From a bacterium (GTDB lineage Bacteria; Armatimonadota; Fimbriimonadia; Fimbriimonadales; Fimbriimonadaceae), in the NCBI GenBank assembly GCA_013823945.1, contig PNMZ01000004.1, positions 62,001 through 126,000 of the forward strand: a stretch of DNA of 64,000 nucleotides, given 5' to 3'. Below, one piece after another: positions 1 to 64,000 of this stretch. Numbering within the stretch: the stretch's first letter is position 1; the number at the start of each line of letters is the position of its first letter. The position numbers and the translations under genes are program-made. The notes beneath the pieces were generated by a model. It was not told the origin of the DNA and searched no databases. It saw nothing but the letters and a program-made list of their open reading frames with translations.

Positions 1-49
1 AGAAAAGACTCAAGGCGGTAGCTGCGAGGAAAAGGTTAGTTCTGATCAT
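1..49 (-). CDS. Partial exported protein (5' end only)
   Basis: An ATG on the minus strand at 49 opens a frame that runs off the left edge. The 16 visible residues, MIRTNLFLAATALSLF, look like the start of a signal peptide (Arg followed by a hydrophobic core). It would be the last gene of the minus-strand run idh, SRPBCC, rfbD, with a 30-nt gap after rfbD. A GGGAG lies rather far upstream (about 17 nt). Function cannot be told from so little sequence. Confidence 0.45.
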   Translation of the reverse strand, partial: MIRTNLFLAATALSLF

Positions 50-79
50 TAATTTACTTATGTTACTCCCTGAGGCAGA

Positions 80-1003
80 TTATTGTGGTGTTAAATCGAC
101 TCTGGAACAGTATTCAAGCAGGGATTCAGGGAAAGGGCGGTGGGGGGAGACGCCGGTGGATTCGAGCTTGGCAGTGTTGAGCACGCTGTAGGCAGGGCGA
201 CGGGCGGGGGTGGGATAGTCGGCGGTCGTGCACGGGGCGAGTTTGATCTCGTTAGGGAGCTGGTGCATTTCCCTGTAAGTTGAAATGGCAAGTTGGGCAA
301 ACTGGAACCATGTGGCTTGATCGCCGCCAGTGGCGTGATAGATTCCGGCGGGGATACTCAGTTCAATGGCCTGGCAGATCGATTCGCTGAGATCAACCGT
401 GCTGGTGGGGCATCCGGTTTGGTCGTTGACGACTTTGAGACCAGTTCCTTTGAGGAAATGGGTGATCATGGTGCGGGGGAAGCAAGGACCGTGGGCTCCG
501 TAGAGCCATGATGTGCGAAAAATGATGGTCTGGTCGTTTTCTTTGATGGCGTTTTGTTCGCCTTGAAGTTTGGATTTTCCGTAGACGCCGAGAGGATTTG
601 GGGGATCAGCTTCGGTGTACGGGTTTTGGGCGAAGCCATCGAAGACAAAGTCAGTAGAGATGTGGATGAATTTTGCGCCAGTTTCACGAGCGGCAAAGGC
701 GAGGAGTCCGGGGGCAACCGCGTTGATGCGCATGGCGGCCATAGCCTCGGATTCGGCTTTATCCACGGCTGTGTAGGCGGCACAGTTGATGATGTGGGTG
801 TAAGGGCCGATGTCACGACGACGGATTTTTTCCAGATGCTGAGGATTGGTGATGTCGAGGTCATTCATCCATGGGGAATCCACTGACCAATTCCGACGCA
901 GGAGTGCGGCGAGGAGATCCGTGCCGAGCATTCCTTGGCTCCCGATGAGCAGGATTTTTGGGCTAGATATTGACGACGTCGCTTCGGTTGGGGTTGTGTT
1001 CAC
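80..1003 (-). CDS. rfbD: dTDP-4-dehydrorhamnose reductase
   Basis: Predicted to catalyse the last step of dTDP-L-rhamnose synthesis, NADPH-dependent reduction of dTDP-4-keto-L-rhamnose, in the cytoplasm. The 307-aa protein has a Rossmann glycine motif near the N-terminus (LIGSQGMLG), INCAAYTAVDKAE, ISTDFVFDG and the catalytic YGKSK, followed by SWLYG and the substrate-domain motif RRPAYSVL, as in RfbD/RmlD. A longer frame begins at a TTG at 1024, but AAGGAGG ends 11 nt before a GTG at 1003, so I chose that GTG. The start lies inside the 3' end of the SRPBCC gene (41-nt overlap), which indicates co-transcription. The other rml genes are not in the window. Confidence 0.9.
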   Translation of the reverse strand: MNTTPTEATSSISSPKILLIGSQGMLGTDLLAALLRRNWSVDSPWMNDLDITNPQHLEKIRRRDIGPYTHIINCAAYTAVDKAESEAMAAMRINAVAPGLLAFAARETGAKFIHISTDFVFDGFAQNPYTEADPPNPLGVYGKSKLQGEQNAIKENDQTIIFRTSWLYGAHGPCFPRTMITHFLKGTGLKVVNDQTGCPTSTVDLSESICQAIELSIPAGIYHATGGDQATWFQFAQLAISTYREMHQLPNEIKLAPCTTADYPTPARRPAYSVLNTAKLESTGVSPHRPFPESLLEYCSRVDLTPQ

Positions 1004-1457
1004 GGAGATCGATTCCTCCTTCAATTATGGACTTGAGGTTCGTCAGGAAGAAAGTCCATCCGATGCGGCATCCGTATTGGGCTTTAAGAATTTCTTGGGG
1101 CTCCATCATGCTGGACATAGACTGGGTGAGTTCGAGGAGGGTGCCATCAGAATCGGGAGTTGCGGTGACTTCGATTTGACCCTGGTTGTGGTACCAACCA
1201 TAGACGATGCGGGTGGGTTCGACTTCGAGAATATTGGACTCATCTACTGAGCCGTCGAGCCATGTCCACTTGTATGAACCGCCGGGACGGGCATCTGGAG
1301 TTGCAAGGCCGTTCTGGAGGAATTCGCACTGATTGACGAACCACTTTGTGACGAGACTGGATTGAGTCCAGCCAAGCATGATGTCTTCGGGTTTGGCTTT
1401 GATCCAAATGCGAGTTCGGAACGGTTTGAGAATGAAGTTTGCGTCGATGTTTTCCAT
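963..1457 (-). CDS. SRPBCC (AHSA1-like) domain protein
   Basis: A 164-aa protein of the START/Bet v1-like SRPBCC superfamily, closest in appearance to the AHSA1 (activator of Hsp90 ATPase-like) group. What shows this is the N-terminal pattern in which an Ile-Lys-Ala-Lys-Pro-Glu-Asp strand is followed by VTKWF, then GGSYKWTWLDG, IVYGWYHN and a Gly-Thr-Leu-Leu-Glu-Leu strand, and the C-terminal helix region GWTFFLTNLKSIIEGG. Ligand and role are unknown. It lies 18 nt downstream of idh and overlaps the start of rfbD, so the three are probably one transcript with no obvious shared function. Confidence 0.75.
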   Translation of the reverse strand: MENIDANFILKPFRTRIWIKAKPEDIMLGWTQSSLVTKWFVNQCEFLQNGLATPDARPGGSYKWTWLDGSVDESNILEVEPTRIVYGWYHNQGQIEVTATPDSDGTLLELTQSMSSMMEPQEILKAQYGCRIGWTFFLTNLKSIIEGGIDLREHNPNRSDVVNI

Positions 1458-1475
1458 ATTTGGTACGGTTCGTCT

Positions 1476-2489
1476 TTATCCTACGGCCACGTGAACCAGT
1501 TCTTTGGCGTAGTCGCTGGTTGACGCTTGACCTCCGAGATCGATTGTGAGGCACTTTCCGTCTTGACAGACGCGCATGACGGCATTTTGGATTTTGTCGG
1601 CTTTTTCGTGTTCGCCAAGATGACGGAGCATCATCACGGCACTCATGAGGAGTGCGGTGGGATTGGCTACACCTTTGCCCGCGATGTCGGGGGCGGAACC
1701 GTGGACGGCTTCGAATACGGCGCAGTTGGTGCCGATGTTTGCACCGGGAGCGAGTCCGAGACCTCCTACTAGTCCGGCGCAGAGATCAGAGATGATATCA
1801 CCGTATAGGTTTTCGGTCACGAGGACATCGAACTGCTGAGGTTTGGTGACGAGTTGCATACAGCAATTGTCGACAATAATGTCATTGGATTCGATATCAG
1901 GATAGTTTTTTGCGGCTTTGTAGAATTCTTCCAGGAAGAGCCCATCAGAGAGTTTCATGATGTTGGCTTTGTGGACGACGGTGACTTTCTTTCGCTGCTG
2001 GGCGATGGCCATTTTGAATGTGTATTCAAACAAACGGGCTGAGCCCTGGCGGGTGATGACTTTGATCGATTGAGCCACATCCGGGTGGGCCATATATTCG
2101 ATGCCTGCATAGAGGTCTTCAGTGTTTTCACGGACAATGATGATGTCGAGATTTTTGTCAGCGAAAGGCCCTTTGACGCCGGGCAAAGTCTTTGCGGGGC
2201 GGACATTTGCGAAGAGATCCAGCTTTTTCCGGAGGGTTACGTTGGCGCTGGTGTGACCGCCGCCGGAGGGTGTGGTGGTTGGAGATTTAAGAGCGATACC
2301 AATTTCGCGGATGCGTTCCACGGTTGAATCGGGCATGGGGGCAAGGCCCTTGTCGACGGCTGACAGACCGGCTTCAAGGGGGAAGTAGTCTGCTTCGAAT
2401 CCAATTTGGTCTAGGATGGCGAGTGTTGCATCCATAATTTCTGGTCCGATTCCGTCGCCAGGAAGGATTGCGATTTGGTGTTTGCCCAT
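1476..2489 (-). CDS. NAD-type isocitrate dehydrogenase
   Basis: A beta-decarboxylating dehydrogenase of the isocitrate/isopropylmalate family, 337 aa, most like NAD-dependent isocitrate dehydrogenase (TCA cycle; isocitrate to 2-oxoglutarate). Visible motifs are ILPGDGIGPEI at the N-terminus, GGGHTSANVTLRKKLDLFAN and VRP (substrate loop), IIIVRENTEDLYAGIEY, VVHKANIMKLSDG, DNCCMQLV, LYGDIISDLCAGLVGGLG (metal-binding Asp) and FEAVHGSAPDIAGKG (nucleotide site). The frame could begin at 2588, but the family starts immediately before the GDGIGPE strand, so ATG 2489 is used. Homoisocitrate or isopropylmalate activity cannot be excluded from motifs alone. First gene of the minus-strand run toward rfbD. 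Confidence 0.85.
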   Translation of the reverse strand: MGKHQIAILPGDGIGPEIMDATLAILDQIGFEADYFPLEAGLSAVDKGLAPMPDSTVERIREIGIALKSPTTTPSGGGHTSANVTLRKKLDLFANVRPAKTLPGVKGPFADKNLDIIIVRENTEDLYAGIEYMAHPDVAQSIKVITRQGSARLFEYTFKMAIAQQRKKVTVVHKANIMKLSDGLFLEEFYKAAKNYPDIESNDIIVDNCCMQLVTKPQQFDVLVTENLYGDIISDLCAGLVGGLGLAPGANIGTNCAVFEAVHGSAPDIAGKGVANPTALLMSAVMMLRHLGEHEKADKIQNAVMRVCQDGKCLTIDLGGQASTSDYAKELVHVAVG

Positions 2490-2600
2490 GGTGTGGTGTT
2501 TATTTTGGTATTTTTGCGGGGGAAACTTTAGCCAATTGGGCTGAATTTGGGATTGGTTTGCTAGATTTAACGTATTATTCAATCGCAAAGAAAAAATTTG

Positions 2601-2697
2601 CTCGCAGGGGGTGCCTTGTTTGGCTGAGATGTGGCGAGAATGGTCGTCCGATCCCCTTGAACCTGATCCGGGTCATGCCGGCGGAGGGAATGCGGAG
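2601..2697 (+). promoter_or_regulatory. TPP (THI-box) riboswitch
   Basis: The thiamine pyrophosphate aptamer core is present: GGCTGAGA at 2622-2629 and CCCTTGAACCTGATC at 2654-2668, followed by GGGTCATGCCGGCGGAGGGAA at 2670-2690. P1 can form between CTCGCA (2601-2606) and TGCGGAG (2691-2697). The P1 3' strand TGCGGAG recurs at 2735-2741 as the 3' arm of the downstream terminator, so it can pair alternatively with CTCCG of the terminator 5' arm. That is the arrangement expected of a transcriptional OFF switch. The next gene is a prepilin-like gene, not a thiamine gene. Confidence 0.93.
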
Positions 2698-2717
2698 GCC
2701 AAGAATCATCTTTTGAG

Positions 2718-2752
2718 ACCTGACTCCGATTGAATGCGGAGTCAGGTTTTTT
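2718..2752 (+). terminator. Riboswitch-controlled intrinsic terminator
   Basis: Arms ACCTGACTCCG (2718-2728) and CGGAGTCAGGT (2737-2747) form an 11-bp perfect stem followed by a run of six T. It sits 20 nt after the TPP aptamer and 21 nt before the next ATG, so it is the expression platform of the riboswitch. Confidence 0.92.
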
Positions 2753-2773
2753 GTTTTTGCAATGGAATGAAAG

Positions 2774-3535
2774 ATGAAGAAAGCATTTACGCTCATTGAA
2801 CTTTTGGTGGTCATTGCGATCATCGCGATCTTGGCGGCAATTTTGTTCCCCGTTTTTGCCCAAGCGAAGGAAGCGGCAAAGAACACGGCGTGCCTTAGCA
2901 ATGCCCGTCAGGTGGCCCTTTCGTCAAAGATGTACCTGGCAGACTATGACGATACGATGCCAATTTTCATGGCATATCAAAGTTCTCCGGCGCCCTTCAC
3001 ACAGGGTCATGAGGGAGTTGAAGTTTGGTTACTGCCTTACACAAAGAACAATGACATTTTCCGGAGTCCACTTGATAGTGGGGGACCTTTCACGGTTTCG
3101 GACACGGGTAAGGACACTTATTGGGGAGCTTATGGTAGTTCCTATCGGTTTACAAAGTGCTTGCATACTCTGGTCGCGGGCTACAGCAAAAGTTACCAAG
3201 GTGATCCAGGGGCGACGGTCAGTTGGACGGTGACGGAAACGGCGATGGAGGATCCGGCTAATTCGCGGATTATGCGGAGCGAAATGCTGCCGTTTTTTGA
3301 CCGTAAGAAGGGGTTTGAGCTTCCGGACTGTTCTCGCTATGGCTATGACTGTGATGCGCCCAATAACTTTTACAAGCAGTGGTCAGGACGAGGTGGTTCG
3401 CTGATTTTTGCTGATGGACACGCCAAGTTCGTGACAGGTGCGGGGCAGTTTGATAATACAGTCGTCCATCCATTTGGGCACAAGTCTGGCGATCCGCACC
3501 CGACGGATGGAACGTGGTACTGGGCTTGTGATTAA
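2774..3535 (+). CDS. Prepilin-type secreted protein (DUF1559/H-X9-DG-like)
   Basis: A 253-aa type IV pilin-like/pseudopilin-like protein. Residues 5-24 are the classic cleavage/methylation segment [20 protein letters not shown] preceded by MKKA, after which the prepilin peptidase would cut before Phe. The mature part begins [19 protein letters not shown], then [10 protein letters not shown], and ends with the family's ADGHAKFV motif. Two further copies of this family lie at 38395-39282 and 49615-50517. The protein is expected to be anchored in the inner membrane or assembled on a pseudopilus; function is unknown. It begins 21 nt after a TPP-riboswitch terminator with no room for a separate promoter, so its expression should depend on riboswitch read-through. 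Confidence 0.85.
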
Positions 3536-3547
3536 AGTGTAGATTAA

Positions 3548-3583
3548 ATCAGCCCAACTTATATTTGTTTAAGTTGGGCTGAT
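3548..3583. terminator. Bidirectional hairpin between convergent genes
   Basis: ATCAGCCCAACTT (3548-3560) and AAGTTGGGCTGAT (3571-3583) make a perfect 13-bp stem with a 10-nt loop, placed between the converging prepilin and DinB genes. T-tracts on either side are weak. Confidence 0.7.
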
Positions 3584-3588
3584 AACTC

Positions 3589-4005
3589 TTATCGGTAAAG
3601 GCTATACGGATCGAAATCGCCAATTGTAAGCCTTAAAGTTACAATTTGACCGACGTGATACGCATCGTGAAGAAGGATGTAATCGGTGGCGAAGTTGTGA
3701 ATTTTCGGGTCGTCGGAGCTTGCGGCGACGGCGGTTGCTTTTGCTCGTTGTTCGAACATGGTTTTTACAAGATGTTCGGGTGATTTGTTCTCGATTTGAT
3801 AAGTTCCCCACTCGTAATCACGACCTTCAGCGTGAACCAGAAAGGCTTGGTAGCATTCGGCGAGGTGCTCGGCAGTTTCTGCGGCGGAGAAGCTAACTGG
3901 GGTTGCTTTTTCGTCCCATTTGCCATTGGGGAATTCGTTGAATACGGATTGCAGTTGTTTGCCAACGGTGTCGAGTTGATTTTTGAGGAAGGCGGATGTG
4001 CTCAT
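3589..4005 (-). CDS. DinB-family (DUF664-like) four-helix protein
   Basis: A 138-aa protein with the DinB/YfiT four-helix-bundle signature. The first metal-binding His lies in the helix ETAEHLAECYQAF and the other two are in LLHDAYHVGQIVTLR near the C-terminus. Members often act as thiol-dependent metal enzymes or are of unknown function; the substrate here is unknown. The open frame extends upstream to 4233 but that part overlaps aat antisense and looks non-coding, so ATG 4005 is taken. It is divergent from aat (35 nt between starts). A second, distinct DinB-like protein is at 31377-31844. Confidence 0.75.
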   Translation of the reverse strand: MSTSAFLKNQLDTVGKQLQSVFNEFPNGKWDEKATPVSFSAAETAEHLAECYQAFLVHAEGRDYEWGTYQIENKSPEHLVKTMFEQRAKATAVAASSDDPKIHNFATDYILLHDAYHVGQIVTLRLTIGDFDPYSLYR

Positions 4006-4040
4006 CTTGATTCTCACTATACTTGAGGGCTGGTCACGGG

Positions 4041-4640
4041 ATGGATTTGACAACCGATTTGCTTTGGAATGCTTATAGAGAGGGGGCTTTCCCGATGACA
4101 GATGACGATGGGGTTGTTCGGTTTTATTTGCCGCCGGTTCGGGCGATTTTTCCGCAGTGTCATGTGAGGGTGAGTCGGAGCTTGGGAAAGATGATCCGAC
4201 GCGGAGGGTTCGAGGTGACCTTCGATCAGGCATTTGAAGCTGTGATACGGGGATGTTTTCGACCGGGAGATAACTGGCTCTCGGAGCAGATCGTTGAGGT
4301 CTTTTTGCAGGCGTGTGGCGAGGGGTGGGCGCATAGCTGCGAGGTTTGGATTGAGGGGGAGTTAGTGGGAGGAGTCTATGGGCTGGCGATTGGTGGCTAT
4401 TTTAGTGCCGAAAGTATGTTTTATCGTGTTACGGATATGAGCAAGATTGCGCTAGTTGGATTATCTTTGAAATTGAAAGAGTTAGGTTTTTTGACTTTAG
4501 ATGCACAGATATTGAATCCACATACAGAGAGTTTAGGTTGCATTGAAGTTTCTTGGGATGAATATGTCCAAATTAGGGAAGACAGTATGAGTTTGGTAAC
4601 GGATTGGGGAGTTCGTCAGGCGGCTTCGTCTTCAAGCTGA
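4041..4640 (+). CDS. aat: Leucyl/phenylalanyl-tRNA--protein transferase
   Basis: Transfers Leu or Phe from aminoacyl-tRNA to the N-terminus of proteins starting with Lys or Arg, marking them for ClpS/ClpAP under the N-end rule. The 199-aa sequence shows the family landmarks in order: NAYREGAFPM, FYLPPVRAIFP, WAHSCEVWIEGELVGGVYGL, GGYFSAESMFYR followed by a Ser-Lys-Ile-Ala helix, and HTESLGCIEV. It is shorter than the 234-aa E. coli protein. A TTG at 4023 would add six residues, but ATG 4041 fits the family start better. Its last 25 nt overlap the convergent small gene at 4616-4789. Confidence 0.9.
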   Translation: MDLTTDLLWNAYREGAFPMTDDDGVVRFYLPPVRAIFPQCHVRVSRSLGKMIRRGGFEVTFDQAFEAVIRGCFRPGDNWLSEQIVEVFLQACGEGWAHSCEVWIEGELVGGVYGLAIGGYFSAESMFYRVTDMSKIALVGLSLKLKELGFLTLDAQILNPHTESLGCIEVSWDEYVQIREDSMSLVTDWGVRQAASSSS

Positions 4641-4789
4641 CTCGATTTCTCGATGGCCCAGGCAAAGCGGCGAAGGGCGTCCCGGAACAGGGGGGTGTCA
4701 TCCCCGGCACTGCTCAAGCAACGGTTTAGTATTTCGTACGCCTCGTCAACGGTGAGGCTGACGACTACTGGGCGTTCTTCGTCTCTCAT
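4616..4789 (-). CDS. Small hypothetical protein (57 aa)
   Basis: MRDEERPVVVSLTVDEAYEI begins a charged, probably helical 57-aa cytoplasmic protein with no motif I recognise. Codon texture looks like real coding sequence and the product is compact, but the upstream extension of the frame to 4888 looks non-coding, so ATG 4789 was chosen. It converges on aat with a 25-nt 3' overlap. Confidence 0.55.
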   Translation of the reverse strand: MRDEERPVVVSLTVDEAYEILNRCLSSAGDDTPLFRDALRRFAWAIEKSSQLEDEAA

Positions 4790-4965
4790 CCGAGTGTTAT
4801 GTTTGGGGAATCGAATCGCGGTGTTTAGTCCCGGGGGATGAAACCCGGTATTTGTTCGGGCGTCATTGCTACAGGTTTTGGGCAACAAGGCGCAAAAACC
4901 GGAAATTTAATGGAATTTCTGGTTCATTTGAACTGTAGATTGCCTATAATACTAAGGAAGGAACG

Positions 4966-7900
4966 ATGAGGGCACATCGAGGGCTAGCATTTGGACTCAC
5001 GTTACTCGCATTTCCGTACATCGGAAGCGGGCAGACTCCTCTCGTGCCAAAGCTTGCTGAAGGCAACAAAGAAGCGGAGGCTCCAAAGCTTGTGGGTAAG
5101 TCTTCATTCGATATAGTTCGTTTGACTGAAGGCACGGTTTCAATTCCGATGCGATTTGGGAATATTGTTGAGCGTTCAGAAACCGTTGTCTTGGCGGGTC
5201 GCACGCTTCACCGCGAACGCGATTATTCGATGGATTATGCGGCGGGGACGATTTTCCTCAAAGTTCAGTACCGTGAGGGACAGAGCATGAATGTTTCTTA
5301 TCGTTATGACGATACGAAGCAGCAGGAGGGGGTATTCGGGTCAGCGGGGACATCAGGGCAAAGTGGGTTCCAGTTTCAGCTCGCTCCAGGTATGTCGGCG
5401 ATGATGGGGATGGGTTACACGGAGCGGCTTTCGGACGGGACGATCATTAGCGGGAATCTCTTTGGCCTTGCGAGTTCGATGAAGTTTGGGGGTGGGAATC
5501 TTCAGGGGGTCATGCTCATGAACGAGAGAAAAAAGAACACGACGATGAGTGTTCTAGGGGATGACGTTCAGCAGACAGACATTGAGGAAGGGACGGGTCA
5601 GGCAATTGTCCAAAATTTTAAGACCAACGCGCTTGGCGGTAGTCTCCAGCTGAGCTATCAAGATATTGATGATCGCTTTGCGGGTTTTGGTGGGTTTGCA
5701 GGAGCGGGATTCTCACAGGCTGACATCAAGGCCTTTGAAGGAGAGAAGGGGCTCAAGCGGTCAGGATTCAATTTACAAGGAGCCAAGGTCGGAGCGATGG
5801 GCTTTGGTGGAGGTCTGCAAACCGTCGGAGATGAAGCTGGCGCGATCACCTGGAGATCAGCACAGGCTAATTTTGCGGGAGTGAGCATGGCTTGGGATTC
5901 CACGGTGGTTGATCCGGGCTTTTCGAAATTTGGTGGATTGCGGGAGCAAGATCGGGGTCAGCTTCAAAAAGAGCGGGGGATGGAGCGTGAGAACATCGCC
6001 ATGGGGTTCAAGGGAGGCAAACTTGAATCGAACTTCACGATGCTTTCGGTGCGGAACAGTGATGATGAGCAAGGGCTGTGGCGGTCTCAATTCGGACTTA
6101 AAAATGAGTGGTTGAGTGCTAGCTGGATGCGGCAGTCGGTGGACGATGGGTTCACCCGATTTGGTGATTTACGAGAAGGGGATCGTGGTCAACTTGCCAA
6201 GGAGCGGGGCCTTGATCGAAATGACTTTACACTCGCAATGTCTACCAGCTGGCTTAAATCGCAATACGCTTCAAAGACTTTGATGTCCGGGGTTGGGGAA
6301 ATGCGATCGACGGACTTTGAATTTGGCTTTGGCGGCTGGAACATGAGCCATTTCACCCGGCGGATGGATGAAGGGTTTGGCTCGCAGGGTTCATTGACGG
6401 GTGAAGATCGAAACAACTTCGCGGGCGGAGTTGTGAAAATGTTTAGTCCCGACGGTAAGCCCACAAACAATGATTTGGGTGGGGTGAATCAGGCAGGAAT
6501 TGATCGGGATGGATTGAGAGTTGCCGGAGCATTTGGCGACTTCAAAACCATGTGGAACCGTGTAACGGTTGACAACAAGTCCGGGACTCTGCGGTTCAAC
6601 GAGTTTGCCGTGAGTCGAGGCAAGGCCAATTTGAGCTTTTCATCGCAATCCGCGACCGATGGGTTCACAGGTACGCGCAACTTGATGGAATCTGAGCAGA
6701 AGAAGTACGGAACGATTGATGGGTTGAACAAAACGAATTGGAATTTTAATACCGCCATTGGTGCAAATGGAAAATTTGACTTTGAATCGATGGTGGCAAA
6801 TTCTCCGGTCGGAGGTGCGTTCCGCCAAAGAGTTGAGTTTGCAGTTCCTAACTTGGATTTTAACTACGCCCGTCGAGGTGCGGATGAAGGATTCTCCGAC
6901 GTCATGCGTCTGGTGGATCCGGAACGCGAGCTTTTTGCCGGATTGCTTGGATTTGACCAGACCGAAATCAATGCGAATTATCGACCGAAGAATGGCTGGG
7001 ATTTGGGTTATCGGCGGTCAACGGCGAGCAGTACGCTTTTTGACGAGCTTCGAGATTTTTGGCAGTTCACGGCGGCCCTGAGCCTTTCTCCGAACACACA
7101 GCTTTCCTTTGAGACGGTTCAAGAACTTACGGCAAAGAATGGACTTGATGCTCTTTCAAGTCAATATCAGTCTTTTTCGGTCAACCAAAATCTTGGGGCG
7201 GCGGGGTCTGTGATGGTTCGGCAGGAGAATCACAAATTCGCGGGTGACGAACAGACTTTGCCGAGCGCAGAAAAGAGAACTGTTGCATACGAAAAGCAAA
7301 TCAATACCAAGACGACCTTCCGAACTGAACAGAGCGAGACGAAGTTTGATGACGGAACCCGGACAACGGAGTCACGGAACAAGATTTCGACTGAGTTGAC
7401 TAGCCGGGTTGGTGTTAGTGTGGAAGATCAGCAGATTCGGCGTGACGGCGATCAGCCGGATGAAGTTCGACGAAACTACGGCATTTGGGTTGACTTTGGG
7501 AGCGGGATTCGCCTGGATTACGGTTACAACCGCGATATTCAAGGGGATTATCACGGAACCATGAACACAAACGTTGGCCTTAGCGGGGGCAAGTTTGCTG
7601 GCCTTGATTTCGGTGGGGCGAGTTACAAAACGAACCGTTGGGATGGTCAGCGCCAAAATTACTTTGGCAATGTGAGTTTTGCAAATGCTGTTCCGTTCCG
7701 GCTTGGTGGGATCAGCGACATTAAGTTCCGATACAAGACGGATACTCAGCGGGACATGCTTCGATGGCAAAAGGAACTCATTGATATGGGCTTCTCGGCA
7801 GCGTTGGGGAATATCGGTTTCGGTTGGGAGTACGGAAGTCAGGTTCACACCGACGGAGTTCGAGCCATTGACAGGGCATTCCTCTTGACGACTGACAAGA

Positions 7901-8451
7901 CAGGAAAAGCACCGTTCCAAGCGGCATTGAAATATGGAGTTCGAACAATGCCAAACGACGACTCGATGTTCATTCGAGATTATTCGTTGAGTTACCGGGC
8001 TAATAATTTTCTCTCGGTTGAGCACAAGCTCGTAACCAATCCATTGCAGGATCGCGGCGGCGTGCTGCTAGGATCGGTTCCGCTGGATGAGCGACGAAGC
8101 ACTTGGGGAGCGAAGTACCAGAACGATCCCCGGATGAAATTTGACTTGAGCTGGAATGAGATCAAGCGGGACAACGTTCGGGACGAATTGCGACGAGAAG
8201 CGCGGTTTAATGCGACGATCTTGGCGGACAGTCCATCGCCGATTGACTTGACCTATTCACTCCAACAGTGGAAGCGGAACGGTCAGTCATCTTTGGCTCA
8301 CAGTTACGGTATCTCCTTCTTCCAACGACCTGGGCCAAACCAGACCATGAGCTTTAGTCTTGAGCATTTGCAATGGGGTCAGGGGCGACCGGAAAACAAT
8401 CCGTTCTTGCGTGATTGGAAGATGCGGTTTGATTACAGCGTTCGTTTTTAA
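4966..8451 (+). CDS. Giant repeat-containing predicted outer-membrane beta-barrel protein
   Basis: 1161 aa, with a signal peptide (MRAHRGLAFGLTLLAFPYIG followed by SGQ). Residues about 55-116 form a small beta domain with TVVLAGRTLHRERDYSMDYA and GTIFLKV, resembling the short domain seen in SprA-like surface proteins (inference). Residues about 233-665 hold six degenerate copies of a D-x-G-F...L-x-E-x-D-R-x-Q-L-x-x-E-R-G-L-x-R motif spaced 75-95 residues apart. The rest is alternating polar/aromatic strand-like sequence, and the protein ends MRFDYSVRF, an aromatic C-terminus typical of barrel proteins inserted by BamA. A TATAAT at 4945-4950 and AAGGAAGGAA just before ATG suggest promoter and RBS. 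Family not recognised; substrate unknown. Confidence 0.8.
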   Translation: MRAHRGLAFGLTLLAFPYIGSGQTPLVPKLAEGNKEAEAPKLVGKSSFDIVRLTEGTVSIPMRFGNIVERSETVVLAGRTLHRERDYSMDYAAGTIFLKVQYREGQSMNVSYRYDDTKQQEGVFGSAGTSGQSGFQFQLAPGMSAMMGMGYTERLSDGTIISGNLFGLASSMKFGGGNLQGVMLMNERKKNTTMSVLGDDVQQTDIEEGTGQAIVQNFKTNALGGSLQLSYQDIDDRFAGFGGFAGAGFSQADIKAFEGEKGLKRSGFNLQGAKVGAMGFGGGLQTVGDEAGAITWRSAQANFAGVSMAWDSTVVDPGFSKFGGLREQDRGQLQKERGMERENIAMGFKGGKLESNFTMLSVRNSDDEQGLWRSQFGLKNEWLSASWMRQSVDDGFTRFGDLREGDRGQLAKERGLDRNDFTLAMSTSWLKSQYASKTLMSGVGEMRSTDFEFGFGGWNMSHFTRRMDEGFGSQGSLTGEDRNNFAGGVVKMFSPDGKPTNNDLGGVNQAGIDRDGLRVAGAFGDFKTMWNRVTVDNKSGTLRFNEFAVSRGKANLSFSSQSATDGFTGTRNLMESEQKKYGTIDGLNKTNWNFNTAIGANGKFDFESMVANSPVGGAFRQRVEFAVPNLDFNYARRGADEGFSDVMRLVDPERELFAGLLGFDQTEINANYRPKNGWDLGYRRSTASSTLFDELRDFWQFTAALSLSPNTQLSFETVQELTAKNGLDALSSQYQSFSVNQNLGAAGSVMVRQENHKFAGDEQTLPSAEKRTVAYEKQINTKTTFRTEQSETKFDDGTRTTESRNKISTELTSRVGVSVEDQQIRRDGDQPDEVRRNYGIWVDFGSGIRLDYGYNRDIQGDYHGTMNTNVGLSGGKFAGLDFGGASYKTNRWDGQRQNYFGNVSFANAVPFRLGGISDIKFRYKTDTQRDMLRWQKELIDMGFSAALGNIGFGWEYGSQVHTDGVRAIDRAFLLTTDKTGKAPFQAALKYGVRTMPNDDSMFIRDYSLSYRANNFLSVEHKLVTNPLQDRGGVLLGSVPLDERRSTWGAKYQNDPRMKFDLSWNEIKRDNVRDELRREARFNATILADSPSPIDLTYSLQQWKRNGQSSLAHSYGISFFQRPGPNQTMSFSLEHLQWGQGRPENNPFLRDWKMRFDYSVRF
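5662..6960 (+). repeat. Six degenerate protein-level tandem repeats
   Basis: Within the 1161-aa protein, repeat cores start near residues 233 (DDRFAGFGGF), 315 (VDPGFSKFGGL), 392 (VDDGFTRFGDL), 467 (MDEGFGSQGSL), 562 (ATDGFTGTRNL) and 639 (ADEGFSDVMRL). In copies 2 and 3 the continuation RGQLQKERG versus RGQLAKERG is nearly identical, while later copies have drifted. Between cores lie strand-like segments, so each unit probably adds one or two hairpins of a barrel or fibre. Confidence 0.75.
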
Positions 8452-11069
8452 CGGATAAGCTTGAGATTCCAAAATCGGATCAACCCTTCGGGATCTTGGT
8501 CTGTGATTTGAAGCTGAATCAAGCGACCATTGAGGGCCGACACGTTGAAATTTACTTTGGCGTTTTTCCCGGTCGGGAACCATGTTTCGACCAAAGCGTT
8601 TGTTTCGATGTCAATGAGATTAATGGCGCAGTCACCCATTCCAGATGCATCAAATTCAAGGCTTTTGCCCTCGGCAGTGAGAGCGGGTGATGTGATTGTG
8701 CCCTGGAACGTGACATTCTCTTTGCCATCGCCTTGATCCCCGGTGCTGAACTGGGTGTTTCCTTTGCTGATCAGACTGGATGGTCCGAGCCAGCGGTAGA
8801 TACCTGTCCGTGACCACGATTGGATATCTTTGATAGCCCAAGAGAGAGGTGAACCGGTGGGAAGGAGGAGTGATTTTGAGAATGATTCATCTCCGATCTT
8901 GCCATTAAATTCTAGAGGGCCGGAGGTTGTTTCAGCAGGGATGGAAGCTTGGAAGCCTTCTGGGGTGATCGTCGCGCGGACGATTTTAGTGCCGAACTTA
9001 AATTCTCCGATTGGCAGTTTTTGAGGGCTGTTGATGCTGAGCCCTGTTGTTGCGAGGGCGATCCACTGTCCACTAAGTTGTTGAATTGTGATCGAATTGA
9101 CTGAGGGCCAACCGTAGAATTCATCTGATTTTAGTCTCTCGTTGGAATTTGCGGTTCTGGTTGGGTCTTGGAACGGACGGTTGAACGGAGAAGGGTTGCT
9201 GAAAAGGGAGTTGCGGATTGTTCCGTTAGATGCGGCAAGGCCATCGACGCCAACAATTTGTCCATCTGGGAACGTGTAGGCGCCGCCAGAAAGTCGGAGC
9301 ACTTCCCAGATTGCGGAATTGACTAAACCTTCGCCCGATTCAAAGCTCACTCGAGGATTTGGCTGTCCGGGCGTGAGCCCTCCGAATCCGATGGACGCGG
9401 TTCCTGGTTCCATTTGTGGGGTAACGGGTAGATCAAGATTGGAAAGGGTTTGGTATTGAGCGGAAAGGCTGCGCAGGGCAAATGCTGAGCGATCAAGCCA
9501 TTCTGGTCGATTCAGCGCGATGGCAAAGCGACCGAGGAGGGCGGCGATTTGGGGAGTCATGCTTAAAACTTCCTCGGTTTCGGATTGGAAGGCACCGAAG
9601 CTCGCGAGGGAGTCAGAGGGGGTGAGATCAACGAGTTTTTGATTCAAAATGATTTGATTGATCAAGGACTCGGCCATCGGGGCGTAAACGCTGGGATTGA
9701 GTATTGATAGCCAGTAAAGGGTTTCTAGAGTTGAAGGGTTTTTGGCGTTCTCGGGAGTGACGGAAAAAGATGCAATGAGCGGCACTTGGTGCTCGGCGGC
9801 GGCCTGACGGATTTGGGGAGTTACTTGGGGCAATACGGACGCCGCAGCGATGAGGGCGGCAAATTCCGGCTCCAGTTTTGAATCTGGAAAACGAGAGATT
9901 GTTTGTAGGATCCTTGAAGAGAGCTCGTTGGCTTTTTGGTCGGCGGGGAACTCGGAAATCCACCGCATGGCGGCAAGAGCAGTCACCGCTTCATCGGGAG
10001 ACGCTGGTTCTGTTTGGGATGTGATTGGTTCAGGGCCTGACTCTGTTACGATAATTTCCGCAGCAAACCCGGATTCTGGGGCACCGAGCAAAGTGGTAGC
10101 CAGGAGTTCCTCGGCGTGTTTGATCCAAGCGGGTTGTCGGTAGGCGGTGCCCCAACTTTTCATGGTGTAGGCGACCATGAGGGCATTTGCATTTGTACTG
10201 TAGTGGATTGTGTCGAGTTGATCGTCTGGATAGCCAAATGTTTCTTCGCCGACTTTGCCTGTGACCCAGCGTGATGGCCCCTCGAAGGCGGGATACGGGA
10301 CGTTGGGGTCGAACGATTCGGGCGTTGGACTTCGGCGAAATTGGAAGGTCGAATACGCACCGATGACCATGGGGACTTGCTGGGGATAAGCTCGGGCGCG
10401 TCTTCGGTCGGCTTCACGTTTCCAGAATTCAGAAAGCAGTTGTTGGAGACCAGGTTTTTCAGGTGTCTCCTGGCCAGCGAAGACATAATACGCAATTGAA
10501 GTAGAGCGATTCAGTTGGCGAGGGTGGGTTGAGGATTGCCATTGTCCGGCTTCGGTGGGGATTGCGTTTTGGTATCCGATTGCATTCTCTGTGAGGACGG
10601 CGGGCATCGGCGCAGAGAGGTTGAAATTTGAAAGGTCGGGAGTTATGCCGATGAAGGTCTCTCCGTTTGAATAGAGGATATGAGGAGTGGCCCACTTGGG
10701 AGCAGGGCCGGTTTGGGAGGAGATTGAGGTGGCATTTGGGAACTCAAATTGGTCCAAGAGTGACGAGGCGGTTGGGTTTTGTTCGGCAAGGAACGAGGTT
10801 TCAACGCGGATCGAGAGGTCCGTGGCGGGAGTGAAGTTGGTAAGGAAAGTCCGGCCCTGTTTACGGCCGGAGATGCTCAGCTGATCTTTCTTGCTCAAGA
10901 CATATGCGATAGATTCGATTTCCGCATATTGCATAAGCGGGGCCGATTCGCCATACCGGATTGAAATTGATTGTGTGGTTTGGTTGACTTCAACGGTAAA
11001 GGATCTGGATTGCCAAGTTGTGATTTTTGGAGACAAGAGAAAGGATGTGGCAATTAAAGAAGTCAGCAT
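8448..11069 (-). CDS. Large exported protein of unknown function (873 aa)
   Basis: The N-terminus MLTSLIATSFLLSP is a short signal-peptide-like stretch. The middle (about residues 220-560) is rich in Ala/Leu helices with Trp and Tyr (for example HAEELLATTLLGAPESGFAA), reminiscent of an alpha/alpha-toroid glycan-active or repeat fold. The C-terminal 150 residues are beta-rich with ENVTFQGTITSPALTAEGKS and LEFDASGMGDCAINLIDIET, resembling a carbohydrate-binding jelly roll. These are impressions of fold, not family assignments. It converges on the 1161-aa gene with a 4-nt overlap of stop codons. A periplasmic or surface glycan-related role is possible but unproven. Confidence 0.75.
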   Translation of the reverse strand: MLTSLIATSFLLSPKITTWQSRSFTVEVNQTTQSISIRYGESAPLMQYAEIESIAYVLSKKDQLSISGRKQGRTFLTNFTPATDLSIRVETSFLAEQNPTASSLLDQFEFPNATSISSQTGPAPKWATPHILYSNGETFIGITPDLSNFNLSAPMPAVLTENAIGYQNAIPTEAGQWQSSTHPRQLNRSTSIAYYVFAGQETPEKPGLQQLLSEFWKREADRRRARAYPQQVPMVIGAYSTFQFRRSPTPESFDPNVPYPAFEGPSRWVTGKVGEETFGYPDDQLDTIHYSTNANALMVAYTMKSWGTAYRQPAWIKHAEELLATTLLGAPESGFAAEIIVTESGPEPITSQTEPASPDEAVTALAAMRWISEFPADQKANELSSRILQTISRFPDSKLEPEFAALIAAASVLPQVTPQIRQAAAEHQVPLIASFSVTPENAKNPSTLETLYWLSILNPSVYAPMAESLINQIILNQKLVDLTPSDSLASFGAFQSETEEVLSMTPQIAALLGRFAIALNRPEWLDRSAFALRSLSAQYQTLSNLDLPVTPQMEPGTASIGFGGLTPGQPNPRVSFESGEGLVNSAIWEVLRLSGGAYTFPDGQIVGVDGLAASNGTIRNSLFSNPSPFNRPFQDPTRTANSNERLKSDEFYGWPSVNSITIQQLSGQWIALATTGLSINSPQKLPIGEFKFGTKIVRATITPEGFQASIPAETTSGPLEFNGKIGDESFSKSLLLPTGSPLSWAIKDIQSWSRTGIYRWLGPSSLISKGNTQFSTGDQGDGKENVTFQGTITSPALTAEGKSLEFDASGMGDCAINLIDIETNALVETWFPTGKNAKVNFNVSALNGRLIQLQITDQDPEGLIRFWNLKLIR

Positions 11070-11265
11070 AATTGCCAGGATACCCGGGGGGAATTTACTG
11101 GCTGGTAAGGGTACGGCTAGTAGGGTTTTGGGCTAGTAAGTGTGCTACAGGTAAGGGTGCGAGAAGTGAGATAAAGCCTGGTAAATGCAGTGGCAAAGGC
11201 ATAGGAAATTGCGGCTGGGATGGGGAACATATCTGGTGTCACCGGTTGGTGCAGGATGCTTTTGA

Positions 11266-11385
11266 ATGATGATGACCCTCGTAGCAGTAACGATTGGAAT
11301 GGCGGCAGTAGCAGGCGCAATTGGCTTGGCGAAAGACGCCCTGAAAGACGATTTTGACCGGAACCCCGCAGAACGGGGTTCTTAG
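11266..11385 (+). CDS. Small single-pass membrane protein (39 aa)
   Basis: ATG 11266 (two more ATG follow in frame) gives a 39-aa product with a hydrophobic N-terminal helix (VAVTIGMAAVAGAIGLA) followed by a charged tail KDALKDDFDRNPAERGS. AGGA at 11253-11256 is spaced 9 nt from the start. A hairpin GAACCCCG/CGGGGTTC overlaps the stop. The preceding 195 bases (11070-11265) show no gene, only several imperfect G-C-T-R-G-T-A-A-G units of unclear meaning. Whether it is made is unknown; the topology resembles small stress-linked membrane proteins. Confidence 0.5.
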   Translation: MMMTLVAVTIGMAAVAGAIGLAKDALKDDFDRNPAERGS

Positions 11386-11414
11386 CCCAGCCCTCTCAGC
11401 AAACAACCCTGGAT

Positions 11415-11451
11415 GGATCCCCCGTCAGTCATGGCGGGGGTGTCCTTTTTT
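11415..11451 (+). terminator. Intrinsic terminator
   Basis: CCCCCG (11419-11424) pairs with CGGGGG (11435-11440), extended by GGA/TCC around a small internal loop, and is followed by six T. It lies after the 39-aa gene and before acuC. Confidence 0.8.
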
Positions 11452-11477
11452 GGGGTGGGGTGCTATTCTGCTTTTGA

Positions 11478-12542
11478 ATGATTCCGCACTTCTATTACCA
11501 TCCCCGAATGATGGAATATGATTTTGGGCCGAAGCATCCGTTGAAACCTGTGCGGTTGGCCCGAACCATGAGCTTGCTACGGGCGATGGTGCCTTCGGTT
11601 CAGGTTATAGATCCGGGTTTGGCGACAGAAGACGATCTGCTGCGCGTTCACGATGAGGAGTTTGTGGATGTTGTCCGTCGGATTTACGGCGAAGGGGTTG
11701 GAAAAGAAGAACTCTTTACTTATGGGTTTGGCTCGGTTGATACACCACCGTTTGCAGGGATTTGGGAGGCATCGCTTGGCTACTGCGGGGGCGGGGTTGC
11801 AGCAGCAAAGGCTTTGGTTGAGGGTGCTCAGCTTTCCTACAATATGGGCGGAGGACTACACCATTCGCAGAGTAATCGAGCGAGCGGGTTCTGTGTGTTT
11901 AATGATCCAGCGATCAGTTTGGCAATTTTGAAAGAGCGGTTTGGGAAGTTGCTCTATGTTGATATTGATCTGCACCATGGAGATGGTGTTCAGGCGATTT
12001 GGCTGGATGATCCGGATGTTGTGACCCTTTCGATTCATGAGAGCGGGAAGACTCTATATCCGGGTACGGGTTTCGTTCATGAGGAAGGGGCGAATGGTTC
12101 GGCGGTTAATATTCCTTTGGATGCTTACACGACGGGAGATGTTTGGTTGAAGGCGTTTACGGAGATTTTTCCGAGGGTGTTGGATCGGTTTCGACCAGAG
12201 GTGATTGTATTGCAGATGGGGTGTGATCCGCATATCCATGATCCGCTTGGGCACTTGCAAGTGACGGTGCAGGAGTGGTTGGGAGCGGTTAAACATGTTC
12301 GGGATACGAGATTGCCGATTCTGGCTTGTGGGGGTGGGGGATATGAAATGTCGAACGTGCCGAGAATGTGGGCAGCGGCGGTGATGACTTTGGCGAATAT
12401 TGAAGTGCCGAAACTGGCTCCGAGTGACATCCCGGTGGAATGGGGGGTGGGATCAATATTTGATCCCACGCCGACCGAGCGCGGAATTGGGTTGGCTTCA
12501 GCTCAGGGAGTTATTGAATATTGGCGCAGAAAACTTGGTTAG
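11478..12542 (+). CDS. acuC: Class I histone deacetylase-family protein (AcuC-like)
   Basis: A 354-aa zinc-dependent deacetylase fold protein. Landmarks: catalytic His pair in NMGGGLHHS (128-129), SGFCVFNDPA, the zinc ligands in VDIDLHHGDGVQ (Asp164, His166) and MGCDPHIHDPLG, and the glycine-rich LACGGGGYE. In Bacillus AcuC reverses lysine acetylation of acetyl-CoA synthetase; in other bacteria relatives act on polyamines or other acyl-lysines, so substrate is inferred only. No SD is obvious before ATG 11478. Its stop overlaps that of the convergent BON-like gene by 4 nt. No acetoin or acs genes are nearby. Confidence 0.88.
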   Translation: MIPHFYYHPRMMEYDFGPKHPLKPVRLARTMSLLRAMVPSVQVIDPGLATEDDLLRVHDEEFVDVVRRIYGEGVGKEELFTYGFGSVDTPPFAGIWEASLGYCGGGVAAAKALVEGAQLSYNMGGGLHHSQSNRASGFCVFNDPAISLAILKERFGKLLYVDIDLHHGDGVQAIWLDDPDVVTLSIHESGKTLYPGTGFVHEEGANGSAVNIPLDAYTTGDVWLKAFTEIFPRVLDRFRPEVIVLQMGCDPHIHDPLGHLQVTVQEWLGAVKHVRDTRLPILACGGGGYEMSNVPRMWAAAVMTLANIEVPKLAPSDIPVEWGVGSIFDPTPTERGIGLASAQGVIEYWRRKLG

Positions 12543-12781
12543 CTACGCATTGTGCAGTCGATAATGACGTCTTTGATTTGAGGGCGACTGCGGAGGACTT
12601 TGGCGATGATTTCGAGTTCAGCGCGAACATCTTGAGGGCCGCCTTTAATGGTTCCGACGCTCCCTCGAATGTAGGCTACGCCGTGGGTGACACGCATATC
12701 GGCACGGGTGGTATCAAGTCCACGCTTGGATAGTTCTTGGCGGAGAAGTTTCGTACCGGCAACGTCGTTGGGATCAGCCAT
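12539..12781 (-). CDS. BON-like domain protein (80 aa)
   Basis: A small cytoplasmic protein whose second half has the BON pattern: DMRVTHGVAYIRGSVGTIKG (strand-turn-strand), then a helix Asp-Val-Arg-Ala-Glu-Leu-Glu-Ile-Ile-Ala and a closing strand IKDVIIDC. BON domains usually bind membranes or other proteins; the partner is unknown. The start ATG 12781 is preferred over the longer frame to 13009, which overlaps the kinase gene antisense. It is the last gene of the rimB-to-nanEK run, 22 nt after the fusion gene. A lipoprotein with a related domain is at 37986-38318. Confidence 0.65.
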   Translation of the reverse strand: MADPNDVAGTKLLRQELSKRGLDTTRADMRVTHGVAYIRGSVGTIKGGPQDVRAELEIIAKVLRSRPQIKDVIIDCTMRS

Positions 12782-12803
12782 GTGTCTATTATACGGCTTG
12801 GTT

Positions 12804-14261
12804 TTAGAGATTTGTTCGAAAGTTGTCGGGAGGATTGAGGACAAGGTGAGCGGCACCGGTGATGCCGGCGTCGGGGCCGTAGGGGGAGATTGAAATCGGG
12901 GCGTAGGATTTAAACGATGGAATAAATGACTCGAACCATTCACTGAGGCCAACGCCGCCGCAGATGACGATGTGATCGGGGAATTGATCGTTGATGAGGT
13001 TGAGAGCAATCTGGGCCGCTATAAGTAGTTTTTGTTTTTCTGAGGGTTCTCTCGGGGGGCCGCTGAGGTTCATGCCGCCGAGGGTTTGTTCGATGGTTTG
13101 TCCGAATGGAAGGAAAGCATCATTGATGCGGGGGTAGTTCCCGTGCTTGTCGGTCAGTATTCTATTTCGGTCTACGATTCCGGCACCGATTCCAGTGCCA
13201 AGGGCAAGGGTGGCAACGCGTGTACCAGCGAAATTGGGGTGGCAGGCGTGACCCCATGCCGTGGCGAGGCCATCGTTGATAGCTCGAACTCTGAGATACA
13301 TATTGTCGAAATTAAAAAAGGACTGATTAAGGTAGTCGGGGATGAATCCTTTGGTTTCGATGACGGTTGATGTATCGGGATCAATAGTGCCGCCAGCAGA
13401 GATGCCAATTTGGTTTGCTTCGTGCAGAGTGGCGAACGAACGGATGAACTCTTTTCGCTCGGCATGAGTTTTGGGGGCGGGAATGCGATCGGATGTGATG
13501 AGCTGAGCCTGTGGTGTGAATAGCCCTGCTCGGAGCCAAGTTCCGCCGAGGTCAACGCCAACGACGTTTTCCTGGATGCGCGCAGCAGTGGCTTGGACAA
13601 ATCGCCGTGTTTGTTTTATCGGGTCGTTGATTGCGCCGCCGATCACGACACCATCTGCACCAATCCTCAAGGCGGCAGAAACTTCCCAAGGTTCGGCGAA
13701 TCGGCCCTCGGCGAGGATGATTGATTCAGAATCAGGGATCGCGCGGAGTAGGTCAAGGTTCGGGCCAGATGTGGCGATGGAGTCGGGCGTGTATCCGCTG
13801 AGAGTGGTGCTAATAATGTCGAATCCGAAATCAATTGCATTTGAGATATTGGCAAAAGTATCGCAATCGGCCATGGCGAGACGATCGTTTGCATGGATGA
13901 GGTTTAAAAGGTCTTTGAGGTTTTCATTGTTTGGTCGGACGCGCTGGGTTGCGTCGAGGGCGATGATCTCGCAGCCGAGTTCTATTAGTTGAAGGACTTC
14001 CTTCTTGGTGGGTGTGATGTAGATTTCGCTTCCGGGGTAGCTGACTTTGAGAAGGCCAATGACGGGGGTGGAAACGGCTTGCTTGATGATCCGGATGTTT
14101 TCGACACCTTGGAGGCGGAGGATTTGGACACCCTCTTGAATGCTGGCTTGGGCGGAAGCAAGGAGGATTTGGGGGTCTTCTAGCGGTGAATTGGGGCTGG
14201 CCTGGACACTGGCGACGATCGGGCAGGATTTGAGCAGAGCGCGGAGGTCAGAGCGATTCAT
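12804..14261 (-). CDS. nanEK: NanE-ROK kinase fusion (ManNAc-6-P epimerase / sugar kinase)
   Basis: 485 aa with two enzymes in one chain. Residues about 1-225 are a TIM-barrel N-acylmannosamine-6-phosphate 2-epimerase (CPIVASVQASPNSPLEDP, GLLKVSY, CEIIALDATQR, MADCDTFANISNA, ILAEGRFAEP, GADGVVIGGAI). Residues about 226-485 are a ROK sugar kinase (VVGVDLGGTWLRAGLF, ISAGGTI, catalytic Asp in AINDGLATAWGHA, LALGTGIGAGIV, VICGGVGLSEW). Such NanE/NanK fusions are known. The kinase lacks the usual C-x-C-G-x-x-G-C zinc loop between GTGIGAGIV and QTLGGMNL. Expected role: ManNAc phosphorylation and conversion to GlcNAc-6-P. ATG 14261 lies inside the uracil-DNA glycosylase gene (14-nt overlap). No sialic acid lyase is nearby. 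Confidence 0.88.
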   Translation of the reverse strand: MNRSDLRALLKSCPIVASVQASPNSPLEDPQILLASAQASIQEGVQILRLQGVENIRIIKQAVSTPVIGLLKVSYPGSEIYITPTKKEVLQLIELGCEIIALDATQRVRPNNENLKDLLNLIHANDRLAMADCDTFANISNAIDFGFDIISTTLSGYTPDSIATSGPNLDLLRAIPDSESIILAEGRFAEPWEVSAALRIGADGVVIGGAINDPIKQTRRFVQATAARIQENVVGVDLGGTWLRAGLFTPQAQLITSDRIPAPKTHAERKEFIRSFATLHEANQIGISAGGTIDPDTSTVIETKGFIPDYLNQSFFNFDNMYLRVRAINDGLATAWGHACHPNFAGTRVATLALGTGIGAGIVDRNRILTDKHGNYPRINDAFLPFGQTIEQTLGGMNLSGPPREPSEKQKLLIAAQIALNLINDQFPDHIVICGGVGLSEWFESFIPSFKSYAPISISPYGPDAGITGAAHLVLNPPDNFRTNL

Positions 14262-14859
14262 GTTTCTTGCGAAGTTCGAGGGCGGTTTCCCATGCCCGTT
14301 TGATGTCGGTGACGAGGAGACTATAGCCTCCATCCCCGGAAATGTTCTGCTGGCGGAGGATGTAGCTCGGATGCAATGTGGCGATTGCGGTTTTTGCGAA
14401 TTCGCACGGGAAGTAGAGTCCGCGTTCTTTTGTGATTTTGAAGTCCTTTTTGATGAGATTTTTTGCGCTCGGGGCACCGATAGCGAGAATGACCCACGGT
14501 TTGATTTCGGCGAGTTGGGGGATGAGCCAGTCTCGACAAGTAGCGGTTTCTTGAGGTGTGGGAGGGCGGTTTTGGGGTTTGCCAGTGCTCCAGTCGGCGG
14601 CGCGGCATTTGACCGTGTTGCAAATATAGATGTCAGAGCGGGAAAGTCCGTTGTCGGCGAGTGCGCGGTCAAGGAGTTGTCCGGAGCGTCCGACGAATGG
14701 TCGCCCAGTTTTGTCCTCTTGATCTCCGGGGCCTTCTCCGACTAGAACGAGTGGGCTATTCGGATCACCTTCGCCAAAGACAACGTTTGTGCGGCGTTCA
14801 TGAAGTCCACATTTTGTACATATGGATGCAGCTTGTTTGAGTTGATCAAGCGTGGTCAT
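14248..14859 (-). CDS. Family 4 uracil-DNA glycosylase (Fe-S)
   Basis: 203 aa. Removes uracil from DNA to start base-excision repair. The four cluster cysteines are visible: CTKC near residue 14, C in CNTVKCR and C in ETATCRDWLIPQL. The catalytic region reads VLVGEGPGDQEDKTGRPFVG, then RSGQLLDRAL, and the C-terminal substrate motif is TLHPSYILRQ. An in-frame ATG at 14883 exists, but CAGG six nt before ATG 14859 and the family start favour 14859. It overlaps the HIT gene upstream (14 nt) and the nanEK start downstream (14 nt), so it is translationally embedded in the operon. Confidence 0.9.
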   Translation of the reverse strand: MTTLDQLKQAASICTKCGLHERRTNVVFGEGDPNSPLVLVGEGPGDQEDKTGRPFVGRSGQLLDRALADNGLSRSDIYICNTVKCRAADWSTGKPQNRPPTPQETATCRDWLIPQLAEIKPWVILAIGAPSAKNLIKKDFKITKERGLYFPCEFAKTAIATLHPSYILRQQNISGDGGYSLLVTDIKRAWETALELRKKHESL

Positions 14860-15343
14860 TTTTGGCCTGGAGGAGGAGCTCATAGGTTGTTTCGAGGCTT
14901 TGGGGGATGACGCGGGTGTTGGCGGTGCTCGTCATGAAATTGGTGTCGCCGTTCCAGCGGGGAACGATGTGCCAATGGAGGTGGGACGGGATTCCGGCTC
15001 CTCCGGCGGAGCCCATGTTCACCCCGATGTTGAATCCGTCTGGATTGAAGACACTCTGAATCCAGGTTGTTGCATCGCGGACGAGTTGGTTGATTTCAAG
15101 GAGTTCTAGGTCAGTGAGTTCGGTGAGTAGAGCAGTGTGTTTATATGGGGCGACCATGAGGTGTCCGCTCGTATAGGGGTAGCGATTGAGGATTACGAAG
15201 GAGGATTGTCCCCGATGGAGGATGAGGTTTTCGCGGTCGTTGTTCTGGGCGGGGAGGTCGACAAAGATACAGCCGGTTCTATTGGTTTGATCGGCGGATT
15301 TGATGTAATCGAATCGCCAAGGAGCCCAGAGTTGGTCGGCCAT
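14846..15343 (-). CDS. HIT-family hydrolase / AP4A phosphorylase-like
   Basis: 165 aa with the histidine-triad active site HLHWHIVPRW near residue 122. The upstream region CIFVDLPAQ, LILHRGQSSFVILNRYPY and TSGHLMVAPYKH matches the branch of HIT proteins related to diadenosine tetraphosphate phosphorylase. It should hydrolyse or transfer nucleotides from NMP-X compounds in the cytoplasm; the physiological substrate is not predictable. It is 18 nt downstream of the RimK gene and overlaps the glycosylase start. Confidence 0.88.
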   Translation of the reverse strand: MADQLWAPWRFDYIKSADQTNRTGCIFVDLPAQNNDRENLILHRGQSSFVILNRYPYTSGHLMVAPYKHTALLTELTDLELLEINQLVRDATTWIQSVFNPDGFNIGVNMGSAGGAGIPSHLHWHIVPRWNGDTNFMTSTANTRVIPQSLETTYELLLQAKNDHA

Positions 15344-15361
15344 CGGGTTTATTTTGGCTGA

Positions 15362-16540
15362 TTATTGTTCGGTCGAAACCTTTTTGCGTTTGCGTTTGCG
15401 GGGTTTATTCGGAATCAGATCGCGCATGGATTCGTGTTTGCCGAAGCAGAGGATTCGGTCGCCTGCTTGAAGCAAGAAGGTTGACTTGGGGTTTGAAATG
15501 AGCTCGTCTTCATTGCGCTCAACGCTGAGAACGATGATATCGCGTTCGCGCATTCCGGATTCTCGGATGGGAACGTTATCGAAATCAGGCGTGTTGGGGA
15601 CAATGAGTTCAGCGACTCCGTATCCAGCAGAGAGGCTTAGACGCTCACGAATGTCGAGTTCGGGAAAGGCGATCTGGTCCGAAATGTAGTCAATTATTTG
15701 ACCTGCAACATCGATTCCGGTACAGGTTTCGATGCCTTCTAGACCGGGTGAGGAATTGACTTCAATGACTTGGGGGCCATCCTTGGATTCGAGCATGTCA
15801 ACACCGGCAATCCGGAGGTTGAGAATCCTGGCGGCTTCGATGGCGGTTCTTTCGTATTCTTTGGAGAGGACAACGGGTTCGGCTTTTCCGCCGCGATGGA
15901 TGTTTGATCGGAATTCTTGGCCCTGGGCGACCCGGCGCATTGCGGCAACGACGCGGTCGCCAACGACGAAGGCACGGATGTCTTTTCCTTTCGATTCCGC
16001 GACAAACTTTTGGACGAGGACGTTTTGTTTGGCACCGTGAAGGGTTTCGATTATTGCTTCGGCGACTTTTTGGTTTTCGGCGAGGATTACGCCTACGCCT
16101 TGAGTGCCTTCGAGCAGTTTGATGATGATCGGGGTTCCGCCGACGAGATTGATGGCGGTCAGAATGTCTTTACGATCGCGGACGAAGCTGGTTGGGGCAA
16201 GGCCGATGTCATGTTTGGAGAGGATTTGAAGACAGCGGAGTTTGTCGCGGGTGTTGAGGATTGCGCTGGACGTATTTGCGCAAAAAACCCCCATTTGCTG
16301 GAATTGGTTGACGACGCTGCATCCGTATGCGGTGATTGACGCACCAATTCGGGGAATGATGGCATCGTAGTGGCTGAGGCGTTTTCCTCGGAAGAACAAT
16401 TCGGGTTCGTTTTGTTCGATGAGAAGGCTAAATCGCAGGGTGTCGAGGACTTTGACATTGTGACCCCGATCCATTGCGGCTTCGCGGAGTCGGCGAGTGG
16501 AATAGAGGTTGCGATTGCGGCTCAGGATGGCGATTTTCAT
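15362..16540 (-). CDS. rimK: RimK-type ATP-grasp ligase fused to a TrkA-C (RCK_C) domain
   Basis: 392 aa. Residues 1-295 form a RimK family alpha-L-glutamate ligase: MKIAILSRNRNLYSTRRL, IPRIGASITAYG, PIIIKLLEGTQGVGVILAEN (ATP-grasp loop), VLVQKFVAESKGKDIRAFVV and QVIEVNSSPGLEGIE (metal ligands). Residues about 305-380 (GYGVAELIVPNTPDFDNVPI, then IIVLSVERNEDELISNPKST and LQAGDRILCFGKHE) match the RCK C-terminal ligand-binding fold, and a Lys/Arg tail follows. RimK adds glutamates to ribosomal protein S6; the RCK_C domain probably senses a small ligand (inference). It starts 4 nt after the rimB-like gene, as expected for a modification/removal pair. Confidence 0.88.
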   Translation of the reverse strand: MKIAILSRNRNLYSTRRLREAAMDRGHNVKVLDTLRFSLLIEQNEPELFFRGKRLSHYDAIIPRIGASITAYGCSVVNQFQQMGVFCANTSSAILNTRDKLRCLQILSKHDIGLAPTSFVRDRKDILTAINLVGGTPIIIKLLEGTQGVGVILAENQKVAEAIIETLHGAKQNVLVQKFVAESKGKDIRAFVVGDRVVAAMRRVAQGQEFRSNIHRGGKAEPVVLSKEYERTAIEAARILNLRIAGVDMLESKDGPQVIEVNSSPGLEGIETCTGIDVAGQIIDYISDQIAFPELDIRERLSLSAGYGVAELIVPNTPDFDNVPIRESGMRERDIIVLSVERNEDELISNPKSTFLLQAGDRILCFGKHESMRDLIPNKPRKRKRKKVSTEQ

Positions 16541-16544
16541 GGAC

Positions 16545-16979
16545 TTATGCGATGTGTTTTTGGGAGACGTCGACGATGAATGATCCGCTCAGGGTTGTGC
16601 GTCCGATGAGGACTCGCCGGAGCATTTTCTTGCGTGAACTGAGGGTGATTTCAATTTCTTTTTCCACTCCGCCGAGAGTCATTACGGTTTTGACAACATA
16701 TCGGTTTTGGGCTCGACCGGAGCTTGATCGGACGGATGTCTTGCGGATGTAAGGGGTAACAATGTGGACGAGCTTGTCGTCTTTTTTGCGTTCGGATTGA
16801 CTTGTTACGACATCGAATTCGATCTGCCCATCTTCTCTTTCAACAATGTTCTCGGCGTGGATGCTACTGGTTTTTGCACCAGTGTCGATTTTTGCAACGA
16901 TACGTTTGATGCCCCAACTTGGGAATGCGACTTTCTCGAGCCAACCAATGACAATCAGGGGACTTGGATTTGTTGGCAT
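16545..16979 (-). CDS. rimB: RimB-like retropepsin-type protease
   Basis: 144 aa, matching the small putative ATP-dependent zinc protease family (COG4067), of which RimB is the retropepsin-like member that acts with RimK in S6 glutamate-tail turnover. The aspartic-protease-like motif is KIDTGAKTSSIHA near residue 30; SSSGRAQNRYVVKTVMTLGG and MLRRVLIGRTTLSGSFIVDV complete the domain. It is the first gene of the six-gene minus-strand operon. The earlier zinc protease name is a family label and should not be read as demonstrated zinc chemistry. Confidence 0.82.
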   Translation of the reverse strand: MPTNPSPLIVIGWLEKVAFPSWGIKRIVAKIDTGAKTSSIHAENIVEREDGQIEFDVVTSQSERKKDDKLVHIVTPYIRKTSVRSSSGRAQNRYVVKTVMTLGGVEKEIEITLSSRKKMLRRVLIGRTTLSGSFIVDVSQKHIA

Positions 16980-17052
16980 TTGCGTTGTAAGTTTGGCATA
17001 GGGCGGAATGAATTAACACGTTTCGGCCCTTTGAGGCGTTAGAATAGAGACA

Positions 17053-17895
17053 ATGATTTCAACGCTTGTGCTCGGGTTGGCGATCTCGCTGGATACGATT
17101 CAGACGGACTTGGTATATCGGGTTGTGGAAGGAGTTCAGGTCAAAGCGGACTTTTATTCACCAGCGATTCGAAATCCCAAGGGTGATCCGTTTGTTTTAG
17201 TCGTTCATGGCGGAGGTTGGACGGGCGGTAAGAAAGAAGATATGGCGCAGATTTGTGTCGAGCTGGCGAAAGTGGGGATTTCTTCTGCAACGGTTCAATA
17301 CCGATTGGCTCCAACGCATAAGTATCCGGCTCAGCTTGATGATGTTCAGGCGGCGGTGCGGTTTTTCCGAGCCAATAAAGATAAGTTTGGGTTAAAGGCG
17401 GAAAAGATGGGGGCGATTGGGGCGAGTGCAGGTGGTCATTTGTCGTTGCTCCTTGGTTTCACCGATACAAGAGAATTGGAATCGAAGGATTTTGCTGGTG
17501 AGTCAAGTCGGGTTCAGTACGTTGTGAATTTGTTCGGCCCAACCGATCTGCGCTATGACTTTGATAAGACGATAGCCGGGTTCTTGAGTATGCAGGTGAC
17601 AGGGAAGCAGTACGACCCGATGAGCAAGGATACGGCCTCATTTAGTCCGATTAACTTTGTGGACAAGAAGTCGGCTGAGGTGTTCACGATTCACGGTGAA
17701 AAGGACACTTTAGTACCTGTAATGCAGGCTAAGCGACTGGATGAGTCATTAAAGAAATCGGAGGTCAAGCACGAGATGCGGTTGATTCCGGGAATGGGGC
17801 ATGAAGTCAACTTACAGATTCCGGAAATGGTGAAAGCGGTTGAGGATGCAATGAAGTTCCTTTCGGAGTCACTGAAAGATTCGGGTCAGATGTGA
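17053..17895 (+). CDS. Alpha/beta hydrolase, BD-FAE/carboxylesterase type
   Basis: 280 aa with a short hydrophobic N-terminus (ISTLVLGLAISLD) that may be a signal peptide. The oxyanion-hole motif is VVHGGGWTGGKKED (about residue 56) and the nucleophile Ser is in IGASAGGHLSLLLG. Late Asp (GEKDTLVPV) and His (IPGMGHEVN) complete the triad. Relatives hydrolyse acetyl or feruloyl groups from plant polysaccharides or small esters; the substrate here is unknown. Its TGA overlaps the next start (TGATG), so it is co-translated with the S51 gene. Confidence 0.85.
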   Translation: MISTLVLGLAISLDTIQTDLVYRVVEGVQVKADFYSPAIRNPKGDPFVLVVHGGGWTGGKKEDMAQICVELAKVGISSATVQYRLAPTHKYPAQLDDVQAAVRFFRANKDKFGLKAEKMGAIGASAGGHLSLLLGFTDTRELESKDFAGESSRVQYVVNLFGPTDLRYDFDKTIAGFLSMQVTGKQYDPMSKDTASFSPINFVDKKSAEVFTIHGEKDTLVPVMQAKRLDESLKKSEVKHEMRLIPGMGHEVNLQIPEMVKAVEDAMKFLSESLKDSGQM

Positions 17896-18584
17896 TGATT
17901 GCCAGCCTGATGGTAGGGGCTTTGATCGGTGCTGACCAAGAGCCGGGCAAGTTGTTTTTGATGGGCGGGGGAAGTACCACGGTTGAAGTGACCAAGGCAT
18001 TCATTGAGGAATGCGGCGGAGAAAACGCTCGATTAATCGTCATGGCTCAGACGAGAGAAGATCCGGCCCGCGGGTTGAGTAGCGTTGAGCTGTTGCAAGA
18101 AAACGGGGCGAAGAACGTCGCCCTGATCGCGGTTGATCGGGTCGCGGACGGTGATCGGGCGGCGGCGGCGAAGGAACTGCGGGAAGCTCAGGGGGTTTGG
18201 ATACCGGGAGGAGATCAGCGACTGTTCGTTGATCGATGGTCAACGGAGTGGCTCAGGGAGGAATTCGGGTCTGCTTTCAAACGAGGAACGAATTTCTTTG
18301 GTACAAGCGCTGGGGCCATGATCATGAGTAATCCAATGATTGCTGGCCCAGGTGAAGCAGAAGGGACAGTTGAAATCCGCCCAGGAATTGGGTTGTTTGA
18401 AGGTTTAGTTGATACTCATTACCGAGAAAGGAACCGGGAAGCGCGACTGAAAGACGGGATGAAACAGGTTGGGCATAGCCGCGCAATAGGTTTAGATGCT
18501 GGGGAATGGGTTGTCGTTTGGAAAGGTGAAATTATCAAGATTGTCGGGAAGCCATTTGTGAATGAGATTCCGATAAAAAAGTAG
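17895..18584 (+). CDS. Cyanophycinase-like S51 peptidase, exported
   Basis: 229 aa. After a short hydrophobic leader (MIASLMVGALIG) come the S51 landmarks: LFLMGGGSTT, WIPGGDQRLF, the nucleophile Ser in NFFGTSAGAMIM, and a later Asp-Thr-His-Tyr region. S51 enzymes cleave Asp-linked peptides such as cyanophycin or Asp-X dipeptides. A GTG at 17892 is possible; ATG 17895 gives the stop-start overlap TGATG with the hydrolase. Together with the hydrolase and DUF418 gene it forms a three-gene plus-strand operon. Confidence 0.82.
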   Translation: MIASLMVGALIGADQEPGKLFLMGGGSTTVEVTKAFIEECGGENARLIVMAQTREDPARGLSSVELLQENGAKNVALIAVDRVADGDRAAAAKELREAQGVWIPGGDQRLFVDRWSTEWLREEFGSAFKRGTNFFGTSAGAMIMSNPMIAGPGEAEGTVEIRPGIGLFEGLVDTHYRERNREARLKDGMKQVGHSRAIGLDAGEWVVVWKGEIIKIVGKPFVNEIPIKK

Positions 18585-18615
18585 CGCAACGATTTGGTGG
18601 TGGAGGGGGTAGTTT

Positions 18616-19854
18616 ATGGCGATGGCGATTTCCCCGACGCTGAAGAATCGGATTGAAAGTTTGGATGTCTTGCGTGGAGCGGCAATTTTGGGAATACTGC
18701 TCGCCAACATTTTTGCGTTTGCATGGCCGCAACTTGGTGAAATGATGGGCGCGGGGATTCCGATTCCAGGGATGAATGACTGGGTTGAGGGGCTCCGGGT
18801 TGCCCTGGTCACGGGGAAGTTCAGGGGATTGTTCTGTCTGCTTTTTGGGGCGGGGATGTATTTGCAGTTCACCAAATTGGAGGCTCGTGGTGGATGGCCA
18901 GGAACTTATATCAAGCGGAATCTGATCCTTATGGGAATTGGGTTAATCCACGCTCTGCTCATTTGGTACGGGGATATTCTGTTTATGTACTCGATGATTG
19001 CGTTTGGGGCGATGTGGTTTACAAGAGCTTCAAATAAGACTTTATTGATTACGGGTTCGGTCATGATTGGGGCATGTTTCCTTTGTGGGGCAGGAATTTT
19101 CGGCGCCATGGCAGCAATCGGGAGTGATATGGGTGCTGGTGGAGCGGGCGGAATGGATTTTGGGTTAAATTCCCAACGAGAACTGGCGGTGTTCGGAGCA
19201 GGCACCTATCTGGAGCAATTACAGATGCGGGGGTTGACATTTGTATTTATGCTTTTTAACTTGCCGATGATTGGGCTGGAACTGGGTGGGTTGATGCTTA
19301 TCGGGATGTATTTGATGCGGTCAGGGGTTTTGGCGAAGCCCTCGGCAAATCCGACTTTGACGAGGAATCTGATGATAGTTGGAGGAGTTGGACTATTTTT
19401 GAACCTGATTTTGGGTGCTTCTATCGGGATGACAGGTAATCACGATGCTGATCTCTTGGCGGAGTTTGGGCTCAATGCGCCACTTTGCATTGGTTATGCG
19501 ATCTTTGGAGCGGTGATGGTTGAACGGAATCCGAAAGGAATTTTCTCACGTCTTCTCGCTCCGGTTGGCAAGGTTGCCCTCACTTGTTATTTGCTGACAA
19601 GCGTGATCTGTACGATTTCGTTTTATAGTTGGGGAGGAGGCCTCTTCGGCAAGCTGAATTACTTTGGAATGCTTGGGTTTACCTTTGGGGTATGGGTTGT
19701 GTTGATCGTTACAGCTCAGTTGATCACGCGCCGATTTGCGATGGGGCCGGTGGAGTTTGTTTGGCGCCGGATGACATTGGGCGATTTTGGATCACGACAG
19801 GCTCAGCCCGAGGCTCGGCCTGAGACACTCGGATTGCCGCCCCGAATGGAATGA
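18616..19854 (+). CDS. DUF418 multi-pass membrane protein
   Basis: 412 aa, about ten predicted membrane helices. The N-terminal signature RIESLDVLRGAAILGILLAN and the early loop GKFRGLFCLLFGAGMYLQF, with a C-terminal half containing PVGKVALTCYLLTSVIC, match the DUF418/YeiB group, which resembles acyltransferase-3 proteins. Family function is unsettled; roles in exporting or modifying cell-surface compounds have been proposed. It starts 31 nt after the S51 gene and ends 3 nt before the convergent hspR stop. Confidence 0.85.
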   Translation: MAMAISPTLKNRIESLDVLRGAAILGILLANIFAFAWPQLGEMMGAGIPIPGMNDWVEGLRVALVTGKFRGLFCLLFGAGMYLQFTKLEARGGWPGTYIKRNLILMGIGLIHALLIWYGDILFMYSMIAFGAMWFTRASNKTLLITGSVMIGACFLCGAGIFGAMAAIGSDMGAGGAGGMDFGLNSQRELAVFGAGTYLEQLQMRGLTFVFMLFNLPMIGLELGGLMLIGMYLMRSGVLAKPSANPTLTRNLMIVGGVGLFLNLILGASIGMTGNHDADLLAEFGLNAPLCIGYAIFGAVMVERNPKGIFSRLLAPVGKVALTCYLLTSVICTISFYSWGGGLFGKLNYFGMLGFTFGVWVVLIVTAQLITRRFAMGPVEFVWRRMTLGDFGSRQAQPEARPETLGLPPRME

Positions 19855-19857
19855 TCT

Positions 19858-20259
19858 TTACTCAAATCGCCGCTTAATGTTGATTTTGGGAACTGGGACA
19901 AGTGGGGTGTCCTGCCGAACAGGCGCATTTGAGTTCTTGCTCATCGCGGTCATTCGGAGTTCGGCGTCGCGGGCAAATTCGATGAACTGCTGCTCAAATT
20001 CGTAGCGCATGTCCTCCATATCGTCAAGGAGCTTGAGAATAATGTCCACTCCAGCAAGATTGACGCCGAGGTCTTGGGTGAGGCGTTGAATTTGCTTGAC
20101 CCTTGCGATGTCATTCTCACTATACAGACGATTTTTAGCGCCCACACGAGCGGGGATGACAAGACCAAGCTTTTCGTACTGACGTAGGGTTTGGGGGTGG
20201 ATGCCACAGAGTTGAGCGGCCACGCCGATCATGTACACGGGTTGTTTGGTGTTCCTCAT
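19858..20259 (-). CDS. hspR: HspR-type MerR-family heat-shock repressor
   Basis: 133 aa. The MerR winged-helix domain reads [20 protein letters not shown], then [51 protein letters not shown], which is the HspR subgroup pattern. A coiled-coil region ([20 protein letters not shown]) follows. HspR binds HAIR elements ahead of dnaK-type operons and acts with DnaK as co-repressor in actinobacteria. Here it overlaps dnaJ by 4 nt, and a HAIR-like site lies in front of dnaJ, so autoregulation is likely. Confidence 0.92.
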
Positions 20260-21209
20260 ACGGTGGATTTGCTCCGTGCTTTTCGGATGGAATTTAAGGC
20301 CTTTTCTTCTTCTTTGGTGAGTTCAGTCGGAACAGTGATTCTTGTTTTGATGAGGAGGTCTCCTTTGGAGTTGTTGGAGCCAGTGATGCCTTGGCCTTTG
20401 AGGCGAAAAGTTCGACCGGATGCGGTTCCGGCGGGGATTTTGAGGGTGCCGGAGGAACGCAGGGTCGGAACTTTGATTTCTCCGCCTAGAATCGCGTCGA
20501 GGTAGTCCACCTCAACTTCGGCTTCAAGGTCGTTGCCTTTGCGAGTGAATTTTGGATGGGGCGTCATTGTGACAGTAACGTAAAGATCACCTGTTTGGTT
20601 ATTGCCACCGCGGGCGCCTCCGCCTGAGACACGGAGTTTTTTACCTTCGGGAAATCCGGCGGGAATCTTGACTTCGACTCGGCGGGAACGAGGGGTCAGG
20701 CCTGATCCTTTGCAGTTGGGGCAGGGAGCCATTCCCCGGTTGGTGAGGAGGACTTGTCCGGAGCCCCGGCACTGGGCGCATGCATCGTTTACGCTGTAAG
20801 TGAGCGTTCTCTTAGTGCCTGAGTCGATCTCTTCAAGAGTTGCGGTAATGGATTGCTCTACGTTGGCAGGGGGAGCGGATGGGGCAGATTGTTGAAAGGG
20901 ATTTCCACCTCCGAACCCGCCGAAGAATGTTTCAAAGATCGTTCCGAAGTCGCCCATGTCCTCGGCCCTTGCTCCTCCGGGTCCAGATTGAACTTGATCC
21001 CAATTCACACCGAATTGGTCGTACTTCTTGCGCTTTTCAGGATCGGAGAGGACTTCGTGGGCTTGGCTGATCTCCTTAAATTTGCGCTCGGCTTCAGGAT
21101 TATTGGGATTGAGGTCGGGATGGTATTGGCGGGCGAGCTTCCGGTAAGCCGACTTGATTTCTTTCTCGTCGGCCTTTTTTGAAACTCCAAGGGTTTTGTA
21201 GTAGTCCAT
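20256..21209 (-). CDS. dnaJ: DnaJ/CbpA-type co-chaperone with two zinc motifs
   Basis: 317 aa. The J domain (1-70) has [20 protein letters not shown] and the HPD tripeptide at 30-32, which stimulates DnaK ATPase. A G/F-rich linker (GGFGGGNPF) is followed by two C-x-x-C-x-G-x-G motifs (CAQCRGSG and CPNCKGSG) instead of the four of classical DnaJ, so only one zinc site can form. The C-terminal substrate-binding region includes [23 protein letters not shown] 21209 begins the canonical MDYYKTLGV; a longer frame from 21233 would run into the HAIR site. hspR follows with a 4-nt overlap; dnaK and grpE are not in the window. Confidence 0.9.
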
Positions 21210-21232
21210 CTTCAGCTTTGTCGGCTCAAACA

Positions 21233-21253
21233 CTTGAGCCTATTACACTTAAG
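21233..21253. promoter_or_regulatory. HAIR-like HspR operator
   Basis: CTTGAGC (21233-21239), 7-nt spacer, ACTTAAG (21247-21253). The known HAIR consensus is CTTGAGT-N7-ACTCAAG; this site has the exact spacing and 12 of 14 matching positions. It ends 24 nt upstream of the dnaJ start in the dnaJ-hspR operon. The left arm also belongs to a second inverted repeat, GGCTCAA-N4-TTGAGCC at 21223-21240. Confidence 0.82.
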
Positions 21254-21360
21254 TAGACAGTATTGGCTGAAGTTTCGTTTCATGGATAGTGGGACGTGGG
21301 AGAATGTTTGCAGAATTTCTGAGGGATGGGGTGGAGAAACTTAGTTGGACTTCCTAGTAT

Positions 21361-22218
21361 TTGATTGTGCAACTGGCTAGTCTTGAAATACGGATGGCGC
21401 GGAGCGAGAATCTTCCTGTATTGCCTCAGGCAGTGGGGGAGATTATGCGCTTGGCGGATGATCCGAATGCGAATCAGCGCGAGATGGAGAAGGCTTTTGA
21501 GCAAGATCCTGCGATGACGGCAAAGATTTTAAAAGTTGCCAACAGTGCGTATTACGGTGGCGCGAACGTTCCGACGATTGGACGGGCGATTAGCTTTTTG
21601 GGAATGAGTGCCATTCGCAGTATGGTTGTGGGGATTAGCTTCCAGCAGATGTCGATGAACCGGTCGGAATCACGACATTTTGATAAATTGGTTTTTTGGC
21701 AGAATTCTTTGGCGACAGCGATTGGCTCGCGCGTGCTTGCGAAGTTGAAGGTTCCGGCAAAGGGTGAAGAGCTTTATTGTGCAGGAATGATGCATGACAT
21801 TGGAATTTTGATTTTTGAGCGGTTTGTACCGAAGGAATTGGACGAAGCGATTGAGCTGAGTAATCGTTCGGGCAAGTCTCTCCCAGATGCAGAGAAGGAA
21901 GTGCTCGGGTTTGACCACACTGAAGTTGGTGGAATCTTGGCACAGAAATGGGCACTTAATGATTTGCTGAGAAATGCGATTCGGTATCACCTGGATCCGA
22001 AGTCAGACAGTAGCTATTTCGAGACGACTCAGGTTGTCGGTTGGGCGAACCAGATTGCGGGGCTCTGTGGATTTCCGGGGCATGGTGTTGCGAAAGTGCC
22101 GAGTGAAGCCGAGCTTGCGGCTTCGATTGGATTGCCGCCCGAGCAGATGCCGATTATTCGACAAGTTGTGACCCAAGAAATCGAGAAAATTCAATCTTCG
22201 TTTAGTATTGCGGCCTGA
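21361..22218 (+). CDS. HDOD domain protein
   Basis: 285 aa, almost entirely one HDOD domain: ENLPVLPQAVGEIMRLADDP, then QREMEKAFEQDPAMTAKILK, VANSAYYGG, ISFLGMSAIRSMVVGISFQQ, and MMHDIGILIFERFVPKELDE. HDOD domains are HD-related but usually lack phosphodiesterase chemistry and act as signalling scaffolds for biofilm, motility or stress. No second domain is attached. Start is uncertain: TTG 21361, GTG 21367 and ATG 21394 are all in frame and none has a clear SD. Confidence 0.85.
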   Translation: MIVQLASLEIRMARSENLPVLPQAVGEIMRLADDPNANQREMEKAFEQDPAMTAKILKVANSAYYGGANVPTIGRAISFLGMSAIRSMVVGISFQQMSMNRSESRHFDKLVFWQNSLATAIGSRVLAKLKVPAKGEELYCAGMMHDIGILIFERFVPKELDEAIELSNRSGKSLPDAEKEVLGFDHTEVGGILAQKWALNDLLRNAIRYHLDPKSDSSYFETTQVVGWANQIAGLCGFPGHGVAKVPSEAELAASIGLPPEQMPIIRQVVTQEIEKIQSSFSIAA

Positions 22219-22310
22219 TTTGGTCGTAAATTTACGGGGTTTTGGAGACCAAGGAACGCTTTTGAATGAGCGTCTGTTGAAGGGGTCAGAGGTAGACTCG
22301 CGCAGCATTC

Positions 22311-22874
22311 ATGCTCTTTTCCAGGGCCAAAAATTCTCGCGATCGATTCCAATCTCAAGCTGAAGCGGTGTATCCGTCGCTTTTTGGGACAGCGTTGCGT
22401 CTCACCCGTGATCGTGAAGAGGCGGAGGATTTGGCGCAGGAGGCGATTGTGCGGGCTTACGAAGCTTTTGACCGTTTCGATGGTGAGAACTTCAAGGCGT
22501 GGATTTTGCGGATTCTGACGAATCTCTACATCAACAAGTATCGGCGTAAGAAGCGGGTCGGACATTCGGTTTCGCTTGACGACGAAGAGTCCAGCTATGA
22601 ACCAGTGGGTTTGGCGGAAGAATTGCCGGATCGCCAGCTTTTGGACGAGATGCTTGGGGCGGAGATTGAGGAAGCCTTGTCGCAAGTGCCGGAGATTTTT
22701 CGGATTGCGGTCTTGTTGAGTGATCTTGAAGGGATGACTTATGATGAGATTGCACTTGCTACGGAAGTGCCGGTAGGAACGGTTCGGTCCCGAATTGCAA
22801 GAGGCCGAGCAATTCTTCGCCGTGAATTGGAACGATACGCCCGAGAAGAGGGTTATCTGAAACAGGAAAGCTAG
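22311..22874 (+). CDS. ECF-type RNA polymerase sigma factor
   Basis: 187 aa. Region 2 (about 20-90) reads YPSLFGTALRLTRDREEAED, LAQEAIVRAYEAFDRFDGEN, FKAWILRILTNLYINKYRRK; region 4 (about 125-175) reads ALSQVPEIFRIAVLLSDLEG, MTYDEIALATEVPVGTVRSR, IARGRAILRREL. There is no additional C-terminal domain. This matches RpoE-like ECF factors. The gene for a membrane-spanning anti-sigma candidate starts 3 nt after its stop, giving the usual sigma/anti-sigma pair that responds to envelope stress. Target promoters are unknown. Confidence 0.92.
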   Translation: MLFSRAKNSRDRFQSQAEAVYPSLFGTALRLTRDREEAEDLAQEAIVRAYEAFDRFDGENFKAWILRILTNLYINKYRRKKRVGHSVSLDDEESSYEPVGLAEELPDRQLLDEMLGAEIEEALSQVPEIFRIAVLLSDLEGMTYDEIALATEVPVGTVRSRIARGRAILRRELERYAREEGYLKQES

Positions 22875-22877
22875 AAA

Positions 22878-23600
22878 ATGAATCGAGAAGTGGAATTGGT
22901 GCACGCCTTGGCGGACGGAGAAGTCACTCCGGTTGAAGAGGCGGAGGCAAAGCGACTGGTCGAATCTGATCCGAACCTCCGGGCAGAATTCGAATGGGCG
23001 AAGGCTTTGAAGTCTTCGATGGTTGCCAATTGCAAACCGATCGCGAACGATGAGGCTTGGAAGCGATGTGTGGGTCGCCTTGATGATCTTGACCGAGTTG
23101 CCAAAGCAGAGAGTTTTGTTGGGAAGTGGGCGTGGGTTTTTTGTGGCGCGTTGTTATTGATGATCTTTGCGGGAGGAATTGTGAGCCGAACTGTAGGTTC
23201 ACGCACGGTTTCATCAACGCAAATTGCGGGATTGCTTGATCCTACGGGATCGGGCCTTGTTGATGCAAAGCGGGTAGCTCCGGAAGTGAAGACTGCAGAT
23301 TTTGTGAGTTTGTCCGGATTTACGCCGACAAGTCGAGTCACGGGTTATCTTGATAATCGGCCGTTTGTTCGCTTTGGGTTGCGCGATCAACTTGGATTAG
23401 GCGGTCTTGCCGTCGTGATGATTCAGGGAGCCGATCGGATTGAGGGGCTTGACCAACCGACAAGTCACGTGGACATTCGAGCGGGGCGGCTGAACGATGT
23501 CAACGCAGTGACATGGCCAGTGCAAGGAAACACTTGCATTTTGTTCGGAGAACGACCAACCGACGAGCTTGTGGCGTTGGCCCAAGACATGATGAAGTAG
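22878..23600 (+). CDS. Putative anti-sigma factor, single-pass membrane protein
   Basis: 240 aa. The cytoplasmic part begins MNREVELVHALADGEVTPVE, the HALADGE-type start common in RseA-like and other anti-sigma N-termini; no H-x3-C-x2-C zinc motif is visible. One membrane helix lies at about residues 78-98 (WAWVFCGALLLMIFAGGIV). The periplasmic C-terminal part (about 135 residues) has no domain I recognise. It is the partner of the preceding ECF sigma factor by position. An intrinsic terminator follows. Confidence 0.78.
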   Translation: MNREVELVHALADGEVTPVEEAEAKRLVESDPNLRAEFEWAKALKSSMVANCKPIANDEAWKRCVGRLDDLDRVAKAESFVGKWAWVFCGALLLMIFAGGIVSRTVGSRTVSSTQIAGLLDPTGSGLVDAKRVAPEVKTADFVSLSGFTPTSRVTGYLDNRPFVRFGLRDQLGLGGLAVVMIQGADRIEGLDQPTSHVDIRAGRLNDVNAVTWPVQGNTCILFGERPTDELVALAQDMMK

Positions 23601-23631
23601 ATTTTCTTTCCTTCTCCTCTCCGATGAATTG

Positions 23632-23656
23632 GCCCGGCTTGATCGCCGGGCTTTTT
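23632..23656 (+). terminator. Intrinsic terminator of the sigma/anti-sigma operon
   Basis: GCCCGGC (23632-23638) and GCCGGGC (23645-23651) form a 7-bp GC stem with a 6-nt loop followed by five T. Confidence 0.9.
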
Positions 23657-23662
23657 CACGTT

Positions 23663-24439
23663 CTATTCGAATTCGAATTCGGCGATAAGGGGGGCATGGT
23701 CTGACGGTCGTTCTTGTTTGCGGGCGTCGATATCGCACCAGACTTTTTTGCATGCTTTCTTGATCGCGGGGGATGCGTAGATGTGATCAATCCTCCAGCC
23801 GAGGTTCCGATCAACGCTGCCTGGAATGCGGAAATCGAAGAACGTGTAGTGTCCAGGGCCGGGGGTTTGGCGGCGGAAGCAGTCTGTCCATCCCCACTCA
23901 ATGATTCGTTTGAGGCGCTCGAATTCGTCGGGATGATGCCCCACTTGCCCCAGTTTTTTTTCGGCTTCGTAGACGTCGTCAGCGGTAGGGGCGATATTGA
24001 TATCGCCCAGCCAAATGATTGGATCATCGGGGGAGCCGATTTCACGGCAAAACTGTTCAAAGCGTTCAAGCCAAGCCAGTTTGTAATCCCATTTATCGAT
24101 TCCTATTTGAGTTCCGTTTGGGACATAGGTGTTGATGATTTGAACACCTTGGTAAACACACCGGATGATGCGGGCATCTTCGGGCATTGACGGATCGCCA
24201 AAACCGGTTTTAACATCAGAAATTGGCCCCCGGGAGAGAAAGCAGACACCGTTGTACCTTGGTTGCCCATGAATCGTTATTTCATAGCCAGTTGATTCCA
24301 GATCGGCGAAAGGGAATTTGGCGTCTTCGACTTTGGTCTCTTGTATGGCGACGAGATCAGGTTGCGCGGTATCGAGCCATTCAATGAGTCGGGGCATTCT
24401 GGCCCGAATGGAGTTGACGTTGAAGGTCGCGATTCGCAT
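23663..24439 (-). CDS. xth: Exodeoxyribonuclease III / AP endonuclease
   Basis: 258 aa, full length for the Xth family. Removes 3' blocks and incises abasic sites in base-excision repair. Active-site motifs: MRIATFNVNSIRAR, catalytic Glu34 in IQETK, YNGVCFLSRGP, TYVPNG, IWLGDINIAP (Asp/Asn pair), WRIDHIYAS and the terminal SDHAPL. It converges on the anti-sigma gene across the terminator. The uracil-DNA glycosylase at 14248-14859 acts in the same repair pathway but is not linked. Confidence 0.93.
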   Translation of the reverse strand: MRIATFNVNSIRARMPRLIEWLDTAQPDLVAIQETKVEDAKFPFADLESTGYEITIHGQPRYNGVCFLSRGPISDVKTGFGDPSMPEDARIIRCVYQGVQIINTYVPNGTQIGIDKWDYKLAWLERFEQFCREIGSPDDPIIWLGDINIAPTADDVYEAEKKLGQVGHHPDEFERLKRIIEWGWTDCFRRQTPGPGHYTFFDFRIPGSVDRNLGWRIDHIYASPAIKKACKKVWCDIDARKQERPSDHAPLIAEFEFE

Positions 24440-24476
24440 GGGGGCAGGTTACCCATACGGCGGGGAGTAGAATCAG

Positions 24477-24701
24477 ATGGTGGATGGCCGCATCAATCCG
24501 GAGGGGGTTCCTCGCGATCAGCTGACCTGGGTTTTGACTCAGGCCAAAATGGTGCGCGATGCGGTTAGGATTGATCGGTGTTTGCTGTGCCGCGATCCAG
24601 CGGTTAATGAGGCAGGCATCTGTGGAGTGTGTTGGACGTATTTGACTCCGGAAGAAGTTGAACTTGCTACAAATTGGTCGACCGGAGTTATGCCTGAATG
24701 A
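24477..24701 (+). CDS. Small zinc-ribbon-like protein (74 aa)
   Basis: The sequence has two C-x-x-C pairs (RCLLCRDPAVNEAGICGVCW) arranged as a small zinc ribbon, after a helical N-terminal part (RDQLTWVLTQAKMVRDAVR). No named family is recognised. It overlaps the next gene by 4 nt (ATGA), and that one overlaps hisF by 4 nt, so the three are one operon. Divergent from xth with 37 nt between starts. Confidence 0.7.
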   Translation: MVDGRINPEGVPRDQLTWVLTQAKMVRDAVRIDRCLLCRDPAVNEAGICGVCWTYLTPEEVELATNWSTGVMPE

Positions 24702-25546
24702 TTTGGGTTTGGGCAGTAGTTATCGTGACAATTGGGTCAGTTGTGGGGTTATTGGCTTGGCGAGCTTTTGCTGGTCGACGCGAAGCGGGGTTCCTATCTT
24801 TGACCGAATATTGGGTTTTTACCAATGAGCGAAAACTGCCTGAACAGACTGAACTTATGGATCGTTTGATCAGCAGTAATCCTCACAATAAGCCGGGAAG
24901 ACCCTGTATTGGTGCGCGAGAAGGGTTGCTCTTCACCGATGTTCGAGTGCATACGGCAGTTGCCCTTAAGGAAAAAAATCCGACGTTTTTCCGGCCTGAT
25001 TTGTTTGAAGAGGATGTGGAGCCGACGAAGGAGATATTGTCACGCTTGGCAAGTTGTTCGAGCTTGGTGAAGGTGCGGTATGCGAGTGAAGCGCGATTGA
25101 AGGATTTGCGCCATTTGCAATTTTTGCCGCATTTGGTAGATGCCTTGAGCGAGAAAATGGAGGGGCGGGTGGTGTTTGATCATGTTTCAGAGAAGCTATG
25201 GCTCGCAGAGGAGTTTCGCGAAATGTTGGAAAAGCAGGGGAATTGTGAGCGACCAGAATTCCATTTGCGAGTTGGTTGGAAGTCGGATGAAGAGGGAAGC
25301 TATGCTCGAACGTTTGGGTTGCGAAAGATTGGTATGAGTGAATTACGGACAGATCCTCAGGAGGACGATCGAGAAGTGTTGATGGTGGGGTTGTTGACAC
25401 GGTTAGCCTTTCATTTGTTTCGAAATCCGGAGGACGAGGGGCCTTTCGAATTTGATGAATATGGAGATGTTTTTGTTTTGGCTTTTGGAAATCGGGATGC
25501 AATGGGTCGTCGCGTTAGCGTGACCCGGCGGATGGTGGTTTCGTGA
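24698..25546 (+). CDS. Membrane-anchored protein of unknown function (282 aa)
   Basis: An N-terminal membrane helix ([20 protein letters not shown]) is followed by a soluble cytoplasmic or periplasmic domain of about 255 residues with mixed alpha/beta character and many Glu/Arg residues. The C-terminal segment [20 protein letters not shown] has a beta-strand pattern. I do not recognise a family. It sits between a small zinc-ribbon gene and hisF with 4-nt overlaps on both sides; the histidine link may only reflect shared transcription. Confidence 0.7.
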
Positions 25547-26310
25547 CGAGTGTTCGTTTGATTCCGTGCCTGGATATTCGGGATGGGCGAGTCGTCAAGG
25601 GAACTAATTTTGTGGGTATTCGTGACGCGGGGGATCCGGTTGAATTGGCCCGCTATTATGACGCGGAAGGCGCGGATGAGCTGGTCTTTCTTGACATTAC
25701 GGCCAGTCATGAGGGACGCCCGGCGGTGGTTGATTTAGCGGAGCAAGTGGCTAGGGAAGTCTTTATTCCATTTACGGTGGGCGGAGGATTGAGGACGGTA
25801 GAAGATATTCGAGCGGCACTCTTGGTAGGTGCGGACAAAGTAAGTTTGAATTCAGCGGCGGTTGCACGTCCGGAGTTGATCCGAGAGTCGGCGGAGATGT
25901 TTGGTGCTCAATGCGTGGTCGTGGCGATTGACGCGAAGCAGTTTGGAGAATCTTGGAATGTATTCGTTCATGGAGGACGCAGAGATACGGGTCGTGACGT
26001 GATTGAATGGGCTCAGGAGGTTGTTGATCTGGGGGCGGGGGAAATCCTGCTGACTTCCATGGACGGAGACGGGACGCGTGCTGGCTATGACTTGGCATTG
26101 ACCCGAGCCGTTAGCGAAGCGGTTGACGTTCCAGTGATCGCGAGCGGTGGTGCGGGGCACGCGGGGCATATGGTGGACGCCGTGGTGGAAGGGCGAGCAG
26201 ATGCGGTTCTGTTAGCGGGGATTCTGCACGATGGGGTTGCTCGGATCAGCGACTTGAAGTCTGAGATGTCAGCAGCAGGTCTGAGAATTCGCTCAACGAA
26301 CCGATCTTGA
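25543..26310 (+). CDS. hisF: Imidazole glycerol phosphate synthase subunit HisF
   Basis: 255 aa TIM barrel, the cyclase subunit of the HisH/HisF enzyme, which turns PRFAR plus ammonia into IGP and AICAR. The catalytic aspartates fall at the canonical positions Asp11 ([14 protein letters not shown]) and Asp130 (VVAIDAK). Phosphate-binding motifs are [24 protein letters not shown] and VIASGGAG. The start is a GTG that overlaps the previous stop by 4 nt. Its 3' end overlaps the convergent PPC-domain gene by 65 nt. No other his gene is present, so histidine genes are dispersed. Confidence 0.95.
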
Positions 26311-27907
26311 CCTTTGTGAGCTTGACTCGCGCATTGGACTCACGATTTGAGATGAGGATGACGTGGTCTCCGCTGACTCGGGGGTTGACGAGGATCAGTC
26401 GTTTCCCGGTTGGTTCGGTAACTGACGATGTTTGGAGTTGCTCGCCGTTGGGTTGATAAATTTGGATCGTTGTGTTGGGGTTCGATGATTCTAGCGTCAA
26501 GTAGAAGAATTCGCCGGCAGTGATGGAGATTAAGCGGAGTTCAGGCTTCTCGGTCAGGACTCCAAATTCGGTACCTGATGAAAACGCAGTTGGTCGTGTG
26601 ATGGATTGGGTCAGGGTGAAGTTGCCTCCACCACCATTTCCGTGTGATCCGATTCTCACAATGTAGTCACCGGGTTGAGTGATGAGTCGTTGGTGGGCGG
26701 GATTGAGAGAGTTGTTCTGATCGTCCTCTTCGGCGATGACAAAACCCTCGGGTGAATAGAGGGTGATGTCCGCATCAAATGTGTTGCTGACGGCGTTGAG
26801 GTCAAGTAGAACACCAATGGGAAGTGTCCAACGATAGTAGAGATTCTCGCCGATGGGGAGAGTCTCTGAAAGCGAGGTGGTTGTCCATGGGCGGGCAAAG
26901 TTGATGACCTGGAATTCGATAGTCTGGGATACCTGCTCGTCGTGCGAAAGAACAGCCTCATAGGTTCCAGACCGGTGGATGAAGAATGTGCTGAGGTTGG
27001 TGTTCTTGGACTGAGCGGGGAGAGATGTAGGCGGCATTGCTTGGTCGGGATTGTCAAATTGAATTGGTCGCAGAGTGACATTGAACTTTGTACTTTGGGA
27101 ACCAGCGATTGACCTGAGCAGGGCTCCCGCCTCGGCGCGAAAACGGTAAGAGATTGATTGACTTCGGGGGAGAGATCCTTCGGTAGTTGATCCGATTGTT
27201 ATGTCGCGAACCTCCACGGGAAGCGCATCCATTGTGAAGGTTTCCCAACCACTTTGAGGAATGAGAATATATATTTCTTGATCAACGGGTGAGGTTACGG
27301 TGAAGCGTCCGCCACTAGGGACGAGCCTTGCGTCTGGGCGATTGTTGAGGGGAAGACCGTTGGAGTCGAATCCGGTCGGGATGGAACGGCTGGCATTGAA
27401 GTAGCTGATTACCGTTGGCACGTCTTTTTTGATCAGAACTGCTCGCCAGGTTGCGGTATCTCGGGCGAATCGTGATGATTCACTTGATGACGACATGAGA
27501 GGTGCATTGAATTTTCGAACAGTTAGGGAGAAGCTCCCGCCCGCTGCGCCTTTGAATCCGCTGACTAGGATTTTTAATTTTCCTTTGGCTGGAAGACGCT
27601 TGAGGATTCGAGCCGATTGATTTCCGGCAGCTATGTCGTCGTTGGTGGCTAAGACTTTGCCTGTTTCGTCCACAAGTTCGACGGCAGGGTCGAATGATTG
27701 ACTGCTGACATCGGCGATGATGACGTCATTTTGTTCGGCCTCGATCGGAAGTTCACCTTTTTGACCGGGGGTGAGAATGAGATTGTAGGTTTGAGTATTG
27801 CCCACAATTGGTTCTGTGCCGATTGAATTTCCTTGTCCAGCAATGCTTCCTCCTTGAGCCAAAGCAATTTGAGCAAGGAAAGCAAGACCACATAGAATCC
27901 ATTTCAT
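26246..27907 (-). CDS. Exported protein with pre-peptidase C-terminal (PPC) domains
   Basis: 553 aa. Signal peptide [20 protein letters not shown]. At least two and perhaps four PPC-type beta-sandwich units: the first at about 45-140 ([37 protein letters not shown]), another at about 350-440 ([31 protein letters not shown]) and a last one near the C-terminus ([16 protein letters not shown]). PPC domains normally accompany secreted peptidases and bind polymers; no catalytic domain is seen. The ATG at 27907 was chosen because the signal peptide starts there. The 3' end overlaps hisF antisense by 65 nt. Confidence 0.8.
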
Positions 27908-27942
27908 CGGTGGTGATGAGACGGTTGCGAAGATTTTCGTGG

Positions 27943-28941
27943 TTACATTGAATTCTTCGCGACGAAATAGGCAACCGTGTCTCGGGCGGTCTCGGAAAAA
28001 GGTCGCCACGAGATGCCAAGTTCTTTGTACTTTTGTGATTCAATCGGGTGCGGGGCATTCAGGGTGATAAGCCCTACTTTGGGGATGGGGTTGGGTTTCC
28101 GTTGGAGTTTGGAAATCGGCTCAAGAATTGTGCTGAGGAACATTGCGGCGGGGTAGGGGACTTCGTCGACTTTTGCGCCTGGGACATTCTTGGCAATCTC
28201 TCGGATTGCTTCGATTACGGAGATTTCTTGACCTACGAGGTTGATGGAGGTGGATTCGTCATAGGTTTCAAGGGCCCGGATCAGCCCTTCGGCGACATCC
28301 CGGGCGTCGGCGATGTGTTGAGGCTTTCCAGCGATCATCTGGAATTTAGATGTTTTTACGATTTGGGTAACCATTTCTCCGGCGGTGGTTGGTCCAGAAT
28401 CTTCTGGTCCGAACATCCAGCCGGGCCGTGCAATGATGATCGGGAGGGCAGGTTTGGGGTTAAGAGCTGATATGGCAATTTCCATTTCGGCCTTGCTTTG
28501 GAAGTAGAGCTGACCGGGAATACGGCTGGCGATGTGGCCCTGTTCGTCGGCGGGGCGGCCGTCGGGATATGGGGACAGTGCCCCAGAGCTGGAGACCACG
28601 AGGATTTTTTTGACTCCAGATTGTTCGCAGGCTCGAATGAGCTGGAGTGGGAAATTCACATTGAGCCTTCTGAGAGTCTGGGAATGGTCTCCGGGGTGGA
28701 AGTATTCGCGGAAATATGCGGCGGCATGAATGACCCAATCTGCCTTGTTTAGCTCAGAGAGCCATGGTTCAGGATCATTAATGTCGCCAGACACGAACGT
28801 GACTTCTGGAACTTGGGGGAGGACACGGCGGGCTTTTTCGGGATCGCGTGCGAGGGCGATGACATCGTGACCGTGGGCGAGAGCGGATTTGACTGCGTTT
28901 GTTCCGAGGAGTCCGGTAGCGCCAGTGATGAATATCTTCAT
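27943..28941 (-). CDS. NAD(P)-dependent epimerase/dehydrogenase (DFR-like SDR)
   Basis: 332 aa extended short-chain dehydrogenase. MKIFITGATGLLGTNAVKSA is the nucleotide-binding GxxGxxG, VIHAAAYF and VVSSSGALSP follow, and the catalytic pair is in YFQSKAEMEIA. ARPGWMFGPED and IADARDVAEGLIRALETYD are typical of dihydroflavonol-4-reductase-like members. The substrate is unknown. It is divergent from a MarR regulator with just 39 nt between the two start codons, suggesting that the regulator controls it. Confidence 0.85.
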   Translation of the reverse strand: MKIFITGATGLLGTNAVKSALAHGHDVIALARDPEKARRVLPQVPEVTFVSGDINDPEPWLSELNKADWVIHAAAYFREYFHPGDHSQTLRRLNVNFPLQLIRACEQSGVKKILVVSSSGALSPYPDGRPADEQGHIASRIPGQLYFQSKAEMEIAISALNPKPALPIIIARPGWMFGPEDSGPTTAGEMVTQIVKTSKFQMIAGKPQHIADARDVAEGLIRALETYDESTSINLVGQEISVIEAIREIAKNVPGAKVDEVPYPAAMFLSTILEPISKLQRKPNPIPKVGLITLNAPHPIESQKYKELGISWRPFSETARDTVAYFVAKNSM

Positions 28942-28980
28942 AATGAAATTAAACGGGGGAGCGGCCCAAAAGGTTTCATT
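28942..28980. promoter_or_regulatory. Compact divergent control region with terminal inverted repeat
   Basis: The 39 bases between the epimerase ATG and the MarR GTG begin AATGAAA (28942-28948) and end TTTCATT (28974-28980), a 7-bp inverted repeat abutting both start codons. TTTAAT precedes the epimerase ATG by a few bases, hinting at a very short or absent leader. A MarR operator here is an inference. Confidence 0.4.
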
Positions 28981-29442
28981 GTGAAAAAGATTCAAGACGA
29001 AAATACTGGTTGGGACATGATTCGAGTGGTTTGGACGTTTCTTACTGTGGTGTTTGATGAAGTTGATGGGGTTTTGGAGCCGATGGGTTTACATCAGAAG
29101 CGGATTGTGCTTCTGGCATTGCTGGATGTTGTTGATACTCCGGCGGGCTTAGCGGATGTCATGCGAGCACCATCTCCGACGGTCAGTCATATGCTTAAGG
29201 ATCTGGAGGATTCGGGGCTTATTGAACGGAGAGTTGATCAGTTGGATCGGCGACGGTTTCGGCTTTCAAGGACGGAGAAGGGTGAGGATGCCTTACGGGT
29301 GGGAGTTGAGGCGATTAACCGCGTGATTGATGGTCGTTTGAATGGAATAGATGGGGGAAGAGCGGCACTGATTAGAAACGGAGTTGGAGCTCTGGCGGAG
29401 ATTTTGCCAGATGTGCCGCCGCAAGTTTCAAGCGAAAGTTGA
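28981..29442 (+). CDS. MarR-family transcriptional regulator
   Basis: 153 aa. Winged helix: LHQKRIVLLALLDVVDTPAG, LADVMRAPSPTVSHMLKDLE, DSGLIERRVDQLDRRRFRLS, RTEKGEDAL, the last being the wing and the DxRxxR-type basic patch. Flanking helices provide dimerisation. The open frame extends back to 28813, but that stretch is antisense to the epimerase; GTG 28981 has AGG seven nt upstream and gives a typical MarR length. Likely ligand-responsive repressor of the divergent epimerase and itself. Confidence 0.85.
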   Translation: MKKIQDENTGWDMIRVVWTFLTVVFDEVDGVLEPMGLHQKRIVLLALLDVVDTPAGLADVMRAPSPTVSHMLKDLEDSGLIERRVDQLDRRRFRLSRTEKGEDALRVGVEAINRVIDGRLNGIDGGRAALIRNGVGALAEILPDVPPQVSSES

Positions 29443-29473
29443 CGTTTGAATCCTAATTTTGGTATGACGGGCT

Positions 29474-30130
29474 ATGGGATTTCTGTCGAGGCTGTTTGGA
29501 AAAAAGGGGGTTGAACTTGAGGTTTTGATGGAGGACGTTCCGGCTTACTTTGAGGAGCGGTTCGGGCCGGTCGATTACGTATTCCACGAGTTGGTGTCCG
29601 ATGAAGTTCATATTGATGTTCATCGAATCATGCCCAATGAGAAATGTGATCATATTGTGCTTTTCACGACGGGGATGTCGATGAAGAAAATGAAAGGCGA
29701 GATTCCATTTGGGGAGATGGTGATATTTTTGAATGCGGATTGGAATCTCGAAAACTTTGACTTGGAAGAGAATTACTGGCCGATCCGGAATTTGAAAATG
29801 TGGGCCAGGGTTCATGTGACGGATGGATTTTCAGTTCGACCTTTCTTATCCATGCCGTTTAGTGCGGATGGATCCCCGGCACCGGGGACTCGGTTTGATG
29901 CATTGATGAGCTTGGATCTAGGTGTTTTGGGGCAAGAGTTTGAACCAATCCGGGTTTCGAGTGGGGAGGAGATTCTGCCCATGCTTTTAGTTCCGCTGTT
30001 GCCAGATGAAACAGAGTTGAAAATCCATCATCCGGATGCGCATGGGTTCTGGGCGGAGTTAGGGAACCGAGGGGCTCGGGTGGAGGAGTTGTTTGTAGTT
30101 GATCCGGGGCGGGGGAGTTTGTTAATGTGA
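29474..30130 (+). CDS. SUFU (suppressor of fused) domain protein
   Basis: 218 aa. After MGFLSRLFGKK the sequence fits the bacterial SUFU domain: YVFHELVSDEVHIDVHRIMP, IVLFTTGMSMKKM, GEMVIFLNADWNLENFDLEE, NYWPIRNLKMWARVHVTDGF. In bacteria the domain often occurs as an immunity protein in polymorphic toxin systems, but free-standing copies of unknown role are frequent and no toxin is adjacent here. It overlaps the GNAT gene by 4 nt. Confidence 0.8.
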   Translation: MGFLSRLFGKKGVELEVLMEDVPAYFEERFGPVDYVFHELVSDEVHIDVHRIMPNEKCDHIVLFTTGMSMKKMKGEIPFGEMVIFLNADWNLENFDLEENYWPIRNLKMWARVHVTDGFSVRPFLSMPFSADGSPAPGTRFDALMSLDLGVLGQEFEPIRVSSGEEILPMLLVPLLPDETELKIHHPDAHGFWAELGNRGARVEELFVVDPGRGSLLM

Positions 30131-30612
30131 AGAGAACCATTGTTGCTTCACGAATTGTGCTGAATCCGCTTGGGATTGATCATATTGATGAACTCTATTG
30201 GCTTGAGTCGGACTTGGAGGTGAATCGTTACCAGGACTATCCGCCAATGACCCAGGAAAAGGCCAAATTATATTGCGATGATTCAGAGGAGAGTTGGAGT
30301 TCTGAGACATTCCCGAAATGGCAAGAGTTTGCGATAGTAAGGGATGGTGTGTTCTTGGGAAGAATTGGCTTTCAGCATGAGGGTGGTGTTGCAACTGTTT
30401 GGTATGCACTTGTTCCTGAGTTTCGGGGTCAGGGGTTTGCTCGCGAGGCTTTAACCGCCTTGATCAACGACTTGCGTGGCATGGGAGTTGAGCGAATGGA
30501 GGCGAATTGCTCGGTTGAAAACGTTCGATCCGGAAATCTCTTGCTCAGCACTGGTTTTGAGGAAATTGAATCAGATGAAGAGGATTTGAGAAAGTTTAAG
30601 TTTGTGTATTGA
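30127..30612 (+). CDS. GNAT-family N-acetyltransferase (RimJ/RimL-like)
   Basis: 161 aa. The fold's motif A is YALVPEFRGQGFAREALTAL (acetyl-CoA pyrophosphate loop RGQGFA), followed by MEANCSVENVRSGNLLLSTG, the RimJ/RimL-type Asn-x-x-S motif. GTG start overlaps the SUFU stop (4 nt). The substrate is unknown, probably an amine on a protein or small molecule. Confidence 0.88.
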   Translation: MKRTIVASRIVLNPLGIDHIDELYWLESDLEVNRYQDYPPMTQEKAKLYCDDSEESWSSETFPKWQEFAIVRDGVFLGRIGFQHEGGVATVWYALVPEFRGQGFAREALTALINDLRGMGVERMEANCSVENVRSGNLLLSTGFEEIESDEEDLRKFKFVY

Positions 30613-30688
30613 TGGTGGGAGCGGTGGGACTCGAACCCACGACCAAGAGATTATGAGCCTCCTGCTCTAACCACTGAGCTACACTCCC
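30613..30688 (-). tRNA. tRNA-CAU, probably tRNA-Ile2 (lysidine type)
   Basis: A 76-nt cloverleaf with encoded ACCA (complement at 30613-30616). Acceptor GGGAGTG/CGCTCCC; anticodon loop CTCATAA gives CAU. The anticodon arm and variable region (GGAGGCTCATAATCTCTTGG followed by TC) and the D arm TAGCTCAGTGGTTAGAGC closely resemble E. coli tRNA-Ile2, whose C34 is modified to lysidine by TilS and reads AUA. Elongator tRNA-Met shares the anticodon, so the Ile2 reading is an inference. It ends just after the GNAT gene, on the opposite strand. Confidence 0.93.
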
Positions 30689-30706
30689 GCGGCTACGAGG
30701 GTGATG

Positions 30707-31327
30707 TTACCTTGTTAGTTTTGGGGCTTCAAAGAGGCTGAGGCTTGGGCGCGATTTTAGTTTTGTGAGGGTGAGGAGGTCAACGGTTGTACTTGGATCT
30801 TGAAATCCGGGGAATCCAGGGTTGGGGTATCGGATTTCGATTTGACCGTTTTTGAGGATTCTGATCTCAAGCGGCTCTCCTTTGGTGTCAGAGAACAAAA
30901 CGCTGGTGAATTCTGATTTTGAGACTGTGGTGACGGGTTTTTCAGCATCGAGAATTTGGATGATGTTTTTCATTGGGAATTGCAAAACAGCGGCAAGCCC
31001 TCCGAAATCGCTGATGGGAGCTGATTGGTAGTCGTGTTTGATCAGAAGACCATCGACGAGATTAATGGTTTGATTTGGATTGCGGAAGGTGTTTTGGGTA
31101 TCGCCCCAATAGCTTGCGTAGTCAAATCGGAAGTGGGTTGCTTTGTGGCGGTGGGTGATGAATTCGGCTTCGTAGTCTCGTGTTCCATCGGCGAACTCGG
31201 TGTAGCGAATGGCGTTCACTTTCAGATTTTCCGGGCTTGAGAGGAGGTCATTCACTCGACGAAGGACGGGCAGACCAGTTTGGTCAGGTTCTTGGAAGGT
31301 AACGAAGGGGAGTAGGGGAATGAACAC
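30707..31327 (-). CDS. Exported protein of unknown function (206 aa)
   Basis: GTG start; the first residues (VFIPLLPFVTFQ) are a weak leader. The body is beta-rich: VNAIRYTEFADGTRDYEAEF, THFRFDYASYW, INLVDGLLIKHDY, TTVSKSEFTSVLFSDTKGEP, LEIRILKNGQIEIRYPNPGF, a pattern similar to LolA/LolB or DUF2092-type curved beta sheets that carry lipids. This is a fold impression only. It is located 18 nt downstream of the tRNA-Ile2 gene on the same strand. Confidence 0.6.
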   Translation of the reverse strand: MFIPLLPFVTFQEPDQTGLPVLRRVNDLLSSPENLKVNAIRYTEFADGTRDYEAEFITHRHKATHFRFDYASYWGDTQNTFRNPNQTINLVDGLLIKHDYQSAPISDFGGLAAVLQFPMKNIIQILDAEKPVTTVSKSEFTSVLFSDTKGEPLEIRILKNGQIEIRYPNPGFPGFQDPSTTVDLLTLTKLKSRPSLSLFEAPKLTR

Positions 31328-31376
31328 TTGAGTGATTATTCTTCTTTTAAGATGGGGATAGATATACTGTTGGGCG

Positions 31377-31844
31377 ATGAAGCTTCAGGATTTTGTGGTG
31401 CGGCAGACGCAAAAGGCGTTGCTTGATCTTGTACGCTCGGTCGAGGCTTTGCCCGAAGGAAGGGAGGATTGGGTGCCAGCGGAGGGAATGCGGTCAGCCC
31501 TCAGCATGATGCAAGAGGTGGCGGTTGCACCGGAGTTTCACATTCATTTATTGCGCGGCGGGGTTTTGTCCCCTAGTTTCCATACGGATTTACGTGCAAA
31601 AGCAGAAGGATTGCGGACGATTGGGGATTGTATTGAATTGGCGCAAGTGAATACGATGCAGCTTTGTACGGCGGTGATGGATTTTCCGGAAGATCGACTG
31701 GATGATGAGGTTGTTTTGCCGTTTGGTGGCGGGATGACGATGTCGATGGCGGATGTTGTGAGTCAACATTATTGGAACATGACTTATCATTTGGGTCAGG
31801 TGAACGCGATCCAGACGGCTCTGGGCGATTTTGTTATGCACTGA
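31377..31844 (+). CDS. DinB-like four-helix protein
   Basis: 155 aa. The C-terminal metal-binding segment is VVSQHYWNMTYHLGQVNAIQ (His residues as in DinB/YfiT), and an early helix has MMQEVAVAPEFHIHLLRGG. The family is metal-binding and of varied or unknown activity. It differs clearly from the DinB protein at 3589-4005. A membrane protein follows 6-25 nt later depending on start. Confidence 0.72.
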   Translation: MKLQDFVVRQTQKALLDLVRSVEALPEGREDWVPAEGMRSALSMMQEVAVAPEFHIHLLRGGVLSPSFHTDLRAKAEGLRTIGDCIELAQVNTMQLCTAVMDFPEDRLDDEVVLPFGGGMTMSMADVVSQHYWNMTYHLGQVNAIQTALGDFVMH

Positions 31845-31850
31845 GATGAA

Positions 31851-32348
31851 GTGCGTAGAATGAAGGCGATGGACGAAAAAACACAGTTATCTCCAGAGGA
31901 TCAGGTTGTGGCGGAATTGATTGGGGATGATATTCCGGGCGGGGTTCTCTGGGTGATGGCGTTTCTGGTCGGTTTGCTCCTGACCGGGTCTTTCTATATC
32001 ACAGGATTGTGGTTTGCCAAAGGGATGGGCGGGGCAATGGATTTTCGGGGGGTGTTGCTCATGGGCGTGATCCCGGGGATGGTCGGAGGGGCCACTTTGA
32101 CGGGTCTTGTTTTTGCGATACATGAATCTTGGACTCGTCGGGCGGTGGTTGTGAGTTTGATATTGTTGGGACTTCCGTTGGCCTTGATTCCGGCGGTGTT
32201 TGGAGTTCTGAATGTATGGGCGATGGTGATGTCACCTCTGTCGGTAGTGGCGGGGGCATTGCTCGTTCCGGGGTTGATCTTGATTGTTCGGAAGAAGGGG
32301 TGGGGGCGAGTGAAGGGGCCAAAGGGAAGCTGGGAAGAGAACTTTTAG
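31851..32348 (+). CDS. Four-helix membrane protein of unknown function
   Basis: Up to 165 aa. After a polar N-terminus (EKTQLSPEDQVVAELIGDD) there are four membrane helices: VLWVMAFLVGLLLTGSFYI, VLLMGVIPGMVGGATLTGLV, AVVVSLILLGLPLALIPAVF, MVMSPLSVVAGALLVPGLIL. A basic tail follows. Family not recognised. Possible starts are GTG 31851, ATG 31860 and ATG 31869; none has a decisive SD. Likely co-transcribed with the DinB gene. Confidence 0.7.
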   Translation: MRRMKAMDEKTQLSPEDQVVAELIGDDIPGGVLWVMAFLVGLLLTGSFYITGLWFAKGMGGAMDFRGVLLMGVIPGMVGGATLTGLVFAIHESWTRRAVVVSLILLGLPLALIPAVFGVLNVWAMVMSPLSVVAGALLVPGLILIVRKKGWGRVKGPKGSWEENF

Positions 32349-32355
32349 GTTTTGG

Positions 32356-32553
32356 TTAGTACTCAGATTTGTTGGCGGCTCGGGCTATGAGGTAGGTGAT
32401 GACCATGGCGGCGAACCCAATGGCGAAGTTCTTGGGTGCTTGAGACGGGTCTTTGATGCCGATAAGAAATGATGCAGCGGCAATGGCGATCCCGATGACG
32501 TAGATGAAGATCGTTGTTTGGGTGAGATCGGGCGGGTCGGGCAAGGTGGGCAT
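32356..32553 (-). CDS. Small two-helix membrane protein (65 aa)
   Basis: MPTLPDPPDLTQTTIFIYVI begins a proline-rich lead, a first helix (IFIYVIGIAIAAASFLIGI), a short loop KDPSQAPKN and a second helix (FAIGFAAMVITYLIARA). The amino-acid pattern is that of a real membrane hairpin rather than a shadow frame. It is convergent with the preceding gene (7 nt between stops). The 184 bases from 32554 to the rRNA promoter hold no further gene. Confidence 0.6.
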   Translation of the reverse strand: MPTLPDPPDLTQTTIFIYVIGIAIAAASFLIGIKDPSQAPKNFAIGFAAMVITYLIARAANKSEY

Positions 32554-32737
32554 TGGGCAGCTGATGGTGGACGGGTCCCTTGGACGAGGAATTTGGACGA
32601 ATAGTCCTGTGGATTTTTAGAAAGGTCTGAGTGTAAGTTTGAATTAGAAGTTTGGTGTTTGTGCGGGTTTGCTGTAAAATCAGTGGAGAGGGGCCTGAGC
32701 TACTGGTCCCGGTTTTCCGAAAAGTTCCTGGGGGTCC

Positions 32738-32766
32738 TTGACACCCTGGGGGGTGGCTGGTATAGT
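32738..32766 (+). promoter_or_regulatory. Consensus sigma-70 promoter of the 23S-5S unit
   Basis: TTGACA (32738-32743), a 17-nt spacer and TATAGT (32761-32766), about 125 nt before the 23S start. This near-perfect promoter, with no 16S or tRNA between it and the 23S, shows that the rRNA unit is transcribed independently. Confidence 0.9.
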
Positions 32767-32820
32767 TCCTCTTCGCCGCTGGACGAAAGTTAAGCGGGGC
32801 CGGAAAGGCCGAGAGCATTT

Positions 32821-32870
32821 TGAAAGCTGAATAGCGGTTTGTTGACTGCGCGTAAAAGACACCGGAAGCT
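32821..32870 (+). other. 23S precursor processing stem, 5' arm
   Basis: This arm (starting TGAAAGCTGAATAGC, ending GGAAGCT) is complementary over about 50 bases, with a few bulges, to 35806-35858. The long duplex would bracket the 23S and be cut by RNase III. Confidence 0.88.
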
Positions 32871-32890
32871 ACTCAAGAACAGTTTAGTTC

Positions 32891-35792
<2,902 letters not shown>

Positions 35793-35805
35793 CTAAGCTT
35801 TGAGA

Positions 35806-35858
35806 AGCTTCTGGTGATCTTTTACACGCAGTCAACAAACAGTGCTATTCAGCTTTCA
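35806..35858 (+). other. 23S precursor processing stem, 3' arm
   Basis: Complementary to 32821-32870: it begins AGCTTCTGGTGATCTTTTAC and ends GCTATTCAGCTTTCA. Confidence 0.88.
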
Positions 35859-35896
35859 AAGTGTTTTTGCTTTGAAGGCAGAAAACACGCAAAGTT

Positions 35897-36014
35897 TTCG
35901 CGTGGCCATAGCGTAGAGGAAATACCCGTTCCCATCCCGAACACGGAAGTCAAGCTCTACAGCGCCGGATGTACTTGGTGGGTGACTGCCCGGGAGATAT
36001 GGACGCCGCGCGGA
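35897..36014 (+). rRNA. rrf: 5S ribosomal RNA
   Basis: 118 nt with the hallmark segments TACCCGTTCCCATCCCGAAC, ACGGAAGTCAAGCTC and GGGAGATATGGACGCCG. Helix I forms between TTCGCG at the 5' end and CGCGGA at the 3' end. Confidence 0.96.
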
Positions 36015-36024
36015 TAAAATTTCA

Positions 36025-36051
36025 AGCCCCTTCTTCGGAAGGGGCTTTTTT
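36025..36051 (+). terminator. rRNA unit terminator
   Basis: AGCCCCTTC-TTCG-GAAGGGGCT, a 9-bp stem closed by a UUCG tetraloop, followed by six T. Confidence 0.93.
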
Positions 36052-36108
36052 GTTTTCGGTTGCTAGCTCGTAAAAATGCTTGACGTTGCTCCATTTGGAA
36101 TGTTCGAC

Positions 36109-36137
36109 TTGAAAGTGTAAGGGCGAACCATTACAAT
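36109..36137 (+). promoter_or_regulatory. Promoter of first PEP-CTERM gene
   Basis: TTGAAA (36109-36114), 17-nt spacer, TACAAT (36132-36137). The same layout occurs at 37122-37150 in front of the paralogue. Confidence 0.8.
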
Positions 36138-36144
36138 GCATACA

Positions 36145-36160
36145 GTGATCAGTGGATCAC
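36145..36160 (+). promoter_or_regulatory. Palindrome at the transcription start
   Basis: GTGATCAGTGGATCAC, with 6-bp arms GTGATC/GATCAC, lies 7 nt after the -10 box, about where transcription would start. A near copy sits at the same place ahead of the paralogue (37157-37172). Operator function is inferred. Confidence 0.55.
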
Positions 36161-36182
36161 TTTTGGAGAAGGAGAATTGAAT

Positions 36183-36989
36183 ATGAACAGACTTCTGGCA
36201 CTTGCATGCCTTTCGCTGGTTGCCTTGCCGTCGTACGGAATGATCATCGCTCAAGATGATGCAAGCCAAGCAGCCTACAACGATGGTTGGCAGGCCTCTG
36301 ACAACGGTGGATTTGGTTTTGGTGCATGGAACTTCCTCCAGACTTCTGGGAGCAGCGGAACTTTTATTGGTAACTCCGGTAACAATGGTAGCGGAACGGC
36401 TTCACCGAACATTAACACCGGAGGAAGAGCTTGGGGTATTTGGGCGAATAACTCAAGTTTGTTCTCGGCAAGTCGAGCTGTGAATACGGCAAACCCAGGA
36501 GATATTGTCCGGGCAAGTTTGGATATGGACAATGGATTTATTGACGGAGGTTCGATAACTGGGAATCCATTTGGCGTTTCAGGCGGTGTAACCTTGGGCG
36601 GTACTGTTCAAGGTGCAATGGGCGTCATTTTCCGAGGTGGACAGAACGGTTACGACTTCTTTTACGGGAGCACTTCAACGGCAGTTACCTATGTGTCTGC
36701 AGGAATTGGTTTCACTTCGACAGGAGTAGAGATTGATGTTGTGCGAAATTCAGCGACATCCTTTACCGTCAATCTGAAGCGATTGAGTGATTCTTCTATG
36801 GCGTCACACACATTTATGACACCGGACAACCACGTGATTATAGGTATTGGAATCCAGAATACGAGCGCGGGAACCACCAGTTCAAGGGATGCATTTTTTA
36901 ACAACTTTGAAGTGGAAGCGGTGCCCGAGCCGGGAACGATCCTGCTTGGTGCAGGGCTTGCGGCTATGGCTGCTCGTCGTCGCAAGTAA
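36183..36989 (+). CDS. PEP-CTERM sorted exported protein
   Basis: 268 aa. Signal peptide MNRLLALACLSLVALPSYGM; Asn/Gly/Ser-rich beta-type body starting IIAQDDASQAAYNDGWQASD; C-terminal sorting signal VPEPGTILLGAGLAAMAARR, i.e. VPEP, a hydrophobic helix and an Arg-rich end, which is recognised by exosortase. ATG 36183 is 8 nt after AAGGAG; an in-frame TTG at 36177 is less likely. It is a paralogue of the next gene (shared promoter, palindrome, RBS and Gln-Asp...Tyr-Asn-Asp-Gly-Trp-Gln region). No exosortase gene is in the window. Function unknown, probably extracellular matrix or surface. Confidence 0.88.
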   Translation: MNRLLALACLSLVALPSYGMIIAQDDASQAAYNDGWQASDNGGFGFGAWNFLQTSGSSGTFIGNSGNNGSGTASPNINTGGRAWGIWANNSSLFSASRAVNTANPGDIVRASLDMDNGFIDGGSITGNPFGVSGGVTLGGTVQGAMGVIFRGGQNGYDFFYGSTSTAVTYVSAGIGFTSTGVEIDVVRNSATSFTVNLKRLSDSSMASHTFMTPDNHVIIGIGIQNTSAGTTSSRDAFFNNFEVEAVPEPGTILLGAGLAAMAARRRK

Positions 36990-37035
36990 GTTGATGATTA
37001 ATTGGAGCCAAATGGCTTCGCTTGGTAAGAATATA

Positions 37036-37057
37036 AGCCTCTTCTTCGGAAGGGGCT
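37036..37057 (+). terminator. Terminator after the first PEP-CTERM gene
   Basis: AGCCTCTTC-TTCG-GAAGGGGCT followed by TTTG. It nearly duplicates the rRNA terminator at 36025-36051. Confidence 0.75.
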
Positions 37058-37121
37058 TTGTCATTTAACCACTTAAAAGCTCGCATATTTGCTGGTCATT
37101 GCCCTTGTAAGGCAATGTCTC

Positions 37122-37150
37122 TTGAAATTTTCAGTGGCAACTCGTATAAT
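37122..37150 (+). promoter_or_regulatory. Promoter of second PEP-CTERM gene
   Basis: TTGAAA (37122-37127), 17-nt spacer, TATAAT (37145-37150). Confidence 0.88.
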
Positions 37151-37156
37151 TATCGT

Positions 37157-37172
37157 GTGGTCATTGGATCAC
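37157..37172 (+). promoter_or_regulatory. Palindrome at the transcription start (copy 2)
   Basis: GTGGTCATTGGATCAC, 14 of 16 bases shared with the element at 36145-36160 and placed identically relative to the -10 box. Confidence 0.5.
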
Positions 37173-37194
37173 GTTTGGAGAAGGAGAATTGAAT

Positions 37195-37965
37195 ATGAAC
37201 AGACTTTTGGCACTTTTGTGCCTTTCTGCATTGGCATTGCCGAGCTTTGCCGCGATTGTGGCCCAAGATAACGCGGCAGACGCGGTTTACAACGATGGCT
37301 GGCAAACCGGCGATAATGGTGGATTTGGCTTTAACGCTTGGAATCTAACTGCATCGACAGCGAACGCTAGTAACGCTGGTCGGTTTATTGGGTCGAGCCT
37401 TGGTAACGCGGGTGGCGAAGGTCCGCAAAACATTGATACGAGCGGTGAGGCATGGGGGCTATACGCAAACAGTGCAAATTCATCGACGGCGATTCGAACC
37501 TTTAGCGTACCGGTCGAGGTTGGGAACGTTTATTCGTTTAACTTGGACAACGGATGGATTGACAACGGTGGGGCAATTACGGCTGGCTTCTATACGACGG
37601 CCAACGTCTCGGTTGGAGCGGTTGACTTTATTGGCGGCAACCCCAACTACTTCATCAAAGATGGAGCAACGAACGTGAACTCCGGCGTCGGGTTTACGGG
37701 CAAGGGCTTGACTTACACAATGACTGTGACCTCAGCCACAACTTATGCGGCGACGTTGACCCGGCTGGATGGCGGGGGAACGTTCACTCATAACGGAACT
37801 TTTTCGGGCGTGATCGACAAGTTCCAAGTGTTCAACACGAATGCAGGTGGCGGAGGAGAGCGGAACTTGTACGTGAACTCGCTAGCGATTGATGCGGTGC
37901 CTGAGCCAGCGACAATGCTTGTCTTGGGACTGAGTGCGGCTCTGGCGGCTCGTCGGCGAAAGTGA
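37195..37965 (+). CDS. PEP-CTERM sorted exported protein (paralogue)
   Basis: 256 aa, same plan as the preceding gene: signal peptide MNRLLALLCLSALALPSFAA, then IVAQDNAADAVYNDGWQTGD, a beta-rich Asn/Gly/Thr body, and C-terminal VPEPATMLVLGLSAALAARR. The upstream AGGAG and ATG context (37182-37197) are copied almost exactly from the first gene, so the pair arose by tandem duplication including regulatory DNA, after which the bodies diverged. Expected to be exported and processed by an exosortase encoded elsewhere. Confidence 0.88.
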   Translation: MNRLLALLCLSALALPSFAAIVAQDNAADAVYNDGWQTGDNGGFGFNAWNLTASTANASNAGRFIGSSLGNAGGEGPQNIDTSGEAWGLYANSANSSTAIRTFSVPVEVGNVYSFNLDNGWIDNGGAITAGFYTTANVSVGAVDFIGGNPNYFIKDGATNVNSGVGFTGKGLTYTMTVTSATTYAATLTRLDGGGTFTHNGTFSGVIDKFQVFNTNAGGGGERNLYVNSLAIDAVPEPATMLVLGLSAALAARRRK

Positions 37966-37975
37966 ACAATTGAAC

Positions 37976-37999
37976 GAGTGGAGCCTTATGGCTCCACTC
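37976..37999. terminator. Bidirectional hairpin
   Basis: GAGTGGAGCC-TTAT-GGCTCCACTC, a 10-bp perfect stem between convergent genes. The TAA of the BON lipoprotein lies in the loop. Confidence 0.75.
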
Positions 38000-38318
38000 T
38001 GATTTTGTCAATGAGTTTATCTACGCCTTTTGTGTTTTTGGCGAGTTCAAGAACAGTTGCCTTTTCTTTTTTCGACTTCACATGACCGTCGATTGTGACG
38101 GTTGCTCCTTCGGCAGTCACTCTGAGTCCAGTTATATCCACATCTTTGCGGAGGCCAAGGACGGTGTTGACGGCAACAACTGGGCCAGCATTACGGGCGG
38201 ATCGGGCGGCGGTCTCAACGAGTTTTCCGGTGTCTTGACCGATGTCTTTGGCATCTTGGTCGTTGCATCCGGTGAGGATGAACGCGGCAATGAGAAAAAG
38301 GAGGAAAATTTGCTTCAC
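37986..38318 (-). CDS. BON-domain lipoprotein
   Basis: 110 aa from a GTG start. Lipoprotein signal MKQIFLLFLIAAFILTGCN (lipobox LTGC, Cys18). The C-terminal half is one BON domain: VDITGLRVTAEGATVTIDGH, VKSKKEKATVLELAKNTKGV and DKLIDKIRVEP. Such proteins (OsmY/DolP-like) bind phospholipids at the outer membrane. Asp after the Cys is absent (Asn is present), so outer-membrane sorting is plausible. Confidence 0.85.
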   Translation of the reverse strand: MKQIFLLFLIAAFILTGCNDQDAKDIGQDTGKLVETAARSARNAGPVVAVNTVLGLRKDVDITGLRVTAEGATVTIDGHVKSKKEKATVLELAKNTKGVDKLIDKIRVEP

Positions 38319-38394
38319 ATTGATTAGGACGGCGTATAAAGGGATTGGGTTGTGGGGGGGGCTCGTGTTTTACGCCGAGCCCTTTTTGAATCAT

Positions 38395-39282
38395 TTAGTC
38401 TGTCCAGCGGGTAAGCGGGAGGACGCCGTTACTCAATACCAAATCAACGAACTGCTTGCATCCCATATCTGGGAGTGGCAATCCAAGTTGACTTGGACGA
38501 ACGATTCCACTTTCTTGTGCGCAGAACATCTTGCTGGTTTCGCTGACGTTAGCCGGAACAAGGACGTAGTTGTTGCCAGGGATCGGTTGGCCGAGGGGCG
38601 CTGTGAAACCTTGCATTTTCCGGTTTTTGGCATGGCTATCCATGTAGTTGAAGTTGAAGGTTCCACCGTGCCTGAGTCCGCTGTTGCGGCGGGGTCCGGT
38701 GTAGGTTGTTGTCATGGAAGAAATTGCGCTCATTGTATATCGGCGTGTGTTGTATGTATCGCCGAATGCAGCCAAGGCGGCGACATCTTCAACTGAGGTT
38801 GCGCTGATGCCCTTCAGGACGGCTCCGCCGGTGCCATTGTCTTCGCGGGGGCCAACGAGGGCGCCTCCGGCCCAGATTCCGAATCCCCAGTTGTAGCCGT
38901 ATCCGATGCAGCGGAATCGATCTTTTTCTGCTGGTCGGAAGAAATCGGATGGGGTTGCCCAGTTATCGCAGTCTGGCCGGGTTTCTGTACGGACAGGGGA
39001 GAAGAATACATCCATGTTCTTGATGTAGGCCTGGAGCGTTTGGTAGATATCGACGGAAGGGCCGCCGGTTCCGATGGTTGTCCAGGTAGATGGGGTGACA
39101 TCATCATAGTCGGTCATGTAGATATTCATGGCGATTCCAATTTGCTTGGCGTTACTGAGGGATTGAGTTTTCTTAGCAGCCTCTTTGGCTTGGGCAAAAA
39201 CGGGGAACAAGATAGCGGCAAGAATTGCGATGATAGCGATGACAACGAGTAGCTCGATGAGGGTAAAGGCGCGTGCTTTCAT
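38395..39282 (-). CDS. Prepilin-type secreted protein (DUF1559/H-X9-DG-like)
   Basis: 295 aa. MKARA, then [20 protein letters not shown] (residues 6-25), [20 protein letters not shown] and [20 protein letters not shown]. The C-terminal part has the family's [20 protein letters not shown] segment, with MDSHAK in place of the ADGHAK seen in the copy at 2774-3535. Expected to be processed by prepilin peptidase and held in the membrane or a pseudopilus. Single gene; role unknown. Confidence 0.85.
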
Positions 39283-39371
39283 ATAGATAAGCTAACTCAG
39301 GTTTGTTAACCATGGTTTAAGTGGTGCCAGGATTAGCGCAATCCTCTGTGATCAAGTATCATTGGAGGTTC

Positions 39372-41039
39372 GTGAGTGACCAAAGAGAAGTAATTTACGA
39401 CCCGCTTATTGAGTTGATGAAGCGGTTTGAAGACGTGAAGGCGGTGGACACATCGGTTGATCCGTTTGCAGGGCTGGCGGTTGAGGATCAACTCAAAAAG
39501 CATATTGTTGATGGGATTAAGAAGAGTTTGGAGTCCCACCTGGATGCGGCATTGAAGCATTATGAGCCGCTTTCGATAATCAATGACATCTTGCTCGACG
39601 GGATGAAAACGGTTGGCGAGCTGTTTGGGGCAGGGAAGATGCAGTTGCCGTTTGTGTTGCAGTCAGCGGAGGTGATGAAGGCGGCGGTTCGGCATTTGGA
39701 GCCGCTGATGGAGCGGGTCGAGGGTTCCGAAAAGGGGTCGATTTTGCTGGCGACAGTTGCAGGAGATGTCCATGATATTGGGAAAAACCTGGTCGATATT
39801 ATTTTGAGCAACAATGGTTATCGGGTGGTGAACATTGGCATCAAGCAACCAATCAATAACATTTTGTCTGAGGCAGAGGCGAATAAGTGTCAGGTAATTG
39901 GGTTAAGCGGTCTTTTGGTCAAATCAACGCTTGTTATGAAGAATAACTTGGTCGAGATGAATGAGCGTGGGCTGAGTCATTTTCCGGTGATCTTAGGGGG
40001 GGCTGCTTTGACCCGGGGGTATGTGGAGGAGGACTTGCGGAGTATCTATCAAGGCCGGGTTTTCTATGCTCAGGATGCCTTTGAAGGGTTGCGACTGATG
40101 GGTGAATTATGTGGGGAAGATGCATCGGCTCCCGTCGAAGCCCCGGTGAAAGAAGCGGCGCGGGTGAGTAGTCATCGGTTGCCTGATCGTGATCCGGATT
40201 TGTATATCTTTGATGGGGTCAAAAGTGAAGTTGAGCCAGTAGAACTTGTACCAGATATTCCGTTTTATGGAGTGCGCAAGCGAGAGAAGTTTGACATATT
40301 TGAATTGTATAAGTTCATCAATCCGGTGGCGCTTTGGCGGGGTCAGTGGCAGTATAAGAAACCTGATGATATGAATAATCCAGAGTTTAATTCTTGGTTA
40401 GAAGAAAATGTTCGTCCGGTTTTTGAAAGGAAGTGTCGAGAACTCGCCAATGTCTTAAAGCCGGCAGTGAAATGGGGATATTTTTGGGCGCAGAGCGAAG
40501 GGAATGATTTGATCATTTTTGATGAGGATCAGAAATCGGAACGGTGTCGATTCAATTTTCCGAGACAGCGGGATGGGAAGCGGCTTTGCTTGTCGGACTT
40601 CTTTTGCTCGACGGATTCGGGTGTGATGGATGTTGTCGGTTTTTCGATTGTTACGGTTGGGGGAGCGGTGAGCGAGCATGAGCGAAAACAGTTTGCCGAT
40701 GGCGATTTTCAGGAGTACCTTTACACACACGGTATGGGGGTTGAGACGGCGGAAGCTTTGGCGGAATATTGGCACAAGCAGATGCGGCATGAATTAGGGA
40801 TCGGTGGGGCTGATCCATCGGAGATGAAGGGGTTGTTTGGAGCGAAGTATCAGGGTAGCCGGTATTCGTTTGGCTATCCGGCATGCCCGAACCTTGAGGA
40901 TCAGGTTCAGCTGATGGAGCTGCTGCAACCCGCAGACATTGGGATTGTTCTGAGTGAAGAATTCATGTTGGAGCCCGAGCAGTCAACAAGCGCGATTGTC
41001 GTGCATCATCCGGCGGCGAAGTATTTCAATATAAGATAA
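39372..41039 (+). CDS. metH: Methionine synthase C-terminal half: B12-binding and AdoMet-activation modules
   Basis: 555 aa from GTG 39372. The N-terminal cap helices (about 30-110; HYEPLSIINDILLDGMKTVG, MQLPFVLQSAEVMK) lead into the cobalamin domain with DVHDIGKN (His134 would be the lower axial ligand) and GLSGLLVKSTLVM, GGAALTRGYVEEDL. The rest is the reactivation domain: LWRGQWQY, YSFGYPACPNLEDQ and VLSEEFMLEPEQSTSAIVVH. The homocysteine and folate barrels of MetH are absent, so they must be a separate gene. GGAGG is only 3 nt before this GTG; the frame extends to GTG 39321. No B12 riboswitch fits in the 89 bases upstream. Confidence 0.9.
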   Translation: MSDQREVIYDPLIELMKRFEDVKAVDTSVDPFAGLAVEDQLKKHIVDGIKKSLESHLDAALKHYEPLSIINDILLDGMKTVGELFGAGKMQLPFVLQSAEVMKAAVRHLEPLMERVEGSEKGSILLATVAGDVHDIGKNLVDIILSNNGYRVVNIGIKQPINNILSEAEANKCQVIGLSGLLVKSTLVMKNNLVEMNERGLSHFPVILGGAALTRGYVEEDLRSIYQGRVFYAQDAFEGLRLMGELCGEDASAPVEAPVKEAARVSSHRLPDRDPDLYIFDGVKSEVEPVELVPDIPFYGVRKREKFDIFELYKFINPVALWRGQWQYKKPDDMNNPEFNSWLEENVRPVFERKCRELANVLKPAVKWGYFWAQSEGNDLIIFDEDQKSERCRFNFPRQRDGKRLCLSDFFCSTDSGVMDVVGFSIVTVGGAVSEHERKQFADGDFQEYLYTHGMGVETAEALAEYWHKQMRHELGIGGADPSEMKGLFGAKYQGSRYSFGYPACPNLEDQVQLMELLQPADIGIVLSEEFMLEPEQSTSAIVVHHPAAKYFNIR

Positions 41040-41065
41040 CAACTCAACTGACCCACCCCCTCCAA

Positions 41066-41101
41066 CCTCCCCCTCCCTAAAGGAATTTAGGGAGGGGGAG
41101 G
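41066..41101. terminator. Bidirectional terminator between metH and gcvPB
   Basis: CCTCCCCCTCCCTAAA-GGAA-TTTAGGGAGGGGGAGG: a 16-bp perfect stem with a 4-nt loop between convergent genes. Confidence 0.85.
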
Positions 41102-41116
41102 CTTCAACGAATAATT

Positions 41117-42607
41117 TCAGACTGATTCTGTGATGGTGGATGGATGCCAGCGGACGTCAAGATTCTTGACCGCCTTGGCTTCGTCGAGTCGCCCAACAAC
41201 TTGAGTTGAGGGGGCTTCGTGGAGAATGTCGGGATTGGTTTCCGCTTCGTGGCAGATCTTGATGAGAGCGTCGCAGAAGTCATCCAAGGTTTGTTTGGAT
41301 TCGGTTTCGGTTGGCTCGATCATCAGACACTCGGGCACGATGAGAGGGAAGTAGTTGGTGGGCGGGTGGAAGCCGTAGTCGATCAAACGCTTGCTGATAT
41401 CGAGGGCTCGAACACCGTTTTGCTTATATTTTTTAGCGGTGAGGACGCATTCGTGCATGCACGGTCGGTCGTGGGCGGGGGGGAGAACTTCCTTGAGTCG
41501 GGCCCGGACATAATTGGCGTTGAGGACGCTGTAGCGGCTGATGTCGCTCATTCGCTCCTTGCCGTAGGCGAGTAGGTAAGTGAGGGCACGGACAGCCATC
41601 AGGAACTGACCATAGAAACTACTGACTCGCCCGATGGATTGGGGACGATTGTGATCAAGTGTTGCTTTGCCATTGACGCGGATAAGGGCAGGAGATGGAG
41701 TGAAGGGTTCCAAGTGCTTTTGGAGACCAATTGCGCCACATCCGGGGCCGCCACCACCGTGGGGAGTCGAGAAGGTTTTGTGGAGGTTGAGGTGCATGCA
41801 GTCGAAACCGTGGTCACCGGGTCGAGTGGTGCCGACCATGGCGTTCATATTTGCGCCGTCGCAGAAAACTTGACCGCCGACAGCATGTACCATTTGGCAG
41901 ATTTTGCTGATATTGCGTTCAAACAGGGCGAGAGTGCTCGGGTTGGTGACCATGAAGGCAGCAACGGTGTCATCGAGAGCTGCAGCGAGAGCTTCCATGT
42001 CGCAGTCGCCGTCAGGGCCGGTGGGGATGGTTTTGACATCGTAACCGCAGCGGGCAGCGGAAGCGGGGTTTGTGCCGTGGGCGCTATCGGGCACGAGGAC
42101 GATTCGGCGTTTATCACCTTCTCCTCGCGAATCATGGTACGCCTTAATGAGCATAAGGCAGGTCATTTCACCGTGAGCACCGGCGACGGGTTGCATGGCG
42201 ATTTCATCGAAACCGGTGACTTCCTTGAGGATGTCGTAGACCGATGCCAGAACTTCTAAAGCACCAGGAACCGTGTAATCCGGTTGCATGGGGTGGATGT
42301 TACGAAATCCGGTAAAGCTGGCGGTGGTCTCGTTGATCCGAGGGTTGTACTTCATGGTGCAACTGCCCAGAGGATAGAAGCCGGTTTCGATTCCGTAATT
42401 TATATGACTGAGGTTGACGAAGTGCCGCATCACTTCCAGCTCGCTGACTTCAGGGAAGTGGAACGTTTCGCGGGTATTCCCGATTGCCTCGTTGACATTG
42501 ACTTTGGGAGTGTCGGCTTGAGGCAGATTGACACCGATTCGACCGGATTGGCTCTTTTCAAAGATCAAGGTCGGGATTCGGACGGATTTTGTTCTCAGGT
42601 TTGGCAT
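41117..42607 (-). CDS. gcvPB: Glycine dehydrogenase (decarboxylating) subunit 2
   Basis: 496 aa, PLP-containing half of the split P-protein of the glycine cleavage system. NYGIETGFYPLGSCTMKYNP, MQPVAGAHGEMTCLMLIKAY, VPDSAHGTNPASAARCGYDV, and the PLP lysine in MHLNLHKTFSTPHGGGGPGC are all present. Start ATG 42607 is 1 nt after the gcvPA stop, which indicates translational coupling. The frame is open upstream to 42685 but overlaps gcvPA. H-, T- and L-proteins are not in the window. Confidence 0.96.
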   Translation of the reverse strand: MPNLRTKSVRIPTLIFEKSQSGRIGVNLPQADTPKVNVNEAIGNTRETFHFPEVSELEVMRHFVNLSHINYGIETGFYPLGSCTMKYNPRINETTASFTGFRNIHPMQPDYTVPGALEVLASVYDILKEVTGFDEIAMQPVAGAHGEMTCLMLIKAYHDSRGEGDKRRIVLVPDSAHGTNPASAARCGYDVKTIPTGPDGDCDMEALAAALDDTVAAFMVTNPSTLALFERNISKICQMVHAVGGQVFCDGANMNAMVGTTRPGDHGFDCMHLNLHKTFSTPHGGGGPGCGAIGLQKHLEPFTPSPALIRVNGKATLDHNRPQSIGRVSSFYGQFLMAVRALTYLLAYGKERMSDISRYSVLNANYVRARLKEVLPPAHDRPCMHECVLTAKKYKQNGVRALDISKRLIDYGFHPPTNYFPLIVPECLMIEPTETESKQTLDDFCDALIKICHEAETNPDILHEAPSTQVVGRLDEAKAVKNLDVRWHPSTITESV

Positions 42608-42608
42608 T

Positions 42609-43943
42609 TTAGTTGGACAGCTCCGCGCGGAGTTTGTTGGCAAAGTCGTCAATTTGAGCTTTGGTTCGGATTTCGGTGACAGCAACGAGGAGGCAGTTCT
42701 CTAACGTTGGATCGTAATCGCCGAGGGGTAATCCGGCAAGTATTCCGCGTTGGAGGAGGCCGTCTCGGACGGAGGTTGCGGATTTGGGAAGTTCGAGAAC
42801 GAATTCACCGAATACCTTGCCGGGGAACCTGAGTTTGGCACCGGTTTGAGTGAGCTGCTCAATTGCGTATTGGGTGTTGCGCACTGTTGAATGGGCAACC
42901 TGCTCCATTCCGTTTTTGCCGAGGGCGGACATGTAGACTGTACTGGCGAGGGCCATGAGGGCCTCGTTGGTGCATATATTTGAAGTAGCTTTTTCGCGCC
43001 GGATATCTTGCTCACGAGTACGGAGGGTCATTGTGTATCCAGATCGGTCTTGGGCGTCCGTTGTGCGACCAACGATACGACCGGGGATGAGTCGGACGAA
43101 TTCTTGTTTGCAAGCAAAGAGGCCAAGAAGAGGGCCCCCGAATCCCATAGGGATGCCAAGAGGTTGACCTTCTCCTACGACGATGTCGGCCCCAAATTCT
43201 CCGGGCGGAGGAAGGATCGCGCAAGCGGTTGGGTCGGCGACGACGATGAGGAGGGCACCGACTCGATCAGCAGCCCGTCGAGCTTCGGCAAGGTCTTCGA
43301 TGATGCCGTAGAAGTTGGGATATTGCACAATCAGACAAGCATGTTCTTCTGTGAGCTTGCTGTAGTCTTGAGTGGCACCGTTGGAATCGGGGAGGTCGTC
43401 TACGGTAATGTCCATTGACCAGGTGTAAGTGCCAAGTACTTTGCGATAGTGGGGGTGAATGGCCCGGGAGGCGGCGACTTTTGTTCGCTTTTTGATTCCA
43501 GTTGCCATGATGGCGGCTTCGGCCATTGAAGTTGCGCCGTCGTACATGGACGCATTGGCGAGATCCATGCCGTAGAGTTCGGCGATCATGGATTGGAATT
43601 CATAGATGGTTTGGAGATAGCCTTGTGAGGCTTCGGGTTGGTAAGGAGTATACGCCGTGAGATATTCGCCTCGCGAGATGACGGCTCCGACCGTGGCAGG
43701 TATGAATTTGTCATAGATTCCGGCGCCGAGGAAGCAGGTGACACGGGTGAGGTCGGTATTTTGCTCGCTGAGAGCTTGGAGACGGCCAAGGAGGGCGTGT
43801 TCGTCCAGCCGTGACGGAATGTTGAGCTGCTCTTTTAGTTTCAGTTCTTCGGGAATATCAACGAAGAGGTCGTCAATGGATTTGACGCCGATAGTGGCAA
43901 GCATGTCGGCTACATCTTTTTCGGTATGAGGAACGTACGGCAT
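42609..43943 (-). CDS. gcvPA: Glycine dehydrogenase (decarboxylating) subunit 1
   Basis: 444 aa. MPYVPHTEKDVADMLATIGV, FLGAGIYDKFIPATVGAVIS, FLTAYTPYQPEASQG-type segment (YLTAYTPYQPEASQGYLQTI), ELYGMDLANASMYDGATSMA, EAAIMA and the late VRLIPGRIVGRTTDAQDRSG are the family landmarks. Together with GcvPB it decarboxylates glycine and passes the aminomethyl group to the H-protein. No glycine riboswitch is visible upstream (43944-44037 is short and plain). Confidence 0.96.
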   Translation of the reverse strand: MPYVPHTEKDVADMLATIGVKSIDDLFVDIPEELKLKEQLNIPSRLDEHALLGRLQALSEQNTDLTRVTCFLGAGIYDKFIPATVGAVISRGEYLTAYTPYQPEASQGYLQTIYEFQSMIAELYGMDLANASMYDGATSMAEAAIMATGIKKRTKVAASRAIHPHYRKVLGTYTWSMDITVDDLPDSNGATQDYSKLTEEHACLIVQYPNFYGIIEDLAEARRAADRVGALLIVVADPTACAILPPPGEFGADIVVGEGQPLGIPMGFGGPLLGLFACKQEFVRLIPGRIVGRTTDAQDRSGYTMTLRTREQDIRREKATSNICTNEALMALASTVYMSALGKNGMEQVAHSTVRNTQYAIEQLTQTGAKLRFPGKVFGEFVLELPKSATSVRDGLLQRGILAGLPLGDYDPTLENCLLVAVTEIRTKAQIDDFANKLRAELSN

Positions 43944-44037
43944 TGGGGGCTTAGCTCAATGATAACAAACGAGACGGTGGGGCCTGGTGACTCGGAGAAT
44001 AGGCAGTTTTTTGGACGGAATTGTGGATAATGGAGGA

Positions 44038-44466
44038 ATGAATAAGGCTGTGGCTTTCGGGATTGTTGCTTTGGGGTTGATGGCAGTGGGGTGTGCGCCT
44101 AAGCCAAGCTTGGTGGGGAAATGGACAGGAGATATGACCGTGCAGGGGCAGACGCTATCTGGAAATTTTGAGTTCACGTCCGATGGCAAGCTCAAGATGA
44201 ACTTTAGTCAAGGGGGCATCGGGATTGCGGTGAACTCGGGATACAAATTGGAGGGGGATAAATTGACCACGACATTTGAGAGTGCGGAGCCAGTCGGGGA
44301 GGTTCCGGCAATGGTGAAAGCGATGCTTGATCAGGCGATGAAGCAGATGGATCAGCAGAAGGGAAAGCCCGAAGTTTCGACGGTCGTGTTTAAGGATGCG
44401 GATACAATTGAAATGACGGGATCGAATGGTCAGAAAATGAGTTGGACTCGGGTCAAGGCGGAATAG
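44038..44466 (+). CDS. Lipoprotein with lipocalin-like beta domain
   Basis: 142 aa; ATG 44038 is preceded by GGAGG. Lipoprotein signal MNKAVAFGIVALGLMAVGCA with lipobox AVGC. The mature part is beta-rich: LVGKWTGDMTVQGQTLSGNF, EFTSDGKLKMNFS, GYKLEGDKLTTTFE, VVFKDADTIEMTGSNGQKMS, ending W-T-R-V; this resembles the small lipocalin-like domain of DUF4923/DUF5004-type lipoproteins (inference). Ligand unknown. Confidence 0.78.
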   Translation: MNKAVAFGIVALGLMAVGCAPKPSLVGKWTGDMTVQGQTLSGNFEFTSDGKLKMNFSQGGIGIAVNSGYKLEGDKLTTTFESAEPVGEVPAMVKAMLDQAMKQMDQQKGKPEVSTVVFKDADTIEMTGSNGQKMSWTRVKAE

Positions 44467-44503
44467 GCCCGGAATCAGGTTTGGGTAAGATTTTGGGGCG
44501 CGT

Positions 44504-44579
44504 GCGCTCGTAGCTCAGCGGATAGAGCACCAGCTTGCGGAGCTGGGGGTCGGAGGTTCGAATCCTCTCGAGCGCGCCA
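44504..44579 (+). tRNA. tRNA-Arg (anticodon GCG)
   Basis: 76 nt with encoded CCA. Acceptor GCGCTCG/CGAGCGC, D arm GCTCAGCGGATAGAGC, anticodon arm CCAGC-TTGCGGA-GCTGG (anticodon GCG, reads CGC), T arm GGAGGTTCGAATCCTCT. Most bacteria read CGN boxes with an ACG tRNA, so GCG is noteworthy. The 3' half is the left copy of a 58-bp direct repeat that bounds the islet at 44535-47201. Confidence 0.95.
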
Positions 44580-44592
44580 TTATTTGACCATT
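44535..44592 (+). repeat. Left 58-bp attachment-type repeat (within tRNA-Arg)
   Basis: Identical base for base to 47144-47201; begins TTGCGGAGCTGGGGGTC in the tRNA anticodon loop and ends TTATTTGACCATT, 13 nt past the tRNA. Confidence 0.93.
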
Positions 44593-44694
44593 TCTGTTTG
44601 AGAGCTGTCGCATAATGTAATTTGTTGGTCACTCAGCTTGCCTAGATGTGGGTTACCTATTGTCCTGAGAGGCACGTTTAAACGGTGCTGAGGC

Positions 44695-45645
44695 TTGCAC
44701 TTCGTTGGAAACACAACCATCACCTATGATCCACAAGGGAGCCTGGTTGCAAGGATCGGAGGATCACATGGACTAGATACTGTTCCTGATGACGAACTCC
44801 ACGACCAATCCCGGCTCTATGATGGCTACGGAAAAGAACTCTGGACAACCTACGACAAAAACTCCTACTTCCCATTCAGATACAAAGGACAAGCCGGATA
44901 CATCAACGACTACGAAACAGGACTGGTCTACTGCTGGAACCGGTACTATGATCCCACTATCGGACGCTGGATCTCAAGAGACCCCATCGGACTCAGTGGG
45001 GGAATCAACACATATGCCTACTGTGAAGGCAATCCCATCATGTATGTGGATCCCACTGGGTGGCGACCAGTAACAGCTGAAGATATTGGTAGACTTTCTG
45101 CTTTCCGTCAATATGGAATTGCAAACGGCTACTCTTTGCAATTTATGCTAGACATTGAAAATGATTTGTATGCGGAGATCGATCAAGTTTCACTTGAAAC
45201 AGGTGATCCTGCAAGACTTAAAGCAATATGGTGGGCCATTGATCGAATTGGTGATACAAAATACAGCTACAAAAGCGACATCGGTGAAGACGGTTTCGCC
45301 TCAAACACAAACAAGTGTAATAAGTTCGTTTACGACGCATATGAAAAATGTGCGTATACAACTATGCCTAGACGAAAACGAACTGTGGGAGGAACGGGGC
45401 CATATGGTGCTAATTATTGGGCAGATAGCCGAAATAGACTCCATCAGTTTGCATCTACCCGAAGTCCGCTACCCGGGGACATTGTTGCATTCCGCAGCCT
45501 AAGTGGACATGGACATCTCACCCTAAAAGTCAGCCGGGGCTTGCTCATTTACGCCGGCGGTGAAGGAGTTAAAATAGGTTTATTCAGCGATAATTTGAGG
45601 AACAAAAACGATTGGGTCGGAAGGAGTTACCGTGGTTTACCGTAA
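44695..45645 (+). CDS. Truncated Rhs protein with NlpC/P60-like toxin C-terminus
   Basis: 316 aa as opened here; the frame is closed by a TGA at 44689-44691, so the long N-terminal YD-repeat shell is missing. Residues about 60-121 are the Rhs-associated core: FPFRYKGQAGYINDYETGLV, YYDPTIGRWISRDPIGLSGG, NTYAYCEGNPIMYVDPTG. After the DPTG junction comes a variable domain (about 122-316) with NKCNKFVYDAYEKC (Cys208 as nucleophile), LPGDIVAFRSLSGHGHLTLK (His272/274) and IYAGGEGVKIG, the pattern of an NlpC/P60 or CHAP amidase. Such tails cut peptidoglycan. The start (TTG 44695) may be artificial; it could be an orphan C-terminal cassette. The next gene overlaps by 14 nt. Confidence 0.85.
   Translation: MHFVGNTTITYDPQGSLVARIGGSHGLDTVPDDELHDQSRLYDGYGKELWTTYDKNSYFPFRYKGQAGYINDYETGLVYCWNRYYDPTIGRWISRDPIGLSGGINTYAYCEGNPIMYVDPTGWRPVTAEDIGRLSAFRQYGIANGYSLQFMLDIENDLYAEIDQVSLETGDPARLKAIWWAIDRIGDTKYSYKSDIGEDGFASNTNKCNKFVYDAYEKCAYTTMPRRKRTVGGTGPYGANYWADSRNRLHQFASTRSPLPGDIVAFRSLSGHGHLTLKVSRGLLIYAGGEGVKIGLFSDNLRNKNDWVGRSYRGLP
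44912..44998 (+). repeat. Rhs core repeat, copy 1
   Basis: 87 bases matching 46164-46250 with four differences. It encodes ETGLVYCWNRYYDPTIGRWI and continues to DPIGLS. Confidence 0.9.
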
Positions 45646-46093
45646 GTCTCTTGTGCTCATATCAGCTATAATCTTGATCGCTTCATCAACGTACATCATG
45701 AGTGCATGCGCAGATCAAGTTGAGCAGCATCCTTGGAAAGAAGGACGAGTGACCGAAAGTTATCTCAACGGTGAAAGAACGAATGCCTCAGTATTTCTCA
45801 CTTCCGAAGGCTACTATTTCATTGACTATAGTACAGTAGGCGAGCAATTTGTAATACATCTCGCAACAAAACAGATATACTTTGTAGAAAGAAAAATTGT
45901 ACTTGAAAGAGGGAAACATGGATCTAGCCCCATCAACTTGCCACTATTGGTGGCTGATCCCCAATCAGAGCCCTACGCATTTGCAGCTAATTTTAAATGG
46001 ACTAGCAAAGACAGCACAATCATGTTTGAGCACAATTTACTTGGTGGCCAGAGATCAAAAATAGTAATGGATGTTCTTTACTATGATGAATGA
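45632..46093 (+). CDS. Putative immunity protein to the Rhs toxin (exported)
   Basis: 153 aa. GTG 45632 has AAGGAG six nt upstream and overlaps the toxin 3' end by 14 nt. Hydrophobic leader SLVLISAIILIASSTYIMSA with MSAC as a possible lipobox, so the product is periplasmic or lipid-anchored, where a peptidoglycan hydrolase would need to be neutralised. The body is beta-type: RVTESYLNGERTNASVFLTS, EGYYFIDYSTVGEQFVIHLA. Role is inferred from position, overlap and compartment; no immunity family is recognised. It shares a V..Y-NG...F pattern with the proteins at 46357-46812 and 47699-48142. Confidence 0.65.
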   Translation: MVYRKSLVLISAIILIASSTYIMSACADQVEQHPWKEGRVTESYLNGERTNASVFLTSEGYYFIDYSTVGEQFVIHLATKQIYFVERKIVLERGKHGSSPINLPLLVADPQSEPYAFAANFKWTSKDSTIMFEHNLLGGQRSKIVMDVLYYDE

Positions 46094-46159
46094 GTTGCGC
46101 AATTTTCCGGGCCTACAACACGCTCAATTCAAAGCGATGTTCCTTTAGTTTGATTTTTT

Positions 46160-46360
46160 GACAACGAAACCGGACTGGTCTACTGTTGGAACCGGTACTA
46201 TGATCCCACTATCGGACTCTGGATCACAAGAGACCCCATCGGACTCAGTGCGGAATTGCTCATCGGTCACTCCGGCGAACTAGGCGTAAGCATAAGATCG
46301 TATGATTACATTAGCAGCCAGAAGGGGACTCATGGCCTAATTCGGAGACTAAAGCATTGA
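46160..46360 (+). pseudogene. Second Rhs C-terminal fragment (orphan tail)
   Basis: In frame from 46160: DNETGLVYCWNRYYDPTIGL, WITRDPIGLS, then about 36 unrelated residues (ELLIGHSGELGVSIRSYDYI and on) to the TGA at 46358. The core segment repeats that of the first Rhs gene at 83 of 87 bases, but the usual NP...YVDPTG junction is deleted and no start codon is evident. It looks like the remnant of a second, displaced toxin tail. The following gene overlaps its stop by 4 nt. Confidence 0.75.
46164..46250 (+). repeat. Rhs core repeat, copy 2
   Basis: Matches 44912-44998 with four substitutions over 87 bases; a potential site for recombination between toxin tails. Confidence 0.9.
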
Positions 46361-46812
46361 AAAAAGCCAACACCATAGTCATTCTTGTCAGTTTGATCGC
46401 GACGATCAGTCTCATTGTTATGACCATTGGATTTTTGCGGTTTCCAAGGGGCTTTCAGATCGAGAAAATTTACACTTCACGAGTGAAGGCCCAAGCATAT
46501 GTCAATGGATCTCCAGTAGATAGTATTGTGTTCAAGAAAGGTGATCATCTATTCATCATCATAAGAAATGCCAAACACCTTGTCGCTACACCAAATTTTG
46601 AAGTAAATGTCAAAACTGGGCAAATGCATTTGTTCAATTCAGAGCAAGTTGTCCTTTTCTTAGGGAAGCTCTACGTTGGAATTAGCGAGTATTCCGTGAG
46701 CAAGAGCGTGTTGGATCACGATATAGGATTTACTTCAGAATTGACTTCATCCAAATCTGGTATCCAATTCAAGATTAGTACATCGGAGAGTATTAGAATT
46801 GAACTCAATTGA
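46357..46812 (+). CDS. Membrane-anchored putative immunity protein of the second Rhs tail
   Basis: 151 aa from TTG 46357 (GGAG 9 nt upstream), overlapping the Rhs fragment's TGA by 4 nt. An N-terminal membrane anchor (TIVILVSLIATISLIVMTIG) precedes a small beta-rich domain: VKAQAYVNGSPVDSIVFKKG, DHLFIIIRNAKHLVATPNFE, VNVKTGQMHLFNSEQVVLFL. The layout mirrors that of the first toxin/immunity pair. It is now an orphan since its toxin is broken. No named family is recognised. Confidence 0.65.
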   Translation: MKKANTIVILVSLIATISLIVMTIGFLRFPRGFQIEKIYTSRVKAQAYVNGSPVDSIVFKKGDHLFIIIRNAKHLVATPNFEVNVKTGQMHLFNSEQVVLFLGKLYVGISEYSVSKSVLDHDIGFTSELTSSKSGIQFKISTSESIRIELN

Positions 46813-47143
46813 GGTGCTGTGCGCGATGGTTCTAGACATCAAGCAAGTATAGATTATAAAAAACCGAAGATACGTTCAGCTCTCAGTCCAGACCCTTGAC
46901 AACTGCCCGCAAGCCAACCTAAAATGAACCTCAAGCACAGTAAAATAAGTTCAGGTAGCCCAAGAAGTCGTTTGCGTATATTCTCAAGCTGAAAGATAGT
47001 GGGGCAAGAAGAACTTTTTACTTTATTGTTTGCTGACCCACAGCTTCCAACAGTTAGGCTTGACAGCTGAGGGTCTTGATGCTAAAATATGGTCAGAAAT
47101 CAGGAACTTAGGTTCGGATTGAGCGGCTAAGTGATTGATCAAA
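46813..47143. other. A+T-rich non-coding right flank of the islet
   Basis: 331 bases with no convincing gene. A promoter-like TTGACA-N17-TAAAAT is at 47060-47088, pointing right toward the repeat and the VOC gene; nothing else stands out. Integrase remnants were looked for and not seen. Confidence 0.6.
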
Positions 47144-47201
47144 TTGCGGAGCTGGGGGTCGGAGGTTCGAATCCTCTCGAGCGCGCCATTATTTGACCAT
47201 T
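47144..47201 (+). repeat. Right 58-bp attachment-type repeat
   Basis: Exact copy of 44535-44592: the 3' half of tRNA-Arg plus 13 bases, without the 5' half, so it is not a functional tRNA. Confidence 0.93.
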
Positions 47202-47222
47202 GTCGATTGACATTTGTATAAT
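47193..47222 (+). promoter_or_regulatory. Promoter of the VOC gene, partly inside the repeat
   Basis: TTGACC (47193-47198, within the 58-bp repeat), 18-nt spacer, TATAAT (47217-47222). The -10 is only 7 nt before ATG 47230, suggesting a leaderless message. Confidence 0.6.
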
Positions 47223-47229
47223 TTTGTAC

Positions 47230-47694
47230 ATGAGTGCTACGGTCAGGAGTTTTTTGTGGTTGGAATCAGGGGCGGAAGAGGCGGCCCGGTTTTATGTCAG
47301 TTTGTTTGCAGACGGAAAGATCAAATCAGTCGAGACGATTGCGATCCCGGATGGTGGGGTTGAAGTCGTTGAATTTTCACTGCAAGGTGCTGACTTTGTA
47401 TTGATGGGATGCAAGGGAGGGCCAGCGGCGAACGAGGCGTTTTCCATTTCTGTTTTGTGTGATGACCAGGCGGAGGTGGATCGGCTTTGGGGAGCTTTAG
47501 TTCAGGGTGGGGAAGAGGTTGCTTGTGGGTGGTTGAAGGATCGTTTTGGGTTTTCTTGGCAGATCACACCGAAGCGGATGAACGAGCTGATGGAAGTGGG
47601 GACAGAGTCTCAGCGGTCGGCGGTGATGGGAGCGATGATTGGGATGGTCAAGTTTGATATTGCGGCTCTTGAATCGGCGTTTTCCGCTTCTTAA
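47230..47694 (+). CDS. VOC superfamily (PhnB-like) protein
   Basis: 154 aa. SFLWLESGAEEAARFYVSLF and GGVEVVEFSLQGADFVLMGC followed by a Glu-Ala-Phe-Ser-Ile-Ser-Val strand, then CGWLKDRFGFSWQITPKRMN are the pattern of the PhnB/3-demethylubiquinone-methyltransferase-like subgroup of the VOC fold (paired beta-alpha-beta3 modules). Members bind metals and small molecules; activity is unassigned. It is the first gene to the right of the islet and probably belonged directly downstream of the tRNA-Arg before the insertion. Confidence 0.85.
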   Translation: MSATVRSFLWLESGAEEAARFYVSLFADGKIKSVETIAIPDGGVEVVEFSLQGADFVLMGCKGGPAANEAFSISVLCDDQAEVDRLWGALVQGGEEVACGWLKDRFGFSWQITPKRMNELMEVGTESQRSAVMGAMIGMVKFDIAALESAFSAS

Positions 47695-47698
47695 GGAG

Positions 47699-48142
47699 CT
47701 ACTGATGTCGGCGAGATTGGATTCGGGAGTTGAATTCGGAAGCGAGGAGACCAGAGGATTTGACGGAGATGGTTCGGCCCATTTCGGTTTGGAAAGTGAA
47801 TTTTCCATCTGCCAATACGGGCTGACTCTTCTCAATTGGTTCGCAGAGTTTGCGGTTGATGTTGATTGTTTCACCGTCGATGCGGAAGCTGTTTACGGGG
47901 CATGACGAGGGGTTGGCGAAGTCGTCGATTGTGTAGATGGGTCGGGCGACATTTTCGGTATCCCGAAAAAGGATAATGATGTCGTCATGACCGCGGTAGA
48001 TCCGGGCTTCGGCGGGTTTTCCATCAAGGGAAATCGCGACATTGGGAACGAGAATGCCACCGAATTGGGGTGTCTTCTTGGTGGGGGCGCATGCACTCAC
48101 CAGGAAAGCAATTGCGGGGATGAGAAGAAGCTTGTGGTTCAT
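47699..48142 (-). CDS. Lipoprotein resembling the islet's putative immunity proteins
   Basis: 147 aa. Lipoprotein signal MNHKLLLIPAIAFLVSACAP with lipobox VSAC. Beta-rich body: VPNVAISLDGKPAEARIYRG, HDDIIILFRDTENVARPIYT, SFRIDGETININRKLCEPIE. The V...LDG/NG, then hydrophobic strand IIILF, spacing is like that in the two islet proteins (45632, 46357), suggesting distant relatedness. The extended frame to 48319 overlaps GH1 antisense; ATG 48142 starts the lipoprotein signal. Convergent with the VOC gene (4-nt gap), 26 nt downstream of GH1. Confidence 0.7.
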   Translation of the reverse strand: MNHKLLLIPAIAFLVSACAPTKKTPQFGGILVPNVAISLDGKPAEARIYRGHDDIIILFRDTENVARPIYTIDDFANPSSCPVNSFRIDGETININRKLCEPIEKSQPVLADGKFTFQTEMGRTISVKSSGLLASEFNSRIQSRRHQ

Positions 48143-48168
48143 CCGTAAGTGATGATACTGGGTACGGG

Positions 48169-49515
48169 TTAGATTGACTCGCCGTTTGATGCGATGACAT
48201 CTTTGTACCAGTAGAAACTGTCTTTGGGGGTGCGCTTTTGGGTTGCGTAGTCCACATGAACGATTCCAAACCGTTGAGAGTAGCCTTCCGCCCACTCGTA
48301 ATTGTCCATCATTGACCATTGGAAATAGCCTTCAACCGGAGTGCCGGAATCAATTGCGCGTTTGAGTCCCTTCAGATGTCGGTGAAGGTAGTCGATTCGC
48401 TGGGGATCGTGAACTTTTCCGTTGAGCATGACCCAGTCGTTGTTAGCCATTCCTGATTCAGTGATGATGATAGGAAGGTTGTAACGCTCGTGATAGAACT
48501 TTGCACCGTATTCCAGGCAGTTATCGGTGATCGGCCAGCGGATTGCGGTTTGGGGGTAACCGGCGGGGCGAGGAATATCTGCGGGGCCGGATTCGGATGC
48601 GGCGGTGATGGAACCCTGATAGATGTTCAGCCCAATAAAGTCCATGGGCTGCTTGATGATTTCTAAGTCTTGGGCGGTGGTTTTGGGCAGGTGCTCGCCG
48701 AATGCGGTGAGAAAATCTTCGGGATAGGATCCAAAGATGAGGGGGTCTGACCAGAGTGAGTTTGAAAATGGGTTTTCGGTGTTTGAGTTCCACATGCGAT
48801 CCCGAGCGGCATTGATATCGGCGGGGGTTTCGGTTGCAGGAACGCAAACGGAGCCGACAGTTGCATAGCCTATGTTTGCATTGGTTTGGTGAGCTCGAAT
48901 AACTTGGGCGGACTTGCCGTGGGCGAGCATGCTGTAGTGGGCGGCTTTCACGACTTCGGCCCAGCGGAGTTTGTCTCCGGGGGCATGGACTCCGTGGAAT
49001 AAGCCAAGTCCGATGTAGCATTGGGGTTCGTTTTGGGTGAACCAGTGGTTGACTCGGTCGCCGAGTGAAGCCACAATAGCCTGGGTGTATTCGGCAAACC
49101 AGTCGGGCGAGTGAGGACTGAGCCAACCGCCTTGGTGGTAGAGGTCTAGAGGAAAATCCCAGTGAAACAGGGTTACCCAAGGAGTGATGTCGTTGGCAAG
49201 AAGTTCATCAATTAAGTTGTTATAGAAATCCAATCCTTGTTGATTAATATGACCCGTACCGTTGGAGAATATTCTTGGCCAAGATATACTAAAACGATAT
49301 GAAGAAATACCCAGTTCTCGCATGAGAGCGATATCTTCTTTGTAGCGATGAAAATGATCGCAAGCAATGTCTCCATTATGGTTCTCAAAGCACCCGCCAG
49401 GTTTGCGTGAGAACATGTCCCAGACGCTTTGGCCGATTCCATCGGGGGTTGCAACGCCTTCGATTTGGTAGGAAGCGGTGGCGGTACCCCAGACGAAATT
49501 GGATGGGAATGACAT
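48169..49515 (-). CDS. bglA: GH1 beta-glucosidase
   Basis: 448 aa, full length and without signal peptide, so cytoplasmic. FVWGTATASYQIEG is the GH1 N-terminal signature; acid/base Glu163 is in HWFTQNEPQCYIG and nucleophile Glu353 in IIITESGMAN; YFQWSMMDNYEWAEGYSQRF binds the sugar. It should release glucose from cello- or gentio-oligosaccharides. A terminator separates it from the upstream prepilin-LacI operon, so it probably has its own promoter. With GH5 nearby it makes a plausible beta-glucan utilisation pair. Confidence 0.94.
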   Translation of the reverse strand: MSFPSNFVWGTATASYQIEGVATPDGIGQSVWDMFSRKPGGCFENHNGDIACDHFHRYKEDIALMRELGISSYRFSISWPRIFSNGTGHINQQGLDFYNNLIDELLANDITPWVTLFHWDFPLDLYHQGGWLSPHSPDWFAEYTQAIVASLGDRVNHWFTQNEPQCYIGLGLFHGVHAPGDKLRWAEVVKAAHYSMLAHGKSAQVIRAHQTNANIGYATVGSVCVPATETPADINAARDRMWNSNTENPFSNSLWSDPLIFGSYPEDFLTAFGEHLPKTTAQDLEIIKQPMDFIGLNIYQGSITAASESGPADIPRPAGYPQTAIRWPITDNCLEYGAKFYHERYNLPIIITESGMANNDWVMLNGKVHDPQRIDYLHRHLKGLKRAIDSGTPVEGYFQWSMMDNYEWAEGYSQRFGIVHVDYATQKRTPKDSFYWYKDVIASNGESI

Positions 49516-49551
49516 GGGTGGATTTTAGCAGATTGTCATATTTTTAGTTGA

Positions 49552-49578
49552 AAAAAGACCCGGCTCAGATGAGCCGGG
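49552..49578 (-). terminator. Terminator of the lipoprotein-lacI-prepilin operon
   Basis: On the minus strand CCCGGCTCA-TC-TGAGCCGGG is followed by TCTTTTTT. It lies between the prepilin stop and the GH1 start. Confidence 0.9.
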
Positions 49579-49614
49579 TTTGCGATTTGCATTTACCCTG
49601 AGAAGGCAAACTAT

Positions 49615-50513
<899 letters not shown>

Positions 50514-50517
<4 letters not shown>

Positions 50518-51587
50518 GATGATTTCTCGGCATTGAGGATTGATGACCAATCCCGATTTTTTGGTGGTTCCGTGGTGGAATCCCGCAGATCGAGACGGGT
50601 CGGATATTCGAAATCTTGAGTAATGGTTTCGCCATTAATTTGGGCGAGGAGGGTGCGGACGGCGGCGGTGGCCATCTCGCGGATTGGCTGGTAGATGCAG
50701 GTGAGTCGGGGAGAAGTCTTTTCGCTGAAGCTTGTGCTGTCGAAACTTATGACACTTAGGTCGCGTGGCACTTGAATGTTCAGAGATTGAGCATGCTCTA
50801 GCAGGACGCCAGCGGTGCGTTCGTTCCAAGTGATGATGGCCGTGTGTTCTGGTTGGGAATGAAAATAAGTATTTGTTTCATGGAGATCGTGGCTCCAAAT
50901 GCGGATATCTTGATCTTGAACCTCGATGTTTAGTTCAGCGCAAGCGTCTAGGAATCCGGCGAGACGGGCTTGGGCATCGGGGACATCCACTTCGGCAGTT
51001 TCCAAGATGAAGAGGAGTCTCTTGTGTCCGAGCTCGTGGAGGTGTTGGACGGCAAGTTTCGCGCCGCCATAGTTGTCGGCTGAGATATATGCGGCGGCTT
51101 CGTGGGCTTCGGTTGGTCGAGCGTGCAGCGCAACAAATGGGATGGGACAGCGCTGAAGGATGTCGATGACATCTGGTGACTGAGGGAGCTTGCACCAGAT
51201 AACCCCGTCGAGTAGTCCGTTGCCGAGGCTATTAATCGGTTGGACACGGTCAACTTCGGGGAGAATTGTCAGGCGGTATTTGTTTTTGAAAAGCTCTTGA
51301 GCGACACCGTCAAGGAGTTCAACATAGAATTGGCCTTCGGTGATGCCGCCAAAGTTCTCGAACACGAGTCCGATGTTGTTTGTTCTGTTGGTGCGGAGGG
51401 ACCGAGCGAGGCCGTTCGGAACGTAATGGAGGTCTTTGGCAGCTTGTTGGATTAGTTCTGCGGTGGCGGGGCTGATGCGGATGCTGGATTTCTTGCTATT
51501 GAGGACGGCAGAAACGGCGGCCATCGAAACACCCGCTCTTTCGGCGACTTGTTTGAGGGTGGTTGATCCGGATTTCCGCTGAGCCAT
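50514..51587 (-). CDS. LacI-family transcriptional regulator
   Basis: 357 aa. Helix-turn-helix and hinge: [60 protein letters not shown]. The periplasmic-binding-protein-like effector domain follows ([80 protein letters not shown]). The effector is likely a sugar. ATG 51587 was chosen at the HTH start. It sits 2 nt after the lipoprotein stop; matching operators lie before this operon (51838-51857) and before GH5 (53700-53719). Confidence 0.92.
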
Positions 51588-51589
51588 TG

Positions 51590-51823
51590 TTACTTGCCTC
51601 TGGTTTCTTGTGTTGTTTGAGGTTTGCCGAGCCGATCTTTCATGGCTTGTTTTTGAGCCTCTGGAATATTGAGGGAATCTATGTATTCGATGCGGCGCTG
51701 GTTGGATTCTTCGATTTCCGGTGCAGTCACAACGCGGGATTTTGACGAATCCTGGCAACCTGCGAAAAGAACGCTGGCGACCAGGATCGTGGTGATTGAT
51801 GTGAAGCAAAACTTCTTTGTCAT
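51590..51823 (-). CDS. Small lipoprotein (77 aa)
   Basis: Lipoprotein signal MTKKFCFTSITTILVASVLF with AGC lipobox (Cys23). The 54-residue mature part is polar and helical (EIEESNQRRIEYIDSLNIPE, AQKQAMKDRLGKP). It is the first gene of the operon with lacI and the prepilin, starting 15 nt after the 20-bp operator. Function unknown. Confidence 0.75.
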   Translation of the reverse strand: MTKKFCFTSITTILVASVLFAGCQDSSKSRVVTAPEIEESNQRRIEYIDSLNIPEAQKQAMKDRLGKPQTTQETRGK

Positions 51824-51837
51824 TGCGGTTCCCTTTG

Positions 51838-51857
51838 ATGATACAACGTTTTATCAT
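51838..51857. promoter_or_regulatory. LacI-type operator 1
   Basis: ATGATACAACGTTTTATCAT: 18 of 20 bases are palindromic with a central ACGT, the typical form of LacI/GalR operators. It matches the site before GH5 at 18 of 20 positions. It lies between the GH5 stop and the lipoprotein-lacI-prepilin operon. Confidence 0.8.
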
Positions 51858-51875
51858 AAATTGTGCGACTTTTTT

Positions 51876-53699
51876 TCATTTTGTAATTTTGAGGCTCCGG
51901 TAGGTGATTTTTGCCAGTTGATAATTGTCGTGGGACAGGGCAACTGGGCCAACGAGGGCTTGTTTAGGAAATCCAGGAATCGCGACTTGGTGGAGGGTTT
52001 TCCAGTTATTGCCATCGTTTGAGACTTTGGCGATGAAGAGGTCTCCCGTTCGTGAAATTTGGACAAAGAGTTTGGGTGGTGTTAGTGTGAGCTTGGGGTC
52101 GTGGGATTCGGTAATGGATCCTTCTTCAGTTCGCCATGCCACTTGAAGTTCGCCAGTGGGGAAGCTGCTGAGGAGGAAATGAGGGCTTTCATTTTCAGTG
52201 TTTGCGCGCACCATAAGGCCAGCCTTGGTGTACGTTTCGATGGACTCGATGCTTGTTATTTGAGTGGTCAAAGTGAAGTTGCCGGAGATGGATTGATGGA
52301 GGAACCGGAAGGAATCCTGGGTGGCCCATATATCGTTTCCGCCGCCATAGAGGACCACTGCGCCATTTTTGACTTCAAGTCCACCTTTGAGGGAGCCCCC
52401 GATATCCGTTACTTTCCAACCATTGAGGGTTCCTTGGGGCGCGGTTCGGCGAGGTTCAGGGACTTTGGGGAGGTTTACGAGGGGTGGGATTCTTGCGGTC
52501 AGGGCGGATCGGAGTGGTTCGTTGATCGCGTAGGGCATTGTTGAGAAAGATTTGAAGAGAGATTCAATTTCTTCTTTCGAAGCAGTGCGAATACTTAATA
52601 GAGGTAGGGGGTTTTTGTTGCCCACCATTCCCCAAGAATCTGGGCCAATGCCCCCTGAAGCTTGGTGGACTTTGTAGCTCCACATCGTTGTGTGCCAGCC
52701 GAGTTCGGCGTGTTTGTCATAGTAACGACGCATGAGTGGGCCGCCACCTACCGATTCAAAAACTACGTTCATCTCTCCAATTAGGAAGTTCGAATTGAAT
52801 CTTTTGACATCGAACTGCACTCCATCGAGGAAGCTGAGGTGCTTTGCATGGGTCAGGCGTGAAGGCTCGCTTCCGAAGAGGCCTGGATAGTAGTGCATTT
52901 GAAAGCCAACGTTATGCCAGTTATTTTCCTTTGGAGTTCCGAAGAAAGTGAACCCGTCGTAGAATCCATGGGCAAAAATCAGTTTATCAGGATCAACTTT
53001 GCGGATGGATTGGTAACACATTTCAAAGATCTCTTTGATCTTTGGATAAGTGCCGCCATACGGTTCGTTGAGGGTGTCATATGCGACAACGTTTGGATTA
53101 TCTTTGTATCGGGCGGCGATTTTTGACCAGAGCCAGGCGAGTCGCTTGGGATTTTCTGGTTCTGACCAGATTTTGTTTTGACCAGATCGTCCGGTGTGGT
53201 CGTTTGGAGTCTGTCCGCCTTGGGCTCCATGCATATCGAGGATTGTATAGATGCCGTTTTTGGCCGCTAGTTCCACGGCGTGGTCAAGCCATTTGAATGC
53301 TTCGGGTTTGAGGACGTAGGGGTTGTTGTCGTCCTCGAGGAGTCGGTAATTGATCGGAAGGCGAACGACGTTGAAACCAAAAGACTTGATGATAGGGAAG
53401 TCGCGCTCTGAAATCCAGTGAGTTCGATAGAGTTCCATCAGGCGTTGGCGCTCGTCTTCGCCGAATCGTTCGGCGAGCGTGCGTTCGATTTCGTATTGAT
53501 CAGGGAGAGGATCTTTGACATCGGTCCAGTTGAGCATCCACGGTTCGATGAGGAGCCAGTTGCCGAGGTTGACGCCTTTTAGGATAACGGGTTTGCCCTG
53601 AGGATTGAGGAGCTGGCGATCCTTTGGGGTGAGCGGTGGCAGGGTGGGTTGCGTTACGGCAAACATTGCCAGAGCGGCGGACAACAGCGTCATGAGCAT
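51876..53699 (-). CDS. Secreted GH5 endoglucanase-like enzyme with C-terminal beta-sandwich
   Basis: 607 aa. Signal peptide MLMTLLSAALAMFAV. GH5 barrel (about 25-400): LKGVNLGNWLLIEPW, FPIIKSFGFNVVRLPINYRL, YTILDMHGAQGGQTPNDHTG, acid/base Glu212 in AYDTLNEPYGG, QMHYYPGLFG, nucleophile Glu309 in FLIGEMNV. Motifs are closest to exo-beta-1,3-glucanase/cellulase members. Residues about 425-607 form a DUF1349-like lectin domain (ISGNFTLTTQITSIESIETY, KAGLMVRANTENESPHFLLS). ATG 53699 or 53693 are both possible. The LacI-type operator abuts the start. GH1 downstream could hydrolyse its products. Confidence 0.9.
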   Translation of the reverse strand: MLMTLLSAALAMFAVTQPTLPPLTPKDRQLLNPQGKPVILKGVNLGNWLLIEPWMLNWTDVKDPLPDQYEIERTLAERFGEDERQRLMELYRTHWISERDFPIIKSFGFNVVRLPINYRLLEDDNNPYVLKPEAFKWLDHAVELAAKNGIYTILDMHGAQGGQTPNDHTGRSGQNKIWSEPENPKRLAWLWSKIAARYKDNPNVVAYDTLNEPYGGTYPKIKEIFEMCYQSIRKVDPDKLIFAHGFYDGFTFFGTPKENNWHNVGFQMHYYPGLFGSEPSRLTHAKHLSFLDGVQFDVKRFNSNFLIGEMNVVFESVGGGPLMRRYYDKHAELGWHTTMWSYKVHQASGGIGPDSWGMVGNKNPLPLLSIRTASKEEIESLFKSFSTMPYAINEPLRSALTARIPPLVNLPKVPEPRRTAPQGTLNGWKVTDIGGSLKGGLEVKNGAVVLYGGGNDIWATQDSFRFLHQSISGNFTLTTQITSIESIETYTKAGLMVRANTENESPHFLLSSFPTGELQVAWRTEEGSITESHDPKLTLTPPKLFVQISRTGDLFIAKVSNDGNNWKTLHQVAIPGFPKQALVGPVALSHDNYQLAKITYRSLKITK

Positions 53700-53719
53700 A
53701 TGATACAACGATTTATCAC
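53700..53719. promoter_or_regulatory. LacI-type operator 2
   Basis: ATGATACAACGATTTATCAC, two differences from the site at 51838-51857, immediately upstream of the GH5 start. Binding would block transcription or overlap the leader. Confidence 0.78.
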
Positions 53720-53781
53720 AAAAGTGTATGTGTAAGTGAGAATATTCTTGTGGTGTGATTTTTTGGGGGGCAAAGAAATGC

Positions 53782-53820
53782 AGCCAGGGCACACCACACT
53801 GGAAATGGCGGGCCCTGGCT
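53782..53820 (-). terminator. Hairpin after the 430-aa gene
   Basis: AGCCAGGGC and GCCCTGGCT form a 9-bp stem with a 21-nt loop, just beyond the stop of the 53828-55120 gene and ahead of GH5. No long T-tract, so terminator strength is doubtful. Confidence 0.5.
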
Positions 53821-53827
53821 GATTAGA

Positions 53828-55120
53828 TTAGTTGAACTTAGATTTGAGCAGGATGAATGCGGGGTTCGCTGGTTTTTCATCGCTGCCCGGCACGATCAAT
53901 GAGACAGTGCCACCCGAAAGATTGTCTTTGAAAAGCGGGCAACCGAGCATGTAGACGTGGTTGGGGTCTTTGCCTTGGACGTAAATGATCGCTTGCATTG
54001 TGGATTGATCGGTCTTTGACCATGAGGTCTGGTAGCTGTTGTACTCCCATTCGACGGATCTGGTCCACTGACTCGTGATGATGTCGATGCGCAAGATTTT
54101 GGCGTTCGGCACTTTTTTAAGGAAGTTGGCGCGGATGCTTGACTTAAGAGACTCTTTGTCGCCCCCGGTGTAGATGTCTTTGAAGGGGACGTTGGATTGG
54201 ATTATCTCATTTTCGAGCTTCTTTGCGGTTTCTTCAATGTTTTTGAGTGTGGCTTTGATGGAGGGGACGATTGAAGCGTCGAATTGTGGATTGTCCTTGA
54301 GGAATGTTTCATAGCAATGGCCTTTGGCATCGAGGATTGTTGATAGCCGAGGGATGACGTCGAGAAAGAATCCGAAGTTCTTTTGGTCAACAGCTTTTTG
54401 GATATATTCCTCGATCGTTTGGATGTTGGCCTTGATTCGTCCTGGTTCATTCTTGACGTATTCCCCGTTGACATCGGCGATGAGGATGTCGTACTTATTT
54501 TTGATATCAATGACTTTGATGGCGAAGTCCCGTTGACCTTGATCTCCGTTACCACCGCGACTGCCTTTGGCATTGCCGTATTTGGCGATCATGGCTTTTG
54601 TGTCTTTATCAATTTGAGCCCACTCATCAACGTACTTGCGGGATATTCCGTCTGAGCCCATGAGAGCTTTGAGCTTTTCTAACTTATCAATGAGTGCTTC
54701 GATGGTTGATGCATCGTTTTTTGAACCTTGGTTTAGCAATTCGTTATCTTTTTCGATTTTGTCCGCGGCTCCGTTGAGGCGCTGCTCCAGGGCACTCAGC
54801 TTTTCTTCAGCAGATTTGTAGCTTTGCAGCCCAGCTGCTTTATCTGCGAATGAGTCGGGGACTTTGTCGAACCACTCTTTGGCTTTGGCGAGGAGTTCTT
54901 TGGCCTCTTCGAGCTGTTTGGTGGCCGATTGCTTGGCAGAATCGATGATTTGACCGTTTGAGGCTTGCGACTTGTCGAGGATTCCGTTGCCTTTTGTGAT
55001 GGCGGATTCGGTTCGAGTGACGTATTGATTCGCCCGCTTGAGGTCGCTCTTTTCATCGGCTTGGGCGATGACGGTGAGGGCGAGGAGAGCGGCGATTGCG
55101 ATGTTTGGGATTTGTTTCAT
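53828..55120 (-). CDS. Exported coiled-coil protein of unknown function (430 aa)
   Basis: Signal peptide MKQIPNIAIAALLALTVIAQ then ADEKSDLKRANQYVTRTESA. Residues 20-310 are almost continuous heptad-like helix rich in Lys, Ala, Glu and Leu (KQLEEAKELLAKAKEWFDKV, KLSALEQRLNGAADKIEKDN, IEALIDKLEKLKALMG). The last 110 residues form a beta-type domain (NAKILRIDIITSQWTRSVEW, QAIIYVQGKDPNHVYMLGCP). No family recognised. It begins 11 nt after the preceding lipoprotein stop, so the two are co-transcribed, probably acting together at the cell envelope. Confidence 0.75.
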   Translation of the reverse strand: MKQIPNIAIAALLALTVIAQADEKSDLKRANQYVTRTESAITKGNGILDKSQASNGQIIDSAKQSATKQLEEAKELLAKAKEWFDKVPDSFADKAAGLQSYKSAEEKLSALEQRLNGAADKIEKDNELLNQGSKNDASTIEALIDKLEKLKALMGSDGISRKYVDEWAQIDKDTKAMIAKYGNAKGSRGGNGDQGQRDFAIKVIDIKNKYDILIADVNGEYVKNEPGRIKANIQTIEEYIQKAVDQKNFGFFLDVIPRLSTILDAKGHCYETFLKDNPQFDASIVPSIKATLKNIEETAKKLENEIIQSNVPFKDIYTGGDKESLKSSIRANFLKKVPNAKILRIDIITSQWTRSVEWEYNSYQTSWSKTDQSTMQAIIYVQGKDPNHVYMLGCPLFKDNLSGGTVSLIVPGSDEKPANPAFILLKSKFN

Positions 55121-55131
55121 TTTCGTTGTGC

Positions 55132-56025
55132 TTAAAGGTTGATGTCTCCGCTAGCTGCGAGGACTCCGCTGATCGGGGTGGTAAGAGGTCCGCCATCGAA
55201 TCCTAGATTGATGATGGTGACTTCGACGATGCCTGGGCCAGCTTGTCGGTAGGAGATCGTCCCAGCGTTTGCGACGAACGTTTCTTCAGTCGCGCTATCC
55301 ACAAGGCTGGCCGTCACGTTGGTGAAGTTGGGTGGAGAGAGTCGGTAGGACGAATTTTGTGATCCATTGGTGAAGTTCAGCCTCAGTTCAAGATTGCCGA
55401 TTGTTCCAACGAAATCGAAAGATGGTCCACCATTGATGGTGAGGCTGGTGTTGGTGATGGATCCGAGGAGAGATGCTGTCGCATCGGCGGGGGTTCGGTA
55501 GAGGATTCCTGAGGTTGTGCCTCTTCCGGGAAGGACTCGCCAATTCGCGACTTTGGTAATGGTTAACGCTCCAAAGTATCCCTGCGCATTGCCGTTGTTA
55601 GCTTGCAATTGGCTGTAGAGTTCGAAAACAGCTGTATTGTTGGGCTCGCTTTTGACTATGACCGCACCTTGTTCTGCCCTCCAGCTCTTTGGCCCCTCAA
55701 AGTATTCATAGTTGGCACCGCCATTCCCGCTGACCTGAAGATATTGGCCCTCGATGACGTGGTTTGTGTAAAGGGTGAAGACGACCTTTCGGCCAGGGGA
55801 TTCACCGGTAACGACGTATTCATTGTTGATAAATTCGTAAGTGCCTGATTCGGCGACAAACGGCGAGAGGTCTCCATCGTAGTTGACACTGAAGTTTTGG
55901 TTCCAGGTAGCGGCGGAGAACGCCTTGGGGCCAAGAACTTCTTCGGAGTTACCGCCTCCTCCACATCCTGTGAATGTGAGGCTGGCGCAGATTGCAGCAG
56001 AAAAGATGATTGCATTTCGTCTCAT
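55132..56025 (-). CDS. Large lipoprotein, beta-rich (297 aa)
   Basis: Lipoprotein signal MRRNAIIFSAAICASLTFTG with Cys21, then a Gly4 linker. The rest is beta-rich with Asn/Gly/Thr turns (KAFSAATWNQNFSVNYDGDL, SGTYEFINNEYVVTGESPGR, GTIGNLELRLNFTNGSQNSS). No family is recognised. A CRP-type site lies 37 nt upstream of ATG 56025. It resembles the next lipoprotein (56137-57045) in size, composition and domain rhythm, so they may be diverged paralogues. Confidence 0.75.
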   Translation of the reverse strand: MRRNAIIFSAAICASLTFTGCGGGGNSEEVLGPKAFSAATWNQNFSVNYDGDLSPFVAESGTYEFINNEYVVTGESPGRKVVFTLYTNHVIEGQYLQVSGNGGANYEYFEGPKSWRAEQGAVIVKSEPNNTAVFELYSQLQANNGNAQGYFGALTITKVANWRVLPGRGTTSGILYRTPADATASLLGSITNTSLTINGGPSFDFVGTIGNLELRLNFTNGSQNSSYRLSPPNFTNVTASLVDSATEETFVANAGTISYRQAGPGIVEVTIINLGFDGGPLTTPISGVLAASGDINL

Positions 56026-56061
56026 GACAGGTTTTATGAAGGTCAATAGTGGAAATTGGAA

Positions 56062-56077
56062 TGTGATGGAAATCACA
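56062..56077. promoter_or_regulatory. CRP/FNR-type site
   Basis: TGTGATGGAAATCACA, a perfect TGTGA-N6-TCACA. It ends 37 nt before the start codon of the 297-aa lipoprotein gene. Confidence 0.7.
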
Positions 56078-56136
56078 CAAGGAGATAATCAGTCTGATTC
56101 TGTAGATGAGATATCAGACTGATTGAGTGATCTATT

Positions 56137-57045
56137 TTAGTTGTTCAAGATTGTTACTTTATATACACCAGCGATTTTGCCGGGGATGGATGAGCCAGGG
56201 AATTCGAGATCCCAGATTGACAGGGTGTATTGGTCGGGGCCTGAGAGAGAAACGCTGACTATTCCACTCGTGGCTACAGTCTGATTCATGCCATCAATCA
56301 AAGTTGCAGTGAAGTTTCCACCATTCCCAAAATCATAGCCGGTATCAAGATTGCGAGCAATGAAAAAGAGTTTTATTTGCTTTCCGTCTAGCTCCACGGT
56401 GTACTCGTGACCTGTGGTGAATTGGTAAGAGGGATTTGTGAAGTTTCCAATTAGACTTGGTGGATTGGACTGGGTGTAGGTGTAGGCTACACCTGGAACT
56501 CCCGCTGGGATAGGCAGTACGGCGAGGCGCGGCACTCTGACCGTTGCCAACAACGGAATTGATCCGGCTGACGTTCCCGTAGAGGGGAGGAAATCCGATT
56601 GAATGACGAATTGGGCCTGGCTTGGGTCACCAGGGTTGTCTCCGTCTTGAAGTTCAACCGTCACAGTGGCGTTGTCGGACTGCCATGACGCGGTTGACGA
56701 TGAGATTGCCGGTCCGCCTTCGTAATAAGAGAGCGCAATTGGACTTTCCCCAGATCCTGGAAGGATTTGAGAGGAAATGAGTGGCCGATTCAGGTAGGCG
56801 AAGAACATGATTCGATTGTTGTCAGTCCATTCCAAATTTGTTTGATCGGGGGTTTGGGTGACAGTTCCGTTGAGGACTTCAAAGTCGGTTGAATTGCCAT
56901 TGAAGGTTGTAGAGCCACCAAAATTGAAGCTGCCGTAAGCAGGGCCAGGTGGGATGGGTGGGGGGGAATCTGTTACGTTTCCGGCGCAGGCGGTCAGGGT
57001 AATGGCGCACACCGTAATGGTTGTAAGTGAGCAGAATTTGTTCAT
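56137..57045 (-). CDS. Large lipoprotein, beta-rich (302 aa)
   Basis: Lipoprotein signal MNKFCSLTTITVCAITLTAC, then a proline spacer SPPPIPPGPAYGS. Beta-rich body with Gly/Asn/Thr repeats (FNFGGSTTFNGNSTDFEVLN, TNLEWTDNNRIMFFAYLNRP, GHEYTVELDGKQIKLFFIAR). No family is recognised. A GTG at 57051 is possible, but ATG 57045 starts the lipoprotein signal. It has a CRP-type site at almost the same distance from the ATG (38 nt) as the lipoprotein at 55132-56025. Confidence 0.75.
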   Translation of the reverse strand: MNKFCSLTTITVCAITLTACAGNVTDSPPPIPPGPAYGSFNFGGSTTFNGNSTDFEVLNGTVTQTPDQTNLEWTDNNRIMFFAYLNRPLISSQILPGSGESPIALSYYEGGPAISSSTASWQSDNATVTVELQDGDNPGDPSQAQFVIQSDFLPSTGTSAGSIPLLATVRVPRLAVLPIPAGVPGVAYTYTQSNPPSLIGNFTNPSYQFTTGHEYTVELDGKQIKLFFIARNLDTGYDFGNGGNFTATLIDGMNQTVATSGIVSVSLSGPDQYTLSIWDLEFPGSSIPGKIAGVYKVTILNN

Positions 57046-57073
57046 GGTCACACATAGAAGAGGGAAAATGTTA

Positions 57074-57107
57074 AAGTGTCCATGTGATTTAATTCACATG
57101 GACACTT
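57074..57107. promoter_or_regulatory. Perfect 14-bp inverted repeat containing a CRP-type site
   Basis: AAGTGTCCATGTGA (57074-57087), six bases, TCACATGGACACTT (57094-57107). The centre, TGTGATTTAATTCACA at 57083-57098, is a perfect TGTGA-N6-TCACA. It lies between the PEP-CTERM stop and the 302-aa lipoprotein start, so it might also end transcription of the former. Confidence 0.7.
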
Positions 57108-57139
57108 ACTTTCTTCGAATATTGTGAAGATTTATTCGA

Positions 57140-57814
57140 TTATCGTAGTTTCTTTTTTCGAAGTGCCATTAGGGCTGGAATTGCTAGCAGAGTCATAGTC
57201 GCGGGTTCGGGGACGGCTTCGATCGAAACGGAGAAGTTGTCGTAGTTACTTTGAATTGTAATTGGTCCTCCGCTGTTTGCTGTAAAATATCCAAACTGGA
57301 GGGTTGATCCAACTAAATCAAAGTCGGGGTTGCTATTTGTGTTTTGCACAGTCGACATTGATATATTGACTTCGCCGAACATGCTTTCGGTGAGGGTATC
57401 GGAGACTGCAGTCGTCCATTGTGTTTGCGTAGCCCCGAAGTAGTTAGAAATGTAGTACCGTCCGTTTTGTACGACTAGAAATCCTACGCCGACAGGCGCA
57501 AATGGTTGAACGATAAAGTCAATCTGATAAGTCAGTCCAGCTATACCGCCCGTTCCAATAGTAACTGAAGCCGGATTGAAAACATGGGCTACACCAATGG
57601 CAGTCATATCTCCAAGGACGTGAGAGACTTGCCGACCTGTATCGGGATTGCCGAGTGAAACCTGTCCAGCTGTAAATGAAGTTGTTCCCTGAGTGAAGCT
57701 TAAAGCTGTCCAATCAGAATTGTTGAAGGTCGTATCTGAGAAAGTCTGAGCTTGGGCGGTGACGACTCCGGCAATTACGGTCGCAGTGACGACGGATTTT
57801 GTGAATGATTTCAT
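57140..57814 (-). CDS. PEP-CTERM sorted exported protein
   Basis: 224 aa. Signal peptide (SFTKSVVTATVIAGVVTAQA), beta-rich body (FSDTTFNNSDWTALSFTQGT, ISNYFGATQTQWTTAVSDTL) and sorting end VPEPATMTLLAIPALMALRK. Homologous in plan to the proteins at 36183 and 37195 but diverged. A CRP-type site TGTGA-N6-TCACT is 89 nt upstream of the start. First gene of a set of four exported proteins (57140-57814, 56137-57045, 55132-56025, 53828-55120). Confidence 0.85.
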   Translation of the reverse strand: MKSFTKSVVTATVIAGVVTAQAQTFSDTTFNNSDWTALSFTQGTTSFTAGQVSLGNPDTGRQVSHVLGDMTAIGVAHVFNPASVTIGTGGIAGLTYQIDFIVQPFAPVGVGFLVVQNGRYYISNYFGATQTQWTTAVSDTLTESMFGEVNISMSTVQNTNSNPDFDLVGSTLQFGYFTANSGGPITIQSNYDNFSVSIEAVPEPATMTLLAIPALMALRKKKLR

Positions 57815-57902
57815 CTTGATTTAATTCCTCTTCGATTTCCGGTCTCTCCACAAAATGGGTCGAACCAGAACAGACAGTTTGACTTTCGTTGCCAGAGTGG
57901 GA

Positions 57903-57918
57903 TGTGATGGGAATCACT
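57903..57918. promoter_or_regulatory. CRP/FNR-type site
   Basis: TGTGATGGGAATCACT, 15 of 16 to the symmetric TGTGA-N6-TCACA pattern and 14 of 16 to the site at 56062. It is 89 nt before the PEP-CTERM start. Confidence 0.6.
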
Positions 57919-58039
57919 AAGGGTTTCAATCAACAGTGAGCCTGGTATGAATGCAGGGGAAGAGTCTGGTGGGGGCATTTCGGAGAGTCTATCGAAATAG
58001 GTTTCAGGTTCTCAAAATCCTTCCCGGTATGATAGGGTC

Positions 58040-58612
58040 ATGATTGGTGCAGTTACCGTGAGTCGGTTTGAGATTCCGGCGGGGAAGGATCGGGAATATG
58101 AGGAGATGCTGCGATCTTTTGGGGATGAGGTCGCAGACGACAGGGGTTTTGTGGCTACGAGTGTTTGGCAAGATGTTGATTCACCGCATCGGTTTTTGCG
58201 GGTAACGGCCTTTAAGGACTTTGATTCCTTGTTTAGCAGTTATGACGACATGGTAGCGAGTGGATTCTTGGAGGCGGCGGTCGAAAAATGGGGGATTGCG
58301 CCGGATGTGATGCGCGTGGAGCCAGTTGCGCGGCATGGGGTCGGAGTGGAGCAGTTCCGGACGCATGATGTGATGAGCTTGAGCATTCGGGCCATGGAGC
58401 CGGGTTATGGGGATGAATGGATTGAGAAGATGAAATACAACTTTGAGGAGGTTTCGGTTTTGCCAGGGATGGAGGGGTGGTTTATTGGTCGGAGTGACGA
58501 AGTGGAAGATGAGATTGTGGGGATGGTGAGTTGGGATACAGACGAGGCTTGCCGACGGACGATTCCGGATTCGGTGCATTACGAGATTCGAGTTTTTCGA
58601 CGGTACCGATGA
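58040..58612 (+). CDS. Tandem antibiotic-biosynthesis-monooxygenase-like protein
   Basis: 190 aa made of two ferredoxin-like ABM modules. The first (1-95) has VTVSRFEIPAGKDREYEEML and FVATSVWQDVDSPHRFLRVT, the second (about 105-190) VMSLSIRAMEPGYGDEWIEK, GMEGWFIGRSDEVEDEIVGM. The fold can host heme- or substrate-oxygenase activity but is also common in proteins of no known activity. Its TGA overlaps the lipoate ligase ATG (ATGA). Confidence 0.75.
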   Translation: MIGAVTVSRFEIPAGKDREYEEMLRSFGDEVADDRGFVATSVWQDVDSPHRFLRVTAFKDFDSLFSSYDDMVASGFLEAAVEKWGIAPDVMRVEPVARHGVGVEQFRTHDVMSLSIRAMEPGYGDEWIEKMKYNFEEVSVLPGMEGWFIGRSDEVEDEIVGMVSWDTDEACRRTIPDSVHYEIRVFRRYR

Positions 58613-59280
58613 GCTTGTGGGTTGATGATGGGGTGAATGATGGGCCGACGAATATGGCCCGGGATGCGGCATATTTGGAGTGCGGGGAGGCACGAGTTCG
58701 GGTCTATGAATGGGATCGGCCCTGGGTGAGCTTGGGGCGGTTCCAGGTTCCGGAGATGACGGTTCGGGCAGGGTGCGAAGTGGGTTGGGTGATCCGACCG
58801 ACGGGGGGAAAGGCGGTTCTTCATGGCCATGATTTGACGGTGGGGATGGGGTTTCCGCTGGCTCTTTTGAGAGAAAGCGAGCGGGAAGTGAAGGCGATAT
58901 ATCGTCGGGTGATTCCGGTTTTGGTGGGGGCGTTGAACCGGGTTGGGATTCCCGCGATTTTGGCGGAAGAGACGCCGTTTGTGAGAGGGGCGGGAAAAGT
59001 TGCGGATTGTTTTGCCCATGTGAGCGCGAATGACGTGGTAGATCCGGCGACGGGGATGAAAGTTTGTGGGTGTGCTTTGCGGGTGACTTCTGATATGGTT
59101 TTGGTGCAGGCGAGTATTCCAGTACGGGAGCCTGAGGTGTTTGCGGGGGAAGTGTTCGATGATCCGGCTTTGCCGGGCCAGGTTTGGAATGTACGTCGGC
59201 AGGATTTTTCAGTGGCGGTTGGAGAGGAGTTTGAAGGCCTTGTCGCGCGGTGTACGTCGACGGTTGAGCGCGGTGGTTGA
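58609..59280 (+). CDS. lplA: Lipoate--protein ligase A-like enzyme
   Basis: 223 aa of the BPL/LplA/LipB fold. MSLWVDDGVNDGPTNMARDA is the N-terminal helix, RPTGGKAVLHGHDLT the ligand loop (family form RRxTGGGAVYHD), and GMKVCGCALR contains the lysine that binds the lipoyl adenylate (family pattern GxKIxGxAxR). Attaches lipoate or octanoate to E2 or H-proteins; the glycine cleavage system genes at 41-44 kb would need such an enzyme. ATG 58609 starts within the ABM stop (4-nt overlap). It is short and lacks the C-terminal accessory domain, as in split LplA or octanoyltransferase LipM types. Confidence 0.82.
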   Translation: MSLWVDDGVNDGPTNMARDAAYLECGEARVRVYEWDRPWVSLGRFQVPEMTVRAGCEVGWVIRPTGGKAVLHGHDLTVGMGFPLALLRESEREVKAIYRRVIPVLVGALNRVGIPAILAEETPFVRGAGKVADCFAHVSANDVVDPATGMKVCGCALRVTSDMVLVQASIPVREPEVFAGEVFDDPALPGQVWNVRRQDFSVAVGEEFEGLVARCTSTVERGG

Positions 59281-59300
59281 GAGCGGCGTATAATTTGTTT

Positions 59301-60554
59301 ATGAACGCAGACGCTCTGCACGCCGAAGTCGTAGGGAAGTATTCGGAGTTTATCAACCCTTATCTGGCGCGGTTGATGAATTTCGCGGGGTTTGGGGTGG
59401 AAGTTCAAGCTGAGGGTTGCGTGATGCGCGACCACGAGGGGCGAGAATTTTTGGACTTTTTGGGGGGATACGGGGTGTTTTCGTTGGGGCATCGGCACCC
59501 GCGAGTTGTTGCGGCGGTTAAGGATCAGCTTGACCGGATGCCGCTGAGTGGGAAGACATTTTTTGGGAAGAATCAGGCCGATTTGGCGGAGAAACTCGCC
59601 GAGATTACGCCGGAGGGCTTGCAGTTTACGTTTTTTAGTAATTCAGGAGCGGAGGCGGTTGAAGCCGCTTTGAAATTTGCGAAAGGAGCGACGGGTCGAG
59701 CCAAAATAGTTTCGACTTTGGGGGGGTATCACGGGAAGACTTTGGGGGCTCTAGCGGCGACCGGGCGGGAAAAGTACCGGAAGAAGTTTGAGCCGCTGAT
59801 GCCGGGAGTGGAGTTTGTGAAATTTGGTGATGTTGAAGCTGCTTGTGCGGCGATAGATGAATCCACTGCGTGTTTTATCGTCGAGACTTTGCAGGGTGAA
59901 GGGGGGATCAACTTGCCACCTGTGGGGTACTTGCAGTCGGTTCGGGCACGGTGTTCTGAAGTTAGGGCGTTGTTGATTGCAGATGAAGTCCAGACAGGAC
60001 TTGGGCGGACGGGCCGAATGTTTGGATGTGACCACGAAGGGGTTTCTCCGGACATTTTGACGATGGCTAAGGCTCTCGGCGGCGGGGTGATGCCGATCGG
60101 AGCGACGACTTTTACCAAAGAGGTTTGTAATGCGATTTATTCGGAAAATCCGCTGATGCATACTTCGACTTTTGGGGGGAATCCTCTGGCGACGGCGGCG
60201 GGTCTGGCGACAATTGCGGTGATTGAGGAGGAGGGGCTTGTTGAGCAATCTCGGGTGAAAGGGGAGCGGCTGATGGCGGGCTTGCGCGAGATTGGGAAGC
60301 GGCATGATTTGATTGCCGAGGTTCGGGGCCAGGGGCTGATGATTGGGGTTGAGTTCTCGATGGATGAGGTTGGGGAGTTGGTGATTGGTCAGATGGTGAA
60401 ACGGGGGCTGGTGGCGGCTTATACGTTGAATAATCCGCGGGTGATTCGGATGGAGCCGGCGCTGATTGTAAGTGATGCCCAGATTGATCAAGCGTTGGAG
60501 ATTGTGGATGCGGCGGTCGGTGAGACGGCGGAGCTGCTCGCGCAATTTGCTTGA
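59301..60554 (+). CDS. Class-III aminotransferase, putrescine type
   Basis: 417 aa fold-type I PLP enzyme. FLDFLGGYGVFSLGHRHPRV, FFSNSGAEAVEAALKFAKGA, GGYHGKTLGALAATG, LIADEVQTGLGRTGRMFGCD and the PLP lysine in ILTMAKALGGGVMPIG are in order. The GYGVFSLGHRHP and LSGKTFF features match the putrescine/diamine aminotransferase (PatA/YgjG) subgroup, but ornithine- or acetylornithine-type substrates are not excluded. ATG 59301 (TATAAT at 59289-59294 just upstream) is favoured over the longer frame from 59277. It is 20 nt downstream of lplA. Confidence 0.87.
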   Translation: MNADALHAEVVGKYSEFINPYLARLMNFAGFGVEVQAEGCVMRDHEGREFLDFLGGYGVFSLGHRHPRVVAAVKDQLDRMPLSGKTFFGKNQADLAEKLAEITPEGLQFTFFSNSGAEAVEAALKFAKGATGRAKIVSTLGGYHGKTLGALAATGREKYRKKFEPLMPGVEFVKFGDVEAACAAIDESTACFIVETLQGEGGINLPPVGYLQSVRARCSEVRALLIADEVQTGLGRTGRMFGCDHEGVSPDILTMAKALGGGVMPIGATTFTKEVCNAIYSENPLMHTSTFGGNPLATAAGLATIAVIEEEGLVEQSRVKGERLMAGLREIGKRHDLIAEVRGQGLMIGVEFSMDEVGELVIGQMVKRGLVAAYTLNNPRVIRMEPALIVSDAQIDQALEIVDAAVGETAELLAQFA

Positions 60555-60579
60555 GCGTAAATCGAATGCTATCCCTACA

Positions 60580-60616
60580 ACTTCCCCTTCCTTGAAGAAT
60601 ATGAAGAAGGGGAAGT
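60580..60616. terminator. Bidirectional hairpin between convergent genes
   Basis: ACTTCCCCTTC (60580-60590) and GAAGGGGAAGT (60606-60616) make an 11-bp stem with a 15-nt loop, between the aminotransferase and guaB stops. Confidence 0.75.
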
Positions 60617-60628
60617 ATTTGAGCGAGG

Positions 60629-62104
60629 TTATTCGCCAGTTTGGGCGAAGGGGCTGGAGTAGTTGGGTGGTTCTTTGGTGATCCAGACATCGTGGGGGTG
60701 GGACTCTAGCAATCCAGCGTTAGTGATCTTGATGAATTCTGCGGTCTCATGGAGTTCTGTCAGGCTGGAAGCACCGCAGTAGCCCATACCGGAGCGGAGA
60801 CCGCCAAGGAGCTGGGCGATGGTATCGCCAAGGGGGCCTTTGAATGGGACTCGGCCTTCGACGCCCTCGGGGACGAGGGTTGAGCCGGCTTCTTTGACCG
60901 CAAAGTAGCGATCGGATGAGCCTTGCTTCATCGCGCCGATGCTGCCCATACCGCGATAGACTTTGTAGGCACGATTGCGATAGATTTCCATTTCTCCGGG
61001 GGATTCTTCGCATCCGGCGAACATATTGCCCATCATCACGGTGCTGGCTCCGGCGGCGAGGGCCTTGACGACATCTCCACTTGTTCGTAATCCGCCATCA
61101 GCGATGGTGGGGAGACCAAGTTTGTTGGCTTCTTCGCAACAATCTAGAACAGCGGTGAATTGGGGCACTCCGACTCCGGCGACAACTCGGGTCGTGCAGA
61201 TTGATCCGGCCCCGATTCCGAGGCGGAGGGCATCGGCCCCGACGGCGTGGAGATCGCGGACGCCCTCTTTGGTGGCAACATTGCCAGCGATGACTTTTAG
61301 GTCGGGTAGTTTTTCTTTGAGCATCCGGACGCAGTTGATGACCCCGATGCTCTGGCCGTGAGCGGCATCAATGACGATGAAGTCCACTCCGGCTTCCATG
61401 AGGGCTTTGGCACGTTCGTACGGTTCCCGGAGCGGGCCGATAGCGGCGCCGACGACGAGGCGGCCTTTGTCATCTTTGGTTGCGTTGGGGTGCCGTTTGA
61501 CTTTTTCGATGTCTTTGATCGTGATGAGACCCTTGAGGTAGCCGTTTTCATCTACGATGGGGAGTTTTTCGATGCGGTGTTGGGCGAGCAGGGCTTGGGC
61601 TTGGTCGAGGGTCGTGCCGGGTTGACCGGTGACGAGGTTTTTGGTCGTCATTCGGTCGGAAATGCGGCTAGTGAAATCGGTTTCAAATCGGATATCGCGG
61701 TTGGTAAGGATGCCGACGAGTTTTCCGTCGTGATCGGTAATCGGGACGCCGCTAATATGAAAATGCTCCATGAGGTCTATTGCCTCTTGGAGCACTTTGT
61801 CGGCGGTGAGCTGGATGGGGTTAGTGATGACCCCGTGCTCGGATCGTTTGACCCGGTCTACCTGCCGGGCTTGTTCTTCGATCGGCATGTTGCGGTGGAG
61901 GACACCCACGCCGCCTTCTCGGGCGATAGCGATGGCAAGACGGGCTTCGGTCACGGTATCCATCGGGGCAGATACGATGGGGGTGGTGAGGCGGATGCCG
62001 GGAAGGAGTTCGGTCGAGGTGTCGACCTGGGTGGGCAGAATATCGGTGCGACGTGGGAGAAGGAGCACGTCGTCGAAGCTGAGTCCCTCGCGGAAGGTTG
62101 CCAT
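60629..62104 (-). CDS. guaB: Inosine-5'-monophosphate dehydrogenase
   Basis: 491 aa, full length. Converts IMP to XMP, the committed step to [23 protein letters not shown] and [20 protein letters not shown] at the N-terminus; two CBS domains at about 90-205 ([40 protein letters not shown]); [20 protein letters not shown] with catalytic Cys303; [20 protein letters not shown]; flap region [17 protein letters not shown] 62104 fits the family; ATG 62113 is also in frame. Confidence 0.97.
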
Positions 62105-62156
62105 AACGTGCATTTAAGTATGGCAGTTGGGCAACGATGGCCCGGGGTAGCTACGG

Positions 62157-62196
62157 AAATCGCCCCGACGGCCGGGTTGGCGGTCGGGGCGATTTT
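62157..62196 (-). terminator. Terminator of the PEP-CTERM gene
   Basis: AAATCGCCCCGAC and GTCGGGGCGATTT form a 13-bp stem around a 13-nt loop; lies beyond the stop of the gene at 62217-63092 and upstream of guaB. Confidence 0.8.
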
Positions 62197-62216
62197 GAGT
62201 TCGATTGTTGGAGCGA

Positions 62217-63092
62217 TTATCTTCGCTTTTTTCGCATGGCGATGAGTGCACCGAGGCCGAGGATCGTCATGGTTGCTGGTTCGGGGACTACTTCGAAGCT
62301 GGTGGTATTGACCGGGTTCACGAAGAGAAAGTCTCCAGAGTGGTATCCGCCAGTGTATCCGCCGAAGACTTGGTAGTTTCCAAGCGGGGTGGAGTTATCC
62401 GGGGTGTGGGTAGAGTGACTTGTGTTGACAATTTGACCGGCGGTCATTGCCCCAGAGAAGGAATCGCCGGCAAAAACTGCGGGCATGGAAGCCGTGGCAC
62501 CACCAGCCTCCAAACCGAGCCATGGGCCGAAAGCAAAGGCATCCCGGCCCGTGTTGTTAGTGAGTACGGCGGTTGTGACGGCACCTTGCCCGGCACTCAC
62601 CGGCCCTGTGGTGGAGAGGGAAATTGACAAAGCAAAGCTGTCGAAGATTTCGACTTCGTAATCTAATGTTGCTAGGACATCAGTTGCGAGGTTCGTTGCA
62701 CCTCCGATGATGTCGTAGCTGAAGCTGTACACTCCGTTTGCCACAGAGGCATCGATTGTCGGAGCGATTGACAGACGCATGTATTCGCTAACGGCACCAG
62801 TGATTTGGGTTCCGAGAATGTAGCTGCCCAGGTTGCCGCCGGCGGAATATTGGAAGAGATTTATGTTGTTATCCCATCCGGAGCCCGGGTTAAAGACGGC
62901 GTTGTTGATAAAGAAGTCCGGATCCGCGGCCTGTTTATCCAGGTTGAACGCGAATTCTGGGCTGTAGATTCGCATGTTGCTGGTGTCTTTAAGGGCGCTG
63001 AGTATGCTTGCGTTCTCAGTGTAGGTTTGGGCGGTTGCAACGGCAACCAAAGCCAGGGATAGGATGGGCAGGATTAATTTTGAAACTTTCAT
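62217..63092 (-). CDS. PEP-CTERM sorted exported protein
   Basis: 291 aa. Signal peptide MKVSKLILPILSLALVAVAT with AQT, a beta-rich body (FAFNLDKQAADPDFFINNAV, GVYSFSYDIIGGATNLATDV, VSAGQGAVTTAVLTNNTGRD) and C-terminal VPEPATMTILGLGALIAMRK followed by RR. Single gene with its own terminator; divergent from gatB with 118 nt between starts. Presumably processed by an exosortase elsewhere. Function unknown. Confidence 0.87.
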   Translation of the reverse strand: MKVSKLILPILSLALVAVATAQTYTENASILSALKDTSNMRIYSPEFAFNLDKQAADPDFFINNAVFNPGSGWDNNINLFQYSAGGNLGSYILGTQITGAVSEYMRLSIAPTIDASVANGVYSFSYDIIGGATNLATDVLATLDYEVEIFDSFALSISLSTTGPVSAGQGAVTTAVLTNNTGRDAFAFGPWLGLEAGGATASMPAVFAGDSFSGAMTAGQIVNTSHSTHTPDNSTPLGNYQVFGGYTGGYHSGDFLFVNPVNTTSFEVVPEPATMTILGLGALIAMRKKRR

Positions 63093-63210
63093 TGGTTTCC
63101 TCTCAAGCCTACTATATCAGATAAGTGTAGTTTTTATTGCAACCAAGTGGAGAACTTGGAATTGGGATTAAGGAACCTAAAACTTTTGCTTGGGAAGTAG
63201 AATTGGTTTC

Positions 63211-64000
63211 ATGCCGGAATATGTGGTGAGTGTGGGTATGGAAGTCCATGCCGAGTTGATGACGGTGAGCAAGATGTTCTGTCGTTGTCCGGTGGGGTTT
63301 GGGGGGATGCCCAATACGCGCACTTGTCCGATCTGCTTGGGCTTGCCGGGAACGTTGCCGGTGCCAAACGAGGCGGCGGTGGACATGGTCATCAAAACGG
63401 CTTTGGCATTGAACTGCACCGTGCCGACCGATTCGGTGTTTCACCGCAAGAATTATTACTATCCGGATTTGCCGAAAGGATTTCAGGTGAGTCAGTATGG
63501 AGAGACGAATCCGATTGGATACAACGGCTTTTTGGAGATTCCGGCGGCGGATGGGGGGACCAAGCGAATCAAGATTCGACGGGTTCACTTGGAGGAAGAT
63601 ACGGGGAAGCTGATGCATTTGCCGGGTGGGGGAAGTGGGGTGGATTACAACCGCGCAGGAGTTCCGCTGATGGAGATCGTCACGGATTTTCCGCCGGATA
63701 TTGAGTCACCAGACGAGGCGAAAGAGTACATGAGTCAGCTCCGGGCGATTTTGATTTATCTGGGGGTTTGTGATGGAAAGCTGGAGCAGGGTTCGATGCG
63801 GTGCGAGCCGAATATTTCGGTTCGGATAAAAGGTTCGGAAACCTACGGAACGAAGACGGAGCTTAAAAACTTGAATAGCTTTAAGTCGGTGCAGCTTGGG
63901 ATTGACTATGAATTGAAGAGACAATCGGAGGTGTTGGAAGCGGGAGGAACGATTACGCAAGAGACTCGGGGATGGAATGAGCAGACGCTTTCGAGCTATT
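63211..64000 (+). CDS. gatB: Asp-tRNA(Asn)/Glu-tRNA(Gln) amidotransferase subunit B (5' part)
   Basis: The frame from ATG 63211 is open to the right edge (263 residues visible of an expected 470-490). It begins [20 protein letters not shown] and continues [40 protein letters not shown] (Zn-binding cysteines), [51 protein letters not shown] and [20 protein letters not shown], all GatB signatures. GatCAB converts misacylated Glu-tRNA(Gln) or Asp-tRNA(Asn). No gatA or gatC precedes it. Confidence 0.96.

Follow-up and report, generated by a model that had tools for sequence, protein, structure and literature searches.

HspR of Streptomyces is helped by DnaK, which acts as its co-repressor, and Sig1 of Deinococcus radiodurans is a sigma factor of the ECF type. 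Outside the actinobacteria, control by HspR through the HAIR operator is established in Helicobacter, Campylobacter and Deinococcus, as described in extracts of three papers (PMC6102357, PMC7464140, PMC6888292). For Helicobacter and Campylobacter, these extracts present HAIR as the element that nucleates HspR binding, with flanking or weaker HAIR-like sites being bound cooperatively (PMC6102357, PMC7464140), while in D. radiodurans repression by HspR/HAIR is found together with Sig1, which is reported to be essential for the induction of DnaKJ and GroESL (PMC6888292). In Mycobacterium tuberculosis, the consensus of SigH is GGAAYR-N17-18-GTT, and clpB there has an HspR site and a SigH promoter that overlap (extract of PMC4803200). 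A search of the open-licence literature retrieved no paper on HspR in Armatimonadota.

The window analyzed here, a stretch of 64,000 nucleotides from a bacterium of the Fimbriimonadaceae (Armatimonadota), reads CTTGAGCCTATTACACTTAAG (CTTGAGC-CTATTAC-ACTTAAG) at 21233-21253, which agrees with the HAIR consensus CTTGAGT-N7-ACTCAAG at 12 of 14 arm positions and has the exact N7 spacer. A preliminary description of this DNA had reported such a HAIR-like element directly before dnaJ-hspR, and its score and spacing were reproduced; a scan of the window with up to two mismatches revealed that it is the sole HAIR match. As dnaJ-hspR lies on the minus strand, the operator read toward dnaJ is CTTAAGT-GTAATAG-GCTCAAG; the ATG of dnaJ is located 23 bases beyond it, and hspR follows directly after dnaJ. 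In shuffled windows the mean number of HAIR matches at two mismatches or fewer was 0.12, with at least one match in 12 of 100, and thus the element taken alone is only mildly significant and the case is carried by its position and conservation. These analyses support 21233-21253 as a predicted operator of HspR, whose own gene comes second in the operon that would be controlled. Considered as a whole, the probable reading is that HspR operators at dnaJ-hspR, dnaK and clpB are combined with an ECF-type promoter, for which a SigH-like sigma factor would be the best candidate reader, and that the class of the promoter has changed. It is well supported by the sequence comparisons that the site would be an ordinary operator for its kind, the promoter setting being the part that is worth testing.

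Table 1. Features of the dnaJ-hspR promoter region and its surroundings (positions within the window).
Feature	Position	Strand	Basis or remark
hspR, MerR-type repressor, 133 aa	19858..20259	-	NCBIfam NF047375
dnaJ, 317 aa, 2/4 CxxCxGxG zinc motifs	20256..21209	-	DnaJ domain matches; ATG at 21209
Weak second HAIR-like site TTTGAGC-N7-GCTGAAG, between HAIR and dnaJ start	21210..21230	-	2-mismatch match to degenerate pattern
Second inverted repeat: right HAIR arm + third half-site (TTTGAGC, minus, 21224-21230)	21223..21240	.	TTGAR conservation
HAIR-type operator (predicted HspR site)	21233..21253	-	12/14 to consensus; family conservation at dnaJ
ECF-type -10-like element GTCTA, 18 nt after -35, abutting HAIR	21254..21258	-	Promoter motif alignment
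ECF-type -35-like element GAAAC	21277..21281	-	Promoter motif alignment
HDOD-domain gene between dnaJ promoter and sigma gene; no part of the system claimed	21361..22218	+	PF08668
GGAAC-N18-GTT ECF-type promoter upstream of sigma gene	22253..22278	+	Orthologue conservation
Sigma factor of ECF type, SigH-like; may read the chaperone promoters	22311..22874	+	ECF sigma domain matches
Putative anti-sigma factor with a membrane anchor, 240 aa; a single hydrophobic stretch, near residue 84	22878..23600	+	No HxxxCxxC

The product of hspR passes the NCBIfam equivalog model (113.1 bits against a cut-off of 105). The start of hspR overlaps the end of dnaJ by 4 bp, and hspR is placed under its own operator by position only, the overlapping pair being downstream of the HAIR. 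A longer dnaJ frame could begin at a GTG at 21233, and the ATG listed in Table 1 is common to the close relatives G004, G006 and G007. The closest named records to this DnaJ are those of Armatimonadetes bacterium Uphvl-Ar1 (97% identity) and of two Fimbriimonadaceae metagenome-assembled genomes (65-66%). Counts of the CxxCxGxG motifs in 36 DnaJ rows of the family, one of them partial, showed four motifs in 6, three in 3, two in 13, one in 3 and none in 11, while 21 rows from the other families of the order showed four in 17 and three in 4; the zinc domain of the DnaJ encoded beside hspR seems to be eroding in the family of the window. Across the phylum, 135 of 201 evenly drawn genomes had an HspR over the equivalog cut-off and 192 had some match at E ≤ 0.001, a figure which includes other MerR proteins; of 14 control genomes, 11 matched the profile at all and three were over the cut-off.

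The suggestion of the preliminary description that further copies would be found before dnaK, clpB or hsp20 genes was borne out for the first two. The sites of this genome, which are at least those before dnaJ, dnaK and clpB among the matches listed, include CTTGAGT-CTATAAG-GCTAAAG (12/14) at 39 bases before the ATG of dnaK and CTTGACA-ATAAGAG-ACTCAAG (12/14) ending one base before the ATG of clpB. The single HSP20 gene of the genome has no HAIR, its best upstream match being 8/14, and was rejected as an HspR target. The degenerate HAIR pattern is also matched exactly at C2:621706 of this genome, within a long reading frame; this second match was counted against the reading.

Conservation was evaluated in 61 genomes, namely this one and 60 relatives, of which 37 belong to the family of the window (f1, taken as Fimbriimonadaceae) and the rest to families f2-f5 of the same order. 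HspR was detected in 58 (E ≤ 1e-10), dnaK in 58 and clpB in 57, and a site was scored as conserved at 10/14 or more and compared with the expectation from shuffling. Before dnaJ, such sites were present in 35/35 genomes of f1 (0.95 expected), and in 0/7 of f5 and 0/14 of f2-f4. Before dnaK they were present everywhere, in 37/37 of f1 (1.73 expected), 8/8 of f5 (0.42) and 13/13 of f2-f4 (0.65), and before clpB in 29/32 (1.05), 4/7 (0.21) and 9/9 (0.32), respectively. The dnaJ upstream regions of G002 and G030 and the clpB upstream regions of G008, G015, G029, G035 and G036 were unusable in f1, and the three f1 clpB genes with no site at this threshold are those of G021, G025 and G026. At the usual position before dnaJ, 34 of 35 f1 promoters reached the threshold and G016 scored 9; in G016 and G017 the best match is off the usual place. 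In f2-f5, dnaK and hspR were within about 4 kb on the same contig in 19 of the 20 genomes with both, those of G048 being on different contigs. The claim of HspR/HAIR control in this lineage is therefore supported by the dnaK and clpB sites and by conservation in the family, while its novelty is reduced: since HspR was already known outside the actinobacteria, adding one more phylum is a modest step. In f1 the clpB HAIR often abuts or overlaps the start codon (e.g., L059, 4067-4087), and the clpB transcript may thus be leaderless or nearly so.

Exact matches to the degenerate HAIR were also followed across the 61 genomes. The 30 loci examined comprised 14 at dnaJ, dnaK or clpB, four of hsp20 type in f2 and 12 located inside reading frames that are 143 codons or longer. 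Seven further places were all within long frames; one of them, a 14/14 match in G007, forms the centre of a more extended palindrome that lies between two genes and is more terminator-like. For the remaining matches listed, any assignment to a known gene relies on coordinates. In f2, the exact HAIR CTTGAGTGGAAGGYACTCAAG was present in six of 14 genomes. Of four such loci inspected, three had an intact HSP20 gene at a distance of 31-32 bases downstream of the HAIR (PF00011, 69.5-74.8 bits; cut-off 20.8), and the fourth showed no recognizable HSP20 frame. Among these f2 loci (L283-L286), the HAIR before HSP20 is preceded in all three whose sequence was viewed by GGGAACTT and CGTAAA elements, which resemble another ECF promoter variant.

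Alignment of the family's promoters revealed an ECF-type motif near the operator. The expression G[AG]AAC-N17-19-GTY was found near the HAIR of 25/35 dnaJ, 23/37 dnaK and 17/23 clpB promoters in f1 and of 5/8 dnaK promoters in f5, against a shuffle expectation of at most 0.27 per set (0.27 for dnaJ in f1). In f2-f4 it was found in none of 13 dnaK and none of nine clpB promoters, and in the reverse-complemented segments used as control it was found in none of the six sets. To enter a set, a promoter had to have sufficient sequence upstream and a HAIR scoring 9/14 or higher within an interval fixed beforehand; the clpB set (23) is smaller than that used for HAIR (32). The expression was written after the alignments had been seen, so the shuffle expectations flatter the motif, and the contrast with the outgroups carries more weight than those expectations. 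The motif was missed in f1 at 10/35 dnaJ, 14/37 dnaK and 6/23 clpB promoters; the dnaK of this genome itself has GCAAC as -35 and is accepted by a looser expression only. The position of the GTY relative to the operator varies, falling on the first base of the HAIR's N7 spacer in 13 f1 dnaJ promoters and 22-25 bases before the HAIR in some f1 clpB promoters. No sigma-70-type promoter match for dnaJ was found at the 21233-21253 site. Elements of the SigH grammar GGAAYR-N17-18-GTT occur at the gene of the sigma factor described below and also, including variants with GAAAC, at the chaperone genes, which that factor may read. The putative ECF-type promoter against the operator and the SigH-like sigma gene nearby were both omitted from the preliminary description and are new here.

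The perfect inverted repeat GGCTCAA-N4-TTGAGCC, previously noted as overlapping one HAIR arm, was confirmed with zero mismatches (expectation for two or fewer mismatches, 0.25). Its part beyond the HAIR is a third half-site conserved in the family: TTGAR occurs exactly 3 nt past the HAIR in 27/35 f1 dnaJ promoters, and each other offset from 0 to 19 occurs in at most one sequence. A full second HAIR at 21210-21230 was rejected as a family feature, only the third half-site being conserved and the full form not generally. The natural reading, by analogy with Helicobacter and Campylobacter, is that the third half-site would be a flanking weak site used cooperatively by HspR.

The sigma gene is located 1.1 kb from the HAIR. 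The nearest relatives of its product in the PDB are SigH of M. tuberculosis (5zx2, 6.6e-34) and a SigH chimera (6jcy, 1.9e-36), and the best of 93 matched NCBIfam families was SigH_actino (TIGR02947) with 134 bits, far below the cut-off of 251.55, so that by this test the protein is SigH-like and not a member of SigH_actino. Matches at E ≤ 1e-40 were obtained in 37/37 genomes of f1, 6/8 of f5 and 0/16 of f2-f4, three of the 43 containing a stop codon (G036, G044, G048). Upstream of the sigma gene, GGAAC-N17-19-GTT was present in 24 of 29 orthologues (0.11 expected; 30 loci, one too short) and in nine of 12 orthologues of a second set (0.06 expected; 13 loci, one too short), one of these nine being at an odd distance. 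In 25 of the 29 loci (L226-L255), a GGTANANT element was observed no more than 40 nt upstream of the sigma start, which suggests a second promoter, of sigma-A type and with a short leader. The RshA and RsrA partners of SigH and SigR are zinc-binding anti-sigma factors with HxxxCxxC. The gene that follows the sigma gene here gave no Pfam or NCBIfam match, and HxxxCxxC occurred in none of 30 partner ORFs (L249 being a wrong-frame pick); in the other 29, a hydrophobic stretch lies around residue 80. The product of the gene in the window would be a membrane anti-sigma factor, a candidate assignment outside the family models. On the basis of motif grammar, similarity to SigH and co-occurrence, the sigma factor is the best candidate for reading the chaperone promoters.

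The outgroups provided further information on the promoter. Twenty stretches from other families of the phylum were used; in 16 of them the region before dnaK could be tested, and in each of these 16 dnaK is followed by dnaJ and hspR. The left arm of the dnaK HAIR read.TTGA[CT]A in 15/16 of these, a count for which site choice favored TTGA[CT]A arms by 1.5 points, in 13/13 of f2-f4 and 8/8 of f5, and in 2/37 of f1, where GAG[TC] was found in 28/37. A TANNNT just downstream of the dnaK HAIR was present in 11/16 elsewhere in the phylum, 12/13 in f2-f4, 4/8 in f5 and 4/37 in f1. The ECF-type motif was found near none of the 16 phylum dnaK sites, as near none of the 13 in f2-f4, compared with 5/8 in f5 and 23/37 in f1; a wider search over 300 bases in the phylum yielded two ECF-like matches, at dnaK in L302 and before dnaJ in L299. 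Together, these data suggest an ancestral dnaK promoter of sigma-A type with its -35 (TTGACA) in the left arm of the HAIR, the promoter class having changed while the operator stayed. In f5, five of the six genomes with the sigma factor have the ECF motif, the exception being G050, which has the sigma factor and TANNNT and no strict ECF motif. The two f5 genomes with neither sigma factor nor ECF motif (G052 and G054) have TANNNT, belong to one genus and are 86% and 73% complete. Only G042 (1/8 in f5) has both motifs together, and a true double-promoter stage is thus thinly supported. A tree built from 64 DnaK rows united f1, f5 and the only f3 genome in one clade (100/99), within which the placement of f3 beside f1 is weak (91/65); the f3 genome (G038) has neither sigma factor nor ECF motif, which fits co-loss and not a simple single gain. 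A HAIR was found in one of 30 short HspR loci of the phylum, a count that is uninformative because dnaK lay outside these loci. In L298, dnaJ-hspR has a HAIR of its own (CTTGACA-N7-ACTCAAG) with no dnaK within the stretch, possibly an independent split of the operon elsewhere in the phylum.

Several other explanations of the element were considered. A chance match, for which the presence of one in 12 of 100 shuffled windows at two mismatches might speak, is contradicted by the position of the site and its conservation throughout the family, and its probability is practically nil. Regulation of dnaJ-hspR by HrcA through CIRCE, the HAIR match being coincidental, is extremely improbable: hrcA is present once in the genome, but CIRCE (TTAGCACTC-N9-GAGTGCTAA) was found nowhere in the genome within two mismatches, and at three mismatches at four places against two for a reversed-pattern control, none of them in the window, so that no convincing CIRCE faces a HAIR conserved across the family. 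The repeats could also act in RNA, with GGCTCAA-N4-TTGAGCC forming a thermometer-like hairpin in the 5' leader that controls translation of dnaJ. The window's own sequence does fold to -17 kcal/mol (z -2.78; 2/200 shuffles as stable), but no more than 7/35 family sequences could form the complete stem of six pairs, and canonical pairing was 0.729 compared with 0.714 with shuffled partners (388/2000 as high), or 0.755 compared with 0.761 for the HAIR arms. No Rfam match was obtained in 20900-21700, and the HAIR recurs at dnaK and clpB, there sometimes abutting or overlapping the start codon. Because the bases and not the pairing are conserved, the hairpin was rejected as very unlikely.

With the HspR operator retained as the preferred reading, the promoters might nevertheless be read by a different ECF sigma factor, the one in the window being an unrelated neighbor. 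GGAAC-type -35 elements are common to many ECF groups, and a first look with this sigma factor as query gave 25 candidates in the genome, any other of which could thus read the chaperone promoters. The adjacency of the HDOD and sigma genes is also confined to the genus, the HDOD gene being near the sigma gene in 7/30 orthologue loci, all from the genus of the window. Against this, the sigma factor and the promoter type co-occur, f1 and most of f5 having both and f2-f4 neither; both f5 genomes devoid of the sigma factor lack the motif, GGAAC-N17-19-GTT stands before the gene of the sigma factor itself in most of the genomes tested, and its closest solved relatives are SigH. Another reader is for these reasons considered rather unlikely, and the SigH-like factor is kept as the candidate in what follows.

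From the observed sites, positions, conservation and HspR call, we infer binding, repression and relief by heat. When unfolded protein is scarce, HspR would occupy the HAIR, aided at dnaJ by the third half-site, and would block dnaJ-hspR together with the unlinked dnaK and clpB, heat relieving the block. In f1, the HAIR would be near or over the -10/start region of the G[AG]AAC-N17-19-GTY promoter, and induction would thus probably need both release of HspR and the ECF sigma factor; as the predicted dnaJ transcription start falls within the HAIR, bound HspR would block initiation. A history of this arrangement can be proposed, which as a whole is possible and short of likely. In the ancestor shared by Fimbriimonadaceae and f5, or close to it, the sigma-A promoter of dnaK would have been overlaid by an ECF promoter, f5 retaining the TTGA[CT]A arm and f1 mostly losing the sigma-A elements. 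In f1, dnaK would then have been split from dnaJ-hspR, with ECF promoter and HAIR placed on each unit and on clpB, the chaperones becoming a two-key circuit of HspR and a self-driving SigH-like sigma factor held by a membrane anti-sigma factor. If true, such a circuit would link the chaperones of the cytoplasm to a signal from the envelope or to another one sensed at the membrane. The analysis predicts a heat-shock regulon in a phylum for which very little regulatory genetics exists, and the outgroups look like a record of sigma-factor change, from sigma-A-type only through mixed to ECF-type, with the repressor site kept.

Compared with the known systems, the locus shares with the Streptomyces HspR/HAIR regulon the repressor family, the operator CTTGAGT-N7-ACTCAAG with its spacer and the targets dnaK, dnaJ-hspR and clpB, but belongs to another phylum and has dnaK apart from dnaJ-hspR, each with its own HAIR. 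The dnaJ promoter here has one HAIR and a third half-site, whereas three inverted repeats are described at dnaK of S. coelicolor (extracts of PMC6102357, PMC7464140). The third half-site recalls the weaker HAIR-like sites of Helicobacter and Campylobacter, where, unlike here with no convincing CIRCE, HspR acts with HrcA (extracts of the same papers, PMC6102357, PMC7464140). As in D. radiodurans with Sig1, HspR/HAIR would be paired with a sigma factor outside the actinobacteria (extract of PMC6888292). The arrangement at clpB of M. tuberculosis is similar in the overlap of an HspR site with a GGAA...GTT ECF promoter and in the chaperone targets (extract of PMC4803200), but the sigma factor of the window falls clearly short of the SigH_actino cut-off, GAAAC is a frequent form of the -35 and the partner of the sigma factor looks like a membrane protein with no HxxxCxxC. 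With a SigH-type promoter and HspR predicted to be paired in so distant a phylum, it becomes testable whether the combination known from M. tuberculosis is ancient or convergent.

Follow-up and report, generated by a model that had tools for sequence, protein, structure and literature searches.

A LacI-family repressor is predicted to control two adjacent units through a pair of matched operators: its own lipoprotein-lacI-prepilin operon and the neighboring gene of a secreted GH5 glycoside hydrolase. This regulation is well supported by the comparison of related genomes, and the comparison likewise upholds the proposal, made in a preliminary description of the sequence, that the GH5, LacI, lipoprotein, and prepilin genes belong to one predicted regulon. 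Sequence comparison demonstrated that the operators are matched and specific for this LacI locus and that LacI is paired with a pilin. The full explanation that we prefer, in which LacI governs a regulon with two promoters for a single beta-glucoside polymer and the pilin captures this polymer, is in our judgment moderately probable. The window (the whole stretch of DNA analyzed) comprised 64 kb of a 3.16-Mb genome that was 99.83% complete (labeled G000).

The GH5, lipoprotein, LacI, prepilin, and GH1 genes were all on the minus strand (Table 1). By eye, the GH5 protein had a signal-peptide-like N terminus. Its relatives in the PDB included GE32 and exo-beta-1,3-glucanases, and the label glucanase follows from similarity to exo-1,3-glucanases, among others. 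Both the HTH domain (PF00356) and the periplasmic-binding-protein-like sensor domain (PF13377) of the window LacI scored over the cut-off. The closest named relative of this protein was from Armatimonadetes bacterium Uphvl-Ar1 (96% identity); most of the remaining relatives came from Fimbriimonadaceae and other Armatimonadetes MAGs. Judged by these matches, the host groups with Fimbriimonadaceae-type Armatimonadota. The lipoprotein, lacI, and prepilin genes were contiguous, with the prepilin start overlapping the lacI stop (ATGA, 50517-50514). The GH1 gene reported alongside them was present (Pfam GH1) as a neighbor beyond the terminator-like hairpin, and no operator copy was found before it in the locus examined. 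Membership of GH1 in the regulon through an operator was rejected because of the missing site and the intervening hairpin. The GH1 gene was syntenic in G078, and in G082 it preceded the lipoprotein-LacI-prepilin unit.

Table 1. Predicted features of the locus, in window positions
Feature	Positions	Strand	Basis
Operator 2, LacI-type, predicted, at GH5 promoter/start codon	53700..53719	.	18/20 match to operator 1; conservation
Secreted GH5 glycoside hydrolase, 607 aa, C-terminal DUF1349	51876..53699	-	Pfam PF00150 E 1.8e-28; PF07081 E 9.7e-9
Operator 1, LacI-type, predicted, of the lipoprotein-lacI-prepilin operon	51838..51857	.	Near-palindrome; conservation
Small lipoprotein, 77 aa, lipobox LFAGC	51590..51823	-	Sequence
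LacI-family repressor, 357 aa	50514..51587	-	Pfam PF00356 E 3.6e-12; Peripla_BP_3 E 9e-30
Prepilin-like protein, 300 aa, DUF1559-related	49615..50517	-	PF07963 E 6.3e-9
Intrinsic terminator-like hairpin closing the operon	49558..49579	-	9 pairs, 7 GC, then CTTTTTTC
GH1 beta-glycosidase, signal peptide absent by eye	48169..49515	-	PF00232 E 6.6e-145

The two 20-mers were identical at 18 of 20 positions and differed at two. By direct reading, the arms paired at 9/10 positions in operator 1 and at 7/10 in operator 2, in both cases around a central CG; the match and the near-palindromic symmetry had been claimed beforehand and were found at exactly the positions given. Operator 1 was separated from the lipoprotein ATG (51823) by 14 nt, and the GH5 ATG (53699) immediately adjoined operator 2. 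The chance expectation for the pair was a mean of 0.02 matches per dinucleotide-shuffled window. A scan of the whole genome (3,159,469 bases), which had been proposed as a check, returned just the two window sites as matches to the 20-mer with three or fewer mismatches. According to the available text of a survey of LacI regulons (PMC4052901), a typical LacI site is an even palindrome centered on CG, and most sites are located 140-30 bp upstream. Both operators had this symmetry, and operator 2 was closer to the start codon than usual LacI sites. The locus can be placed in the class of local LacI regulons because a CG-centered palindrome precedes both the unit of the regulator and the gene that it is predicted to target; like the regulons described in the available text of the survey, it would be local, autoregulated, and sugar-related, with an even palindrome and a central CG (PMC4052901). 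Neither "pilin" nor "armatimonad" occurs in the main text of that survey.

Relatives of the window LacI were present in 71/85 family genomes. Ortholog loci were defined by taking, in each of 30 genomes (that of the window among them), the match with the highest score; some of their flank maps were unreliable, with chance ORFs in GC-rich regions. A prepilin was found downstream of LacI at 29/30 of these loci (window counted). The operator palindrome was identical in G078 (LacI identity 96%) and G079 (61%); G064 (48%) had a close variant of it. For the 26 loci with LacI identity below 60%, the best matches to TGATNNAANNTTNNATCA within 450 bp upstream totaled 46 mismatches, compared with at least 101 (mean 111) in 300 dinucleotide-shuffle sets (L049, whose contig begins 150 bp upstream, was omitted); 19/26 diverged loci had two or fewer mismatches to the motif, and 7/26 had three or more. 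The site was present at both promoters in all five relatives with a same-strand GH5 gene directly upstream (G078, G079, G044, G045, and G055). Thus, the motif was conserved in relatives, contrary to the refuting condition of no further conservation named in the preliminary description. In G001, G013, G015, and G072, where a GH5-like gene follows the prepilin, no second site was found before it at one or fewer mismatches, which is consistent with one operon there. The narrower pattern TGATNNAWSSTTNNATCA occurred at 19 distinct places in eight whole genomes, 17 of which were at a window-type LacI locus, and the reversed control pattern gave 0 matches in the same eight genomes. The two matches to TGATNNAWSSTTNNATCA away from the LacI locus were at G000:C1:522325-522342 and G069:C13:302058-302075.

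In G064 (L088, G064:C5), LacI was accompanied by two operators and a divergent GH5 gene, and a prepilin was not found nearby. This locus is a natural test case of the cassette without the pilin.

The gene neighborhoods indicate that LacI-prepilin pairing is usually the rule in this group. Genome G000 contained 64 N_methyl matches vs. 5 LacI genes over the Pfam cut-off (a sixth, sub-cut-off LacI match at C3:246554, with 22.5 bits, was left out). Three of the five LacI genes had a prepilin motif less than 60 bp past the stop codon; the fourth had a prepilin 2.1 kb downstream, behind a GH13 gene, and the fifth had none. Five of the 64 prepilin matches were in LacI modules. When seven genomes were combined, a prepilin motif was found 400 bp or less downstream in 28/51 LacI genes and 3.5 kb or less downstream in 35/51, whereas 16/51 had no prepilin within 3.5 kb; several of the 51 genes were mutually orthologous, so these counts are not independent. 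The proportions within 400 bp were 3/5 in G000, 6/9 in G006, 7/15 in G015, 3/6 in G045, 2/5 in G078, 3/5 in G079, and 4/6 in G082 (one LacI, G006:C3:332444, was without a fetched region). In the TetR control from the same genomes (33 matches, 30 with loci used), a prepilin neighbor was found in 0/30.

The pairing extended to other families of the phylum. The sample comprised the best relatives of the window LacI, one per genome, and a prepilin was found within 400 bp at 18/24 LacI loci from other families (conservative count; otherwise 19/24), a proportion that may not extend to all LacI proteins because these loci are the nearest relatives of the window LacI. The script count was 19/25, with six misses, and included L248, a locus of the window's own family without a prepilin. 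Coincidence as the explanation of the prepilin neighbor was rejected on the basis of the census, the TetR control, and the other families of the phylum. Co-inheritance was assessed with 35 LacI-pilin pairs: in 126/205 comparisons with another genome, the top matches of LacI and of the pilin head fell in the same module; when pilins were reshuffled among the modules of each genome (200 trials), the mean was 43.7 and the maximum 66. At the level of sequence matches, pilins track their LacI partners, as expected under co-inheritance. In the close relative G078, the LacI of the GH2-type module (L212, G078:C1:2217216) was only about 206 residues long, and the prepilin was retained 418 bp downstream; the shortening may reflect a disrupted repressor or a mistake in the assembly.

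A lipoprotein-like small ORF adjoined the unit at 22/30 ortholog loci, and these ORFs shared, by eye, an Arg...Ile-Asp...Lys...Lys tail. The Pfam scan of module glycosidases covered 4/4 G000 modules and 14/16 other regions (L191 was omitted and L216 was without a candidate). Most of the scanned modules contained a glycosidase or carbohydrate-active domain. Of the G000 modules, one had GH5, with GH1 nearby, another had GH16 and a PfkB kinase in the neighborhood, a third had a GH2-type protein and a phosphoesterase, and the fourth had CBM48-GH13. The LacI-pilin modules of other genomes contained GH5, Glycoamylase (three cases), GH52 (two cases), GH30, GH10, GH16, and GH13, as well as a Melibiase_C protein, a BNR/sortilin-type protein, a beta-helix protein, and one protein without a match. 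Weaker cases among the 14 scanned regions were L210 (no family), L217 (beta-helix only), L204 (Melibiase_C only), L193 (BNR/sortilin-type repeats only), and L209 (GH13 on the opposite strand). Together with the census (28/51 vs. 0/30 for TetR) and the co-inheritance of pilins, these glycosidases lend support to the idea in the preliminary description that prepilin-like proteins can belong to substrate-specific glycan systems. We read the cassettes as PUL-like, with a DUF1559-like pilin that would be induced with its enzyme.

Scanning for CG-centered palindromes in five G000 regions identified, for each of the four modules, one high-scoring palindrome at the lacI promoter; in the region of the prepilin-less LacI, a high-scoring palindrome was found inside an ORF only. 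Second copies were located in the gap from ribokinase to lacI, and further copies flanked a divergent lacI/GH2 promoter. Orthologous modules retained their own motif in several, not all, genomes: the G015 amylase member, 2/5 GH2-type members, and the G015 ribokinase-group member were at or above the shuffle minimum. Three TGACCAAACnnTTGGTCA-type palindromes (L042 6870, 6973, and 6995; G000:C5, about 90.9-91.0 kb) occupied the divergent gap between a PfkB kinase gene and lacI-pilin, and this suggests that the kinase belongs to that regulon. Palindromes of the form GCGAAACGTTTCG (L043 9251 and 9398) flanked the promoter region from which lacI-pilin and a GH2-type gene diverge, and motifs resembling GCGAAACGTTTCG were also found in G078, G079, G006, and G082.

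N_methyl was matched by 24/24 aligned pilins, and the window pilin matched TIGR02532 with 32.4 bits (cut-off 16.3). The conserved Glu at +5 (E10) was invariant in the aligned pilins. Gly is usual at position -1 of the prepilin cleavage site. Position -1, the alignment column preceding the first Phe (window about 50503), was Ala in 22/24 aligned pilins and Gly in two, and the wording "prepilin-like" reflects this Ala in place of Gly. Judging from the cleavage region, processing of the window pilin by the usual peptidase is likely, not certain, and an adaptation of the prepilin peptidase to Ala is possible. DUF1559/SBP_bac_10 (PF07596) was detected in 19/24 orthologs at E ≤ 0.01 (best 4.7e-12); the window pilin matched it with E 0.003 and 18.1 bits, below the cut-off of 23.3. 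TIGR04294 (H-X9-DG) was found at three places in the genome and in 1/24 aligned pilins, and it therefore does not define the pilin family. The AlphaFold2 model of the pilin (pLDDT 83.2, pTM 0.81) had one long helix, at the N terminus (8-59), and a large head of mixed structure. Foldseek found no match to this model in the PDB with E ≤ 0.001, and the 10 rows listed by a structural aligner were all type IV pilins (Z ≤ 4.8). Glycan binding by the pilin is a probable, predicted role; its head had no confident structural match.

From these results we infer that LacI acts as a repressor until an oligosaccharide relieves the repression, that the pilin is exported and assembled, and that its head captures glycan. 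Through the operator pair, LacI would repress both the lipoprotein-lacI-prepilin operon that encodes it and the GH5 gene next to this operon. An oligosaccharide released by GH5 would probably be the inducer, as laminaribiose is for GlyR3 at celC, and under induction the small lipoprotein and the prepilin-like protein would rise in step with the secreted GH5. The single prepilin peptidase of the genome would probably cut the prepilin, which would then become part of the cell envelope or of a filament resembling a type IV pilus or a T2SS. There, its large head may capture the polymer or present it to GH5, in a role comparable to that of a surface glycan-binding protein in a Bacteroidota PUL. Cassettes of LacI, pilin, small lipoprotein, and glycosidase recur in Armatimonadota, and in many cases the operator, the pilin head, and the glycosidase are particular to the cassette. 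Points against the explanation are the 16/51 LacI genes that lack a prepilin within 3.5 kb, the G064 locus, the 7/26 diverged loci with three or more mismatches, the location of only 5/64 prepilin matches in LacI modules, the missing confident structural match of the pilin head, and the failure to notice a sugar importer in the unit. Capture is plausible in light of the available text of two reports: gold-labeled dextran was found primarily at pili-like fibers of planctomycetes (PMC5394234), and a verrucomicrobium grown on alginate over-expressed a pseudopilin, as seen with a single replicate per treatment (PMC13274419).

The main rival to glycan capture is a role in secretion. Under this explanation the regulon is real, and the prepilin is a pseudopilin that helps a T2SS-like machine to export the co-regulated glycosidase without binding glycan. 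The prepilin N terminus matched GspG and PilA models alike, the genome has four secretins and one prepilin peptidase, and the authors of the Verruconatronum study suggest, in the text available, T2SS export of alginases (PMC13274419), all of which would suit secretion. A shared machine, however, should need no separate 250-residue head for each substrate, and the pilins diverge between modules yet track their LacI partner; the GH5 and GH52 modules of G015 have the same gene order and different pilins. We regard the secretion role as unlikely. It is still harder to maintain that control by LacI is limited to its operon and GH5, with the prepilin as a translationally coupled passenger that has no glycan role. 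The overlap of the lacI stop with the prepilin start in the window and the nearly fixed lacI-then-pilin order would fit such a passenger, but the pairing recurs with unrelated glycosidases and in other families of the phylum (18/24), and amylase modules keep the pilin about 2.1 kb downstream despite the GH13 gene between lacI and pilin, which makes this explanation very improbable. That the two 20-mers are sites of another regulator or chance palindromes, as the abutment of operator 2 on the GH5 start might suggest when set against the usual 140-30 bp upstream (PMC4052901, available text), is the least credible reading and can hardly be reconciled with a motif almost confined to this LacI locus in eight genomes, with the even palindrome and central CG typical of LacI sites, and with the different, module-specific palindromes of other LacI-pilin modules.

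The preferred two-promoter regulon with pilin capture shares parts with known systems. LacI control of a GH5 gene is already known from GlyR3 and celC-glyR3-licA of Clostridium thermocellum; as in the available account of that system, the window has a LacI-family repressor beside a GH5 gene, and autoregulation is predicted here (PMC5483248). The GlyR3 system has a beta-glucan disaccharide as inducer. In the available part of the source, no pilin or lipoprotein is described for the GlyR3 operon, and celC-glyR3-licA has one promoter, whereas the window locus has two matched operators and two units (PMC5483248). DUF1559/SBP_bac_10 proteins are numerous in Planctomycetes, with 68 paralogs in Planctopirus limnophila (PMC10632474) and 74 genes in Rhodopirellula baltica (PMC2754498), as given in the available text of these reports. 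The window pilin group shares with them the Pfam family (for 19/24 orthologs) and membership in a large paralogous family; unlike the planctomycete proteins, which have no assigned function in the available text, one subset here is tied to LacI and glycosidases. The alginate cluster of Verruconatronum alginivorum has a pulG-like pseudopilin with 67 homologs in the genome, according to the available text; it belongs to another phylum, and "LacI" is absent from the main text (PMC13274419). PMC5615132 contained no mention of pilin, LacI, or secretion. No description of a LacI-pilin-lipoprotein-glycosidase cassette, and no title on the pairing of LacI with a pilin, was found in a literature search with partial coverage of subscription journals.

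In a PUL of Bacteroidota, which has SusC/SusD, a local sensor, a surface protein, and a glycosidase are co-produced for one glycan. The window locus would, by analogy, likewise bring together a local sensor, a surface protein, and a glycosidase for one glycan; unlike a PUL, it has a pilin-like protein and a small lipoprotein in the accessory places. No SusC/SusD was noticed among the ORFs read at the window and ortholog loci.

The DUF1559/prepilin-like families, which can be very large (64 N_methyl matches here and, in the available text of PMC10632474, 68 DUF1559 paralogs in Planctopirus), lack an assigned function. Members tied to LacI sensors, operators, and glycosidases would each have a predicted substrate and inducer, testable cassette by cassette. 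If true, the proposed regulon would represent a glycan-capture route for bacteria without a noticed SusC/SusD pair in the loci read. The frequent pairing of LacI with a pilin, a small lipoprotein, and a matching enzyme suggests a separate, dedicated surface pilin for each food polymer. As a tentative extension, about which we are rather doubtful, Armatimonadota may have a PUL-like system with interchangeable pilins, in which every glycan cassette would encode a LacI sensor, a DUF1559-type pilin head of its own, a small lipoprotein, and a glycosidase, and the sensed sugar would select the pilin loaded into a shared filament and fiber specificity would depend on diet.

Among the genes of the unit, none was noticed for a dedicated sugar importer. 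In G082, a single ORF of 819 aa (L192:6258-8717, G082:C25) that precedes a LacI-pilin-GH10 module matched a solute-binding protein as well as an ABC permease domain; on these domain matches, it is a possible fusion importer.
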